NCBI GenBank assembly: GCA_029689965.1
Contig: CP121450.1
Location: 1 to 64,000, forward strand
From: Curtobacterium flaccumfaciens
GTDB lineage: Bacteria > Actinomycetota > Actinomycetes > Actinomycetales > Microbacteriaceae
Length of the DNA stretch: 64,000 bases
Direction of reading: 5' to 3'
Under the pieces are notes generated by a model. The model saw nothing but the letters and a program-made list of their open reading frames with translations, had not been told where the DNA came from and did no database searches. Made by a program: the position numbers and the translations under genes. Shown here piece by piece: positions 1 to 64,000 of the stretch (positions are counted from its first letter, which is position 1; each line of letters begins with the position of its first letter).

Positions 1-3
1 GAG

Positions 4-120
4 TCCGGCGGCGTCCTACTCTCCCACAAGGTCCCCCTTGCAGTACCATCGGCGCTGAGAGGCTTAGCTTCCGGGTTCGGAATGTGACCGGGCGTTTCCC
101 TCTCGCTATGACCACCGGAA
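4..120 (-). rRNA. rrf: 5S ribosomal RNA
   Basis: The reverse strand begins TTCCGGTGGTCATAGCG and carries the conserved CCGAACCCGGAAGCTAAG block of 5S rRNA. It is the last gene of the rRNA operon, downstream of 23S. The ends are set by similarity to the usual 117-nt actinobacterial 5S, so they may be off by a few bases. The operon terminator lies outside the window. Confidence 0.93.
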
Positions 121-252
121 CACTGTCGACCATGATCTGGTCTCAAACATGCTCCGCCGTAGCGGGTATTCAGTTTGATTCCCGATCGTCTGTCGGGAAC
201 CACAAAGTGGACGCGAGCCCCACACCACGAATGGTGTAGGAAATAGTTGTGT

Positions 253-5334
<5,082 letters not shown>

Positions 5335-5887
5335 AAAAATTACCAACCACTACCCGAAAGCAGTAGCCGAGTTGAAACTGACTGTAAAGACCATCATTAC
5401 TGACAATCAATTCAATCCAAAAGGAATTGCTCCCGAACCCACCAGCAAACTGATGAGTCACGAGGACAAAATAATTGGCATTGACAATGTGCACGCTGTT
5501 GAGTTCTCAAGGACCAGACGCACCCCCCACTCGACCCCGAAAGAGGTTCCGCCAGAGAGGCATTCGTTCTTGGTGTCACCGGTCAGGTCGGAACCTGCGT
5601 CGGACCCCGAGGCACGGAGCCTGTCAGGTACTGTGGCTCACCCCGTGGGAGAGAACCGGTGGAGTAGTCATCCTAGGCGTCGAAGCGATCCAGCGCAAGG
5701 CCAGATCTGAACTTCAGTGGAGGATGGTCCCGCTTGAGGGCCGGCGTGCTCTGGGCTTTCGCTCCAGCCGCTCCGCCGCACCTTTGGGGTGACGAGTAAG
5801 AACTATACGCAGCGTTCGGCGGGTGCGCCAAGACGGGCCACATCCCGGGCGTGTCGCGTTGTGCAACACGTGCGGCCTGAACGCAGC
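5335..5887 (-). other. rRNA operon leader and upstream region
   Basis: About 550 bp without a gene between 16S and tyrS. On the minus strand it holds, in order of transcription, the promoter described separately, a leader of about 330 nt, and TTGAGAACTCAA at 5499-5510, the motif that actinobacterial rRNA leaders carry at their box A antitermination and processing site. Reading frames across it overlap the rRNA signals and have no protein-like composition. Confidence 0.7.
5670..5698 (-). promoter_or_regulatory. Probable rRNA operon promoter
   Basis: On the minus strand TTGCGC (5693-5698) is followed after exactly 17 nt by TAGGAT (5670-5675). This fits a vegetative actinobacterial sigma-A promoter, and its position about 335 nt before 16S fits an rrn P1. 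Other promoters may exist in the leader. Confidence 0.55.
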
Positions 5888-5920
5888 GATGCCCGGCTCC
5901 CACCAGGGGAACCGGGCATC
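5888..5920 (-). terminator. Terminator after tyrS
   Basis: GATGCCCGG (5888-5896) pairs perfectly with CCGGGCATC (5912-5920) around a 15-nt loop that may pair further. It starts 16 nt beyond the tyrS stop and would end the long minus-strand block before the rRNA promoter. There is no long U tract, as is common in high-GC actinobacteria. Confidence 0.7.
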
Positions 5921-5935
5921 GACGGGCGAGGACGA

Positions 5936-7247
5936 TCAGGAGAGCGTCACACCGGCGAGGGTCTTCTTGCCACGACGGAGCACGACGACTCCCCCGGCAG
6001 GGCCAGGTCGGCCAGGGTCGCGGTCGCGTCCTCGGCGCGGGCGTTGTTCACATACACGCCGCCCTGGTCGATCGCCCGCCGGGCCTCGCCCAGCGACTTC
6101 ACGAGCTCGGTGTCGACCAGTGCCCGGGCCACGTCGGCGTCACCGGGGAGCGCGACCGAACCCGGCAGCTCGGCGACGGCCGAGCGGAGGGTCTCGGCGT
6201 CGAGGACAGCGAGGTCCCCGTTGCCGAACAACGCTGCTGAGGCGTCGATCGCCGCCTGCGTCGCCTCCACGCCGTGCACGACGGCGGTCACCTCGAACGC
6301 GAGCCTCCGCTGGGCCTCGCGCCGGAACGGCTCGTCAGCCACCGCCTGCTCGAGTCGCTCGATCTCGGCACGCGACAAGAACGTGAACTGCCGGAGCCGC
6401 GCGATCACGTCGGCGTCCGCCGTGTTGAGCCAGAACTGGTAGAAGGCGTACGGCGAGGTCATCTCCGGATCGAGCCAGATCGCGTTGCCCTCGCTCTTGC
6501 CGAACTTGGTGCCGTCGGAGTTCGTGATCAACGGGGTCCCCAGCGCGTGCACCGACGTGCCCTCGGTCCGCCGGATCAGCTTCCGTCCCCGAGGTCAGGT
6601 TGCCCCACTGGTCGGACCCACCCGTCTGCAGGGTGCACCCGTACTGCAGGAACAGCTCCCGGTAGTCGAGCCCCTGGAGGATCTGGTAGCTGAACTCGGT
6701 GTAGCTGATGCCCGAGTCGGAGTTCAGCCGCGCGGCGACGGCGTCCTTCTTGAGCATCGAGTTCACGCGGAAGTACTTCCCGATGTCGCGCAGGAAGTCG
6801 ATCGCGGAGAGCGGTGCGGTCCAGTCGAGGTTGTTCACCAGCCGGAGGCCGTTGTCCCCGTCGGGCTGAGGAACCGGGACACCTGGCCCTGCAGACGTGT
6901 CACCCACTCCCCACGGTCTCGCGGGTGTTGAGCGTCCGTTCTGCGGTCGGCCGCGGATCACCGATGAGTCCCGTGGAACCCCCGACCAGTGCGAGCGGCC
7001 TGTGCCCGGCCAGCTGGATCCGGCGCATCGTGAGCAGCTGCAGCAGGTTGCCGCAGTGCAGGGACGCCGCGGTCGGGTCGAATCCGCAGTAGTACGTGAT
7101 CGGCTCGCCGTCGAGGGCCTCCTTGAGGGCCGTCTCGTCGGTGGAGACGTGCACCAGATCGCGCCAGCGCAGTTCGTCCCAGACCGAGGCGAAGGTCGGG
7201 TCGTTCTGCTGGCGCGTCAGGACATCTTGAGCAGTATCACTGGACAC
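5936..7247 (-). CDS. tyrS: Tyrosyl-tRNA synthetase (frame broken by indels)
   Basis: Charges tRNA-Tyr with tyrosine in the cytoplasm. The N-terminal part (7247 to about 6915) has the class I HIGH-like motif HCGN in [15 protein letters not shown]. The middle shows GGSDQWGN, and the third frame has the KMSKS-like KFGKS followed by the S4-like C-terminal domain. The product is therefore spread over several frames: breaks lie near 6915 (missing G), 6868 (missing C), 6585 (one extra or two missing bases) and 5993 (missing G in a GGGGG run; repair restores the ending [17 protein letters not shown] and a stop at 5936). The GTG start at 7247 gives [16 protein letters not shown]. About 435 aa after repair, the normal length. 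It is the last gene before the rRNA operon. Confidence 0.9.
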
Positions 7248-7321
7248 CTGGCCATCGTAGCGGCGCCGGTTCCGGCGCGACGCGCCAACGGTGGACGGAC
7301 GGGAGGCGCGGCTGGCGCCCG

Positions 7322-9568
<2,247 letters not shown>

Positions 9569-10765
9569 TCAGTTGGCGAGGTCGCGGCGGGCGGAGATCC
9601 TGCTCGGCAGCGACCAGATGTCGATGAAGCCCTTCGCCTGCGACTGGTCGAACGTGTCGCCGGTGTCGTACGTCGCGAGGTCGAAGTCGTACAGGCTCTG
9701 GCTCGACCGACGCCCGGTCACGACGGCACGACCGCCGTGCAGCTGCAGCCGGACATCACCCGATACGTGCAGCTGCGTGTGGTCGATGAACGCGTCCAGA
9801 CTGCGCTTCAGGCACCCGAACCACAGGCCGTCGTACACCAGGTCCGCCCACTCCGCCTCGACGTTCCGCTTGTACCGGTTCACGTCGCGTTCGAGCGTGA
9901 GGCTCTCGAGCTCCTCGTGCGCGGTGATCAGGGCGACCGCGGCCGGGGCCTCGTACACCTCACGCGACTTGATGCCCACGAGCCGGTCCTCGACGACGTC
10001 GATGCGGCCCACGCCGTGCTTCCCGGCCAGCGCGTTCAGCTCCTGCACGACGCGCAGCACGCTGAACCGCTGCCCGTCGATGGCGACCGGGACGCCCTGC
10101 TCGAAGGTGATCGTCACCTCGTCCGGGTCACGCGGGACGGTCGGGTCCTGCGTGTACGCGTAGAGGTCCTCGACCGGGGCGTTCCACGGGTCCTCGAGGA
10201 AGCCGGTCTCCACCGCCCGACCCCACACGTTCTGGTCGATCGAGTACGGCGCTCGTTCCGACTGCTCGATCGGCAGGGCGTGCTGCTGCGCGTAGACGAT
10301 CGCCTTGTCGCGCGTCAGCGCGAGGTCCCGCACCGGCGCGAGGGCCGTCAGATCCGGCGCGATCGCCGCGACGGCGGCCTCGAAGCGGACCTGGTCGTTC
10401 CCCTTGCCGGTGCAGCCGTGTGCGACGCTGTCGGCACCCAGCTGCTTGGCGGTGAGCGCGAGGTGCTTCGCGATGAGCGGTCGGCTCAGGGCGGACACCA
10501 GTGGGTAGCGCTTCTGGTGGAGGGCGTTCGCCTTGAGCGCCGGTACGAGGTAGTCGTCAGCGAACTCGTCCTTGGCGTCGACGACGATCGACTCGACAGC
10601 GCCGCAGTCGAGGGCACGCTGGCGGATCGTCCCGAGGTCCTCGCCGTCCTGGCCGACGTCGACCGCGAGCGCGACGACGTCCTTGCCGGTGGCGTCACGG
10701 AGCCAGCCGATCCCGACGGAGGTGTCGAGGCCGCCGGAGTACGCGAGGACGACGCGATCTGCCAC
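9569..10765 (-). CDS. argG: Argininosuccinate synthase
   Basis: Joins citrulline and aspartate with ATP to form argininosuccinate. Intact 398-aa frame with the N-type ATP pyrophosphatase loop AYSGGLDTS at residues 8-16, the citrulline/aspartate motif [13 protein letters not shown], and the usual type I ArgG length. The ATG at 10765 begins [12 protein letters not shown]. Lies 45 nt after argF and 60 nt before argH, in the same direction, with no argR between argF and argG, where many actinobacteria carry it. Confidence 0.96.
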
Positions 10766-10810
10766 GTGGGTCTCCCTCTGTGCTCAGTCGTTCGTGCTGG
10801 TCGTTCGTGC

Positions 10811-11737
10811 TCAGTCGTCGGCCGCGAGGAGCCAGGCGAGGAGCGCCTTCTGGGCGTGCAGACGGTTCTCCGCCTCGTCCCAGATGATGCTCCGCGGCCC
10901 GTCGATGACCTCGGCGGTGACCTCGTAGCCGCGGTCGGCGGGCAGGCAGTGCATGAACACGGCGTCCTCGGCGGCGTGCGCCATCAGTGCGTCGTCGACG
11001 CGGTACCCGCTGAAGGTGTCGAGCCGCGCCTGCTTCTCGCTCTCCTTGCCCATCGACACCCAGGTGTCGGTGACGACGACGTCCGCGCCGGCGACCGCTG
11101 CGACGGGGTCGGTCACCACGAGGACCGACCCGCCGGTCTCGGCGGCGCGACGCTCGGCGTCCGAGACGACTCCCGCAGCCGGTGAGAACTCGGCCGGAGC
11201 CGCGACCCGGACGTGCATGCCGGCGGTGGCGCCGGCGAGCAGGTACGACTGCGCCATGTTGCTCGCGCCGTCCCCGATGAACGCCACCGTCTGGCCGGCA
11301 AGGGCGCCACGGTGCTCGCGGATCGTGAGCAGGTCGGCGAGGAGCTGGCACGGGTGGAAGTCGTCCGACAGGGCGTTCACGACGGGAACGCTGGTGTTCG
11401 CGGCCATCTCCTCGAGTCCGGCCTGACCGTACGTGCGCCAGACGATCGCCGACACCATGCGCTCGAGCACTCGCGCCGTGTCCGACGGTGTCTCCTTGCC
11501 CCCGAGCTGGCTGTTCGCCGTCGAGATGATGAGCGGGCTGCCGCCGAGGTCGGAGATCCCGACGTGGAAGGACACGCGCGTGCGGGTCGACGACTTGTCG
11601 AAGATCACCGCGACGCTTTGCGGGCCGGCCAGGGGCTTCGCACCCCAGCGGTCGGCCTTCATCTGGGCGGCGAGGTCGAGGATCGCGGACTGCTCGGCCT
11701 GGCTCAGGTCGTCGTCGCGGAGGAAGTGGCGGGTCAT
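10811..11737 (-). CDS. argF: Ornithine carbamoyltransferase
   Basis: Transfers a carbamoyl group to ornithine, giving citrulline. Intact, 308 aa. The carbamoyl-phosphate site SSTRTR and the ornithine-binding HCLPADRG are both present, with FHPCQ in between. The ATG at 11737 overlaps the argD stop (ATGA), which indicates coupled translation. A longer open frame continues upstream through argD in the wrong phase and is not part of the protein. Confidence 0.95.
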   Translation of the reverse strand: MTRHFLRDDDLSQAEQSAILDLAAQMKADRWGAKPLAGPQSVAVIFDKSSTRTRVSFHVGISDLGGSPLIISTANSQLGGKETPSDTARVLERMVSAIVWRTYGQAGLEEMAANTSVPVVNALSDDFHPCQLLADLLTIREHRGALAGQTVAFIGDGASNMAQSYLLAGATAGMHVRVAAPAEFSPAAGVVSDAERRAAETGGSVLVVTDPVAAVAGADVVVTDTWVSMGKESEKQARLDTFSGYRVDDALMAHAAEDAVFMHCLPADRGYEVTAEVIDGPRSIIWDEAENRLHAQKALLAWLLAADD

Positions 11738-12973
11738 GCGTTCGGCTCCTGGGCGGCAGCAGTCGTCGTCTCGTGCACTGCTGCGAGGCTCTGGCCGAGG
11801 ATCGACACGAACTCGTCGATCTCGGCGTCGGACACGATGAGCGGCGGCGCGATGCGCAGGCTCGACTCGTTCGGGGCGTTGATGATCAGTCCGCGCTCGA
11901 GCGCGGCGGCGTTGACGGCGGCCGCGACGGGGGCGGTGAGGCCCACGCCGATGAGCAGACCGGTGCCACGGACCTCGTCCACGAGCGGCGACGCGAGGCT
12001 CGCGATGCCCGCGCGGATGCGCTCGCCCTTCGTCACCGCACCGGCGACGAGGCCGGCGCGCTCGATCTCGGCGAGCACGGCGTTCGCCACGCGCGTGCCG
12101 AGCGGGTTGCCGCCGAAGGTCGACCCGTGCTGGCCCGCCGAGAACAGGTCGGACGCCCAGCCGAACGTCACCAGCGCGCCGATGGGGAAGCCGCCGGCGA
12201 TGCCCTTCGCGATCGTCACCGCGTCCGGCTCGAACCCGTGGCCCTGGAAGGTGAACCAGTTGCCGGTCCGGCCGACGCCCGTCTGGATCTCGTCGAGGAT
12301 CAGCAGTGCGCCGTGCTCCTCGGTCAGCCGGCGTGCCGCGAGCAGGAAGCCCTCGGGCAGGCTCGACCACGCCCGCTTCACCCTTGATCGGCTCGATGAT
12401 GAGCGCGGCGACGGTGTCGTCGATGGATTCCTCGAGCGCCTCGACCGTGGAGTCGATGTGCTCGACACCCGGGACCATCGGCAGGAAGTCCTGCTGCAGC
12501 GCGGGCTTGCCGGTCAGCGCGAGCGCACCCATGGTGCGGCCGTGGAAGCCCTGCTTCAGCGCGAGGATGCGTGTCTTCTGGCCGTCCGTGCCCTTGTTGA
12601 GGCGCGCGAGCTTGAAGGCGGCCTCGTTCGCTTCGGCGCCGGAGTTGCCGAAGTACACGCGGCCGGCCTCGCCCGCGCCCGTGATGCGCTTGAGGCGCTC
12701 GGCGAGCTCGAGCTGCGGCGGCGTCGCGAAGTAGTTCGAGACGTGCACGAGCTTGGCCGCCTGGTCGGTGATCGCCTCGACCAGCGCGGGGTGCGCGTGC
12801 CCGAGGGAGTTCACCGCGATGCCGGCGAGGAAGTCGAGGTACTCGTTGCCCTCGACGTCCCAGACGCGGCAGCCCTGGCCGCGTTCGAGCATGATCTTCG
12901 GCGGGGTCAGGGATCGCATGAGCGACACCCCGAACCGGTCGTTCCAGGTCTCGGTCTGCGTCTCGGTGCTCAC
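11734..12973 (-). CDS. argD: Acetylornithine aminotransferase
   Basis: PLP enzyme that converts N-acetylglutamate semialdehyde to N-acetylornithine. Class III aminotransferase features: GNSGAEANEAAFKLAR, the LLILDEIQTGVGRTG segment with the PLP-binding Asp, and the Schiff-base lysine in TIAKGIAGGFPIGA. The GTG start at 12973 overlaps the argB stop (GTGA). An indel near 12380 shifts the frame between EPIKGEAGVV and SLPEGFLL. About 412 aa, slightly longer than usual because of a loose N and C terminus. Confidence 0.93.
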
Positions 12974-13992
12974 TGCTCGTGTCCCTTCCCGGTCGTGCCG
13001 GCTTCGTGCTTCCCCGCGGACGTGCTCGGCACTGCGACGCGTCGACCGATCTCCGCATGGGTCATCTGGTTCTCGGTGCGGCGGCTCGGGTCCGGGATCA
13101 CCTCGGTGCCCGCACCCCGGAGGGTGAAGACCTCGAGGAGGATCGAGTGCGGGATCCGGCCGTCGATGATCGTCGCGCCGCCGACTCCGCCGACCACGGC
13201 GTCGAGGCACGCGGTCATCTTCGGGATCATCCCCGACTCGAGCGACGGCAGCAGCTCGCGGAGCTCCTCGACGGCGATGAGGTCGACGATCGAGTCGCGG
13301 TCCGGCCAGTTGCGGTACAGGCCCGGCACGTCCGTCAGCATCATCAGCTTCGACGCCGTGAGCGCGATCGCGAGCGCCCCGGCCGCGGCGTCGGCGTTCA
13401 CGTTCAGGGCCTGGTCGGGGTGGGCGTCGTCGATCGCGATGCTCGAGACGACCGGGATGCGACCGGCCTCGATCGCGGCGAGGACGCCGGACGGGTCGAC
13501 GTGCGTGATGTCGCCGACGTGGCCGAGGTCGAAGTGCTCGCCGTCGACGACGACGCCCTTCTTCTCGCCCGTGAAGAGCGACCCGCCGTCGCCGAACACG
13601 CCGACCGCCAGGCCGTCGCCGTGCTCGTTCATCAGGTCCACGATCTCGCGGTTGACCTCGCCCGCCAGGACGTCGCGGACGACCGAGATCGCCTCGGTCG
13701 TCGTCACGCGGTACCCGCCCCGGAACTCGGACTCGATGCCCTGCTCCTTGAGCGCGGCGGAGATCTGCGGGCCGCCGCCGTGCACGACGACGGGGTGCAG
13801 GCCCGCGTAGCGCAGGTAGACCATGTCCTCGGCGAATGCACGCTTCAGGTCGTCGTTCACCATCGCGTTGCCGCCGAACTTGACGACGACGATCTTCCCG
13901 GAGAACCGCTTCAACCACGGCAGGGACTCGATGAGCGTCGCTGCCTTGACCGCCGCGAGCTCGTGCTCCTCTTGCTTCGTCAGGTCGCTCAT
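12970..13992 (-). CDS. argB: Acetylglutamate kinase
   Basis: Phosphorylates N-acetylglutamate, the usual feedback-controlled step. Amino-acid-kinase fold with VVVKFGGNAM at residues 36-45 and VVHGGGPQIS in the first third; the NVNADAAAGALA segment is typical. Intact, 340 aa; this is about 40 aa longer than most ArgB because of a polar tail after the RTENQ segment that shows no domain. The ATG at 13992 overlaps the argJ stop by one base. Confidence 0.94.
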   Translation of the reverse strand: MSDLTKQEEHELAAVKAATLIESLPWLKRFSGKIVVVKFGGNAMVNDDLKRAFAEDMVYLRYAGLHPVVVHGGGPQISAALKEQGIESEFRGGYRVTTTEAISVVRDVLAGEVNREIVDLMNEHGDGLAVGVFGDGGSLFTGEKKGVVVDGEHFDLGHVGDITHVDPSGVLAAIEAGRIPVVSSIAIDDAHPDQALNVNADAAAGALAIALTASKLMMLTDVPGLYRNWPDRDSIVDLIAVEELRELLPSLESGMIPKMTACLDAVVGGVGGATIIDGRIPHSILLEVFTLRGAGTEVIPDPSRRTENQMTHAEIGRRVAVPSTSAGKHEAGTTGKGHEQ

Positions 13993-15341
13993 CAGCTGGA
14001 GTACGCGCTGTTCTCGTGCACGTAGTCGTGCGTGAGGTCGTTGGTGAGGATCGTCGCCGCGTACGGTCCGACGCCGAGGTCGATGAGCACGTGCGTGTCC
14101 CGCGGGCGCAGGTCGACGGCGTCGCTCGGCTGGTCCGGGGCCCCGGCGTGGCAGACGCGGACGCCGTTCATCGAGACGTCGACCGCGTACGGGTCGAACT
14201 CGGCGTCGGTCGTGCCGATCGCCGCGAGCACGCGGCCCCAGTTCGGGTCGTTGCCGAAGACCGCAGCCTTGAACAGGTTGTTGCGTGCCACGCTGCGGCC
14301 GACCGTGACGGCATCGGCCTCGCTCGCGGCATTGACGACCTCGATGGCGATGTCGTGGCTCGCGCCCTCGGCGTCCTGCTGCAGCTGCCGGGCGAGGTCG
14401 GCGCACACGGCTGTCAGTGCCTCTTGGAAGTCGCCGACCTCCGGCGTGACACCGCTCGCTCCGGAGGAGAGCAGGACCACGGTGTCGTTCGTGGACATGC
14501 AGCCGTCGGAGTCGACGCGGTCGAAGGTCACGCGTGTGGCCGCGCGGAGCGCCTGGTCGAGCTCGTCGGAGGCGAGGACCGCGTCGGTCGTGATCACCAC
14601 GAGCATCGTCGCGAGGCCCGGCGCGAGCATGCCCGCGCCCTTCGCCATGCCGCCGACGGTCCAGCCGTCCTCGGCGACCGCCGACTGCTTGGCCTTCGTG
14701 TCGGTCGTCATGATGGCGGTCGCGGCGTCGTGTCCGCCGTCGCCGGAGAGCGCCGCGCTCGCGAGGTCGACGCCCTTGAGGACGTTGTCGCGGAACGTCT
14801 GGTCGCCCACGCCGATCAGGCCGGTCGAGCACACCACCACGTCACCCGCTCCGATGCCGAGCGCCTCGCCGACCGCCTCGGCCGTGAGGTGGGTGGTCTG
14901 GAAACCGAAGGGGCCCGTGAAGCAGTTCGCGCCTCCCGAGTTGAGCACGACCGCCCGGGCGACGCCGTCACCGACCACCTGACGTGACCAGATGACGGGG
15001 TGCGCCTGTGCGCGGTTGCTCGTGAACACGGCGGCGACCGCCGCCTGGGGGCCGTCGTTGACGACGAGGGCGACGTCCGGCTTGCCGCTCGGCTTGAGTC
15101 CGGCGGTCACGCCCGCAGCGCGGAAGCCCGCTGCCGCGGTGACGCCCTGGAGGCCCGGGGCGGCCTGGGTGGGCCGGATCGCGTCGGTGTCGACGGACGC
15201 TGCTGCGACTCCGTCCACACCTTGGCTTGCGTCCGTGCCGACGGACGCTGCTGCGACTCCGTCCACACCTTGGCTTGCGTCCGTGCCGACGGACGCTGCT
15301 GCGACTCCGTCCACGCCCTGCGGCTGGCTTGCGTCCGTCAT
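13992..15341 (-). CDS. argJ: Bifunctional ornithine acetyltransferase/N-acetylglutamate synthase with repeat tail
   Basis: Recycles the acetyl group from acetylornithine to glutamate and can also make N-acetylglutamate from acetyl-CoA. The self-cleavage motif ATML is present in PGLATMLVV, so the product should mature into two chains. Intact, 449 aa against the usual 385-405. The excess is at the N terminus: three near copies of a 16-residue unit ([16 protein letters not shown]) precede the normal start region [17 protein letters not shown]. The ATG at 15341 overlaps the argC stop (ATGA). The extension appears to come from duplication of the argC/argJ junction itself. Confidence 0.93.
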
Positions 15342-15358
15342 GGTGCGACTCCGTCCAC
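15192..15358 (-). repeat. 48-bp tandem repeat at the argC/argJ junction
   Basis: Units at 15192-15239 and 15240-15287 are identical; a third, altered unit runs 15288-15341 and includes the argJ start codon. The 15-mer TGCGACTCCGTCCAC recurs at 15204, 15252, 15300 and 15344, the last copy being the end of argC itself. Unit length 48 keeps the frame. Confidence 0.93.
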
Positions 15359-16435
15359 GCTGAGGCCGAGGGTCTCCGGGAAGCCCAGGGCGATGTTCGT
15401 CGACTGGACGGCGGCACCGGCAGTGCCCTTCGCCAGGTTGTCGAGGGCGGTGACCGCGACGACCCGGCCGGCTGCTTCGTCGACGGCGAGCCCGACCAGT
15501 GCGGTGTTCGCCCCGGTCGTGTCCGCGACCCGTGGGAACTCACCCTCGGGCAGGAGGTGCACGAAGGGCTCGTCGGCGTAGGCCTGCTCCCACGCCAGAC
15601 GGACGTCGCGGGCGCTCACCCCGGGCGCGAGCTTCGCCGTGGTGGTCGCGAGGATGCCCCGCGACATCGGGACGAGGACGGGCGTGAACGAGATCGTCAC
15701 GTCCGAGGCGCCGGCGACCGCGAGGTTCTGCTGGATCTCCGGGATGTGCCGGTGCTTCCCGCCGACTGCGTACGCGCTGGCCGAGCCCATGATCTCGGAC
15801 GCGAGGTACGTGGTCGCGAGCTTCTTGCCGGCACCGCTCGGACCGACGGCCAGCACGGCGACGAGGTCGTCGGACTCGACGAGCCCGGCCTGGATGCCGG
15901 GCTGGATGCCGAGCGTCACCGCGGTGACGTTGCAGCCGGGGACGGCGATCCGCTTCGTGCCGACGAGTGCCGAACGCTGCCGGCCCTGCGCCTGGATGTC
16001 GTCGACGTCGCGCCACTCGTCCGCCGAACCGGGCGCGGGCGCCGCGTGCAGGAGTTCCGGCAGGCCGTAGGTCCATGCGCCGTGGTACTCGCCACCGTAG
16101 AAGGCCTCCCACGCCGCCGGGTCCGTCAGGCGGTGGTCCGCGCCGCAGTCCACCACGAGGGCCTCGTCGCCGAGTTCCGCCGTGATCGCCCCGGACTGTC
16201 CGTGCGGCAGCGCGAGGAAGACCACGTCGTGTCCGCGCAGGTTCTCCGCCGTCGTCTCGACGAGGGTCAGGTGCGACAGCGAGCGGAGGTGCGGCTGCGT
16301 CGCGATGAGCGGCTGTCCGGCGTTCGAGAACGCGGTCACCGTCCTGACGTCGAACTCGGGGTGGGCGGAGAGCACGCGCAGGAGCTCACCGCCCGCGTAG
16401 CCGGAGGCTCCCGCCACGGCGACGGATACGGACAT
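15338..16435 (-). CDS. argC: N-acetyl-gamma-glutamyl-phosphate reductase
   Basis: NADPH-dependent reduction of N-acetylglutamyl phosphate. Rossmann motif [12 protein letters not shown] at the N terminus and the catalytic cysteine in [11 protein letters not shown]. Intact, 365 aa, slightly longer than the usual 345 because of an insert around [16 protein letters not shown]. First gene of the arginine cluster, 77 nt after pheT. I see no ARG-box-like AT-rich palindrome in that gap, so ArgR control is not visible here. Confidence 0.95.
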
Positions 16436-16512
16436 GGGATTCCACCTTTGGTCGGACTGGTCGTCGAGAGAGTCGGAGGCGGCGGCCCCGGGCGGTGCTG
16501 GTCCCGATGGGA

Positions 16513-19002
16513 TCAGTCGCGCAGGGTCGCCCCGAATCGCTCGCCGGCACGTCGGACGGCGCCGTCACGGGCCTCGGTGGCCTCGGCAGCGGTCAGCGTG
16601 CGGTCCGTGGCGCGGAAGCGCAGCGCGAACGTGAGGGACTTCTGTCCCTCGCCCACGCCGGTGCCCCGGTAGTCATCCACGAGGCGAGCATACTCCAGGA
16701 GCGCTCCCGCACCAGTCCGCACCGCGTCCAGCACCTCGCCCGCGGGGACGTCGGCCGCCATCACCAGGGAGAGGTCCTGCGTCGCCGCCGGGTAGGAGTC
16801 GATGGGCGCCACGGACACGAGCTCGGGAGCGGCCGCGACCAGGGCGTCGAGGTCGAGTTCGAGGACTGCGACCACGCGCGGCAGGACCGCGGCCTCGGTG
16901 AGCTCGGGCAGGAGCTCCCCTGCAACCCCGACGACGGCGTCGCCCACGAGGAGCGATGCCGCGCGGCCAGGGTGCAGGGACGGGTGGGTCGTCTGCGCCA
17001 CGGTCAGCTCCACTCCGACCGCCCAGGCGACGGTGCGGGCGACGTCGAGCGCGTCCGCGATGCCGTAGGGCTCGGGCTGGGTCCCGGGCTGCTTCAGGAC
17101 GCGGTGGCCGGTGAGCAGCGCGGACACGTGGAACGGCTGCGGCGGCAGGGACGCATCGAGCGCGGCCAGGGTCTCGCGATCGGGCAGAGCGGCCCCGCCG
17201 GCACGGCGTCGGTGCCGAGGGTCGCGCCGTTCGCTGGGAGGAACACGCGCGAGGTCTCGTACAGGGCGACGTCCACGAGGCCGCGGGACACGTTGCGGCG
17301 GGCGGCGTCGACGAGCGCCGGGAGCCCGCTGCGGCGCAGGAGGTTCTGCTCGCTGTCGAGGGCGTTGGCGAGCACGACGCTCGGGCCGCCGTCGCCCTCG
17401 ATGCCCGGGAAGGCGTCCTGCGTGGCCTGCGACACGAACGGAGCGGTGACGACCTCGACCAGTCCGTCCGCCGCGAGCGCTGCGGCGACCCGACGGCGGG
17501 CCTGCTGGTGTCCGGTCAGACCGCGCCCCGGCGGGGCGACCGGCAGGACGCTCGGGATGCGGTCGTAGCCGACGATGCGCGCGACCTCTTCCACGAGCGT
17601 CGTGTCGTCGGTGAGGTCCGGACGCCAGGTCGGCGGTGTGACCGCGAGGGTCTCGCCGTCGATCTCGACCGTGCAGCCGACGGCCCGGAGGGTGTCGATG
17701 ACCTCGGCGTCCGTGTACTCGACACCGATCAGCTCGGCAGGGCGGGAGATCCGCATCGTCACGAGCGGGCGGGGCGTGGTGTCGACGAGTGTCGAGCCGA
17801 GGGTGTCGGCCGTGCCGCCGGCGAGCTCGACGAGGAGCTCGACGGCGCGGTTCGCCGCGGCCTCGGCCACGAGCGGGTCGACTCCGCGCTCGAAGCGACG
17901 GGACGCCTCGCTCGGCAGCTTGTGCCGGCGTGCGGTGCGGGCGATCGAGACCTGGTCGAAGCCGGCTGCCTCGATCAGGACGTCGGTCGTGGTGTCCGAG
18001 ATCTCGGTCCGGGCGCCGCCCATCACGCCGGCGAGCCCGACGGGACCGTCGTCGTCGGTGATGACGAGGTCTTCGGGGTCGAGGGTGCGCTCGACGTCGT
18101 CGAGCGTCGTCAGGGTCTCGCCGGTCGCGGCGCGTCGGACGCCGAGTCCGCCCGTACGGCGGCCAGGTCGTACCCGTGCAGGGGCTGGCCGAGTTCGAAC
18201 ATGACGTAGTTGGTGATGTCGACGGGCAGCGAGACCGACCGCACGCCGGCGAGGGCCAGACGTGACACCATCCACGCCGGTGTCGTGGCAGTGGGGTCGA
18301 TGCCGCGGACGACGCGCGTGACGAACGTGTGGGCGCCGACGCGGCCGCGGATCGGAGCACGGTCGTCGATCGTCACCGGGAAGCCCTCGGCGGTGCGGGG
18401 GCGACGCGGTCCGCCGGGTCGTGGAAGCTCGCGCCGGTGGCGTGGGCGTACTCCCGCGCGACGCCGCGCATGCTCAGCACGTACCCCCGGTCGGGCGTGA
18501 CGTTGATCTCGACAGCGGCGTCGTCGAGGCCGAGCAGGGCGATCGCGTTCTCGCCCACCTCGGGCTCCATGCCCAGGTCGGCGAAACGCAGGATGCCGTC
18601 GTGCTCGTCGCCGAGACCGAGCTCGCGCGCGGAGGCGATCATGCCGTCCGACACGTGACCGTACGTCTTCCGCGCCGCGATCGGGAACGGCCCGGGCAGC
18701 ACGGCACCGGGGAGCGTCACGACGACGAGGTCGCCGACGTCGAAGTTGTGCGCGCCGCAGACGATGCCCCGGGGCTCGGGCTCGCCGACGTCGACCTGGC
18801 ACCAGTTGATCGTCTTGCCGTTTTTCTGCGGCTCGGGCTCGCGCTCGAGCACGCGACCCACGACGATCGGACCGGTCAGGTCGTAGGTGTGGACGTCCTC
18901 TTCTTCGAAGCCCACCGACACGAGCGCCGCGTGGACGTGCTCGAGGGTGACGTCGTCGGGGAGGTCGACCGACTCACCGAGCCAACGGAGTGGGACGCGC
19001 AT
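16513..19002 (-). CDS. pheT: Phenylalanyl-tRNA synthetase beta chain
   Basis: Large subunit of the alpha2-beta2 enzyme. It begins [14 protein letters not shown], followed by the EMAP-like tRNA-binding domain ([10 protein letters not shown] to about residue 150), the B3/B4 editing domain ([19 protein letters not shown]), the B5 domain and the C-terminal anticodon-binding domain ending [12 protein letters not shown]. About 829 aa, normal. Indels near 18390, 18140 and 17190 split it over several frames. The ATG at 19002 shares one base with the pheS stop (TGATG). Confidence 0.93.
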
Positions 19003-20042
19003 CAGACCACCGTTCCGAACTGCTGCGAGAAGCGGAGGTCGCCCTCGAGGAAGTCACGCATGTCGTTCAGGCCGTTGCGGAACTGCAGCGTCCGCTCGAT
19101 GCCCATGCCGAACGCGAAGCCCTGGTACTCGGCCGGGTCGATGCCGGCCGCACGCAGGACGTTGGGGTTCACCATGCCGCAGCCGCCCCACTCGACCCAC
19201 CGGGCGCCGCCCTTGGCGTTCGGCTGCCACACGTCCATCTCGGCGCTCGGCTCGGTGAACGGGAAGTAGTTCGGGCGGAGGCGGATCTGCGCCTCGGCAC
19301 CGAACATCTGGCGCGCGAAGTGCTCGAGCGTGCCGCGCAGGTGCGCCATCGTCAGGCCCCTGTCGATCGCGATGCCCTCGACCTGGGTGAAGACCGGCAG
19401 GTGCGTGGCGTCGAGCTCGTCGGCGCGGTACACGCGACCGGGGGCGATGACGTAGAGCGGGAGGTCGCGCGAGAGCAGCGATCGCACCTGCACCGGCGAG
19501 GTGTGGGTGCGCATCACCAGGTGGCGGTCGACGGGCTCGACGAAGATCGTGTCGGCCATCGCCCGCGCCGGGTGGTCCGGGTCGAAGTTCAGCGCGTCGA
19601 AGTTGAACCACTCGTGCTCGAGCTCGGGGCCTTCCGCCACTTCCCACCCCATGCCGACGAAGATGTCGGCGACGGCGTCGTTCAGCAGCGACAGCGGGTG
19701 GCGCGAGCCGGGCGTGCGACGCGACGGCAGCGCGGTCACGTCGACGCGTTCGGCCTCGAGCCGCGCGCGCTCCTCGGCCTCGGCCAGGGCGGCTTCCTGC
19801 GACGCGACGGCCTGGTTCACCCGGCCCCGGGCCTGTCCGACGAGCTTGCCGGCCGCGGCCTTCTGCTCCGGCGGGACGCTGCGCATCGACGCGTTCATTC
19901 GCGCGAGCGCCGACTGCTCGCCGGTGTGCTCGGCCCTGGCCTGCTTCAGCTCGGCGACGGTCGTCGTGGCGCGGACGGCTTCGAGGGCCCGGTCCACGGC
20001 GTCGGCGACGGCCGATTCGCTGATCTCGAGAGGTTCTGACAC
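19002..20042 (-). CDS. pheS: Phenylalanyl-tRNA synthetase alpha chain
   Basis: Catalytic subunit that activates phenylalanine. N-terminal coiled-coil arm (residues about 1-95), then the class II core with RTHTSPVQVRSLL, FTEPSAEMDVW and motif 3 GFAFGMGIERTLQFRNGLNDMRDF. Intact, 346 aa. The GTG at 20042 (VSEPLEISES) is the start that gives the usual length; the open frame upstream is not coding. Lies 71 nt after the SpoU methylase. Confidence 0.94.
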   Translation of the reverse strand: MSEPLEISESAVADAVDRALEAVRATTTVAELKQARAEHTGEQSALARMNASMRSVPPEQKAAAGKLVGQARGRVNQAVASQEAALAEAEERARLEAERVDVTALPSRRTPGSRHPLSLLNDAVADIFVGMGWEVAEGPELEHEWFNFDALNFDPDHPARAMADTIFVEPVDRHLVMRTHTSPVQVRSLLSRDLPLYVIAPGRVYRADELDATHLPVFTQVEGIAIDRGLTMAHLRGTLEHFARQMFGAEAQIRLRPNYFPFTEPSAEMDVWQPNAKGGARWVEWGGCGMVNPNVLRAAGIDPAEYQGFAFGMGIERTLQFRNGLNDMRDFLEGDLRFSQQFGTVV

Positions 20043-20113
20043 GAGGCCCAAGCCTACCGGCCCCTGGGATACCGACGTCCTGTACCCGTCGGACGGTGGA
20101 CGACGATCGTCCC

Positions 20114-20988
20114 TCAGCGGCCTGTGGAGGAGGAAGCGAGCCGCTGCGCGAACGCCGACTCGTACAAGCAGACCGACGCCGCCGTGGCGAGGTTCATCGA
20201 CTCGGCCCTGCCGTAGATCGGCACCTTCACCGCGCGGTCGACGAGGGCGAGGTCCTCGGCCGTCAACCCGCGCGCCTCGTTCCCGAAGACCCAGGCGGTC
20301 GGTCCGTCGAGCATGCCTTCGGAGCGGACCTCCGGCAGGTCGTCGCCCGACACGTCCGCTGCCAGGACGGTGTAGCCGAGGGCCTTCGCCCGGGCGACGG
20401 CGTCCGGCAGGGCGCCCCCACCGAGACGGGCACGTGGAAGAGCGACCCGGTGGTCGACCGGACCACCTTGGGGTTGTAGGGGTCGACGGTGCGCCCCGTG
20501 AGGACGACCGCGTCGGCGCCCGCCGCGTCCGCGGCCCGGATGATGGTGCCGGCGTTCCCGGGGTCCCGCACCTGCTCGAGGATCGCGACCAGCCCCGGCA
20601 ACGTACCCTCGGTGGCGGACGCACCCCGCGCCTCCAGGCCGTCGACGTCGACACCACCGGCGTCCGGGAAGACGTCCTTGACCGATGTCGGGAACTGCTG
20701 GCAGACCGCCACCACGCCCTGCGGTGTCACGGTGTCCGCCATCGCGTCGAGGACCTGCTCCGTCACGAACCAGGTGTCGACCGGCGCGTCGTCGAGCGCG
20801 TAGCGCGCGGCCGCCGTCGGGGTGACGTAGAGCTTGCGCAGGAGTTCCGGGCGGTACTCGATCGCCTCGCGCACCGCTTGCGGTCCTTCGAGCAGGAACA
20901 GGCCCGTCTCGGCGCGCGCGTCCTTCTTTGACAGCGCTGCGACGGCACGGACACGGCCGGCCCTGGGGTTCTCGAGGAGATCGCTCAC
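20114..20988 (-). CDS. SpoU/TrmH-family rRNA 2'-O-methyltransferase
   Basis: Probably methylates a ribose in 23S rRNA (RlmB/TrmH type, SAM-dependent). N-terminal substrate-binding domain (residues 1-100), then the knotted SPOUT domain with motif 1 [20 protein letters not shown], motif 2 [10 protein letters not shown] and motif 3 [20 protein letters not shown]. About 291 aa after repair of one indel near 20420. Gene order infC-rpmI-rplT-methylase-pheST is common in actinobacteria. Confidence 0.9.
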
Positions 20989-21051
20989 GACACAAGTCTC
21001 CCAGTTCCGGCGTCGACGGCCGTCGAACCCCGCAACGCACCGAACGAACGA

Positions 21052-21082
21052 CGAAGCCCCCGCCGGACCGGCGGGGGCTTCG
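21052..21082 (-). terminator. Terminator after rplT
   Basis: Perfect 13-bp stem CGAAGCCCCCGCC / GGCGGGGGCTTCG with a 5-nt loop, starting 17 nt after the rplT stop. The stem is strong enough to end transcription of infC-rpmI-rplT before the methylase gene. Confidence 0.85.
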
Positions 21083-21098
21083 TGCGCAGAGGAACCGA

Positions 21099-21482
21099 CT
21101 ACGCGGCCTTCGGGGCCGAGGTGTCGGCCGGGAGGGCGTTCTTGGCGGTCTCGACGAGCGCCGCGAAGGTCTCGGGGTTGTTCACCGCGAGGTCCGCGAG
21201 GATGCGACGGTCGACCTCGACACCGGCCAGGCCGAGGCCCTGGATGAGGCGGTTGTAGGTCAGGCCGTTCGCACGCGACGCGGCGTTGATGCGCTGGATC
21301 CAGAGGCGACGGAACTCGCCCTTCTTCGCGTGACGGTCGCGGTACGCGTAGACGAGGGAGTGGGTGACCTGCTCCTTGGCCTTGCGGTACAGACGCGAAC
21401 GCTGACCGCGGTAGCCCTCGGCGCGCTCGAGGATGACGCGGCGCTTCTTGGCGGCGTTGACCGCTCTCTTCACTCTTGCCAT
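21099..21482 (-). CDS. rplT: 50S ribosomal protein L20
   Basis: Binds 23S rRNA early in 50S assembly. Intact, 127 aa: [15 protein letters not shown], then [16 protein letters not shown] and [17 protein letters not shown], all typical of L20. It carries a short alanine-rich tail (TSAPKAA). Third gene of the infC-rpmI-rplT operon; the strong hairpin follows at once. Confidence 0.97.
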
Positions 21483-21511
21483 TGCTTCGTTCCTTTACGT
21501 TCCGGGTCGAC

Positions 21512-21707
21512 TCAGCGGCCGAGGAAGCTTCTTGACGTTCTTCGCGTCGGCCTTGGCGAGGACCTGGTCCTCGTTGAGGCGGGCCTTGCGCTTGGCGGGC
21601 TTGACCTCGAGGTTGTGACGCATACCGGCCTGCTGCTTCATGATCTTGCCGCTGCCGGTGACCTTGAAGCGCTTCTTCGACCCGGAGTGGGTCTTCTGCT
21701 TGGGCAT
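21512..21707 (-). CDS. rpmI: 50S ribosomal protein L35
   Basis: Small 50S protein; [21 protein letters not shown] is the family N terminus. The frame as given runs past its natural end (KKLPRPLS). Removing one C at about 21525 restores KKLLGR and a stop at 21512, giving the standard 64 aa. The apparent continuous frame from infC into rpmI is an artefact of a second indel at the infC end. Confidence 0.93.
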
Positions 21708-21768
21708 GGTGGTGCCTTTCCGTGGGATGGATGGGAAGCCGCGTCGTTGCGGGGTCGGTCGGTGGGAC

Positions 21769-22415
21769 CTATCGGCCGGAGTCTCCGTCTGCTCGGACCC
21801 GGCGGCCGCGTCCGCGGTCTCCTTGCCCTTGGCAGCGTGCTCCGACGCACGACGCTCGGCCTTCTGAGCAGCGCGCTTGGCGTTCTGCTCGCCCTTGACG
21901 TCGGACTTGTTCTTGAGCGGGGCGATGATCATCGTCATGTTGCGGCCGTCCTGGGTCGGACGCGACTCGACGACGCCGAACTCGGCGATCTCTTCCGCGA
22001 ACTTCTGGAGGAGACGGACACCCTGTTCCGGACGCGACTGCTCGCGGCCGCGGAAGAGGATCATCGCCTTCACCTTGTCGCCACCGAGGAGGAAGCCCTC
22101 GGCGCGCTTGCGCTTGGTCTCGTAGTCGTGCGTGTCGATCTTCAGGCGGAACCGGACTTCCTTGAGGTCCGTGTTCACCTGGTTGCGACGCGCTTCCTTG
22201 GCCTTCTGAGCGGCCTCGTACTTGAACTTTCCGTAGTCCATGATCTTGGCCACGGGCGGCTTCGAGTTCGGCGCGACCTCGACCAGATCCAGCTCGGCTT
22301 CCTGCGCGAGGCGCAGTGCGACGGCGATGGGGACAACGCCGACCTGCTCGCCCTGGGGGCCGACGAGTCGGACCTCGGGGACGCGGATTCGGTCGTTGGT
22401 ACGGGGATCGGGAAT
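21769..22415 (-). CDS. infC: Translation initiation factor IF-3, AUU start
   Basis: Binds 30S subunits and checks start-codon and initiator-tRNA pairing. Family signature [22 protein letters not shown] and [11 protein letters not shown] near the N terminus. I place the start at ATT (22413-22415): AAGGAG (22422-22427) lies exactly 6 nt upstream, whereas the TTG further up would sit on that ribosome-binding site. AUU is the start that gives IF-3 autoregulation in enterobacteria. A missing C near 21778 hides the stop at 21769; after repair the protein is about 215 aa with an alanine/lysine-rich tail. Confidence 0.9.
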
Positions 22416-22421
22416 GCGGAG

Positions 22422-22463
22422 CTCCTTCAATCAGGTGGTGGCCGTCCAGGGCGTTTGCCCTGG
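22422..22463 (-). promoter_or_regulatory. infC leader hairpin and Shine-Dalgarno
   Basis: On the minus strand CCAGGGC AAAC GCCCTGG (22446-22463) forms a 7-bp stem with a tetraloop, ending 18 nt before AAGGAG (22422-22427). The latter is spaced 6 nt from the ATT start. The hairpin may modulate infC translation. The rest of the 22464-22712 divergent region has a TAGACT (minus, near 22700) as a weak -10 candidate but no convincing -35. Confidence 0.5.
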
Positions 22464-22712
22464 GCGACGGCGCGAGAGGAGATCTGACGCACGGATCGTG
22501 ACCCGTTCGGCAGCCGCCCGACACCGACCCTTGCGGGACGGCCGACCGGCGCGGACGCCGGTGGAGCGGTGTGGACCCGGTAGCCTGGTGGTGCGCGGCT
22601 GCGGGTGGGAGAGACTCCTCTTTCATGACGCTGGCGATGTGATCGGCCTCGTTCGCACGAGTCCGGGCACACAGACAGCATCTGCCGCGAGAGAGTCTAG
22701 CAGAGGAGCACC

Positions 22713-23059
22713 GTGACCGACACCCCAGCGAACGCCGCCGACGACGCCGCCCGCGACATCTCGGAGGTGCCGGCCGTCGAGCTGATCAACACCGTCGCGG
22801 TGCACCTCCTCAGCGCCGCGGCCGTGAAGGTCGGTCTGGCCGACGACCCGCAGGAACAGACCGACCTCGACGAGGCGCGGAAGCTCATCACGGCGCTCGC
22901 CGGTCTCGTGACCGCGGCGGCGACGGAGATCGGCGACCACCACGCCCGCCCGTTGCGCGACGGCCTGCGCTCGGTGCAGCTCGCCTTCCGCGAGGCATCG
23001 GCCATCCAGGACGCGCCGGGCGCCGGGCCCGGGAGAAGTACACGGGCCCGGTCAACTGA
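22713..23059 (+). CDS. DUF1844 family protein
   Basis: Small cytoplasmic protein of unknown function, divergent from infC, where this family is commonly found in actinobacteria. Residues 18-85 (VPAVELINTVAVHLLSAAAV to DGLRSVQLAFREA) are the conserved helical domain. The GTG at 22713 follows AGAGGAG. A missing G near 23033 hides the natural end EKYTGPVN; the repaired stop is at 23057-23059, giving about 115 aa. Confidence 0.8.
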
Positions 23060-23078
23060 CCAGGGCCGGGCGCCGTTC

Positions 23079-23230
23079 CGCGCGTAGGTCGCCGATTCGC
23101 GCGTAGGTCGCCGATTCGCGCGTAGGTGGTCGATTCGCGCGTAGGCGGTCGAATCGCGCGTAGGCGGTCGAATCGCGCGTAGGCGGTCGAATCGCGCGTA
23201 GGCGGTCGAATCGCACGTAGGCGGTCGAAT
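23079..23230. repeat. 19-bp tandem repeat, 8 units
   Basis: Eight head-to-tail copies of a 19-bp unit, consensus CGCGCGTAGGCGGTCGAAT, units 4-7 identical and units 1-3 and 8 slightly different. It fills the spacer between the convergent DUF1844 and maltokinase genes. No unique spacers separate the units, so it is not a CRISPR. Confidence 0.95.
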
Positions 23231-23274
23231 CGCGCGTACAGGGTCGGAAGTTCCGACCTTCCACGCGCGATTCG
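23226..23274. terminator. Nested inverted repeat at the end of the 19-bp array
   Basis: Outer arms CGAATCGCGCGT (23226-23237) and ACGCGCGATTCG (23263-23274) enclose an inner palindrome GGTCGGAA-G-TTCCGACC (23242-23258). The left outer arm is the last repeat unit of the tandem array. It could act as a two-way terminator for the flanking convergent genes. Between 23275 and 23475 I see only an inverted pair of the CTGGAGGC word (23330, 23358) and no gene. Confidence 0.6.
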
Positions 23275-23475
23275 GCTTTCCAGTGCGCGTGCGATGGGCA
23301 GCTTCGTCCGGGGCGCGGGCAGGGGCGGACTGGAGGCGCGGGGCGGGCGGGTGCCGTGCCTCCAGTCCGTGCGGAACCCGTCTTCGGGCCCGCACGGGGC
23401 CGACCCTCCGCCCGGTACGGAACCGGTCCCGGCCCTGGTACGGAGCCGGTCGCCGCCCTGGACCGGAACCGGCTC

Positions 23476-24774
23476 TCAGGCCGCGCTGCGCGCGACCAAC
23501 CGGGTGACCGCCGCGAGCGGGATACCGGCCCAGCCGGTCGGTCGCGGGTCTCGTAGACGACCTCGTAGACGGCCTTGTCGAGCTCGAACGCGTCGAGCAG
23601 CTCGCGGTGCTCGCGAAGGTCGGTGCCGGTTCCGCGCTGGTAGCCGTCGAGGAAAGCCGACCGTGCGGTGTGCGCCCATCCGCCCGCGTCGACGGGGTCG
23701 AGGTCCTGGGCCAGCGCACCCGCGACGTAGTCGAACGAGCGCAGCATGCCGGCGACGTCCCGGAGGGTGACGTCGGGCAACGAGCGCTCGGCGAGGGGAC
23801 GGAGCGGCTCGCCCTCGAAGTCGAGGAACACCCAGCCGCGCGGCTTCGGCGCGGCGAGGACCTGGCCGAGGTGCAGATCGCCGTGGATGCGCTGGAGGTC
23901 GGGCCAATCGGCCTGTTCGGCGCGTGCGTAGACCCGACGGACGGCGTCGAGGTGCTCGCCCACCTCCGGGGCCTCTCGGCCGCGGCGTCCAGCCGGTCGT
24001 GCATGGTGGTGATCGCAGCAGCTTCTGCGGGAGTCGTCCGCGGGCTCGGTTGGGAGCGCGGCGGCCAGCGTCCGGTGCACCTCGGCGAGCGCGGCACCGA
24101 GTTCGTCGGCTTCCGCCGAGAACGACGTGCCCTCCCGCGCGTCGCGGAGCGCCACGCGCCAGGCGTCCTCGAGGCCCGGCAGGAACTCCTGCGCGAAGGC
24201 GAGGTGTCCTGTGGCGGTGCCGTCGGGACGCCCGGAGTCGGGCCAGGTCCCACGGAGGGCGCCGTAGACGCGGGGACACGGGCGCTGCCGGCGGCGGAGA
24301 GCGCGAGCTGCGTCGTGACGTCGGGGTTGTCGCCGTGGTGCAGGACCCGGAAGACCTTCACGATGACCTGTTCGCCAGCATCGGTGTCGCAGATGACCGA
24401 GGTGTTCGACTGCTCACCGCTGAGGACCTTGGAGGCCGTCACCGAGCCGATCGGCCGGAGGCTCTCGTCGCCGGCGTCGATGCGGGCCGCGAGGGCGCGG
24501 ATCCAGTCCGCGTCCGCTGTGGCGTCCCGGAACGCCCCCGCGTCGTCGTGTGCGACGGGAGCCTGGTAGAGCACCGGGCCCGTGGGGGCGTCGTCGAGGA
24601 CGAGCCGGGTGCCGTCGGTCTGCGCGAGCGTGCGCAGCCGCGGGCTGGTGCCCTTGGCTGTGTACCAGCGTTGGTGAGCGATCCAGTCCTCGAGGGCACG
24701 ATCGGTGGGTCCCTCGGCACCGCGGCGCGGTCGGTGGGCTCGCCGGTGGCCTGGTCGGGTGCCTCGTCGCTCAT
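23476..24774 (-). CDS. mak: Maltokinase (aminoglycoside-phosphotransferase fold)
   Basis: ATP-dependent phosphorylation of maltose to maltose 1-phosphate, feeding the GlgE alpha-glucan route. The N-terminal cap region contains LEDWIAHQRWYTAKG, and the catalytic loop HGDLHLGQVL and metal-binding LDFEGEP are diagnostic of the Mak/Pep2 family. The ATG at 24774 gives MSDEAPDQATGEP. At least four indels (near 24715, 24250, 24010 and 23540) break the frame; repaired length is about 432 aa, close to other maltokinases. No treS, glgE or glgB lies next to it. Confidence is high for family, moderate for substrate. Confidence 0.82.
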
Positions 24775-24809
24775 GGGGCGAACGGTACGCGCCGGGTGCT
24801 GTGGGCGGT

Positions 24810-24945
24810 GCTCGTTCCTCCACAGCGCTCGTTCCTCCACAGCGCTCGTTCCTCCACAGCGCTCGTTCCTCCACAGCGCTCGTTCCTCCACAGCGCTCAT
24901 TCCCCCACAGCGCTCATTCCCCCACAGCGCTCATTCCCCCACACT
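24810..24945. repeat. 17-bp tandem repeat, 8 units
   Basis: Eight copies of a 17-bp unit: five GCTCGTTCCTCCACAGC followed by three of the variant GCTCATTCCCCCACAGC (the last ending CACACT). It occupies the divergent spacer upstream of the maltokinase start, where promoters for both neighbours should lie. No spacers between units. Confidence 0.95.
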
Positions 24946-25023
24946 GAGGCGATCGAGCCCGCGCATCCACAGAACGCGCCCGTCGGCGTGACGAGCCGGG
25001 CCGACCGGACGACACTCGTCGGC

Positions 25024-26510
25024 ATGCACACCCCGCACCAGGAGCCGCACGGCCACACCGACCCCCGCTGCACGTGGCGCATCGCCGACGATCGCCGACT
25101 GCCGGCCCTCGAACCGTTCGCGGACGACGTCCGACGGTACGACCCCGTCCTGCTGCGCGAGACCGTGTGGGACACCGACGACCGCGTCCTGGCGACCGAG
25201 GGCGTCGAGCTGCTCCGTTCGGACACCGGGTGGTCGGTCGACCGCGGCGACGGGCCCGTCCCGGTCGCGCCGGACCTGGACGGCGGGGACGAGCTTCGAC
25301 CTCGACCACGTGCCGCGGGACGTGGTCGAGGTACACCTCCGCGGCCGCGAGATCCGCGTCGACCGGGTTCGGGACACGGTGACGACGCTCGTCGAGCTCC
25401 GCGGGCGCGACGGTCGTGTCCGAGCCGAGGTCGCCGACGTCCGTGTCGACGAGGGCGACCCGGACACGGCGATGCTGCGGTCGGCGCGGTGGTGGGCGCT
25501 CAGCGACGACGGCCGCGCCGGAACGGTCGCGCGAGCGGCGGAGCGCGCGCTGTCGGACGCGGCCGAGCCCGGCGACGACGATCGTGGCGGGCACGATCGG
25601 ACGGCTGCTCCCCGCGGCACGGCCCCCTCCGCAGGACCGGGACGTCGAAACGTCCACGACGGGGGTCCGCCGCCGCGGCCCTGCGCGAGATCCTCCGGGC
25701 GTTGCGGACGGATCTCGTGGCGGTCGACCCGCGGGTCCGAGCGGACGAGCGCGAGTCGGTGCACGACCTCAGGAAGGTGCTGCGCCGGTTGCGGAGCGTG
25801 CTGGCCGCGTACCGGGGCGCGCTCGGCCGCGATGCGACGGAGACCCTCCGGACCGAACTCGCCGAGGTGTCCCGCGTCGCCGGAGTCGCGCGGGACGCCG
25901 AGGTCCTGCGCGACCGGCTCCTGCGCACGGCCGCCCGTGCGCCCGGGGGCTACGTCGACGCGGCGACCCTCGACCGGATCGGAGCGCACCTCGGCGAATC
26001 GCAGGCCGCCGCGGCCGGCGACCTCCGGCACGCCCTGCGCTCGGCGTCGTGGTTCTCGGCGCTCGACCATCTGGACGACCTCATCGAGCGCGCCCCGCTG
26101 GGACCACACGGGACGACGACGCACCAGCCTTCACGATGCGACGGATCGAGCGGGAGCGCGCTCGGGTCTCGAAGACGCTCGAACGGCGGATCGAGGGGCT
26201 CGACGACCTGCACGAGGTCCGGAAGGCCGCGCGACGCCTGCGGTACGCGCTGCAGGCCGCCGGGGACGGACCGGATCTCGGGAAGCGTCGGCTCGGACTG
26301 CTGGAACGGGTGCAGGACTCGCTCGGCGAGGTCCTCGACGCCGCCCACGCCACCTCGGGCTACCGGCAGCTCGCCGAGCTCGCGGCCCGCGGCGGCGAGG
26401 ACACCTTCGGGTACGGAGCGCTGGCGACGACGGAGCGCGCAGCCGTCGAACGGGGCTGGGAGCGGGCGAGCAAGGTCCTCGCACGACTCGCGACCGGTCT
26501 GGGAGGATGA
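25024..26510 (+). CDS. CYTH-like/CHAD domain protein
   Basis: Likely a polyphosphate-associated protein. The C-terminal two thirds is a CHAD domain made of two histidine/arginine-rich helical halves: ESVHDLRKVLRRLRSVLAAY (near 25760) and LHEVRKAARRLRYALQAAG (near 26210). The N-terminal 150 residues look like a reduced CYTH domain. At least four indels split the frame (near 25290, 25590-25670 and 26120). I use the ATG at 25024; an in-frame GTG at 24988 is possible. The stop at 26510 lies 4 nt before the MaoC gene start. Confidence 0.72.
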
Positions 26511-26514
26511 CGAG

Positions 26515-26970
26515 GTGCCGCACTACCTCGAGGACCTCGCCGCCGGACAGACCTTCACGACCCCGGGTCGCACGATCACGGAAGCGGACGTGGTGTCGTT
26601 CGCCTCGTGGACGAACGACAACAACCAGGTCCACACCGACGTCGAGTTCGCGGCGAAGACCCGGTACGGGCAGCGGATCGTGCACGGGCTGCTCGGCACC
26701 TCGCTGTGTCTCGGGCTCATCGCACGGACCGGGGTGTTCGAGGGGTCGGCCGTGGCACTGCTCGGCATCGACCAGTGGCGCTTCACGGCGCCGGTGTTCA
26801 TCGGGGACACGCTGACGTGCGACGTCGAGATCCTGTCCACCCGGCTGACCAGCTCGGGCCGGACCGGGATCGTGGAGCGGACCGTGTCGCTCCGCAACCA
26901 GCGCGGCGAGGTCGTGCAGCAGGGGCGTATGGACGTCATGGTCCTCACGCGCGATGCGGCGATCGGCTGA
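26515..26970 (+). CDS. MaoC-like hot-dog dehydratase
   Basis: Probable (R)-specific enoyl-CoA hydratase-like protein. Intact, 151 aa. The family motif is complete: SFASWTNDNNQVHTDVEFA with the catalytic Asp/His pattern, then GQRIVHGLLGTSLCLGL. The GTG at 26515 begins VPHYLEDLAAGQTF. Its acyl-CoA substrate cannot be told from the context: the gene follows the CHAD gene closely and precedes a glycosidase. The last 15 nt, including the stop, are the first unit of a 16-bp tandem repeat. Confidence 0.82.
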   Translation: MPHYLEDLAAGQTFTTPGRTITEADVVSFASWTNDNNQVHTDVEFAAKTRYGQRIVHGLLGTSLCLGLIARTGVFEGSAVALLGIDQWRFTAPVFIGDTLTCDVEILSTRLTSSGRTGIVERTVSLRNQRGEVVQQGRMDVMVLTRDAAIG

Positions 26971-27003
26971 CGCGGCGATCGGCTGACGCGGCGATCGACT
27001 GAC
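26956..27003 (+). repeat. 16-bp tandem repeat x3 over the maoC stop codon
   Basis: Three units of GCGGCGATCGGCTGAC (third unit with one change), followed by a partial unit. The first unit ends the MaoC coding sequence and includes its TGA. Since 16 is not a multiple of 3, each added unit supplies further stops in other frames. Confidence 0.9.
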
Positions 27004-27037
27004 GCGGCGAGGGCGGCGGGCGCGTCGACTGCTTCCG

Positions 27038-27070
27038 GGCAATCGTTGCCACCCCCTTTACAACGATGTA
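27038..27070 (+). promoter_or_regulatory. LacI-type operator candidates upstream of the GH2 gene
   Basis: Two dyads in the 120-bp gap before the glycosidase: GGCAATCGTTGCC (27038-27050, arms of 5) and TACAACGATGTA (27059-27070, centred on CG). The second resembles LacI-family operators, which are usually centred on a CG step. No LacI gene is in the window, so the regulator would be encoded elsewhere. Confidence 0.4.
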
Positions 27071-27091
27071 CTCCACGGCCAGCATGGAGGC

Positions 27092-28970
27092 ATGAGCACG
27101 CTCGACGGCACCGTCGCCGCACCTGACACCGCACCCCCGCCGGCCCTCCCGCTCGCCTCCCGGCAGGACGGCACCTACCCCGACCCCAGATGCTGCGCCC
27201 GCACTGGGCCGACCTCGACGGCACGTGGTCGTTCCGCAACGACGGCGACGACCCGGCTGGCACGCAGGCTTCCCCGACGCCCGGGACATCGTCGTCCCGT
27301 TCCCCCGGAGTCCGTCGCCTCGGGCATCGACGAGCCCGGCTTCCACCCGTGGTCTGGTACTCCCGCACGATCACCCGTGCCGAGCTCGACGCCGCCGGGC
27401 ACGGCGCCGCGGCGCCCAGGCTCGTGCTGCACTTCGGCGCCGTCGACTACCACGCGGACGTCTGGATCGACGGACGGTTCATCGGCGCGCACGACGGCGG
27501 CCACACGCCGTTCTCGTTCGACGTCACCGACGTCCTGGCCGCCGACCCCGACGCCGTCCACACGCTGGTCGTCCGCGCCGAGGACGACCCGCACGACGTC
27601 ACCCAGCCCCGCGGCAAGCAGGACTGGCACGAGGACCCGCACGCCATCTGGTACCGCCGGACGACGGGGATCTGGCAGACCGTGTGGCTCGAGGCCGTGC
27701 CGACCGCGTCGATCGAGTACCTGCGCTGGACGAACCTCGACCACCAGACGCTCCGTCTGACCGTCCGGGTCGACGGTGTCCGCACCGGCGGCGAACGACT
27801 CCGGATCGAGGCGCGGTGGGACGAGCGGGACGAGCACCTGGCGACGATCGAGACCACGCTCGGGGACACCGCCGACGAGTTCGAGCTGCTCGTGCCCATC
27901 GCCCGGCAGACGAACGGGCAGGCCGAGGACGAGCTGCACTGGACGCCAGAGGCGCCTCGGCTCGTCGACGCGACGGTCACGCTGCTGCCCGCGCACGGCG
28001 ACACGAACGCCGCAGCGAACGCGACCCCGATCGACGCGGTCTCCTCGTACTTCGGCATCCGCACGGTCGGTGTCGACGGTGGTGCGTTCCTCCTGAACGG
28101 CCGGAGCTACGACGTCCGCAGCGTCCTCAACCAGGGCTACTGGCCGGACTCGCACATCGCCGCCCCGTCCCGCGACGCCCTCCGCCGCGAGGTCGAACTC
28201 ATCAAGGAGCTCGGCTTCAACGCCGCACGGAACCACCAGAAGGTCGAGGACCCCCGTTTCCTCTACTGGGCCGACCGGCTCGGCATCCTGGTGTGGGGTG
28301 AGGCACCGGGCGCCTACGCGTTCTCGCCACGAGCGGTGCAGCGGCTGATGCGCGAGTGGATGGACGCCGTGGAGCGCGACGCCTCGCACCCGTCGATCGT
28401 CACGTGGGTGCCGGCGAACGAGAAGCTGGGGCGTCCAGCACATCGCGACCGACCCCGCACAGCAGGCGTACGCGCGTTCACTGGCCGACGTCACGCGGGC
28501 GATCGACCCGGCCGACCCGTCATCTCGAACGACGGCTGGGAGCACACGAACTCGGACATCATCACGATCCACGACTACGAGGGCGACGGTGAGCGTCTCG
28601 CCGCGACCTACGCCGACGACGCGGCGCGGTCCGTGCTCGTGAACGGCATCGGCCCCGCCGCCCGGCGCATCCTGGTCGGGGCGCGGTCGACCTCGGGCAG
28701 CCGGTGATGCTCACCGAGTTCGGCGGCGTGAACTACCAGCCGGGAGCCCAGCGCGACGACGCGTGGGGCTACACGACGGCGGCGGACGGGGACGACTGGA
28801 TCGCCCGCATCACGGCGCTGTACGACGCGATCCGGGCGAGCTCGTTCCTCGCGGGGTCCTGCTACACGCAGCTGACGGACACGATGCAGGAGACGAACGG
28901 TCTGCTCAACGCCGACCGCACACCGAAGGTGCCGATCGAGCAGATCCGCCGAGCGGTCACGGGTCGCTGA
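27092..28970 (+). CDS. Glycoside hydrolase family 2 protein
   Basis: Retaining exo-glycosidase of the beta-galactosidase/glucuronidase family; substrate unknown. The N-terminal jelly-roll includes ADLDGTWSFRNDGDD and IWYRRTTGIWQTVWLE, the middle is immunoglobulin-like, and the TIM barrel holds the acid/base in SIVTWVPANE and the nucleophile in MLTEFGGVNYQ. No signal peptide is seen, so it is probably cytoplasmic. About 625 aa. At least six indels break the frame (near 27185, 27270, 27340, 28427, 28520 and 28683); repairing them gives continuous family sequence such as NESWGVQHIATDPAQQAYAR. The ATG at 27092 gives MSTLDGTVAAP. Confidence 0.85.
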
Positions 28971-29004
28971 CGCGACGCAGGCAGCCGGGAGACGCGCCTC
29001 CGGT

Positions 29005-29050
29005 GAGCAGAAGTGGTCGGGTTCCGGAAACGGGCCGACCACTTCTGCTC
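29005..29050. terminator. 16-bp inverted repeat after the GH2 gene
   Basis: GAGCAGAAGTGGTCGG (29005-29020) pairs perfectly with CCGACCACTTCTGCTC (29035-29050) over a 14-nt loop. It starts 35 nt after the GH2 stop and is a good terminator candidate between two genes in the same direction. Confidence 0.65.
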
Positions 29051-29117
29051 AGTCGACGCGCAGATCGGCGCAGGTCGGCGCGGCCGACGCGGACGGCGGA
29101 CGTGGGAGGATCGCTCG

Positions 29118-30315
29118 GTGACGAGCGCTGCGGAGACGACCCGTGCCTCCAGGCCGGCTCTGGAGGCACGTCACAGCGGGTGGACCACTCCCCTGCTCCT
29201 GTGGCTTGCCTCCCGCGTCGTGAGCACGGTCCTGCTGGGGACCGTCTACCTGCTGGCGACCGCGAACGGCTGGCCGTTCGCGTCGTACCGACGCGATCCG
29301 TCCTTCTTCACGTTCTCCGGGTCCTGGGACGCGTCGTTCTACCGGACCATCGCCGAGCACGGGTACCCGACCGCGTTGCCGCTCGACGACGCCGGACACG
29401 TCGCACCGAACGCGTGGGCGTTCCTGCCGGTGTTCCCCGCGCTCGTGCGGGTCGTGATGCCGCTGACGGGCGGATCGTTCTGGGTCGCCGCGGTGCTCGT
29501 CGCGACGCTCGCCGGGGCCGGGGCGTGCGTGTTGCTGTACCGGCTCGTGCTCGCGGTCGGGTGCTCGCACCGCGCGCGCTGGGCGACGACGTTGTTCGCG
29601 TTCGGACCCACCGCCTTCCTGCTGCAGGTCGCCTACGCCGAGAGCACGTTCCTGCTGCTGCTCTTCGGGGCGCTGCTCGCCCTGGTGCGTCGGCGGTACT
29701 GGCTCGTGGCGCCGCTCGGACTCGTGGCGGCGTTCACGAAGCCCGGGGTGCTCGCGCTGGCCGTGGCGCTCGCGGTGCACCTCGTCGTCCGGTGGGTGCA
29801 GGAGCGCCGGGCGCTCCCGTCCGGGAGGCCGTGGCGATCGTCGTCTCGGGTCTGGTGGTGGCGGCCGCTGGGCTGGCGTGGCCGGTGATCGCCTCCGCGG
29901 TGACGGGGCATCCGAACGCCTACCTCGACACCGAGCTGTCCTGGTGGGTCGGGTTCGTCGGCCGGCAGCACTTCGCTCCGCTCACGCCGTGGTTCACGAT
30001 GGCGGGGACGTGGCTCGGGCCGCTCGGCATCGTGCTCGTGGTGGCGGTGCTCGCCGGTGCGGTCTGGTTCTTCGCGCGGCGGGACGTTCGGGCGCTCGGC
30101 GTCGACGTCCTGTCGTTCACCGCGTCGTACGGGCTCTACCTGGTGGCGGTGTTCCTGCCGCAGCAGAGTCTGCCCGGCTGCTCATGCCGATGGCGCCGCT
30201 GCTCGGGTCGGACGTGTTCGTGCTGACCCGGCGTCGAGCGGCGACGTGGCTCGTCGTCGGGGTGTGCCTGCAGCCGGTCGCGATCGTGCTGCTCTGGTTC
30301 CTCGGGTACCCCTGA
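29118..30315 (+). CDS. PIG-V-like GT-C mannosyltransferase family membrane protein
   Basis: Predicted polytopic membrane glycosyltransferase using a lipid-linked sugar. The first loop motif SWDASFYRTIAEHGYP matches the mannosyltransferase (PIG-V-like) family of actinobacteria, and at least eight hydrophobic segments follow (for example LLLLFGALLALVRRRYW and IVLVVAVLAGAVWFFAR). The GTG at 29118 gives VTSAAETTRASRPALEARH, a start that contains an inverted pair of the CTGGAGGC word. Indels near 29820 and 30175 split the frame. About 398 aa; acceptor unknown. Confidence 0.7.
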
Positions 30316-30386
30316 CGCGCGGGCACGGCCGCGGTGCCGGCCGGCCCCGGGGCCGCTCCGGACCACGATCCCGGGCGCGACGCGGG

Positions 30387-31427
30387 CTACGCGTCGAACG
30401 TGTGGAACCAGGCGGTGCCGCCCGGGTGCTGCACCGTGATCATCTCGTCGAGGTCGCGGTAGGGCCCGTCCTGGTTGTGGCTCGCCGACTTGATGCGGAT
30501 CGTGCCGTCCGGCTCCGTGAACACCTCGGACACGATCGTGGTGTGGTCGGGCGAGTCGTTGTCGTTCCAGTCGTAGAACACGATGTCGCCCACCCGTACC
30601 TTGTCCCGCTCGTCCAGGGTGCGCCGGGTGAGCCCGAACTCCGCCGCGTTCGCGGTCAGCCACGGGTCCATCGACGGGCAGTACGTCCACGTGGCCGAGT
30701 GCTCCGCGCCCGCGGAGCGGTTGTACCAGTCGTCGCGCTGCTTCCATCCCCGCGCGATGAGCGTCTGGCTGACGTAGTTCGCGCAGTCCCCGCCGATCGG
30801 GTTCATGGTGCCGTACTCGGCCAGGTTGTAGTCCTTCCAGTGCGCCATCGCGTACTGGAGCTGCCGGTCCACGTCGGTGAGCGCGGCGTAGGCGAGCGTC
30901 GTCGTCGCCGCAACCGACCGTGCGTCGGGCGTCGGCGCAGCGCTGGCGCTCGGGCTGGCGGTCGAGGAGTCCTGCGTCGCGCCCGCCTGCCCGTCGTTCG
31001 CCGCGCTGCCGTTGCCGTCGGACGACTGGTTCACCGACGGCGACGGCTCGATCGCCGACGTGAAGAGCGCCACGTCGGCGGCGCCCGCCGCGTACATCGC
31101 CTGGTGCGGCGCCGTGAAGGTCACCTTCGTCGCCGTCGCCCGCACGTCGCGCGCGGCGACGCCGCCCACGGTGACGCCCTTGATCGCGCCGAGACCGGTG
31201 CCGGCGACGGTGACCGTCACACCGCCGGCGAGCGGGACACGCGCCGGGCTGAGGGACTTCGCGACGGGCTTCGCGGTGGGCGTGGACGAACCACCGCCAT
31301 CGCTCGTGGCGCCGTCGGTGCCCGTGCCCGTGCCGCCGTCTCCGGAGGAGCACGCTGCGACCGCCAGCCCGATCCCGGTCACCCCGGCGAGGGACAGCAG
31401 GGACCTGCGGGTCAGTGAGGCAGTCAT
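30387..31427 (-). CDS. Lipoprotein with amidase-like (NlpC-type) domain
   Basis: Predicted surface lipoprotein. The signal has twin arginines (LTRRSLLSLAG) and a lipobox LAVAACS at residues 22-28. A Gly/Ser/Thr-rich linker is followed by an IPT/TIG-like beta domain (ARVPLAGGVTVTVAGTGLG) and a C-terminal putative amidase domain with the catalytic cysteine in GGDCANYVSQTLIARGW and the histidine in DHTTIV. It probably acts on cell-wall peptide or amide bonds. Intact, 346 aa, convergent with the preceding membrane protein gene. Confidence 0.8.
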   Translation of the reverse strand: MTASLTRRSLLSLAGVTGIGLAVAACSSGDGGTGTGTDGATSDGGGSSTPTAKPVAKSLSPARVPLAGGVTVTVAGTGLGAIKGVTVGGVAARDVRATATKVTFTAPHQAMYAAGAADVALFTSAIEPSPSVNQSSDGNGSAANDGQAGATQDSSTASPSASAAPTPDARSVAATTTLAYAALTDVDRQLQYAMAHWKDYNLAEYGTMNPIGGDCANYVSQTLIARGWKQRDDWYNRSAGAEHSATWTYCPSMDPWLTANAAEFGLTRRTLDERDKVRVGDIVFYDWNDNDSPDHTTIVSEVFTEPDGTIRIKSASHNQDGPYRDLDEMITVQHPGGTAWFHTFDA

Positions 31428-31498
31428 GGTGCTTCCCAGGGTAGGCGACGGCACGGCATGATCACTGGCAGGAACCACCGTCGAGAGGACCAGACCCG

Positions 31499-31881
31499 AT
31501 GCCCGAGAGCCACGACTTCTTCGCCGCAGCCGACCCCGGAGCCGTCCGCGCCCGCGTACGCGACGCACTCGTCCGCGAGGGCTACGCCGTCGACGACGGT
31601 GAGCAGGGCACACTCCGTGCGACCCGAGGCAGCATGGGGCTCACCCTGCTCATCGGCGGCCTCGCGAACGACCGCACCTTCCACACCCGCCTCGACGTGC
31701 AGATCATGGTGACGCCCGACGGTCGCACCGTGGCGCGTCTGCTCCGCGGGTCCGGCAAGTCGGCGCTCAAGGGCGGCGCGATCGGCATCGCACGCGGCAA
31801 CCGGGCCTTCGAGCAGGCCGCGAACGCGATCCACACCGAGCTCGCCGGCGCTGGTGTCCTGACGGACAGCGTCCCGGCTGA
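31499..31881 (+). CDS. Hypothetical protein
   Basis: Not recognised. Starts MPESHDFFAAADPGAVRARV and has a compact alpha/beta look, with a glycine-rich hydrophobic segment (MGLTLLIGGLAND) and a basic helix near the end (KGGAIGIARGNRAFEQAANA). No signal peptide or metal motif. As given the frame runs on through the following terminator hairpin; adding one G near 31877 creates an ending VPG and a stop at 31879-31881, so the natural length is probably about 127 aa. Confidence 0.6.
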
Positions 31882-31901
31882 GCGGCAAGCCCCACAACGA
31901 C

Positions 31902-31927
31902 GAAGGCCACCCGAGCGGGTGGCCTTC
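31902..31927. terminator. Terminator between the hypothetical gene and tRNA-Ala
   Basis: Perfect 12-bp stem GAAGGCCACCCG / CGGGTGGCCTTC with a 2-nt loop, followed by T-rich TCTGTCGTCT. It serves the plus-strand gene and, read backwards, also the tRNA. Confidence 0.85.
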
Positions 31928-31951
31928 TGTCGTCTGATCCTGGTCAGACCC

Positions 31952-32026
31952 TGGTGGAGCTAAGGGATTCGAACCCCTGACCTTCTCATTGCGAACGAGA
32001 CGCGCTACCAACTGCGCCATAGCCCC
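31952..32026 (-). tRNA. tRNA-Ala (CGC)
   Basis: The minus strand reads GGGGCTATGGCGCAGTTGG at the 5' end. The D arm is normal, the anticodon stem/loop is TCTCG-TTCGCAA-TGAGA with anticodon CGC, and the 3' CCA is encoded. The T arm is one base short: AGGGG-TTCGAAT is followed by CCCTT where CCCCTT is needed to complete both the T stem and the acceptor. Length is 75 rather than 76. The missing base is in a C run and is best explained as a sequencing deletion. Confidence 0.9.
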
Positions 32027-32078
32027 AAGGACTCGTCAACACTAGCACCCAGGTCGGCCCGAGTTGAAATCGGGCGGA

Positions 32079-33173
32079 TCAGACGGCGCGGCGACGACGC
32101 ATGATCGCGTCGAGGTCGGCCTGCTGGTACGCGTCGTCGTCGAGGACGCCCATGCCCGCCCACCGGCTGGGCGGAGCGGGCGGCGATGCCTCGGCAGGAG
32201 CAGCCGGTTCCGCGGGAGCAGCGTCGATCGCTGCCGGCGCGCGGAGCCCCAGCCGTTCGGCCAGCCGGCCCTGGTCGTGCGCGGAGAGCGACGCGACGGC
32301 CTCCTCGACGTCCGGTCGCATCGGCGAGACACGGGCGAGCGACGGATCGGTCTCGGCGGCGCGGATCGCGGCCGCTTCGGCCTCGGCCTCCGCCTTGGCC
32401 TCGGCCACGCGCTCCTTGAGCCGCGCGGCGAGCTCGGCCGCGGACTCCGGCGAGGCGGCGGGGCCGCCGGACGCTCCACGTAGAGCGGCTTCGGCACGGT
32501 GTTCGGGTCCAGGTGCGGTCGCGCGCGGGCTCGGCGGGCTGCTCGGTCGACAGCGGCGGCGCCGGGTCCGTCCACTCGTGCGTCGGCCTGGAGGCACGGC
32601 GCACCTCCGGCACGACCGTCGCGGTACGCGCCTTCCGTGCCTTCGCGACCTGGTGCAGCTGCGCGAGGACGGCTGCGGAGCCTGCGGCCGCGACGATCCC
32701 GGCGATGCCGACGAGCCAGACGGCCGGCGCCGCGACGAAGACGACGATCGCGACGAGGATGCCGGCGGTGCCGAGCAGCGTCGCCCGAGCCGTGACCGAC
32801 GCATGCGCATCGCCGTGAGGGCCGGGACGCTCGACACCCGCTCGAGCACGGGCGCCTGCTCGGCGAGTCGACGGGTGATCTCCCGCTGCCGGGCCGCCTC
32901 GTGGGCGCGGACGATCGCGGTGCGCTTGGCTTCTTCGGACCTCGCGACGCGCTGCGCCTCGGCGAGGGACTTGGCGTTCATCTCGACGCGGACCTCGTCC
33001 GGCAGTTCGGCCGTCTGCGCGAGGATGCGGAGGGTCTGCTGCAGGCGGATCGCGTTGCGCTCGGTGGCGAGGTACTGCCGTCGGGCCGCCCAGGAGGGCA
33101 TGAGGTACACGAGCCAGAGCACGGCCGCGATGAGCAGGACGATGCCGCCGCCCCAGGAGCCGATACCTGCCAT
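32079..33173 (-). CDS. Membrane protein with coiled C terminus, unknown function
   Basis: Not recognised beyond resembling uncharacterised actinobacterial membrane proteins. An N-terminal membrane helix (GGGIVLLIAAVLWLVYLMPSW) is followed by a charged helical stretch, then two hydrophobic helices (about GILVAIVVFVAAPAVWLVGI). A long acidic Ala/Glu-rich cytoplasmic tail contains probable coiled coil and ends in an Arg cluster (IMRRRRAV). Several indels (near 32805, 32520 and 32470) split it. The ATG at 33173 gives MAGIGSWGGG. It lies 52 nt from the tRNA and downstream of the acetyltransferase, in the same direction. Confidence 0.55.
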   Translation of the reverse strand: MAGIGSWGGGIVLLIAAVLWLVYLMPSWAARRQYLATERNAIRLQQTLRILAQTAELPDEVRVEMNAKSLAEAQRVARSEEAKRTAIVRAHEAARQREITRRLAEQAPVLERVSSVPALTAMRMRRSRLGRRCSAPPASSSRSSSSSRRRPSGSSASPGSSRPQAPQPSSRSCTRSRRHGRRVPRRSCRRCAVPPGRRTSGRTRRRRCRPSSPPSPRATAPGPEHRAEAALRGASGGPAASPESAAELAARLKERVAEAKAEAEAEAAAIRAAETDPSLARVSPMRPDVEEAVASLSAHDQGRLAERLGLRAPAAIDAAPAEPAAPAEASPPAPPSRWAGMGVLDDDAYQQADLDAIMRRRRAV

Positions 33174-33321
33174 GGGGACACGGTAGGGGTCGCCGTTCTC
33201 CTGACAGGTGATTGCCGGACGCGTGTTGCGCGAGTCGCGACGAAATCGTCGGAGTCGAGCCGCGCCTCCCGTCCGCCCTTCGCCCTTCGCCCTTCGCCCC
33301 GAGACGGAGGCGAGGGACGCG

Positions 33322-33981
33322 TCAGAGACGGGGCGTCGTGTGCAGCGGCATCGCCGCCTCGTCCCGCGCGGAGACCGGGACGCTGCCCGCGCCGGGCGGG
33401 ACCTGCCCGCGGACCCAGCGTTCGAGGACGCCCTCGCGGACCTCCTCGGCGACGAGGGCGAAGCAGAAGTGGTCGCGCCAGTCGCCGTTGATGTGGATGT
33501 AGCGGCGGCGGAGGCCCTCGTACCGGAAGCCCAGCTTCTCGACGACACGCAGGCTGGGCGCGTTCTCGGGACGGATGCAGATCTCGATCCGGTGGATGCC
33601 GACGGTCCGGAAGCAGTGGTCGACGGCCATCGCGACGGAGATCGGCGTCACGTTGTGGCCGGCGGCGTCCTCGACGACCCAGTACCCGATCGAGGCGCTC
33701 GCGAGGGAACCGTACGTGATGCCCGACACGTTCAGCTGGCCGACGAAGCGACCGTCGAGCTCCATCGCGAAGGGGAGCCCGAGCCCGGCACGGGCGTTGG
33801 CCTGGAGCGCTCGGATGCTGCCGCGGACGTCGGTGGAGACGTGGCCGGAGGGGTTCGTGGCCTCCCACGTCCGGAGCCACGCGCGGTTGGTGGCGAGGGC
33901 GACGTCGAGGTCACGGGTGTCGCGCAGCCGGAGGGGCCGGATGGTGACCCGCCCGTGGGACAGGGTCGGGATCGTCGTCAT
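33322..33981 (-). CDS. GNAT family N-acetyltransferase (RimJ-like)
   Basis: Acetyl-CoA-dependent acetyltransferase, similar in layout to ribosomal-protein-alanine acetyltransferases: VTIRPLRLRDTRDLDVAL at the N terminus, the acetyl-CoA loop region ASASIGYWVVEDAAGHNV, and the family C-terminal motif RPENAPSLRVVEKLGFRYEG. Intact, 219 aa from the ATG at 33981 (MTTIPTLSHGRV); a longer frame upstream reads into the spacer after galU. It is 68 nt from galU, in the same direction. Confidence 0.85.
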   Translation of the reverse strand: MTTIPTLSHGRVTIRPLRLRDTRDLDVALATNRAWLRTWEATNPSGHVSTDVRGSIRALQANARAGLGLPFAMELDGRFVGQLNVSGITYGSLASASIGYWVVEDAAGHNVTPISVAMAVDHCFRTVGIHRIEICIRPENAPSLRVVEKLGFRYEGLRRRYIHINGDWRDHFCFALVAEEVREGVLERWVRGQVPPGAGSVPVSARDEAAMPLHTTPRL

Positions 33982-34049
33982 CGAGTTGGTTCCTCCGGAG
34001 GCGACGAACGGGCCGGGGACGTCCCCGGACCCGTTCGGCGACGGGTCGG

Positions 34050-34940
34050 CTATTCGCCCGCGTTGAACTCCTTGAGCCACGACTTGAGGTCGGGGCCGAG
34101 GTCCTCGCGGTCCGAGGCGAGCTGGACGATCGCCTTGATGTAGTCGAGTTTGTCACCCGTGTCGTACCGGCGTCCACGGAACACGACGCCGTACACGCCG
34201 CCGGTCCACTCCTCGGCGCTCGCCATCTTCATGAGCGCATCGGTGAGCTGGATCTCGCCGCCCTTGCCCGGCTCCTGCTTCTCGAGCACGTCGAAGACCT
34301 CGGGGCGGATGACGTAGCGGCCGATGATGGCCAGGTTCGACGGTGCTTCGCCCTGCGCCGGCTTCTCGACCAGGCCGGTGATCTTCACGACGTCGTCGGT
34401 GTCGGTCTCCTCGACCGTCGCGATGCCGTAGAGGTGCGTCTGCGACTCGGGGACCTCGAGCAGTGCCACGACGGTCGCGTTCTTCTCGCCCTGCACCTCG
34501 ATCATGCGCTGCAGCAGCGGGTCACGGGCGTCGATGATGTCGTCGCCGAGGAGCACGGCGAACGGCTCGCGGCCGACGTGCATCTTCGCGCGGAGCACGG
34601 CGTGGCCGAGGCCGAGCGGGTCGCCCTGGCGCACGTAGTGCATGTCGGCGAGGTCCGTCGACTGGTTCACCTTCTGGAGCTTGTCGTGGTCGCCCTTCTT
34701 CTTGAGGGTCTCCTCGAGCTCGGACACGTGGTCGAAGTGGTTCTCGAGTGCGTTCTTGTTGCGACCGGTGATCATCAGCACGTCGTGGAGGCCCGCGCCG
34801 ACGGCCTCTTCCACCACGTACTGGATGGCCGGCTTGTCGACGACGGGGAGCATCTCCTTCGGCATCGCCTTGGTGGCGGGGAGGAAGCGCGTGCCCAGGC
34901 CTGCGGCGGGGATCACGGCCTTCGAAATCTGGAAGCCCAT
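34050..34940 (-). CDS. galU: UTP-glucose-1-phosphate uridylyltransferase
   Basis: Makes UDP-glucose for cell-envelope polysaccharides. Intact, 296 aa, with the nucleotidyltransferase signature VIPAAGLGTRFLPATKAMPKE at residues 9-29, VVDKPAIQYVVEEA, and the acidic LLGDDIID. The ATG at 34940 (MGFQISKAVIPAAG) matches the family start; an upstream ATG in the same frame would add an untypical tail. Divergent from the 5-formyl-THF cyclo-ligase gene. Confidence 0.95.
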   Translation of the reverse strand: MGFQISKAVIPAAGLGTRFLPATKAMPKEMLPVVDKPAIQYVVEEAVGAGLHDVLMITGRNKNALENHFDHVSELEETLKKKGDHDKLQKVNQSTDLADMHYVRQGDPLGLGHAVLRAKMHVGREPFAVLLGDDIIDARDPLLQRMIEVQGEKNATVVALLEVPESQTHLYGIATVEETDTDDVVKITGLVEKPAQGEAPSNLAIIGRYVIRPEVFDVLEKQEPGKGGEIQLTDALMKMASAEEWTGGVYGVVFRGRRYDTGDKLDYIKAIVQLASDREDLGPDLKSWLKEFNAGE

Positions 34941-35056
34941 ACCCCAGACCGTATCCGATCCCCCTTGCCGGGTCATGTCGTCGCTCCTGAGGACAGCGGG
35001 CCAAGCGGGTTTCCCGGCGGGAAGCCGCAACCCGAGCGGTCGTTAGACTCCTCGGC

Positions 35057-35640
35057 ATGATCGCCGATCTCGGGAACGAGAAGCGCGCCCTGCGAGCCGA
35101 GCTCCGGCAGCGGCGGCGCACCCGGACCACGACCGAACGCGACGCCGACACGGAGGCCCTCACCGCGACCCTGCAGCGTTTCGCCGAGGAGCGTCAGGTC
35201 GCGTCGATCGCCCTGTACCTGTCGGCGCCCGACGAGCCGAACGTCCGACCGTTCCTGAACTGGGCGTTCGAGCAGGGCATCCGCGTGCTCCTGCCCATCA
35301 CCCGCGAGGACGGCCTGCTCGACTGGGCGGTCGGCGACGGGTCGTCCGAGACCGAGGGGATCGCCGGCGTGCCGGAGGTCGTCGGCGAGGTGCTGTCCCC
35401 CTCGCGATCAACGACGTCGACGCGATCATCGCCCCCGCCGCCGCGGTCGGGCACGACGGCGTCCGGATGGGCTGGGGCCGCGGCTACTACGACAAGACCC
35501 TCGGGTCGATGGCGAACCGCCCGCCCGTCTATGCTGTGATCTTCGACGCGGAGTACCTCGACGAGGTCCCGCGCGAGCCCCACGACGAACCCGTCGACGG
35601 CATCGTCACGCCGTCGCGCATCATCACCTTCCGGAGCTAG
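35057..35640 (+). CDS. 5-formyltetrahydrofolate cyclo-ligase family protein
   Basis: ATP-dependent conversion of 5-formyl-THF to 5,10-methenyl-THF. The family signature MGWGRGYYDKTLG is in the second half, and the N terminus has the basic helix KRALRAELRQRRRTR. An indel near 35400 splits it between VGEVLSP and AINDVDAIIAPAAAVG. About 194 aa after repair. The stop is one base before the FmdB start, so the two genes are co-transcribed and probably translationally coupled. Confidence 0.9.
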
Positions 35641-35641
35641 G

Positions 35642-35928
35642 GTGCCCACGTACTCGTACCGCTGCACGCAGTGCGGCAACGCCTTCGACATCAAGCAGTC
35701 GTTCTCCGACGCCACGCTCTCCGAGTGCCCGGCGTGCGGCGGCGCACTCCGCAAGGTGTTCTCGCCGGTCGGGTGACGTTCAACGGCGGTGGGTTCTACC
35801 GCACCGACTCCCGGGCCACCCCGAAGGCGGAGGGCGGCTCGTCGGACTCGTCCGGCCCGTCGTCGACGCCCACGCCCGCGAAGACCGAGTCGTCGACGCC
35901 GAAGCCGAGCACACCCGCCGCCTCCTGA
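35642..35928 (+). CDS. FmdB family zinc-ribbon protein
   Basis: Short putative regulatory protein with one zinc ribbon: YSYRCTQCGNAFD and SECPACGGALRKVF give the CxxC...CxxC pair in the first 40 residues. A Ser/Thr/Pro-rich tail with several Lys follows. A missing G near 35775 makes a false TGA after FSPVG; repair continues into VTFNGGGFYRTDSR. About 95 aa. The GTG at 35642 directly follows the previous stop. Confidence 0.85.
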
Positions 35929-36000
35929 CCGAGCGCCGGTCTCCTCGGTAGGTTTGTGGAGTCGCCGACCGGCGGCCGTCCTCGATCCGGAAGGAGTCCC

Positions 36001-36501
36001 GTGAAGGGCTTCAAGGAGTTCCTGCTCCGCGGCAACGTCATCGACCTGGCCGTGGCAGTCGTCATCGGTGCTGCGTTCACCGCGATCGTCACCGCGATCG
36101 TCACCAGCCTGATCAACCCGCTGATCGGCGCGGTCTTCAACGCCTCGAGCCTCGACAAGGCGCTCATCGTCGAGATCCCGACGGTCGACGGGGACCACGC
36201 GAAGCTGCTGTTCGGCGCGATCATCGGCGCCGCGCTCAACTTCGTCATCGTCGCCGCCGTCGTGTACTTCGCGCTCGTGCTCCCCGTGAACCACCTCAAG
36301 AAGCTCGCGTTCGAGCGCGTCAAGAACGACGAGGAGCAGACGCCGCAGGACGTCCCGCCGACCGACGTCGAGGTGCTGCTGGAGATCCGCGACCTGCTCC
36401 GCTCCCAGAACGGCGTGCCGGCGGACACCGGCGGTGGCGCGCACGTGGCGCCGTCGAACGCTCCCGAGGGTCCCGGGATCGGCGGCTCGACGAAGCTGTA
36501 G
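36001..36501 (+). CDS. mscL: Large-conductance mechanosensitive channel
   Basis: Pressure-relief channel of the plasma membrane. Intact, 166 aa. The MscL N terminus MKGFKEFLLRGNVIDLAVAV leads into TM1 (AVVIGAAFTAIVTAIV), and TM2 is ALNFVIVAAVVYFALVLPVN. The cytoplasmic tail is longer than usual and ends in a Gly/Pro-rich stretch. The GTG at 36001 is preceded by GGAAGGAG with good spacing, so an earlier in-frame start is unlikely. Confidence 0.95.
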   Translation: MKGFKEFLLRGNVIDLAVAVVIGAAFTAIVTAIVTSLINPLIGAVFNASSLDKALIVEIPTVDGDHAKLLFGAIIGAALNFVIVAAVVYFALVLPVNHLKKLAFERVKNDEEQTPQDVPPTDVEVLLEIRDLLRSQNGVPADTGGGAHVAPSNAPEGPGIGGSTKL

Positions 36502-36511
36502 CGCCTCGCCC

Positions 36512-36576
36512 CCGGAACCAGGTTCCGGACACGACACCACGGCGATCCACGGTGCTGTGTCCGGAACCTGGTTCGG
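36512..36576. terminator. Nested palindrome between convergent mscL and phosphatidyltransferase
   Basis: CCGGAACCAGGTTCCGGACAC (36512-36532) pairs with GTGTCCGGAACCTGGTTCGG (36557-36576), one base being missing in the right arm. The left arm is itself a palindrome, CCGGAACC-A-GGTTCCGG. It begins 11 nt after the mscL stop and probably terminates both genes. Confidence 0.7.
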
Positions 36577-36614
36577 TTCGGGGGATCGCGGGGGCGGGGG
36601 CGTCGCAGGGAGCG

Positions 36615-37197
36615 TCAGGCGGAGACACGGCGCGACGCTTGCGGAACATCGCGACCGCGTACTGCGCTCCCGCGAGGACGTGGCCGACGGTGCCGAGGTA
36701 CACGAACACGAGTGCGACGACACGGACCCAGGGTGCGTTCTCGTCGACGGTGTGCACGGCGGAGAACAACAGCACCGGCAGCCCGACGAACAGCAGCGCC
36801 GAACGGATCTTGCCCGTCCACGTGACGTCGAGGTCCGGGTTGCCGTGGAACAGCACGCTCGACAGCACGACGAGCACGAGGTCGACCGCGACGACGACGA
36901 TGACGACCCACAGCGGCAGCAGCCCGGTGAGGACGAGCGCCAGCACGATCGCGATGATCGCGAGCCGGTCGGCGATCGGGTCGAGCGCCTTGCCGAGCTT
37001 CGAGCCCTGATCGAACTTCCGTGCGATGAACCCGTCCGCCCAGTCGCTCACGCCGAGCACGACGAGGGACACGAGCGCCCAGCCCGGGTGGTGCGCGACG
37101 ACGAGCCAGACGAACACCGGGATCAGCACGAACCGGAACAGCGTGATCAGGTTCGGCCAGGTCAGCCAGTCGGGCGCTGTCGCGCGGTGTCACTCAT
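36615..37197 (-). CDS. CDP-alcohol phosphatidyltransferase
   Basis: Membrane enzyme of phospholipid synthesis. The signature D-x2-DG-x2-AR-x8-G-x3-D-x3-D is complete in DWADGFIARKFDQGSKLGKALDPIAD, and five or so hydrophobic helices surround it. The acceptor (glycerol phosphate as in PgsA, or another alcohol) cannot be settled by eye. Indels near 37165 and 36630 hide the start and end; repair gives MSDTARQRPTGLTWPNLITLF and an ending at 36615, about 194 aa. Confidence 0.8.
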
Positions 37198-37216
37198 CGC
37201 AGGACAGGCTACCGGC

Positions 37217-37330
37217 TCACCAGTGCGGCGGGACGTCGCGGCGGAGCTGGTCGTCGTTCTCACCGTCGCGGTGCCGCGCCGGCTCCGCCGGGCGGCGGGG
37301 TCGTAGCCCGGCACAGGCTGGGTGGTGACG
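37217..37330 (-). CDS. Small conserved-looking protein ending DDQLRRDVPPHW
   Basis: A short reading frame 20 nt before the phosphatidyltransferase start. With one indel near 37265 repaired it reads PVPGYDPAARR...ARHRDGENDDQLRRDVPPHW and stops at 37217. The ending resembles short actinobacterial proteins that close with D-x-L-x-x-D-x-PPHW. Its start is uncertain (a GTG near 37315 or further up), so the left limit of about 35-40 aa is a guess. Function unknown. Confidence 0.4.
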   Translation of the reverse strand, partial: RHHPACAGLRPRRPAEPARHRDGENDDQLRRDVPPHW

Positions 37331-37381
37331 CGCCTACGGCGGCGAACCGTGCCTCCAGGGCGGTCGTCCGACTCGCCCCCG

Positions 37382-37563
37382 TCAGACGCCGGATGCACTG
37401 GGCCCACGCCGCCGGTTCCGGGCTGACGCGCCAGCGGCAGTCCGGCCGTGCCGGTGGGGAGAGGCACGGCTGACGACGCGTCGCCGGCCCGCGTCCACGT
37501 CCCCACCAGCTGGTCCGTCTCGGGCGTCACCGGCCCCGCGGGCCGGTGTGCCCGCCGTGTCAT
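37382..37563 (-). CDS. Short hypothetical protein carrying the 72-bp dispersed repeat
   Basis: The ATG at 37563 overlaps the helicase stop (ATGA) and gives MTRRAHRPAGPVTPETDQLV. The second half is encoded by the 72-bp repeat (PLPTGTAGLPLARQPGTGGV). With one frame change near 37395 it would end GPSASGV at 37382; otherwise it runs on into the next small gene. No domain is visible and it may be only a translated tail. Confidence 0.3.
37398..37469 (-). repeat. 72-bp dispersed repeat, copy 1
   Basis: Differs at a single position from 55145-55216. In both places it lies at the 3' end of a minus-strand reading frame and in the same frame, encoding PLPTGTAGLPLARQPGTGGV. Confidence 0.95.
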
Positions 37564-40500
37564 CGGCGAGCGGGGATCGGCGGGATGGAGATCTCCTGCG
37601 TGGCGCCGCGGTCGACACCGAGCACCGCGGCGACGGTGTTCGCGACGCGGTCCGGGTCGGAGAACAGCTGGAACGCGTGCACACGGACGTAGTGCCATCC
37701 GAGTCGACGCAGCACCTCGGGGCGCAGGCGGAGCGACTCGCGCAGCGACCCCTTCACCAGCGAGGCGTCCGTCTCGATCGTGACGCAGACGCCACCGTGC
37801 GCGGCCACCAGGCCGAGCTTGCCGCGGTGTCCGAGCGCGACCGGGATGCCGCGCATCTCGAGCCGGCGCGCCAGGTCTACGAGCAGCGGGTCGGAGTCGT
37901 CCGGCACGTACTCGGCGGTCGTGCGGGCACGCACCTCGGCGAGGATCTCGGCCAGCGCGACGGTGCCGTGGCCCATCCGCTCGGCCTCGATGTCCGACGG
38001 CTGGAAGCACGTGACGATGACCATCGATCGGCGCGCACGGGTCATCGCGACGGCGAGCAGGCGCTCCCCACCAGGCTTGCCGAGCGGACCGAAGTCGCGC
38101 AGGACACGACCGTGCGGCGTCCGCCCGTAACCGATCGAGAACACGACGCGGTCGCGGCTCTGCGCGACGGACTGCTCGAGCGTCGCGACGATGAACGGCT
38201 CGGAACGGTCGCCGATGACGAACTCGGTGAGGTCCTTGTGCCCCTGCGCCGCGGTGAGCACGGCCTGCTCGACGCGGACGGCGTGCTTCGCCGAGGCGGT
38301 GATGACCATGAGCGACTCGGTCGGGCGGGTGCGGGCGTGGTCCATGACGAGCCGGACGACGCGGTCCACCTCCGCGTCCACGCTCTCGACGGCTCCGGAC
38401 TCGGGGTCCGGCACGGCCTTGCCGTCGCTGACGTAGTCCAGCGCGATCGAGCCGTGGCCGAGGAACGATCCGGCCCACGGCAGCGACTCGATGCGGCCGC
38501 CGTAGAAGCGGCGGTTCACGAGCTCAGCGAGGTCCTCGCCGCCGGCGCGGTAGGAGCGCGTCAGCGACAGGGTCGGCAGGAGCGTCGAGAGCCTGGCGAG
38601 CGCGGAGTCGGCGTGGAAGGCGTCGAGCGTGCCCTCGTCGACCTGCAGCGCCCGGTGCGCCGGGTCGACGGCGATCCGGAACGGGGACGGCGTCTGTGTG
38701 ACCGGGTCGCCGAACACGACGGTCTGGCGGGCACGACGGACGGCACCGACCGTCTCGGCGATGGTGACGGCACCGGCGTCGACCAGGATCACGGTGTCGA
38801 ACGGCATCGTGTCCGCGATCTGCGACACCTCGTACGGCGACGCGAGCCAGACCGGCGCGATCGACCGGGACAGGTGCGGTGCGGAGTCCTGCAGCAGCCG
38901 CGAGGTGATGGCGCCGTCGCGCAGCTGGGTCTTCAGCGCCGAGGCCTCGTCGGGCCAGTCGACGAGTCCGACCTTCCAGTTCTCGGCGAGCTGCCACGCC
39001 AGGCCCTGGGAGACCCGGCCGCGTGGGCGTCGTCAACGAGGCGGAAGTCCGCCTCGACCCGGTCGAGCATGTCGGTGTTCGCGCCGAGCAGCGCCCGGTC
39101 GGACTCGAGCATGGTCTCGAGGGCGGACTGCCACCACGCGAGCTCGAGCTCGGCGGGGACGTGGGTGTCCGGGACGTGCCGGTTCGCAAGGTCGGTGATG
39201 AGCGGTTCGAGCTGCAGGTCACGGAGGGTCTGCATGAGCTCCGTGCGCTCCTGCAGGTTGTGCAGGACGTCGGAGTCCTCGGCCAGCCGCGCGATCGTCG
39301 GGACAAGCTCGTCGACCGGCACGTTCGCCAGCTGCGTCTCGCGCGCCGTGCGGCCGAGCGGCTCGTCGAGGCGCGCCAGGTCCTCGACCACGTTCGAGAA
39401 GAGCACCTGCACGTCGGCGATGCCCGTGGGCACCTCGGGGTTGACGCCGGCGGCGACGTAGCGCTGCCAGAGCACGCGCTGCTGCTGCACGCGGGTGAGC
39501 GCCTCGTGCAGGTCGGACACATGGACGCCCGGGCGGACGTACTCCCGCGCGAGCTTCTTCAGCCGGCGACGGTTGGTGCTCGACATCGGCGCGCCCTCGC
39601 CGCGCGGGGCAGTGGCGGCCACGAGCTCGGAGACGGAACGGTCGAAGACGACGGGCAGGAACCGGTCGAGCGTGTCCCGGATCTCGGTGAGCAGGCGCAG
39701 GTAGATCCCAGCTCGTTGATCGTCGTGAACTGGCGCATGTGCGTCGTCGCCACGAGATCGTGCGCGCGGCGCAGCAGCGTCGGCAGGGCGTCAGCGTCGA
39801 GGTCTTTCGCGATCTTGTGCGCTCGCTGCGCCCCGTCGCTCGTCGAGAACTTCGCGCCGTACCAGGGCGAGTCGTCCGGGCCGTAGCGGAACTCGCCGAG
39901 GTTCGCCGCGCTGACCATCGTCTCGGCGACGCGGGAGCGGCCCTCGACCATGCTCGTCACCGAGGTCTTCGACAGCCGTGCGGTCGTCGACGGCGGGACC
40001 GGCAGCAGGGACAGGCGCGAGAGCTCCACCAGGCAGTCGAGCACCGAGACGCGGAAGTCCGGGTCCACGCGGGTCAGCGAACCGCGGTAGTCCTTGAGCA
40101 CCTTGCGGAGCCGGACCAGGGCGTCGTCGACCTCGCGCAGGTTCGGACGGCTCGCCTTCTCGTTGCGGGCGATCGCCCGGACGACGTCGCGGCGGAGGGT
40201 CGACGGCGTGACGGCGACCCCGGCAGCTGCACCTCGGAGAAGCGGGCCGCGATGCCGCGCAGGGTCGCCCGGCGCGGGCTCACCACGAGGACGCGCTTGT
40301 TCGCGGCGACCAGGCCGCCGAGCGCGTTGACGATCGTCTGCGTGCCGCCGGTGCCCGGCAGGGTCTTCACGACGATCGAGTTGCCGGCCGTGATCTGCGC
40401 GATCACGTTCTCCTGCTCGTCGTCGGCGTCGAGCAGGAGCGTGTCCGTCTCCGGGCTGCGCTCGTCCGACGGGGTCTGCTCGACCGGGTGGTACGACTGC

Positions 40501-41278
40501 TCGACCTGCCACTTGGCGCTCGGGTTGCCCGCGAGGGCGTCGAGCACCGGGTGCGCCAGGTCCTGCGTGTCCTCGACCATGCCGGTCGCGACCTCGGCGA
40601 ACGTCGACACCACGAGCCGTGCGTGCACGGAGAAACCGGGACGTGTGCGGTCAGGCCGCGGAGCCGGTCGATCACCGGGTTCGGCGTGAACGAGCCGTCC
40701 TGCTGCGCGAGCGCGACGAACGACTGGGCGTCGAGGATGACGCCGAACTGCTCGTGCAGCGCGTCGGCGAGACCCGGGTTCAGCACGGGCTCGCCGAGCA
40801 GCCGGACCTCGAAGTCGCGGCCGTGCCGGCGGATCGCCAGCGGGCGGAGGAGCACCGGACCCCGGAACTGCTCGTCGCCGTGCTTCCAGTCCGCCATGCC
40901 GATGCCGAGCTTCACGGCGTCGATGCCGCGCACGGTGGCGAGCTCGGTGCCCTTCGCCTCGACGTGCCCGGCGGCGATGCGGGCGGCGCGGAGCGCGACC
41001 TCGTCGCGGATCAGGCTCGACAGGAGCGTCGTCTTGCCGGTGATGAACTGGGCCAGGCCGCCTGGGTGCGTCGTCGACAGCTCGATGCGCGCACGCGGGT
41101 GGTCGGCGAAGTGGGTCAGCGGGCTCGTGCCGCCGACGCCGGTCAGCTGCTTGCGCCAGACGTCCCACGCGGGCTCCGCGGCGTTGCCGGTCTGGAGGCG
41201 CGGATCACCCAGGCTGATCGCCTGCGGGCTCGTGAGCTGCAGTTCCGGGCGCAGGGTGCGGTCGGGTTCGTCCGTCAC
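37560..41278 (-). CDS. DUF4011-like SF1 helicase-related protein with C-terminal nuclease-like domain, degenerate ATPase site
   Basis: About 1240 aa over at least five indels (near 40640, 40215, 39705, 39010 and 38850). The N-terminal domain (VGGTSPLTHFADHPRARIEL, then HPGGLAQFITGKTTLLSSLI) resembles DUF4011-type helicases. The P-loop reads KTLPGTGGTQTIVNAL, without the Walker lysine, and the motif II position is VDAGAV rather than DE. Motif III-like FGDPVTQTP and motif VI-like AVAMTRARRSMVIV remain. The C terminus (SLRESLRLRPEVLRRLGWHYVRVHAF) resembles the Vsr/MTES_1575-type restriction-endonuclease fold. It could be a genome-maintenance or defence protein, or a non-hydrolysing relative. The ATG at 41278 gives MTDEPDRTLRPELQ. 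Confidence 0.65.
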
Positions 41279-41520
41279 GACGGTCTCTTCCTGCTTCCCC
41301 GCTGGTCCTGCTCCCCTGCTGTCCGTCTGCGCGCGCGTCGGCGCCCTCGACGGGGACGTCGTCGTTCACGTCGTCCTCGCCGTCGGTCACCCTGTCCGCT
41401 CGCCACACATCCGACACTGTAGGCGGAAGCGGGCTGCCTCTCGGCAATGAACCGAGGTTTCGGGGTTTCCGGGCGGTGGCGATGCGATGCGCGCACACGC
41501 GATGTGGTACCAACGGGGGC

Positions 41521-42433
41521 ATGGCCATCGACGACCGCACCGCTCCACCCACCCCTGCGTCGGCCGACCCGGTGCCGGCCGACCGTGTGCCGGCCGACCC
41601 GTGCCGAACCGGCGTCGATCGGTCCCCGCGGAGATCTCGCGGTCCTGGCTCCTGGTCGCCGGCACGGCAGCCGACCGGTTCGAGCGGGCCCAGCGGTCCC
41701 GGGCCGACCAGATCATCCTCGACATCGAGGACGCGGTCGACCCCGCCGCCAAGCCCGGCGCCCGGAACACCGTGGCGTCCTGGCTGGCCGGCGGCGGCGA
41801 GGCCTGGGTGCGGATCAACGACGTGACGACGGACTTCTGGGCGGACGACGTCGAGGAGCTCCGCGGCCTGCCGGGGCTGCAGGGCGTCATGCTCGCGAAG
41901 ACCGAGTCGCCCGCCCAGGTCACCGACACCTGGCACCGGCTCGGCGGGCAGACCCGGTGATCGCCCTCGTCGAGTCGGCCCTCGGCATCGAGGAGGCGAC
42001 CTCGATCGCGAAGGCGCAGGGGCGTTCCGACTGGCCTTCGGCTCCGGCGACTACCGCCGTGACACCGGCACCTCGTCGGACACCCTCGCGATGGCGTACC
42101 CGCGCTCACGCCTCGTCGTGGCGTCCCGCGTCGGGACCTGCCCGGCCCGATCGACGGCCCGACGGTCGGCTCGTCGCACCCGATCCTCCGCGAGCAGTCC
42201 CAGGTCGCGGTGTCGCTCGGTCTGACCGGGAAGCTCTGCCTCGACACCGAGCAGCTGCCCGTCATCAACGAGGTGATCTCCCCACCCCGACCGACGTCGC
42301 CTGGGCGCAGGACTTCCTCGACGACTTCGAGGCCCGCGGGAAGGTCATCCGCGACGGGTCCGACCTGCCGCGGCTCGGTCGTGCGCAGAAGATCCAGCGG
42401 CTCGCCCAGGCGTTCGGCGTCGAGGCACGGTAG
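41521..42433 (+). CDS. CitE-like HpcH/HpaI aldolase/citrate lyase family protein
   Basis: Probable CoA-ester lyase (malyl- or citryl-CoA type). The barrel core is clear: SWLLVAGTAADRFERAQRSRADQIILDIEDAV at the start, WVRIND, then IALVESALGIEEATSIA and SGDYRRDTGTSSD; near the end TGKLCLDTEQLPVINEV. At least five indels split it (near 41605, 41960, 42025, 42140 and 42285). About 304 aa after repair. The ATG at 41521 gives MAIDDRTAPPTPAS with a proline-rich lead. Divergent from the helicase gene; the 240-bp gap shows no clear operator. Confidence 0.78.
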
Positions 42434-42443
42434 GACTGCACCC

Positions 42444-42914
42444 ATGACCTGGTCGAACGTCCCCGGCGGTCCGCCGCAGTCCTCCCCCTCCGGCCCCTCC
42501 GACGCGCAGCGCGCCGCGTGGGAGCGCGGCGGCGCCACGCTGTTCCCGCCCGGCCGGCTCGCCGACCGGATCTCGACCGTGCTGCTGCTCGCCTTCGGCG
42601 CGGTGATGACGATCATCACCGCGATCGTCGGCATCATCGCCGTGATCTCGGCGACGGCCACGTGCGACGCCGCGACGGGCTGCTCGCCGGGCGGGTACAT
42701 CGGTGGGACGGCCATCGCGGTGGGCGGGTCGTTCGTGATCGGGGTGGCGACCGTCGTGCTGGCGATCGGCGCGTGGATCCGCCGGAAGTCGTCGTGGTGG
42801 ATCGCGGCGCTCGGCTTCGTGCTCGCGATCGGCCTCATCACGTGGGGCGGCGTCGTGTTCGCCGGCGCCGCCGACGCCGGCACCACCTCGAGCTCGGTCG
42901 GCGCCACGGCCTGA
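42444..42914 (+). CDS. Small membrane protein, unknown function
   Basis: Intact, 156 aa. A Pro/Ser-rich cytoplasmic N terminus (MTWSNVPGGPPQSSPSGPSD) is followed by three membrane helices: ISTVLLLAFGAVMTIITAIV, a second from IAVGGSFVIGVATVVLAIGA, and a third from WWIAALGFVLAIGLITWGGV. Two Cys lie in the loop between the first two helices (CDAATGC), which would be outside the cell. No recognised domain. The start lies 10 nt after the lyase stop, so the two form an operon. Confidence 0.7.
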   Translation: MTWSNVPGGPPQSSPSGPSDAQRAAWERGGATLFPPGRLADRISTVLLLAFGAVMTIITAIVGIIAVISATATCDAATGCSPGGYIGGTAIAVGGSFVIGVATVVLAIGAWIRRKSSWWIAALGFVLAIGLITWGGVVFAGAADAGTTSSSVGATA

Positions 42915-42948
42915 CGCGCGGGCCGCGCGCTGTTGCTCCGACTCGGAA

Positions 42949-43127
42949 CGACACCTCCGACGTCGTACGACATCGGACTTGTCGCCCGAACGCGTACGCA
43001 ACAGTTGCGCGCGCGACATTGCGACATCGTGGTCGTCGCGTGACAGCGACGCCGTCGCGTGCGCGGCGGTGGACGCAACCGGACTGCGGACGGGAGGCAC
43101 GGGGCGGGCCCGCACCGCACCTCCAGT
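42949..43127. repeat. Composite intergenic element, copy 1 (before the monooxygenase)
   Basis: 42949-42984 is a 36-bp block CGACACnnnCGACGTCGTnCGACATCGGnnnTGTCG that matches 44472-44507 at 29 of 36 positions. About 100 bp on, an inverted pair built from GGACTG...GGGAGGCACGG and CACCTCCAGTCCGG follows (about 43080-43127). No gene is seen in the 237-bp spacer. Confidence 0.7.
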
Positions 43128-43151
43128 CCGGAACGGGGTAGCGTCCGGGGC

Positions 43152-44430
43152 ATGGTGACGGTGTCGCGGACGACGGTCGCGGTGGTCGGGGGCGGCCCCG
43201 CCGGGATCGTCCTCGGTCTGCTGCTGGCACGGGCCGGCGTCGCGGTCCGGGTGATCGAGAAGCACGACGACTTCAACCGGGACTTCCGTGGCGACACCGT
43301 GCACGCCTCGACCATCCGGCTGCTCGACGAACTCGGACTCGGCGACCGCTTCCGTGGACTCCCGCAGTCCCGCCTCGACGACTTCTCACTGCCGATGCCG
43401 GACGGGTCACGCGCGCTCCTGGGTGACTTCTCCCGCCTCCGGCCGCCGTACGACCACGTCGCGATGGTGCCGCAGTGGGACCTGCTCGACATGCTCGTGA
43501 CCGCCGCGCGCGAGGAACCCTCGTTCGACGTCTCGATGGGTCTCGCCGCGACCGGGACCATCGAGGAGAACGGTGTGATCACCGGAGTGCACCTCCGTCC
43601 GTACCGCGGGGACGGCGGCTCCGCCACGGCCGACGACACCCAGGACAACGACACCGAGGAACTGCGCGCCGACGTGGTGATCGCCTGCGACGGCCGTGAC
43701 TCCGTCCTCCGCGCCGCCGCGGGACTCCGGACCCGCTCGTTCCCGGTGCCGTTCGACACGTGGTGGTTCCGGCTCCCCCGCGAGCCGGGCGACGCGCCGA
43801 CCGCGTTGGTCCCGGCGTTCTCCGGCACCGACGTCCTGCTAAGCTTCCCGCGGCCGGACTACCACCAGGTCGCCTACTTCGCGCCGAAGGGCTCCGACGC
43901 GGCGCTCCGAGCAGCGGGGCTCACGGCCTTCCGCGAACGGGTCGCCCGGCTCCGGCCGGACTTCGCGGACCGCGTGGACGCGATCGGCTCGATGGACGAC
44001 GTGCACGTGCTCGACGTCCGGATGGACCGGCTGGAGCGGTGGTGGCGTCCGGGCCTGCTCTGCATCGGCGACGCCGCGCACGCGATGTCCCCGCCGGTGG
44101 CGTCGGCATCAACCTCGCGGTGCAGGACGCCGTCGCGACGGCCGCGATCCTGGTGCCGGCACTCCGGCGGGGCTGCGCGGCACCCGGCTGAACGGCGCAC
44201 TCGCGGCCGTGCAGCGTCGGCGGACCGGCCCGGCGGCGCTCATCCAGACCGCGCAGGCGGCACTGCACCGCATGGTGTTCGAGCGGGCGTTCGCGGGCGA
44301 GCTGCAGTCGGCTCCGCCCAGGTTGCCCGTGCTCCTGGCGAAGTACGTCCCGCCCGTGCGCGGGCTCTACGCCCGCGGCATCGCCTTCGGCCCGCTGCCG
44401 GAGCACGCGCCGCAGTGGGCTCGACGGTGA
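43152..44430 (+). CDS. FAD-dependent aromatic-hydroxylase-type monooxygenase
   Basis: Class A flavin monooxygenase (PHBH fold). Dinucleotide motif VVGGGPAGIVLGLLLARAG at residues 11-29, the DG motif VIACDGRDSVLR, and the GD motif CIGDAAHAMSPPV followed by VGINLAVQDA. The substrate is unknown; neighbours do not form an obvious aromatic pathway. Indels near 44098 and 44175 split the last third. About 426 aa after repair. The ATG at 43152 gives MVTVSRTTVAVVG; the GTG at 43155 or 43161 could also serve. Confidence 0.85.
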
Positions 44431-44471
44431 CTGCTCGACCGTGACTTGCGAGCGCGACGGTCGACGCAGAA

Positions 44472-44613
44472 CGACACGGTCGACGTCGTGCGACATCGGC
44501 GATGTCGCTGATCGCGGACGCAGCCAAGCGGACGACGCGACCAGCGTGCCGTGTCCCGGGGGCGGTCGCCGGACTGGAGGCCCGTGGCGGCGCCGACACG
44601 GGCCTCCAGGCCG
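44472..44613. repeat. Composite intergenic element, copy 2 (after the monooxygenase)
   Basis: 44472-44507 repeats the 36-bp block of copy 1 and ends in a perfect palindrome CGACATCG-G-CGATGTCG (44491-44507). An inverted pair follows: CCGGACTGGAGGCCCGTG against CACGGGCCTCCAGGCCGG, about 44570-44613. The flanking bases to 44670 hold no gene. Confidence 0.75.
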
Positions 44614-44670
44614 GCGACCGGTCACCACGCACCTGGGCGCGAGCGCGCGGCCCCGGCGCATGCTGGGAGC

Positions 44671-45549
44671 ATGAAGCAACGAGTCATCGGAGACGTGTCG
44701 GTCAGCGCCATCGGACTGGGCGGCATGCCCATGTCCATCGAGGGACGCCCGGAGGAGCGGCAGGCGATCGCGACGATCCATGCGGCGCTCGAGGCCGGCG
44801 TGAGCCTCATCGACACCGCCGACGCCTACCACCTGGCCGGCCACGACGAAGTGGGGCACAACGAGGAGCTCATCGCGAGGGCCGTGCGGGAGTACCACGG
44901 CGACACGTCGTCCGTGCTCATCGCGACGAAGGGCGGCCACCTTCGGCCGGAGCCCGGTCCGTGGGCGACCAACGGTCGCCCGGAGTACCTCAAGGAGGCC
45001 GCGAAGGCCTCTGCGAAGCGGCTCGGCGTGGACGCGATCGGGCTGTACCAGTTCCACCGGCCGGACCCCGCCGTGCCCTACGCCGACTCGGTCGGGGCGC
45101 TCGCCGAGCTGCTCGACGAGGGCGTGATCAGGATGGCGGGCATCTCGAACGCCGATCCCGACCAGATCCGCACGGCGAACGAGGTCCTCGACGGCCGGCT
45201 GGCCTCGGTGCAGAACCAGTTCTCGCCGAAGTTCCGCTCGAGCGAACCGGAGCTGGAGCTCTGCGACGAGCTCGGCATCGCGTTCCTGCCGTGGAGCCCC
45301 CTCGGCGGAATCGCCAACGCGGCCGACCTCGGCACCGCGTACGAGGACTTCGCGTACATCGCCCGGGATCGCGGAGTGAGCCCGCAGGTCATCGCGCTGG
45401 CGTGGGAGCTCCAGAAGAGCGACGTGGTCGTCCCGATCCCCGGCGCCTCCCGCCCGCAGTCGATCCTCGACTCGGTGACGGCGGCGACGGTGCGTCTGCG
45501 TCCGGAGGACGTCGCACGGCTGGACGCGTCGCGGCCAACGGGGGCATAG
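44671..45549 (+). CDS. Aldo/keto reductase
   Basis: NADPH-dependent oxidoreductase. Intact, 292 aa. The catalytic tetrad is visible: Asp and Tyr in LIDTADAYHLAG, Lys in LIATKGGH and His in LYQFHRPDP. The C-terminal cofactor site VVPIPGASRPQSILDSV is also typical. The ATG at 44671 follows GGGAGC with short spacing. Physiological substrate unknown; convergent with the pyruvyltransferase-like gene. Confidence 0.9.
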   Translation: MKQRVIGDVSVSAIGLGGMPMSIEGRPEERQAIATIHAALEAGVSLIDTADAYHLAGHDEVGHNEELIARAVREYHGDTSSVLIATKGGHLRPEPGPWATNGRPEYLKEAAKASAKRLGVDAIGLYQFHRPDPAVPYADSVGALAELLDEGVIRMAGISNADPDQIRTANEVLDGRLASVQNQFSPKFRSSEPELELCDELGIAFLPWSPLGGIANAADLGTAYEDFAYIARDRGVSPQVIALAWELQKSDVVVPIPGASRPQSILDSVTAATVRLRPEDVARLDASRPTGA

Positions 45550-45632
45550 CCAGCGCGCCCCACGCCCTCGAACCGTCGCCGGTCGCGGATCCTCTCGCCG
45601 GGACTACCTGCCTCATGCAGCAGAGCGGTCAC

Positions 45633-46526
45633 TCACCCGGCGCTCCGGAGCGGAGCCGCCGATCGGAAGAGCCCATCGACGAGCTCGTCGATGCGGTCAT
45701 CGCAGGTGAGGAGATCGCGCTCGGCACGAGCGCGGGAGTCACGCTGACCTGCGGCATCCGCTACCGCCTGCCACGGCGTCAGGACCGCGTCGAGCCCGAC
45801 CGAGCGGTGGTAGTCGTGGTACTTGAACGACGGCACCGAGGACGAGGTCGCTCGGAGCGACACGAGGGTGGCCGGCGTCCGCAGGGCGTGCGCGACGATG
45901 ATGCCGTGCATCCCCGCGCTCAGGACGTGCTCCGCTGAGCCGAGCTCCACGAGCATGTCCGACGGCGTCAACGTCGGTGGGAGCACCCGCACTCCGGTGG
46001 CTCGGATCGAAGCGATCGCGCGACGCTCCGACCGGGTCAGGTGGGACGTGAAGTGGGTGACGAGGACCGTGCCACGACGACGGCCCCGTGGCCGTCCCGG
46101 CCGCAGCGATCGGACGAGGAGCCCGGGTCGCCGATGGGGGTGTCCTGCGGCAGACCCATCGCGGCGCGGGCGAGCGGACCGCGGATGGCGAGCACCCGAT
46201 CACGGATGCGCGCGACGTCTTCGTCCGGCAGGTCCGGCGTGTGGACACCCGTCCCCAGATCCGGCCGACGCCACCACGCGAGAGGTACGGCACGACGGCG
46301 CTGCCGATGGCGACCACGTCCTCTCGTCCGAGGGGTGACCACCGGACAGGACGCCCGAGCGCCTCGGTGAGGACGAGCCCGGACAGCTCGTCGCCGTGGT
46401 TCGTGAACGCCCGCCCTGGCCCGAGGGCGAGTCGAGCCCATGCCCCGCCGTGATCGCGGACCTCGTGTGCGAACGTGCGGAGGTCCTTCCGGGGGACCAC
46501 CAGAACGCCTTGATCGGAGCCACCAT
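45633..46526 (-). CDS. Polysaccharide pyruvyl transferase family protein
   Basis: Likely adds a pyruvate ketal from PEP to a cell-surface polysaccharide or glycan. Family features: an N terminus MVAPIKAFWWSP, the stretch NHGDELSGLVLTEALG, and the C-terminal pair SAGMHGIIVAHALRTPATLVS and FKYHDYHRSVGL. Indels near 46470, 46255 and 46080 split the frame. About 297 aa after repair. It stands alone, not in a visible glycan cluster. The start at 46526 is chosen because the family begins just there. Confidence 0.75.
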
Positions 46527-46544
46527 GTTCGAACCAGCCTTCCC

Positions 46545-46580
46545 TGTCGGACTGATTCAGCATCTCACATGTCAGCATAT
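46545..46580. promoter_or_regulatory. Direct repeat in the divergent gap (low confidence)
   Basis: TCAGCAT occurs twice in the same orientation, 15 bp apart, around a CACATGT core (near 46557-46578) in the 104-bp gap between the pyruvyltransferase-like gene and the quinone reductase. The spacing is not an integral helical turn, so it may be chance. Confidence 0.2.
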
Positions 46581-46630
46581 CGACCTGTGGCGCATCGCAC
46601 CCACCCGGTCGCCCGCGTACCGTCGAGGGC

Positions 46631-47594
46631 ATGCGAGCCATCACGCCGGTCGACGGCACTCTCGACGTCGGCGAACTCCCCGATCCCGTCCCGGCTGCGA
46701 GCGAGGTCCTCATCGAGGTCGCCGCAGCGGGTGTGAACAACGCCGATCTGCAGCAGGTCGCCGGGAACTACCCGCCACCGCCGGGGGCGTCGGAGGTCCT
46801 CGGGCTCGAGGTCTCCGGCACCGTGCGCGCCCTCGGTGCCGGCGTCGCCGGCCTGGCTGTCGGCGACCGTGTCTGCGCTCTGCTGTCCGGTGGGGGCTAC
46901 GCCTCGCTCGTCGTCGCACCCGTGACCCAGGTGCTGCCCGTCCCGGACGGGTCGATCTCGTCGAGGCGGCCGGTCTCCCCGAGGCCGCGTGCACGGTGTA
47001 CTCCAACGTCGGCATGCTCGCCGGGCTGCGGCCGGGCAGACGCTCCTGGTGCACGGCGGCACGGGTGGGATGGGGTCGCACGCGGTGCTCTGGGCGAAGG
47101 CACTCGGCGCGACGGTGATCGCGACGTCGGGCGGCGAGCGCAAGGTCCGGGCATCCGAGGCGCTCGGCGCGGACCTCGTGATCGACCACCGGTCCGAGGA
47201 CTTCGTCGCGCGGACGCTCGAGTTCACCGACGGACACGGCGTCGACGTGGTGCTCGACGTCGTGGGGCCGGAGTACCTCGGCCGCAACCTCGAGGTCCTC
47301 GCCCCGAACGGCCACGTCGCCGTGATCGCGTCCGGCAGTGGCCGCACGGGCGAGCTCGACTTCGGCGCGATGATGCGGAAGCGGGCGACGATCAGCGCGA
47401 CGACGCTCCGCGCTCGACCCCTCGACGAGAAAGCGGCGATCGTCGAGGCCGTCCGCTACAGCGTCTGGCCGTTCGTCGCCGACGGACGCGTGCGTCCGGT
47501 GATCGACTCCGTCCTGCCGCTCGCCGAGGCGTCCGAGGCGCACCGCCGGGTGCGCGACGGCGAGGTCATCGGCAAGGTGCTCCTGACCCCCTAG
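46631..47594 (+). CDS. Zinc-independent quinone oxidoreductase (MDR superfamily)
   Basis: NADPH:quinone reductase-like. N-terminal GroES-like domain (VAAAGVNNADLQQVAGNYPPP) and the cofactor site LLVHGGTGGMGSHAVLWAKALGA. The zinc-binding Cys/His set of alcohol dehydrogenases is lacking. Indels near 46950 and 47038 shift the middle. About 321 aa. The start MRAITPVDGTLDVGELPDP at 46631 matches the family. The stop TAG sits in the palindrome CTAG, which is also the likely stop of the convergent TetR gene. Confidence 0.85.
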
Positions 47595-48266
47595 GCGCCC
47601 GCGGACGCGGTCGCGCCCGCCGGCGTGGTCACGCCCACGCCAGGGCCCGAGTCCGCCGCCCGCTGCCCACGGACGAGGTCGAGCACCTGACCGCACTTCG
47701 CCCGAACGTCGCCCGCAGCAGGTCGGCAGCGTCCGGGTCGTCGTCGAACCGGGCGGGCATGTCGATCGCCAGCATGATCGCGAAGATCATGCCGCTGCCG
47801 AGGAAGCCCTGCACCTGGTCGTCCGGGATCCCCGCCTCGTCGCGCAGGAACCGGTAGATCTCGAGGAACCCGTTGCGGGCCGCGGCGCCGATAGCCGGCT
47901 CCGCCCCGGACACGAAGCCCTGCAGCAGGAGCGTGTGCAGGCCGCGCGTCGCGGCGAGGTCGACGAACTGCTCACCGATGACGTGCGCCGCGGTGTCGTC
48001 GGGCCGAGGTCGGTGAGCGTCTCCCGCCAGGCGTCGAGCAGGGTGTCGAGCGTGTCCCGGAACACCTCGAGGAAGAGCGCTTCCTTCGATCCGAACATCC
48101 GCACGACGTACGGCTGACTGATGCCTGCGGCCGCGGCGATCTGGTCGGTGGTGGTGCCGTTGTAGCCCTGACTGCCGAAGAGCCCACGTGCCGCCTCGAG
48201 GATCAGCGCGCGACGCTGCGCCGCGGGCATCCGGGTGGCGACCGGTGCTGCGTTTCCCGAACTCAT
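47591..48266 (-). CDS. TetR family transcriptional regulator
   Basis: Repressor of the neighbouring efflux gene. Residues 20-65 form the TetR DNA-binding domain: LILEAARGLFGSQGYNGTTTDQIAAAAGISQPYVV, then MFGSKEALFLEVF. The ligand-binding domain follows and is split by an indel near 48000. In the frame as given it stops at 47629; one further indel near 47705 would give the more typical KCGQVLDLVRGQ and a stop at 47591, which I prefer. The ATG is at 48266. Divergent from the MFS gene, with two operators between. Confidence 0.88.
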
Positions 48267-48268
48267 GG

Positions 48269-48297
48269 TTGACAGGTTATCAGCGGATTACTACAGT
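48269..48297 (+). promoter_or_regulatory. Promoter of the MFS efflux gene
   Basis: TTGACA (48269-48274, perfect -35), a 17-nt spacer and TACAGT (48292-48297). The spacer is almost exactly filled by the first operator, so repressor and RNA polymerase would exclude each other. Confidence 0.8.
48276..48291. promoter_or_regulatory. TetR operator O1
   Basis: GTTATC-AGCG-GATTAC, one mismatch from the palindrome GTAATC-N4-GATTAC. It lies between the -35 and -10 of the MFS promoter. Confidence 0.8.
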
Positions 48298-48309
48298 CCA
48301 CCATCGTAA

Positions 48310-48325
48310 GTAATCATCCGATTAC
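48310..48325. promoter_or_regulatory. TetR operator O2
   Basis: Perfect palindrome GTAATC-ATCC-GATTAC, 34 bp (about three helical turns) from O1. On the minus strand it is followed by TACGAT (48303-48308), a possible -10 for the tetR gene, so O2 would give autorepression. Confidence 0.82.
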
Positions 48326-48345
48326 CAAAGGACGGAACCACATCC

Positions 48346-49787
48346 ATGACACGACGCATCCCGGTCTGGCTCGCCATCGCAGCCGCGTCCCTCCCGATGT
48401 TCATGGCCACCCTCGACAACCTCGTCGTCACGAGCGCCCTGCCCGCCGTGCACGCCGACCTCGGCGCCTCGGTCGAGGAGCTGCAATGGATCACCAACGC
48501 CTACACGCTCGCCTTCGCCGCCCTGATGCTGCTCGCCGTCGGGCTCGGGGACCGCCTCGGGCGCCGGCACCTCTTCGTCGCCGGCATCGCCGTCTTCACC
48601 GTCTCCTCCGCCTTCGCCGCCATGAGCACCGACCCGACCGCCCTCATCGTCTGGCGCGCGGTCGAGGGTGCGGGTGCCGCAGCGATCATGCCACTGTCGC
48701 TGACCCTGCTCGTCGGCAGCGTGCCCGATCGGCTCCGCACCGTCGGCATCGGCGTCTGGGGCGGCATCTCCGGCCTCGGCGTCGCGCTCGGTCCGCTCAT
48801 CGGCGGCGCGGTCGTCGAGGGCTGGAGCTGGGAGGCGATCTTCTGGCTCAACGTCCCGGTCGGCATCGTCGCGATCCCACTCGCACTCCTCGCACTGCCG
48901 AACACCCGCGGCGCCCGCGTCCGAGCCGACGTCGTGGGCGTGCTGCTCGCCGGCCCCGGCGTGCTCGGCGTCGTCTTCGGGATCGTGCGCGGCAACGACG
49001 CCGGCTGGACGAGCGGCGAGGTCCTCACCGGCCTGGTGGGCGGTGGCGTGCTGCTGCTCGCGTTCGTGCTCTGGCAGGCCCGGACCACTGCACCGCTCCT
49101 GCCCCTGCGGTTCTTCCGCGACCGGAGCTTCGCGCTCGCCAACCTCGTCGCGATGACGTTCTCGTTCGGCGCGTTCGGCGCGGTGTTCATCCTCATCCAG
49201 TTCCTGCAGGTCGTGCAGGGCCGCACCCCGCTCGAGGCCGGTGTCTGGACGATGCCGTGGACCCTCGCACCGATGGTCGTCGCCCCGCTGGCCGGGATCA
49301 TCGCACCCCGGGTCGGCACCCGTGTCCTCATCACCGGAGGCATGGCGTTCCTCTCCGCCGGACTGTTCTGGATCGCGGGCACCATGGCGGCGGACGTCAC
49401 GTTCACCACGCTGCTGCCCGGGTTCCTGCTCGCGGGCGTCGGGATGGGTGCGGTGTTCGGCCGATCTCGACCGCGGTACTCGCCGGGATGCCGCAGCACG
49501 ACCACGCCAAGGCCTCTGGCGCGAACTCGACGCTGCGGGAGATCGGGGTGGCGCTCGGGATCGCAGTGCTCACGGCCGTCTTCACGGGCAACGGCGGCCG
49601 GCTCACGCCGACCGGCTACGTCGACGCGGCGCAGCCCGCAGTCATGGTCGGTGCGGCCGTGGTCGCAGTCAGCGCGGTCGTCGCGGCGTTCCTGCCCGCG
49701 GGTCGGTCGACGCACGTCCCCGACACGGTGACCGACGACGGCCTGGAGGCGCGGCTCGCCTCCGCCTCGCCGGCCCCGGCCGCGTAG
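48346..49787 (+). CDS. DHA2-type (EmrB/QacA) drug efflux MFS transporter
   Basis: Proton-driven exporter of drugs or metabolites. The DHA2 signatures are present: FMATLDNLVVTSALPAV in helix 1, GDRLGRRHLFVAGI after helix 2 and the helix 5 motif GGISGLGVALGPLIGGAVV. About 14 hydrophobic segments. The C terminus [16 protein letters not shown] is encoded in part by the CTGGAGGCRCG word. An indel near 49462 shifts the last quarter. About 480 aa after repair. Controlled by the divergent TetR repressor. Confidence 0.9.
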
Positions 49788-49811
49788 CCGGCCCCGCCAC
49801 ACGGTGCGGGT

Positions 49812-49871
49812 TCGCACGCGGAACGCCCGCAGTGTGCGAGGTCGCACGCGGAACGCCCGCAGTGTGCGAGG
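49812..49871. repeat. 30-bp tandem repeat x2 after the MFS gene
   Basis: Two perfect copies of a 30-bp unit starting TCGCACGCGGAACGCCCGCA (49812-49841, 49842-49871). Further copies of the GTGCGAGG core continue on both strands to 49950. Confidence 0.9.
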
Positions 49872-49914
49872 TTCCGCGCACGGTGAGACGGTGCGCGCCT
49901 CGCACACTGGTGGG

Positions 49915-49949
49915 CACCTCGCACGGTGGGGAGTGCACCGTGCGAGGTG
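49915..49949. terminator. Terminator between the convergent MFS and ABC genes
   Basis: Perfect 14-bp stem CACCTCGCACGGTG / CACCGTGCGAGGTG with a 7-nt loop, 8 nt from the end of the ATPase gene. It would stop transcription from both sides. Confidence 0.8.
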
Positions 49950-49956
49950 GCGCGGG

Positions 49957-50739
49957 CTAGGGGTGGACGCGGGAGAGGAACTCGACCAGAGCGGGGTGCT
50001 TCGGGGCGTCGAGGACGTCGGCCGGGGCGCCCTGCTCCACGACCTCGCCCTCGTGCAGGAACACGATCCGGTCCGCCACGTTCCGTGCGAAGTGCATCTC
50101 GTGCGTCGTCATCAGGATCGTCGAGCCCTGGCGCTTCAGTTCGGTGACGAGGTCGAGCACCTCGCCGACCAGCATCGGGTCGAGGGCACTCGTGACCTCG
50201 TCGAGGAGCAACAGCTCGGGGTCGGACGCGATTGCCCGGACGATGGCCACGCGCTGCTGCTGCCCTCCGGAGAGCCGGTCCGGGTACGCGCCCGCGAAGT
50301 CCGCCAGGCCGATCCGGTCGAGCAGACGGCGTGCGGTCTCCTCCGCGGACTCGCGGCCGATGCCGTGCACCTGGCGCGAGGCGAGCGTCACGTTGTCGAG
50401 CACGCTCATGTGCGGGAACAGGTTGAACTGCTGGAACACGACGCCGATCCGGGCACGAGTGGCGTCGACGTCGATGCGGGGATCGGCGATGTCGGTGCCC
50501 TGCAGCAGGATCTCGCCGTCGTCGATGCCCTCGAGCAGGTTCACCGTCTTGAGCAGCGTCGACTTGCCCGAGCCGGACGCGCCGATGACGCAGATGACCT
50601 CGTGGCGGTGCACCGTCAGGTCGATCCCGCGCAGGACCTCGTGCACGCCGAAGGCCTTGCGGAGACCGCGCAACTCGAGGACCGCAGCCGACGCGTCGGG
50701 GGTGATCCGTGCCTCCAGACCGGACTCGGTGTCGTTCAC
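49957..50739 (-). CDS. Polar amino acid ABC transporter ATP-binding protein
   Basis: Energises uptake of an amino acid (PAAT family). Intact, 260 aa, with Walker A IGASGSGKST, Q-loop VVFQQFNLFP, signature LSGGQQQR and Walker B LLLLDEVTSALD. The GTG at 50739 overlaps the permease stop, so it is the third gene of the importer operon. The first residues (MNDTESGLEARITPD) are unusual for the family and come partly from the CTGGAGGC word; the conserved domain begins at LELRGLRKAF. Confidence 0.93.
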   Translation of the reverse strand: MNDTESGLEARITPDASAAVLELRGLRKAFGVHEVLRGIDLTVHRHEVICVIGASGSGKSTLLKTVNLLEGIDDGEILLQGTDIADPRIDVDATRARIGVVFQQFNLFPHMSVLDNVTLASRQVHGIGRESAEETARRLLDRIGLADFAGAYPDRLSGGQQQRVAIVRAIASDPELLLLDEVTSALDPMLVGEVLDLVTELKRQGSTILMTTHEMHFARNVADRIVFLHEGEVVEQGAPADVLDAPKHPALVEFLSRVHP

Positions 50740-51613
50740 ACGGTGCCCCGATCTGCTCGCGCCGCTGCTGGCGACGCGCGATCGCGTCCGTGACGCGGAT
50801 CAGCGGCAGGCTGATCACCACGAACAGCAGACCGGCGACGAAGTACGGCGTGAAGTTGTAGGTCTCGGCCTGCGCGATCTGGGCCGAGCGGACAGCGTCG
50901 ACCGCACCCAGGATCGAGACCAGCCCGACGTCCTTCTGCATCGACACGAAGTCGTTCATGAGCGCCGGGGTGACCTTCCGGATCGCCTGCGGCAGCACCA
51001 CGAGGCGGAGGGTCTTCGCGTGCGAGAGCCCGAGCGACCGGGCGGCGAGGCGCTGCGAGGGGTGCACGGCCTCCATGCCGGCGCGCAGGACCTCGGCGAT
51101 GTACGACGAGTACGTCAGCACGATCGCGATGGTGCCCCACACCTCGGCGGGCAGCCGCGGGAACACCCCGAGCCCCGGGATGCCGTAGCCGACCAGGTAC
51201 AGCACGATGATGAGCGGCAGGCCGCGGAACAGGTCGGTGTACCCGGTGGCAAGCATCCGCAGCGGGAAGAACACCGGGCTCCGCAGTCCCCGCACGACGG
51301 CGAGCAGCGTGCCGAACACTGCGACCCCGATGGCACTGAAGAACAGGATCCGGACGTTCAACCACAGGCCGAGCAGGATCGCGGGGAACGACTCGACGGC
51401 GGTCTGCGGGTCGAAGAACGACTGCTGGACCGCGGCCCAGCCGGGAGTGTTCACGACGCCGAAGTACACGATCGCGACGACGACCACGGTCGACGCCACG
51501 GACACGACGATCGAGCGGCGTCCGCGCTGCCGACGGTAGAGCCGACGTTCCAGCTCGACCTGGCTCGGCGCGGGTGCGGCCACCGGGGTGCCGGCGCCTG
51601 CTGGCACGGTCAT
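50736..51613 (-). CDS. Amino acid ABC transporter permease
   Basis: Membrane subunit of the importer. A cytoplasmic N terminus of about 35 residues is followed by five or more helices. The conserved coupling loop is VHPSQRLAARSLGLSHAKTLRLVVLPQAIRK. About 292 aa. A missing base near 50750 hides the true end; repair gives an ending IGGTV and a stop at 50736 that overlaps the ATPase start. The ATG at 51613 lies 4 nt after the binding-protein stop. Confidence 0.92.
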
Positions 51614-51617
51614 GCGG

Positions 51618-52437
51618 CTACTTCAGGACGGGGGTGCCGGTCTCCGAGGAGAGCCACTTCGTCTGCAGGTCCTCGAGCGTGCCGTCCTTCCGGAGCGAGG
51701 CGAGGGCCTTGTCGACCTTGCTCGTCAGTTCGGAGTCCTTCGGCAGCACGAAGCCGAACTGGTCGCCCTTGCCGTCGGCCGGGAACTGCGCCGACACGGT
51801 GCCGTCGTCGAGTTGGGATGCGGCCATGTAGAAGGCGGTCGGCAGGTCGGTGACGACGGCGTCGATCTGGCCGGACTTGAGCGCCAGCACGGCGTCGTCG
51901 TTCGAGTTGAAGACCTGCGGGGTGACGCCGAGGACGTCCTTCACGCTCTGGATGGAGGTCGACCCGGTGGCGACGCCGATGGCGTCCTTCTTAAGCTCGT
52001 CGATCGTGGTGTGGTCGACGGCCTTCGAGGACTTCGTCGTCACGACCGCCTGCGTGGTCGTGTAGTACGGCGTCGACATGTCGACGGCCTTCTTGCGCTT
52101 CGCATCGATCGAGAACTGCTGGACGTTGAGGTCCCAGTCCTTCGGCCCCGGGGCGATCGCGCTGTCGAAGGTGCTGCGCTTCCAGACCACGTCGGTCTTC
52201 GCGTAGCCCATCTCCTTCGCGACCGCGTAGGCCACGGCGGACTCGAACCCCTTGCCGGACTGCGGCTTGTTGCCCTCGACCCACGGCGAGTACGCGGGCT
52301 GGCCGGTCGCGATCGTGAAGCTTGCCGCCGGTGACGGTGCCGTCGGCACTGCTGTTGCCGGCGGAGCAGGCGGACAGCACGAGTGCGGCGACCGCTGCGG
52401 TGGCGACGGCGATGCTGAGACGGAGGGAACGGGTCAC
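51618..52437 (-). CDS. Amino acid ABC transporter substrate-binding lipoprotein
   Basis: Captures the amino acid outside the cell. Signal and lipobox in ATAAVAALVLSACSAG, then a type II periplasmic binding fold: FTIATGQPAYSPWVEGN, SGKGFESAVAYAVAKEMGY, and the hinge-like AIGVATGSTSIQSVKDVLG. An indel near 52322 separates the signal region from the mature domain. About 272 aa. The GTG at 52437 (VTRSLRLSIAVATA) is the start. First gene of the operon with the permease and ATPase. Confidence 0.9.
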
Positions 52438-53189
52438 GGTCGGGCCTTCGTGCGAGGGGTGGGGGCAGGGAGATCGTACGGGGAAGTGGTGTACCAACGC
52501 GACTCACGGCGTCGCACAGAGACGCTGCCATCGTTGAGAATTGTGCGTTTCATCGACGGAAATACCCGCATGACAAACGCCCGTAATTCGATTTCGATCC
52601 GCTCACGAATGACATCCGGGCATTGTCTCGGCGCATTCTTCGGGCATGATGAACGCGCAGCACGTTGCCGACGGGGAGCGCCTGACAGCGTCGTCCGGCA
52701 CTCCCCGTCCAACTCCCTCGGCGTCCCGGCGTCCACGCGGCGTCTCGGCGTCCACGCGGCGTCTCGTCTCGTTGAAACGAGACGCCGCTGTCGCAGCGCG
52801 ACGCCGCCGGGCTCGCGAGACGCCGCCGGCTTCCGCGGCGTCTCGCCACCGGCGCGGCGTCTCGACAGGGCGAGCCGGTCTCGGCGCAGCGAGACACCGC
52901 CCTGCGGCCAACCCCACACCGGACTGGAGGCGCGACTGGGCGCCGCCACGTGCCTCCCGTCCGCCAGTCCCGTCGTAGCGAGACGCGGCCTCGGCCACGA
53001 GACGCCGTCACCCTCCCGAGACGCCGCCGAATCCTGCGGCGTCTCGCCAGCGTCGCGGCATCTCGCCAGCGTTGCGGCGTCTCGCCAGCGTTGCGGCGTC
53101 TCGCCAGCGTCGCGGCGTCTCGCCAGCGTCGCGGCGTCTCGCCAGCGTTGCGGTGTCTCAGCGCGCTCGCGACGGGCCGCAGTGCGTGA
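52438..53189. other. Repeat-rich gap without genes
   Basis: Some 750 bp with no credible gene. 52438-52640 is ordinary spacer upstream of the importer. From 52700 the DNA is packed with the words GCGGCGTCTCG and its complement in both orientations, including a hairpin GGCGTCTCGTCTCGTTGAAACGAGACGCC (near 52766-52794, 10-bp ends). An inverted CTGGAGGC/GCCTCCCGTCC pair follows (52924, 52955), then the tandem array at the end. Frames through it translate to Arg/Ala/Ser repeats. Confidence 0.8.
53036..53149. repeat. 19-bp tandem repeat, 6 units
   Basis: Six head-to-tail copies of GCGGCGTCTCGCCAGCGTT (last base T or C), followed by a degenerate seventh unit to about 53168. It ends 40 bp before the stop of the DUF985 gene. 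Same unit length as the array at 23079 but a different sequence. Confidence 0.95.
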
Positions 53190-53684
53190 TCAGTCGGCGA
53201 GGGTGAAGTCCTCGAACGAGAAGCCCGGCGACACCAGACAGCTCAGCAGCACCTCGCCCTCCCCGGGAGCGTCCGCTGCCAGACGCCCCCGCGCACGAAC
53301 GCCTGCGCATCGTTCACCCGGTCCCGCCCAGCGTCGGGGCCGAGCGTGATCGTCGCCCGGGCTCCGGCTGGTCACCGTCGCCGCCGAGCTGCAGCTCGAC
53401 GGTGTCCGGGCCGTGCCACATCCAGATCTCGTCGCTCGTCACACGGTGCCAGGCCGAGGCCTCCCCGGCGGCAGCAGGAAGTGGATGAGCGTCGCCGCGG
53501 GCCGGTCGCCCGCGGGGGTCGACACCGTCGCCGGCGACGTCCAGGTGCGGACGTACCAGCCGCCCTCGGGGTGCGGCTCCATGCCGAGTGCGACGGCGCG
53601 CTTCGGCACGTCGAGCCACTCGATGAGTTCGCCGTCGACGGTGCGTCGGGCGGCCATACCGGGTCGGGGTGCGGTCTCGGTCAT
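53190..53684 (-). CDS. DUF985 cupin protein
   Basis: Single-domain cupin of unknown function. Conserved blocks are visible: MEPHPEGGWYVRTWTSP, ASAWHRVTSDEIWMWHGPD and, near the end, WQRTLPGEGEVLLSCLVSPGFSFEDF. The histidines and glutamates suggest a bound metal. Indels near 53465, 53350 and 53275 split it. About 165 aa. The ATG at 53684 overlaps the amidohydrolase stop (ATGA), so it is the third gene of an operon with the SahH-like protein. Confidence 0.78.
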
Positions 53685-55077
53685 CGTTCCTCCAGCGGGG
53701 TGGGCAGTGGTGCGGCCGTCGTGGCAGTGCGGGAGGCTGCCGCCACGGCGGGGGTGTGTGTTCCGTCCGCGGCACGGACCACACCGCGGACGACGGTGGC
53801 GACGGCCCGTCCGGCCCCGTCCTCCACGAGCTCGGCCATCGCGTCCGGGACCGTGCGGGCATCGACGTCGAACACGGCGAGGTCGGCACGGGCCCCGACG
53901 GCGAGGTGCCCGATCCGGTCCGGTCCGACGGCGAGCCCCATGGCGTGTGCCCCACCGAGGGTCGCCGCCGCGAGGAGCCGTTCGTGCAGGTCGCGATGTC
54001 CGTACCCCTGGGCGCGGGCGATCCGGTGCAGCGCCGTGACGTCGGCCATCAGGTCGAGGGACGGGGACGACGACAGCGAGTCGGTGCCGATCGCGATGGG
54101 GCTGCCCTCCCGCAGGTAGTCGGCGACGGGCGGCGGGTCGAGCCCGATGACGGCGTTCGACCGGGGGCACAGGGCCACCGCGGTCCCCGCGCCCGGAGCA
54201 GCGCCCGGTCGGCCGCGGTCATGTACACCCCGTGGGCGATGTGGCAGTCGGGGCCGAGCACGCCGAGCCGGTCGACGAAGGCCGTCGCGCTCGCTCCGAA
54301 ACCGAGGGCACGCATCGCGCGGAAGGACGGCACGTTCGCCAGGTGCCAGTCGCTCCCGTGCCCGACGCCGTCGACGCCGTCCAGCCCGGGGACCGGACCG
54401 AGGGCGATGCGCTCGCCTTCGAACGCGGCCTCGCCGAGGTGCAGGTGCAGCCGGAGTCCGCGCTGCCGCACGATGTCGGGCAGCTCGAGCAGGGGCGCGA
54501 CGTCGAGCGAGTACGGCGCGTGCGGGGAGAGTCCGGCGCCAGGGGTGGTGGGGACCCGTTCGAGCTCGGCGAGCACCTGGTCGCGGCCGTGGGTCTGCCA
54601 GGCCTCGTTCTCCCAGTCCATCACCTCCCAGTAGGCGATGCCGCCGAGGCCCGAGTCCTCGAGCACGGTGGCGGCCTCGATGTCGGTGACGACATCGGCG
54701 ATGCTCGTCACACCCGCGAGGATCGACGCCTCGGCGCCTGCAGCCGCTTCGGCGCGCCAGTCGTGCGGTTCGGCGTAGACCTCGTTGAACGCGCGCGCCC
54801 AGTCCTCGAAACCGAGGTACTGTCGCTGGCCGACACTGGCCATGCCGGTGTACTGCAGGTGCGAGTGCGCGTTGACGAGTCCTGGGAGCAGGGCTCCTCG
54901 CCACCGCCGCTCGGTGAACGACGTGTCTGACGCGGCGAGCTGGTCGACGACCCAGGAGCGGTCGCCGACGTGCAGGATCCGGCCGTCCTGCACCGCCACG
55001 GCGCCGTCCGCGATCGGCGGAGCGGTCATCGGCACGACGATGCGCGCCGAGTGCACGGTGACGGGGTGCGCCGTCAT
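53681..55077 (-). CDS. SAH/MTA-deaminase-type amidohydrolase
   Basis: Metal-dependent deaminase of the AtzA/TrzN/SAH-deaminase branch. Metal ligands are visible: HSHLQYTG near residue 68, SPHAPYSLD, the HLGEAAFE His/Glu pair, and the Asp in AIGTDSLSSSPSLDLM. About 465 aa with one indel near 54190. The ATG at 55077 overlaps the stop of the SahH-like gene by 4 nt. The neighbour suggests an S-adenosylhomocysteine or adenosine-type substrate; aminodeoxyfutalosine, guanine or chlorinated heterocycles are alternatives that sequence alone cannot exclude. Confidence 0.78.
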
Positions 55078-56819
55078 GCGGAGCCTCCGAAACGGCGGGT
55101 CCGGACGTCCGGCTCGCGGTCCGCGGATTGTGCGGCGGGCTGGCCTGGGCCCACGCCGCCGGTTCCGGGCTGACGCGCCAGCGGCAGACCGGCCGTGCCG
55201 GTGGGGAGAGGCACGGGTCGGCTCCCGAACGCGGCGAGCGCCGCGCGGGCGGTCGCCTCGTCCACGGCGGGGTCGATCGGCACGACGGCACGGTCGAGTT
55301 CGTCGCCCCGCTCGAGGAGCATCCGCACGGCGCCGAGCTGCGCGGCGAAGGACAGGTCCATGATCTCGACGGGGTTGCCCTCGGCAGCGGTGATGTTGAT
55401 GCAGCCACCGTCGTCGAGCAGGAGCACGTGGTGGCCGTCCGCCCACGTGAGGCGTTCGACCTTCCGGCCGATCGTCGTGCGGGCGGCGCCGTCGGCGATC
55501 GCGTCGTGGACCGCGACCTCCTGGTCGACCCCGCCCGCGACGGCGACGACCGCGGCGTCCGCGCAGGCCCGGAGCACCCCGAGGTCGATCGTGTCCGGTA
55601 CGCCCGTCGCACTCATCACGAGGTCGGCCTCGCGCACCGCGTCGGCCAGCGGCGCGACGGCGTACCCGGCGAACAGCGCCTGCAGGGCGCGCACGGGTCC
55701 GTCTCGGCGACCGTGACGCGGAACCCGAGGGCGTGGAGCACCAGGGCGACCCCCTCGCCGACGTGCCCGAACCCGGCGACGACCGCCGCGCCTCCCGGCC
55801 GGACCCGGTGGGTGCCGGAGGCGAGCCCGTCGACCAGGTCGAGCACCGCGAACACCGTCGACTGCCCGGTGCCGTACCGGTTGTCGAAGAACGTCTTCGT
55901 GCGGGCGTCGTTCACGGCGACCACGGGGATGCCGAGCGCGCCACTGGACGCCATCACGCGCAACGGGCGGAGGCCGCTCGTCGTCTCCTCCGCGGCACCG
56001 AGCATCGTCGGCAGCAGGTCCGGGCGCTCCTGGTGGGCCAACCGGATCACGTGCGAGCCGTCGTCGAGCAGGATGTGCGGCCGGGTGTCGAGCATCGCGA
56101 GGGCGAGCGCCTTCTGCTCCGCGGTCGTGGCGGTGCTGCTCGCGTGGACGGTCAGCCCGGCCTGCCGCAGGACCTCGGCGACGGCGTCGTCGGTCTCGTC
56201 GGCGTGGGCGTAGACGACGACCTCGGCCCCGGCGTCCCGGAGGAGCAGGCTCAGCACGGCCGTCTTCGGCTCGAGGACCATCGCGACGCCGATCCGGGTG
56301 CCGCGGAGGAGTCCGCCGTCCCGGAGCTCGGCGGCGACGGCTCGGGAGACCGGCATGGAGCGGCGGGCCCAGCGCAGGCGCGCCTCCGCGGCCGGGTCGT
56401 CCTCGGGGTCGCGGCCCGTGGAGACGAGGAACACGTCGTCCGACAGCACCGGGACGCCGAGCACTCCGGGGCGGGCACTCGTCACGGGCCCGAACGCGTC
56501 CTCGTCGACGGCGGGCAGGTGCCGACCGGCGTCGACCACGACGAGGGTGGCGCCGCGGGGGCGGTCGGCCTCGCGCTCGATGACCGCGGTCGACTCGTCG
56601 GGGGTACCGAGGCACCAGAAGCTGGTCGACGGGTTCGTGCTCGGCGGCAGCGCGGGCCCCCAGCGCGGTGAGCAGGCCGTGCAGCGCGGCGGCGTCGCGG
56701 GGGTCGCCGCCGACGATCCGGAAGCGGCGTGCGGCGACGAGCATGTTCGTCGCCGCCGCGAACCGCCGGACGGCCTCGGACGCCCAGGCGAGGGTGTCGG
56801 GGTCGGGTCCTGGCGGCAT
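55074..56819 (-). CDS. Atypical S-adenosylhomocysteine-hydrolase-like protein
   Basis: SahH fold with altered residues. By eye against SahH: DDGSH keeps the active-site Asp, AAEETTSG the Glu, and ARTKTFFDNRYG the Lys and Asp. NAD binding is present (AVVAGFGHVGEGVALVL), as is NITAAEGNPVEIMDLSFAAQ. But the ribose-site His is Val in VAMVLEPKTAVL, the GHFD His is Gly in AGGVDQEV, and the C-terminal NAD-binding Lys/Tyr tail is absent, replaced by the 72-bp repeat and a loose tail. An extra N-terminal domain of about 130 aa precedes the core. Indels near 56630 and 55695. About 581 aa. First gene of the operon. Confidence 0.72.
   Translation of the reverse strand: MPPGPDPDTLAWASEAVRRFAAATNMLVAARRFRIVGGDPRDAAALHGLLTALGARAAAEHEPVDQLLVPRYPRRVDRGHRARGRPPPRRHPRRGRRRSAPARRRRGRVRARDECPPRSARRPGAVGRRVPRLHGPRPRGRPGRGGAPALGPPLHAGLPSRRRRAPGRRTPPRHPDRRRDGPRAEDGRAEPAPPGRRGRGRRLRPRRRDRRRRRRGPAAGRADRPREQHRHDRGAEGARPRDARHPAAHPARRRLARDPVGPPGAPGPAADDARCRGGDDERPPPVARDGVQWRARHPRGRRERRPHEDVLRQPVRHRAVDGVRGARPGRRARLRHPPGPAGRRGGRRRVRARRRGGRPGAPRPRVPRHGRRDGPVRALQALFAGYAVAPLADAVREADLVMSATGVPDTIDLGVLRACADAAVVAVAGGVDQEVAVHDAIADGAARTTIGRKVERLTWADGHHVLLLDDGGCINITAAEGNPVEIMDLSFAAQLGAVRMLLERGDELDRAVVPIDPAVDEATARAALAAFGSRPVPLPTGTAGLPLARQPGTGGVGPGQPAAQSADREPDVRTRRFGGSA
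55145..55216 (-). repeat. 72-bp dispersed repeat, copy 2
   Basis: 71 of 72 bases match 37398-37469. It encodes PLPTGTAGLPLARQPGTGGV in the C-terminal tail of the SahH-like protein, beyond the conserved fold. Confidence 0.95.
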
Positions 56820-56868
56820 GGTCCAATCGTATGGAATACCGAGCGGCTCCCGGACGTAGTCTCTGGAC

Positions 56869-57132
56869 ATGAGCGATGCATCCTTCGACAAGGTCACGAT
56901 GTTCGGTGCGGACTGGTGCCGCGACTGCCGCCGTTCCAAGGCGCTGCTCGACACCCTCGGGGTCGACTACGAGTACGTCGACGTCGAGGAGGACCTGTCG
57001 GCCGCCGGACGCGCCGAGGAGATCAGCGGGCGCAAGAACATCCCCGTCGTGGTGCTGCCGAACGGCAAGCACTTCGTGGAGCCGTCCGACGCCGAGCTGC
57101 GCTCGGAGCTCGAGGCCGCCGGCGTCGTCTGA
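56869..57132 (+). CDS. Glutaredoxin-like protein (mycoredoxin type)
   Basis: Thiol-disulfide oxidoreductase; intact, 87 aa. The active site is CRDC in MFGADWCRDCRRSKALL, followed by the cis-proline in NIPVVVLPNG. The size and sequence fit the short actinobacterial glutaredoxins that use mycothiol. The ATG is at 56869. Divergent from the SahH-like gene with a gap of only 49 bp, so the two promoters must overlap. Confidence 0.88.
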   Translation: MSDASFDKVTMFGADWCRDCRRSKALLDTLGVDYEYVDVEEDLSAAGRAEEISGRKNIPVVVLPNGKHFVEPSDAELRSELEAAGVV

Positions 57133-57188
57133 CGCGGGGCCCGGGGCGCGCGCCCGCGTCTCGGACGCCGCGCCGAGTCTCGGGCTGG

Positions 57189-57297
57189 GCGACAGTTCTC
57201 GCGGCGATCCGCCCGAGAGCTGTCGCGCAGCGCGAGACTTGCGCGCGCCCGGCCGAGACTTGCGCGCGCCCGGCCGAGTCTTGCCCTTGCTACACAG
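57189..57297. repeat. Hairpin plus 21-bp repeats between glutaredoxin and lactonase
   Basis: GCGACAGTTCTCG (57189-57201) pairs with CGAGAGCTGTCGC (57214-57226) with one mismatch, a terminator candidate. It is followed by two copies of a 21-bp unit CGAGACTTGCGCGCGCCCGGC (from about 57233) and a partial third. No gene is seen in 57133-57334. Confidence 0.75.
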
Positions 57298-57334
57298 CCG
57301 CGCGGACATCGGATGAATCGGGCATGATGGCGGC

Positions 57335-58191
57335 GTGACCATCGACGCTCACCACCACCTCTGGGACCCGGCCGACCGGCCGTACCCGTGGATGGACGAC
57401 TCCGTCGCGCCGATCCGCCGCCGGTTCGACGTCGGCGACCTCCGAGCCGCGACGCGGGACACCGACGTCACGCGGACGATCGTCGTGCAGGCCGTCCACG
57501 ACCCGGCGAGACCGCCTGGCTCCTCACGCAGCCAGAGCCCGTCGCCGGTGTCGTCGGCTGGGTCGACCTGACGGCGCCGGACATGACCGATCGGCTCGCG
57601 AGCGCCCGGGCCGGGGCCCGGCCGCACACTGCTCCGCTCGTCGGCATCCGGCACCAGGCGCAGGACGAACCCGATCCCGCCTGGCTCGCACGCCCCGAGG
57701 TCGTGCGCGGCGTCCGCGCGGTCGCCGAGGCCGGGCTCGTCGTCGACCTGCTCGTCCGCGAGCGCGAGCACCGCGCCGCCCTCACCCTCGTCGACGCGGT
57801 GCCGCAGGCGTCGTTCGTGCTCGACCACGCCGGCAAGCCGACGATCGCCGACGACGCACCCGAGGTCGCCGCCGCCTGGCGCGCACGGATGCGGGACTTC
57901 GCCGCCCGCCCCAACGTCACGTGCAAGGTCTCCGGGCTGTTCACCGAGGCCGGGCCGTCCTGGCGCGACCGCCCGGTCGGGCGGTACGTCCGGGAGGTCG
58001 TCGAGCACTTCGGGCCCAGTCGCTCGATGTACGGCTCCGACTGGCCCGTGTCGACGCTGGCGACGGACTACGCGTCCGTGCTGCGGGCGACGCGCGACGC
58101 CCTCGCCGACCTCACCGCCACGGAGCGCGGCGCGGTGTTCCGTGGCACGGCCGAGCGTGTGTACCTTGCCGCAGCACCCGAGCAGACATAG
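57335..58191 (+). CDS. L-fucono-lactonase-type amidohydrolase
   Basis: Probably hydrolyses L-fucono-1,5-lactone. Amidohydrolase 2 family: metal-binding HxH in MTIDAHHHLWDP, VLDHAGKP in the middle, and MYGSDWPVSTL near the end. About 285 aa; one indel near 57512 separates AVHDPAR from ETAWLLTQP. The GTG at 57335 starts the protein. First of four plus-strand genes (lactonase, FAH hydrolase, SDR, regulator) that fit L-fucose oxidation. Confidence 0.8.
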
Positions 58192-58196
58192 GATGT
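58166..58196 (+). promoter_or_regulatory. Internal promoter with a dyad over the -10
   Basis: TTGCCG (58166-58171), a 17-nt spacer and TAGGAT (58189-58194), within the end of the lactonase gene and 38 nt before the FAH start. The -10 lies inside the dyad ACAT-AGG-ATGT (58186-58196), a plausible site for the GntR regulator encoded three genes on. Confidence 0.5.
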
Positions 58197-58232
58197 TTGC
58201 GCTGCACTGGAGCAGCAGGAGAGTGAGGAACG

Positions 58233-59107
58233 ATGCGGTTCGCACGACTGGGCCCGGCGGGGAGCGAGATCCCCGTGGCCATCGACACCGACGACGAGGT
58301 CCTCGACCTCCGGAGCATCACGAGCGAAATCAGCGGCACGTTCCTGGCGACGGAGCCCGGCCCGGTCGAGCTCGTCCGTCACGCCCGGGCCGCGGGCGAC
58401 CTCCCGGCGCTGCCCCGGTCCGAGGCCGACGCACTCCGACGCGGCGCCCCCGTCGCCCGGCCGGGCAAGGTCGTCTGCATCGGCCTGAACTACCGCGACC
58501 ACGCCGCTGAGACCGGCGCGGACATCCCCGCCGAGCCGATCGTGTTCATGAAGGACCCGATGACGGTGATCGGACCCGACGATCAGGTGCTGGTCCCGCG
58601 CGGCAGCACCAAGACCGACTGGGAGATCGAGCTCGCGATCGTGATCGGCACGACGGCTCGGTACTGCGGGTCGGAGGCGGAGGCGACGACGCACATCGCG
58701 GGCTACGCCATCGCGAACGACGTCTCCGAGCGCACGTTCCAGCTCGAGCGCGGCGGACAGTGGGACAAGGGGAAGTCGTGCGAGACGTTCAACCCGCTCG
58801 GCCCCTGGCTGGTCACCCCCGACGCACTCGACGCTGCCGGCCTGGACGCGAACGCCCTCGCGCTCCGGCTCAGCGTCAACGGCGAGGTGCGGCAGGACGG
58901 CAGCACCGCCGACATGATCTTCCGGCCGGCCGAGATCGTCCGCTACCTGTCCCAGTTCATGGTCCTGTACCCGGGCGACGTGATCAGCACCGGCACCCCG
59001 GCAGGGGTCGCACTCGGCAGCGGTGCCCCGTACCTGCGCCCGGCGACGTCGTCGAGCTCACGGCCGACGGCCTCGGCGCCCAACGGCAGACGATCGGGGC
59101 GGCGTGA
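58233..59107 (+). CDS. Fumarylacetoacetate hydrolase family protein (2,4-diketo-3-deoxy-L-fuconate hydrolase candidate)
   Basis: Cleaves a C-C bond in a diketo sugar acid; in the L-fucose route the products would be pyruvate and L-lactate. Family core: VVCIGLNYRDHAAETGA, metal-ligand acids in DWEIELAIVIG, and GDVISTGTPAGVA. About 291 aa with an indel near 59040; the true end is DVVELTADGLGAQ...IGAA. The stop TGA shares its A with the SDR start. Confidence 0.82.
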
Positions 59108-59886
59108 TGGCGGCGTCCGGCGACCGGCGCACCGCCGACGACCGTCGCAGCCACGACGGCGTCCGCGCGATCGTGACGGGCGGCGCCTCCGGGATCGGTG
59201 CCGCCATCGTCGCGGCGCTGCAGGACCGCGGGGCCACCGTCGCCGTGCTCGACCTGCAGTCCTCGGCCGCCGGGACGCTCTCGGTGCCGTGCGACGTGAG
59301 CGACGACGTGTCCGTGCGCGCCGCCGTCGAGGCCGCCGTGGGGCACCTCGGCGGCCTCGACGTCCTCGTGAACAACGCCGGTATCGGCGCCCAGGGCACG
59401 GTCGAGGACAACCCGGACGACGAGTGGCGCCGCGTGTACGAGGTCAACGTGCTCGGCACCGTGCGGCTCTCCCGCGCCGCACTGCCGCACCTGCGGGCCT
59501 CCGGCAACGCCAGCATCGTGAACACCTGCTCGATCGCCGCGACCGCCGGGCTCCCCCAGCGCGCGCTGTACTCCGCGACGAAGGGCGCCATCGCGGCGCT
59601 GACCCGGGCGATGGCCGCCGACCACCTCCGCGAGGGCATCCGCGTCAACGCCGTCAACCCCGGCACGGCGGACACGCCGTGGGTGGCGCGTCTGCTCTCG
59701 ACGGCGGGCGACCCGGCTGCGGAACGCGCCGCCCTGGAGGCGCGCCAACCGCACGGTCGCCTCGTCGCGGCGGATGAGGTCGCCGAGGCGGTCGCCTACC
59801 TGACGAGTCCGCTCGCCCGGTCGACGACCGGGGTCGACCTGGCGGTCGACGGCGGGATGCAGGCGCTGCGGCTCCGGCCGGCGTGA
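59107..59886 (+). CDS. SDR family oxidoreductase (2-keto-3-deoxy-L-fuconate dehydrogenase candidate)
   Basis: NAD(P)-dependent dehydrogenase. Intact, 259 aa. Classical SDR motifs: IVTGGASGIGAA, NNAGIG, the catalytic Ser in NTCSIAATAG and YSATK, and VNAVNPGTADTPW. In the oxidative L-fucose route it would oxidise 2-keto-3-deoxy-L-fuconate to the 2,4-diketo acid used by the gene just upstream. The ATG at 59107 overlaps the FAH stop. It contains one CTGGAGGCGCG word (AALEARQP). Confidence 0.87.
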   Translation: MAASGDRRTADDRRSHDGVRAIVTGGASGIGAAIVAALQDRGATVAVLDLQSSAAGTLSVPCDVSDDVSVRAAVEAAVGHLGGLDVLVNNAGIGAQGTVEDNPDDEWRRVYEVNVLGTVRLSRAALPHLRASGNASIVNTCSIAATAGLPQRALYSATKGAIAALTRAMAADHLREGIRVNAVNPGTADTPWVARLLSTAGDPAAERAALEARQPHGRLVAADEVAEAVAYLTSPLARSTTGVDLAVDGGMQALRLRPA

Positions 59887-59980
59887 TGGTCGCGCTCGTG
59901 GCTCCCTGGGAGGCGCGGTGCCGGTATCGTCGACCCGTCGCGCCGTGCGAGTGGTCGCGCCCGGAGCAGGAGGTGGTGAC

Positions 59981-60657
59981 GTGGCTTCGCTGACCGACGA
60001 CGCGATCGCGCGCATCCAGCAGATGATCGTGAGCGGCGAGCTCCAACCCGGGCAGCGCCTCCCGCCCGAGAAGGAGCTCAGCGAGTCCCTCGGCCTGTCA
60101 CGGAACAGCCTGCGCGAAGCGGTGAAGGCCCTCGAGCTCATCCGCGTGCTCGACGTCCGGCGCGGCGACGGCACCTACGTGACGTCCCTCGAACCGGCCG
60201 TGCTGCTCGAGGCGGTGTCCTTCGTCGTCGACATGCACCACGACCGCTCCCTCGTCGACCTGCTCGAGGTCCGGCGCATCCTCGAGCCCGCCTCCGCCGT
60301 GCTCGCGACGGCCCGTGCCACCGAGCAGCAGGTCGACGACCTGGCGACGCTGATGCAGTCCGTGGGCGAGGACACCGGCGTCGAGGACCTCGTCGCCCAC
60401 GACCTGCTCTTCCACTCGACGATCGCCGGCATCGGCGGAACCAGTACCTGTCCGGGCTGCTCGACGCCCTGTCGAGCAAGACCGTGCGGGTGCGCGTCTG
60501 GCGCGGCCTCACGCAGAGCGGCTCCGTGCAGCGCACCCTCGACGAGCACGCGGCGATCGTGGACGCCATCCGTCGCCGCGACCCGCAGCTCGTGCAGGCC
60601 CTCGTCGTGGCCCACGTCGAGGGCGTCGAGCGCTGGCTCCGCCGCTCCCTGGACTGA
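59981..60657 (+). CDS. GntR (FadR subfamily) transcriptional regulator
   Basis: Likely sugar-acid-responsive repressor of the fucose genes. Winged helix at residues 1-70 (LQPGQRLPPEKELSESLGLS and NSLREAVKALELI), then an FCD ligand domain with the metal/ligand pattern (LLEVRRILEPASAVLATARA, HDLLFHSTIAG). An indel near 60440 splits the FCD domain. About 225 aa. The GTG at 59981 has a strong site, AGGAGG, 7 nt upstream. Confidence 0.88.
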
Positions 60658-60700
60658 GCCCCGCACGGCGACGGCCTGACGCACGTCCTGGCGCGCGTCA

Positions 60701-60763
60701 CGAACCACGGTTCGGACGTCGAACCGGGCGATCCCGCTGGTTCGACGTCCGAACCGTGGTTCG
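60701..60763. terminator. 25-bp perfect inverted repeat between the convergent regulator and dehydrogenase genes
   Basis: CGAACCACGGTTCGGACGTC plus GAACC (60701-60725) pairs perfectly with 60739-60763 over a 13-nt loop. Each arm contains the smaller palindrome CGAACC-AC-GGTTCG. A strong two-way terminator. Confidence 0.8.
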
Positions 60764-60802
60764 ACAGGCCCGCGCGCTCAGGGGTGGACGGCGTCCGAGC
60801 GC

Positions 60803-61764
60803 TCAGGCGTCGAGCAGGCCCGCGGCGCGCAGGTCGTCCACAGTGCCTCGGGGACGACGGCCGCGGCGCGGGACGCGTTCGAGCGGACCTGCTCGGCCGA
60901 CTGGGCGCCGAGGGCGATCGCCCGGACCGCGGCGGCGCGGTGCGGGAACGCCAGCGCGGCCTCGGGCAGCGTCACACCGTGGCGTTCGCAGACGTCGGCT
61001 ATCGCGTTCGCCCGCTCGACGAGCGACGCCGGGGCCGCCGCGTAGTCGTAGGTCGCCGTGGCGTCCGGCCGGGGACGGCCGAGCAACCCCGAGTTGTAGA
61101 CGCCGACCGCGACGACGGCCACGCCGAGGTCCGCGCACCGGGCGACCAGCGCGGCCGCCGGCTGCTCGAGCAGCGTGTACCGGCCGGCCAGCATGACGAC
61201 GTCGCACAGACCGGTGGACACCGCGGCGTCCAGGGCCTCGACGGAGTTCGACCCGACCCCGACCGCCCGGACGACCCCCTCGTCCCGCAGCTCGACGAGT
61301 GTCGGCAGCGCCCGGGTCAGACCGTCGTGCAGCGAGTGCACCTCAGGGTCGTGCACGTAGGCGATGTCGACGTGGGCGAGCCCGAGCCGGCCGAGCGACT
61401 CGTCGAGCGACCGGCGGACGCCCTCCGGCGAAAGGTCCCACTGCCGGACGAGGTCGTCCGCCACCGCGAAGCCGGACGCCAGGTCGTCGCCGTCGCCGCG
61501 ACCGGGCACCAGCAGCCGGCCCACCTTCGTCGACACCAGGAACTCGGACCGCGGCCGTCCGGCGAGCGCCGTCCCGAGCCGCCGTTCGGACAGCCCGAGC
61601 CCGTAGTGCGGCGCGGTGTCGAACCCCCGGACGCCGGCGTCCCAGGCGGCGTCGACGGTGGCTCGCGCGTCGGTGTCGGAGACCTCGTGCAGCAGGTTGC
61701 CGATGCCGGCGGCACCGAGCCAGAACGGCCCGACGCCGAGGTCGAGGGCGGCGCGCGCGGTCAT
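60803..61764 (-). CDS. Aldo/keto reductase (L-fucose / D-threo-aldose 1-dehydrogenase candidate)
   Basis: Oxidises the sugar to its lactone. AKR tetrad: Asp and Tyr in FDTAPHYGLGLSE, Lys in LVSTKVGR, His in IAYVHDPE. The start FWLGAAGIGNL resembles D-threo-aldose 1-dehydrogenases. An indel near 60845 hides the true end DDLRAAGLLDA at 60803; repaired length is about 320 aa. The ATG at 61764 overlaps the mutarotase stop (ATGA), tying it to the fucosidase operon. Confidence 0.85.
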
Positions 61765-62086
61765 GCGTCGGCCTGCCCGACAGCGACCACACCCGGGGCA
61801 CGCCGTCGTCGTCCCCGGAGTAGTCGTCGTCGGCCTCGAGCAGCGGGTTGACGACGTCCTGCCAGGCGGCGTTCACCGGGTCGTCCGCGAGTGCCCGGCG
61901 CATCTGCCGGTAGTCGTCGACCTCGATGAGGTGGACGAGGTCCTGCCCGTCCCGCCAGATGGTCCAGTCGTGGACGCCCGCCTCGCGGAGCCGCTCGGCC
62001 AGCGCGGGCGGGATCGAGGCGTGCACGCGTTCGTACTCCGCCTCGTTCCCCGCGCGCAGTCGGGTGCGTGAGAGGACGCGCTGCAT
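61761..62086 (-). CDS. L-rhamnose/L-fucose mutarotase family protein
   Basis: Interconverts anomers of a 6-deoxy-hexose. Short dimeric alpha-beta barrel: MQRVLSRTRLRAGNEAEYERVHASIPP, then VHDWTIWRDGQDLVHLIEVDDY and NAAWQDVVNPLLE. About 108 aa with one missing G near 61778; repair gives the ending SLSGQADA. The ATG at 62086 shares a base with the fucosidase stop (TGATG), which supports fucose as the substrate. Confidence 0.85.
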
Positions 62087-63412
62087 CAGTCGCGCAGGAA
62101 GAAGCTCGACGACCGGCACCGCGACGTCGGGCCGGACGATCGGCAGCGTGAGCGTCAGCGTCCCGGCCGGCTGCCCGCCGAGTCCGGTGTTCTGCGCGCG
62201 GGTCCCCGGCGGGATCTCCCGGTAGTGGATCTCGGACGCGTCGTTCAGCAGCTGCGCGTACTCGACCTTCCCGGCGAGGTCGGGCAGGTGCACGTGCTCG
62301 AACGGCCAGGTGAACAGGTGCAGGTACAGCCGGTCGCCGCTCTGGGTGTACACCGTACCGGCGGGCGCCCGGAACTCCGACGGGCCGGCGCCGTACACCG
62401 ATCGGGCGTGCCGGCGCATCCACGCACCGATCCCGGCGAGCGCCGTCCGGGCGACGGCGTCGAACTCGCCGCGGCCGGTGGGCCCGACGTTGAGGAGCAT
62501 GTTGCCGTTGTTGGACACCCCGTCGACGAGCATCCGGACGAGCAGGTCGACGCTCTTGACGTTCAGGTTGTCGCGGTCGTAGCCCCACGAGCCGTTGAGC
62601 GTCTGGCACGCCTCCCACGGCACCCGGACGCCGTCGACCTCCATCGGCTTGTCCGGCTGGTACTGCTCGGGGGTGACGAGGTCGCCGGGGATGTCGAGGC
62701 GGTCGTTGACGATGATGCCAGGCTGCAGACGCTTCGTCAGCGCCATCAGCTCCTCGGAGCCCCAGTCGTCACGGCCCTTGCCGCCCCAGATGTCCTCGTG
62801 GTCGTTGTCCCGGTACGAGAAGTCGTAGAACAGGTAGTCGATCCGTCCGTAGCCCGTCAGCAGCTCCTCGACCTGGCCGTGCAGGTACTCGCGGTACCGA
62901 GCCATGTCGCGGCCCTCGTTCAACGCCGCGATGGCCGACTCGCCGTCGTCCCGCCGCGGGTGCACACCGTCGATCGTGAAGTCCGGGTGGTGCCAGTCGA
63001 TGAGCGAGTGGTAGAAACCGACGCGGAGCCCCTCGGCCCGGACGGCGTCGACGAACTCGCGCACGATGTCGCGGCCGAACCGGGTCGTCGTCGACTTGTA
63101 GTCGGTGAGCGCCGAGTCCCAGAGCGCGAAGCCCTCGTGGTGCTTCGTGGTGAGGACGACGTACTTCATCCCGGCCTCGCGGGCGCGGCGGGCCCAGTCG
63201 GCCGCGTCGAACAGGTCCGGGTCGAAGTGGTCGAAGTACTTCTGGTAGTCCTCGTCGGTGATCCGCTCGCGGTTCTTCACCCACTCGTGCCGTGCCGGCA
63301 GGGCGTAGAGGCCCCAGTGGATGAACATGCCGAACCGGTCGTGGGTGAACCACGCGGGCAACCCGGCGGCGTCGGTCGCGGTCTGCGGCTCTGCAGGTGC
63401 GGTGATGGTCAT
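62086..63412 (-). CDS. Alpha-L-fucosidase (GH29)
   Basis: Releases L-fucose from glycans. GH29 N-terminal signature DRFGMFIHWGLYALPARHEW, VLTTKHHEGFALWDS, and the probable nucleophile Asp in IDYLFYDFSYRDND; the C-terminal beta domain follows. No signal peptide, so probably cytoplasmic and acting on imported oligosaccharides. 441 aa once one extra base near 62098 is removed (ending VELLLRD). The ATG at 63412 gives MTITAPAEPQTATD. Downstream of a sugar ABC permease. Confidence 0.92.
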
Positions 63413-63516
63413 GTGGCCAGTCTTCCTTTCGGATGGTCGGACGGGAGGAACGGTGCGGGTGTTCGGGGTGGGCGGCGGTCCCGGTACGGTCACGACCAGG
63501 GCGTGGTGCGGCCTGG

Positions 63517-64000
63517 TCAGCGGCCGCCGAGTCCGGAGGTGACGATGCCCTTGACGAGGTGCTTCTGGAGCAGGATCAGCAGGATCACGGTGGGCAACAT
63601 CGAGATCACCGAGGCCGCCATCACGAGGTTCCACTCGGAGCCCTGCTGCCCGAAGAACTGCTGCAGACCGAGCGGGATCGTGCCACGGGCCTCGACGTCG
63701 TTCACGACGACGAGCGGCCAGAGGAACGAGTTCCAGTAGGAGATGAACGAGAACACCGCGAGGACGGCCATGGTCGGTCGGGCGAGCGGCAGCATCACCG
63801 AGAAGAAGGTCCGGATCGCGCCGGCGCCGTCGACCCGGGCCGCGTCGTCGAGCTCCTGCGGCACGGTGAGGAAGAACTGTCGCACCAGGAACGCGCCGAG
63901 GGCCGTGAACGCCCACGGGATGATGAGCGCCTGGAACGTGTCGACCCATCCGAACCCCTGCATCATCACGTACATCGGGATGACCAGGACGTCCTGGGGG
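63517..64000 (-). CDS. Carbohydrate ABC transporter permease (MalG type), partial
   Basis: Inner-membrane subunit of a sugar importer; the gene runs off the right edge, so the N-terminal part is missing. The visible 161 residues are the C-terminal half with the conserved coupling loop QELDDAARVDGAGAIRTFFSVMLPLARP and four hydrophobic helices, ending LLQKHLVKGIVTSGLGGR, a typical MalG-family end. Lies 104 nt before the fucosidase and in the same direction, so it probably imports fucosylated oligosaccharides. Confidence 0.92.
   Translation of the reverse strand, partial: PQDVLVIPMYVMMQGFGWVDTFQALIIPWAFTALGAFLVRQFFLTVPQELDDAARVDGAGAIRTFFSVMLPLARPTMAVLAVFSFISYWNSFLWPLVVVNDVEARGTIPLGLQQFFGQQGSEWNLVMAASVISMLPTVILLILLQKHLVKGIVTSGLGGR

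Follow-up and report, generated by a model that had tools for sequence, protein, structure and literature searches.

How does an arginine gene come to carry the closing codons of its neighbour in its leader? The question arises in the window analysed here, the whole stretch of 64,000 nt at positions 1 to 64,000 of contig CP121450.1 from Curtobacterium flaccumfaciens. There the end of argC recurs inside the start of argJ. Our main reading, to which we give a probability of about three in four, is that the argJ leader is a coding minisatellite kept in frame, with a unit seeded from the argC/argJ junction, a probable template-switch step in its making and likely little effect on the enzyme.

The argC/argJ junction and its copies

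The two genes adjoin in an arginine cluster on the minus strand and have an ATGA in common. The argC frame (15338–16435) encodes N-acetyl-gamma-glutamyl-phosphate reductase, scores above the TIGR01850 cut-off and ends in SVDGVAP and the stop. The argJ frame (13992–15341) encodes the bifunctional ornithine acetyltransferase / N-acetylglutamate synthase of 449 aa. Its product scores above the NF003802 and TIGR00120 cut-offs and matches PF01960 over residues 74–449 with 407.6 bits against a cut-off of 32.

The ATGA at 15338–15341 is argJ start and argC stop at once, the stop/start overlap of translationally coupled pairs. Seven nucleotides 5′ of the ATG and still within argC lies GGAG (15349–15352), by its position the likely Shine-Dalgarno sequence of argJ. 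Overlap and GGAG have both stayed intact, and the sequence-only reading was right that the array left the overlap in place.

That reading had also noticed that a 15-mer, GTGGACGGAGTCGCA on the coding strand and TGCGACTCCGTCCAC on the forward strand, closes argC and returns three times inside argJ. All four places are exact, the original at 15344–15358, where it contains the GGAG, and the copies at 15300–15314, 15252–15266 and 15204–15218. The first copy has 17 nt in common with argC, its source (GCGTGGACGGAGTCGCA). The reported 48-bp spacing holds within argJ (48 and 48 bp), but the step from the argC copy to the first argJ copy is 44 bp.

Shuffled windows hold on average 0.75 matches to the 15-mer with up to two mismatches, and four were reached in 1 of 100 shuffles; those in the real sequence match exactly and lie close together. 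Throughout the 3.84-Mb genome the exact 15-mer is found at these four places only, and one more place has it with one mismatch.

TRF delimits the array at 15181–15314, with 2.8 copies of a 48-bp unit at 97% matches, a tandem unit as in coding minisatellites. Since the unit is divisible by three and the argJ frame is intact, the reading frame is kept through the array. The unit peptide is 16 aa.

On the coding strand, unit 0 at the argC end and argJ start consists of the 15-mer, CCATG, ACGGACGCAAGCC and AGCCGCAGGGC. Units 1 and 2 consist of the 15-mer, GCAGCGTCCGTCGGC, ACGGACGCAAGCC and AAGGT, and unit 3 of the 15-mer, GCAGCGTCCGTCGAC and ACCGACGCGATCC, followed by GGCCCACCCAGGCCGCCCCGGGCCTCCAG and the conserved core. 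The GCAGCGTCCGTCGGC that takes the place of CCATG in copy 1 is at 15285–15299, the next one at 15237–15251 and the variant GCAGCGTCCGTCGAC at 15189–15203. Sequence like the argJ start does follow every copy, as had been seen earlier, being ACGGACGCAAGCC after two of the argJ copies and ACCGACGCGATCC after the last.

The present argJ start belongs to unit 0. Unit 3 leads into sequence like the usual 15-aa leader found in near relatives (e.g. TDASQPTHTDPGLQ), so the simplest view is that this unit was once the argJ start and has since lost the start codon. The array thus lies in a leader of 65 codons (15147–15341) ahead of the conserved core.

Distribution in the genus

We compared 66 Curtobacterium genomes including this one, with one genome per species. 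The overlap is RTGA in all 66 (GTGA in 62 and ATGA in 4), the argC-end 15-mer is exact in 48 and, by the 15-mer tally, its GGAG is kept in 63. The argC-tail search resolved 144 of 146 loci, six of which duplicate genus members, and among the 66 genus genomes a stretch of the argC end of at least 10 nt lies within the argJ leader in this one only. With a conserved junction in the genus and an argC-derived leader in a single genome, the direction from argC to argJ is well supported, and the junction proposed earlier as the source stands. The argC copies would have been gained late, in a single lineage.

Of the 74 loci from outside the genus, 72 were resolved, and argJ starts one base before the argC stop in 67 of them. 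Of the 67, 62 lack a leader beyond 1–2 residues, and the other five have one of 6–16. Because most of the other loci are leaderless, the 66 genus loci are the relevant set and the leader appears largely a feature of Curtobacterium.

ArgJ leaders are hypervariable within the genus, from 14 to 65 aa. The leader studied here is the longest at 65 aa, against 14–53 aa in the other 65 genomes and 15–16 aa in the five nearest relatives, which puts the gain at about 50 codons, in agreement with the earlier estimate. A tree of the argJ core, built from 68 rows by a quick method and with many modestly supported branches, places this genome among species with leaders of 15–16 aa. The comparison shows the argC copies in argJ to be a derived state within the genus.

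No intermediate state of the array was seen among the other genus genomes, of which the nearest argJ core is 91% identical. A 27-mer scan of the contigs of named genomes gave 0 matches, in a set that may leave this genome or a very near one outside. The argC copies are confined to this genome, but leaders of 26–53 aa without argC sequence occur elsewhere (L024, L028, L029, L034, L035 and L041). Since they exist, junction copying is not the general way in which leaders grow in Curtobacterium.

A dispersed element was considered and rejected, since nothing else in the genome matches the 48-bp unit well and the next best hit has an E of 0.002. A 23-nt core, allowing two mismatches, is found at one other place here and at one place each in 6 other genomes, away from argJ. 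Copying as a general property of gene overlaps was likewise rejected. In four stretches totalling 244 kb, a copy of the upstream end of at least 12 nt lies within 200 nt at 2 of 119 mechanically called RTGA overlaps against 380 of 40000 random positions, no clear excess, and the second of the two overlaps sits in a 17-bp array.

Proposed origin and probable translation of the repeat

The simplest history had been thought to be plain tandem duplication of the overlap. It falls short on two counts, the reading phase and a 5-nt replacement. In argJ the 15-mer is read in argC's own codon phase as VDGVA. A faithful copy in this phase would read VDGVAP and then argC's TGA stop, and a faithful copy keeping the argJ frame would read GRSRT and retain an internal ATG. 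Neither form is present. Instead, CCATG (5 nt) is exchanged for GCAGCGTCCGTCGRC (15 nt), for a net gain of 10 nt by which the stop is lost and one frame runs on into the other. Because the copies match neither faithful form, at least one further event beyond duplication is called for.

The replacing segment hints at its source. When reverse-complemented, nine of its 15 nt (GCGTCCGTC) give GACGGACGC of the argJ start, and so form an inverted copy of nearby sequence. An inverted match to the 44-nt unit 0 as good as this is reached by 0.16% of random 15-mers from the window, in a test chosen after the match had been seen. As single-stranded DNA, the 48-bp unit is predicted to form an 8-bp hairpin of −11.8 kcal/mol (z −2.36), and 4 of 200 shuffles fold as well.

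A template switch at a quasipalindrome therefore seems the likeliest source of the 15-bp replacement. This mechanism is described for E. coli (PMC7202029), and homogenisation of the arms with multi-codon change is reported for yeast genes (PMC8604942). The argJ case is alike in that an inverted nearby copy would perfect a short inverted repeat and change several codons. Those studies used reporters or strain phylogeny, whereas here the event is deduced from a single genome and an inverted match of 9 nt.

The leader could have been built in three steps. A local duplication of the junction would have left the argC stop and the first ATGA untouched. In the downstream copy CCATG would then have given way to the 15-bp segment with the inverted argJ start; a template switch at a short quasipalindrome is the probable route. 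With this change the second start and the in-phase stop would have gone and the frames been joined. Finally, the 48-bp unit would have expanded through slippage or unequal recombination. The order may also have been the reverse at the beginning, with the insertion first, via a short-lived in-frame argC-argJ fusion.

The product would be an ArgJ with a 65-residue leader, predicted to be disordered, in which the C-terminal peptide VDGVA of ArgC stands three times. Translation, coupled to that of argC, would most likely begin at the ATG of position 15341. This start has the overlap and the GGAG at 7 nt as in the rest of the genus, and the frame from it is intact to the core. In favour of translation the open frame counts for little, since the 48-bp unit lacks stops in any of the six frames. 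Translation of the repeat is plausible.

A244-T245, which we take to be the alpha/beta cleavage site of ArgJ with the threonine at the cleavage point, is invariant in a 34-row alignment, and T245 aligns with the residue that opens the beta chain of 3it4. The 65-aa leader searched alone against Pfam gave no match. In solved ArgJ structures the matches to the N-terminal part start at residue 63 or later.

AlphaFold2 with the same 34-row alignment gives pLDDT below 50 for residues 1–63, with block means of 26–35 over residues 1–60, values that are low partly because few rows align there; the conserved stretches 238–243 and 441–449 are low as well. Most likely, the effect of the leader array on the enzyme is small. 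The array is best read as a near-neutral coding minisatellite that lies in a leader predicted to be disordered and whose seed, unusually, came from across a gene boundary.

Related repeats, rival readings and significance

Repeats are found in other ArgJ leaders too. For seven of the 66 (L001, L028, L029, L034, L037, L038 and L041), none of 200 codon shuffles reached the tandem score; L004 stands at 0.04, as expected by chance among 66. L028, L029, L034 and L041 form one clade with L024 in the argJ-core tree, and L037 and L038 lie elsewhere. The repeat units of these other species are 9 or 15 bp and contain no argC stretch of at least 10 nt.

In the window itself, argH (8165–9508, minus strand) bears a separate parallel expansion outside the argC/argJ event. 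An array of 15 bp × 4.7 (9435–9504, minus strand) directly follows its start, which reads VTDANQP and then three more DANQP. By a fixed rule the argH leader is 30 aa here against 10–21 aa in the other 62 resolved genomes, with 3 of 66 unresolved. The unit equals the segment that opens argH in near relatives, and its source is thus the start of argH itself. Tandem growth in frame, immediately behind the start codon, is common to argH (15 bp), to the other Curtobacterium argJ repeats (9 or 15 bp) and to the array studied here, although the leader repeats of the other species are without argC sequence.

Over 60 kb, TRF listed 16, 8, 10 and 22 rows in four genomes, with overlapping rows unmerged. 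The idea that this genome is unusually repeat-rich is ruled out over about 460 kb, where its 101 arrays (464 kb) compare with 98 in one relative (460 kb), or 21.8 against 21.3 per 100 kb. A mechanical search for start-proximal arrays over about 460 kb each, false ORFs included, gave 9 rows (8 arrays) here and 4 rows (3 arrays) in the relative. Given these, the ArgJ leaders and argH, the argJ array is a case of repeats growing close to a start codon, in which only the seed is uncommon.

Further arrays were seen. Outside the window, at 404353–404410 of G000 (minus strand, within L238-L239), a lipoprotein-like ORF opens MTRSTRSTRSTR, with a 9-bp array 3 nt past its start. In the window, arrays with a 19-bp unit at 23079–23238, 53036–53159 and 52719–52766 (8.4, 6.5 and 2.5 copies) are unspanned by matching ORFs of three relatives. 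The arrays at 24810–24943 (17 bp, 7.9 copies) and 26956–27010 (16 bp, 3.4 copies) have periods not divisible by three and are spanned only by weak ORF matches of 42–57% identity.

Could the array be real DNA but lie outside the protein? ArgJ would then have a downstream start, such as the GTG with which the last copy begins (GTG GAC GGA), and a leader of 24 aa inside the usual range. Every copy has an in-frame GTG, which is the usual argJ start in Curtobacterium (62/66), and with six open frames the unit would look coding in any case. It is the ATG at 15341, however, that retains the genus-wide overlap with GGAG 7 nt upstream, while the internal GTGs have only AAGGT or CAGGGC ahead at a spacing of about 1 nt. 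By the usual rules, a ribosome-binding site that near is too close to the start. No altered RNA structure was seen at the argJ start either, its folding energy ranking 27th of 66, an ordinary value. We regard a downstream start as unlikely. The array or its copy number might instead be made by an error-prone assembly, given a completeness of 65.5% and broken frames nearby in argD (near 12.3 kb) and at the argH C-terminus; the gene at 16.5–19.1 kb is broken as well. A mechanical count over the first 60 kb, antisense ORFs included, found 17 frame switches in 43 matched test ORFs here against 2 in 49 and 3 in 51 in two relatives, and the many broken frames are probably sequencing indels. Such errors are frame switches, not structured in-frame repeats of 150 bp, the differences between the units are themselves structured, and leader arrays are present too in genomes scored 99–100% complete. 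An artefact is thus very unlikely in our judgement.

Copy number might also tune the amount or behaviour of ArgJ, in parallel to the argH array. In favour, the argJ leader (65 aa, of 66) and the argH leader (30 aa, of 63 resolved) are the longest of their sets. Against it, the overall array density equals that of the relative, start-proximal arrays occur at other ORFs too and the predicted RNA folding at the start site is unchanged. We give this functional reading the lowest odds of those weighed here. The same low odds go to its wider form, in which both leaders are selected length-tuning elements and gene overlaps seed them by copying the ribosome-binding tail of the upstream gene; if true, an operon junction would be a source of new protein sequence. 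A near-neutral array of junction origin remains the preferred reading.

An open-access literature search, over the parts of the texts it reached, turned up no recognisable ArgJ-leader repeat and no repeat seeded by a gene overlap. The ORF repeats of Borg elements (PMC9879509) are alike in being recent and lineage-specific, with units divisible by three and disordered segments, some of them N-terminal. They belong to archaeal extrachromosomal elements, and seeding by a neighbouring gene is not among the features described in the accessible part of that report. The argJ array, in contrast, concerns one bacterial housekeeping gene and a unit taken across a gene overlap. According to a census (PMC7230257), protein tandem repeats are often found at sequence flanks and overlap with disorder.

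Translational coupling is known for gene pairs overlapping by ATGA (PMC6728339). The putatively coupled argC/argJ pair resembles these in its RTGA and intragenic GGAG. Unlike in the usual pairs, the putative coupling signal itself has been copied into the downstream gene, there without a start codon.

Altogether, the argJ array is an otherwise ordinary kind of DNA repeat with an unusual origin, the neighbouring gene. The start of ArgJ is easily called wrongly at such an array by automatic annotation, and the array is a candidate typing locus. The leaders of two Curtobacterium arginine enzymes tolerate in-frame repeats near the start. Here, in a clear-cut case, new N-terminal protein sequence would have been made out of the end of a neighbouring gene. 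The copied segment holds the last codons of ArgC and, most likely, the ribosome-binding site of argJ, and from the phase in which it is read, duplication alone is seen to be insufficient.
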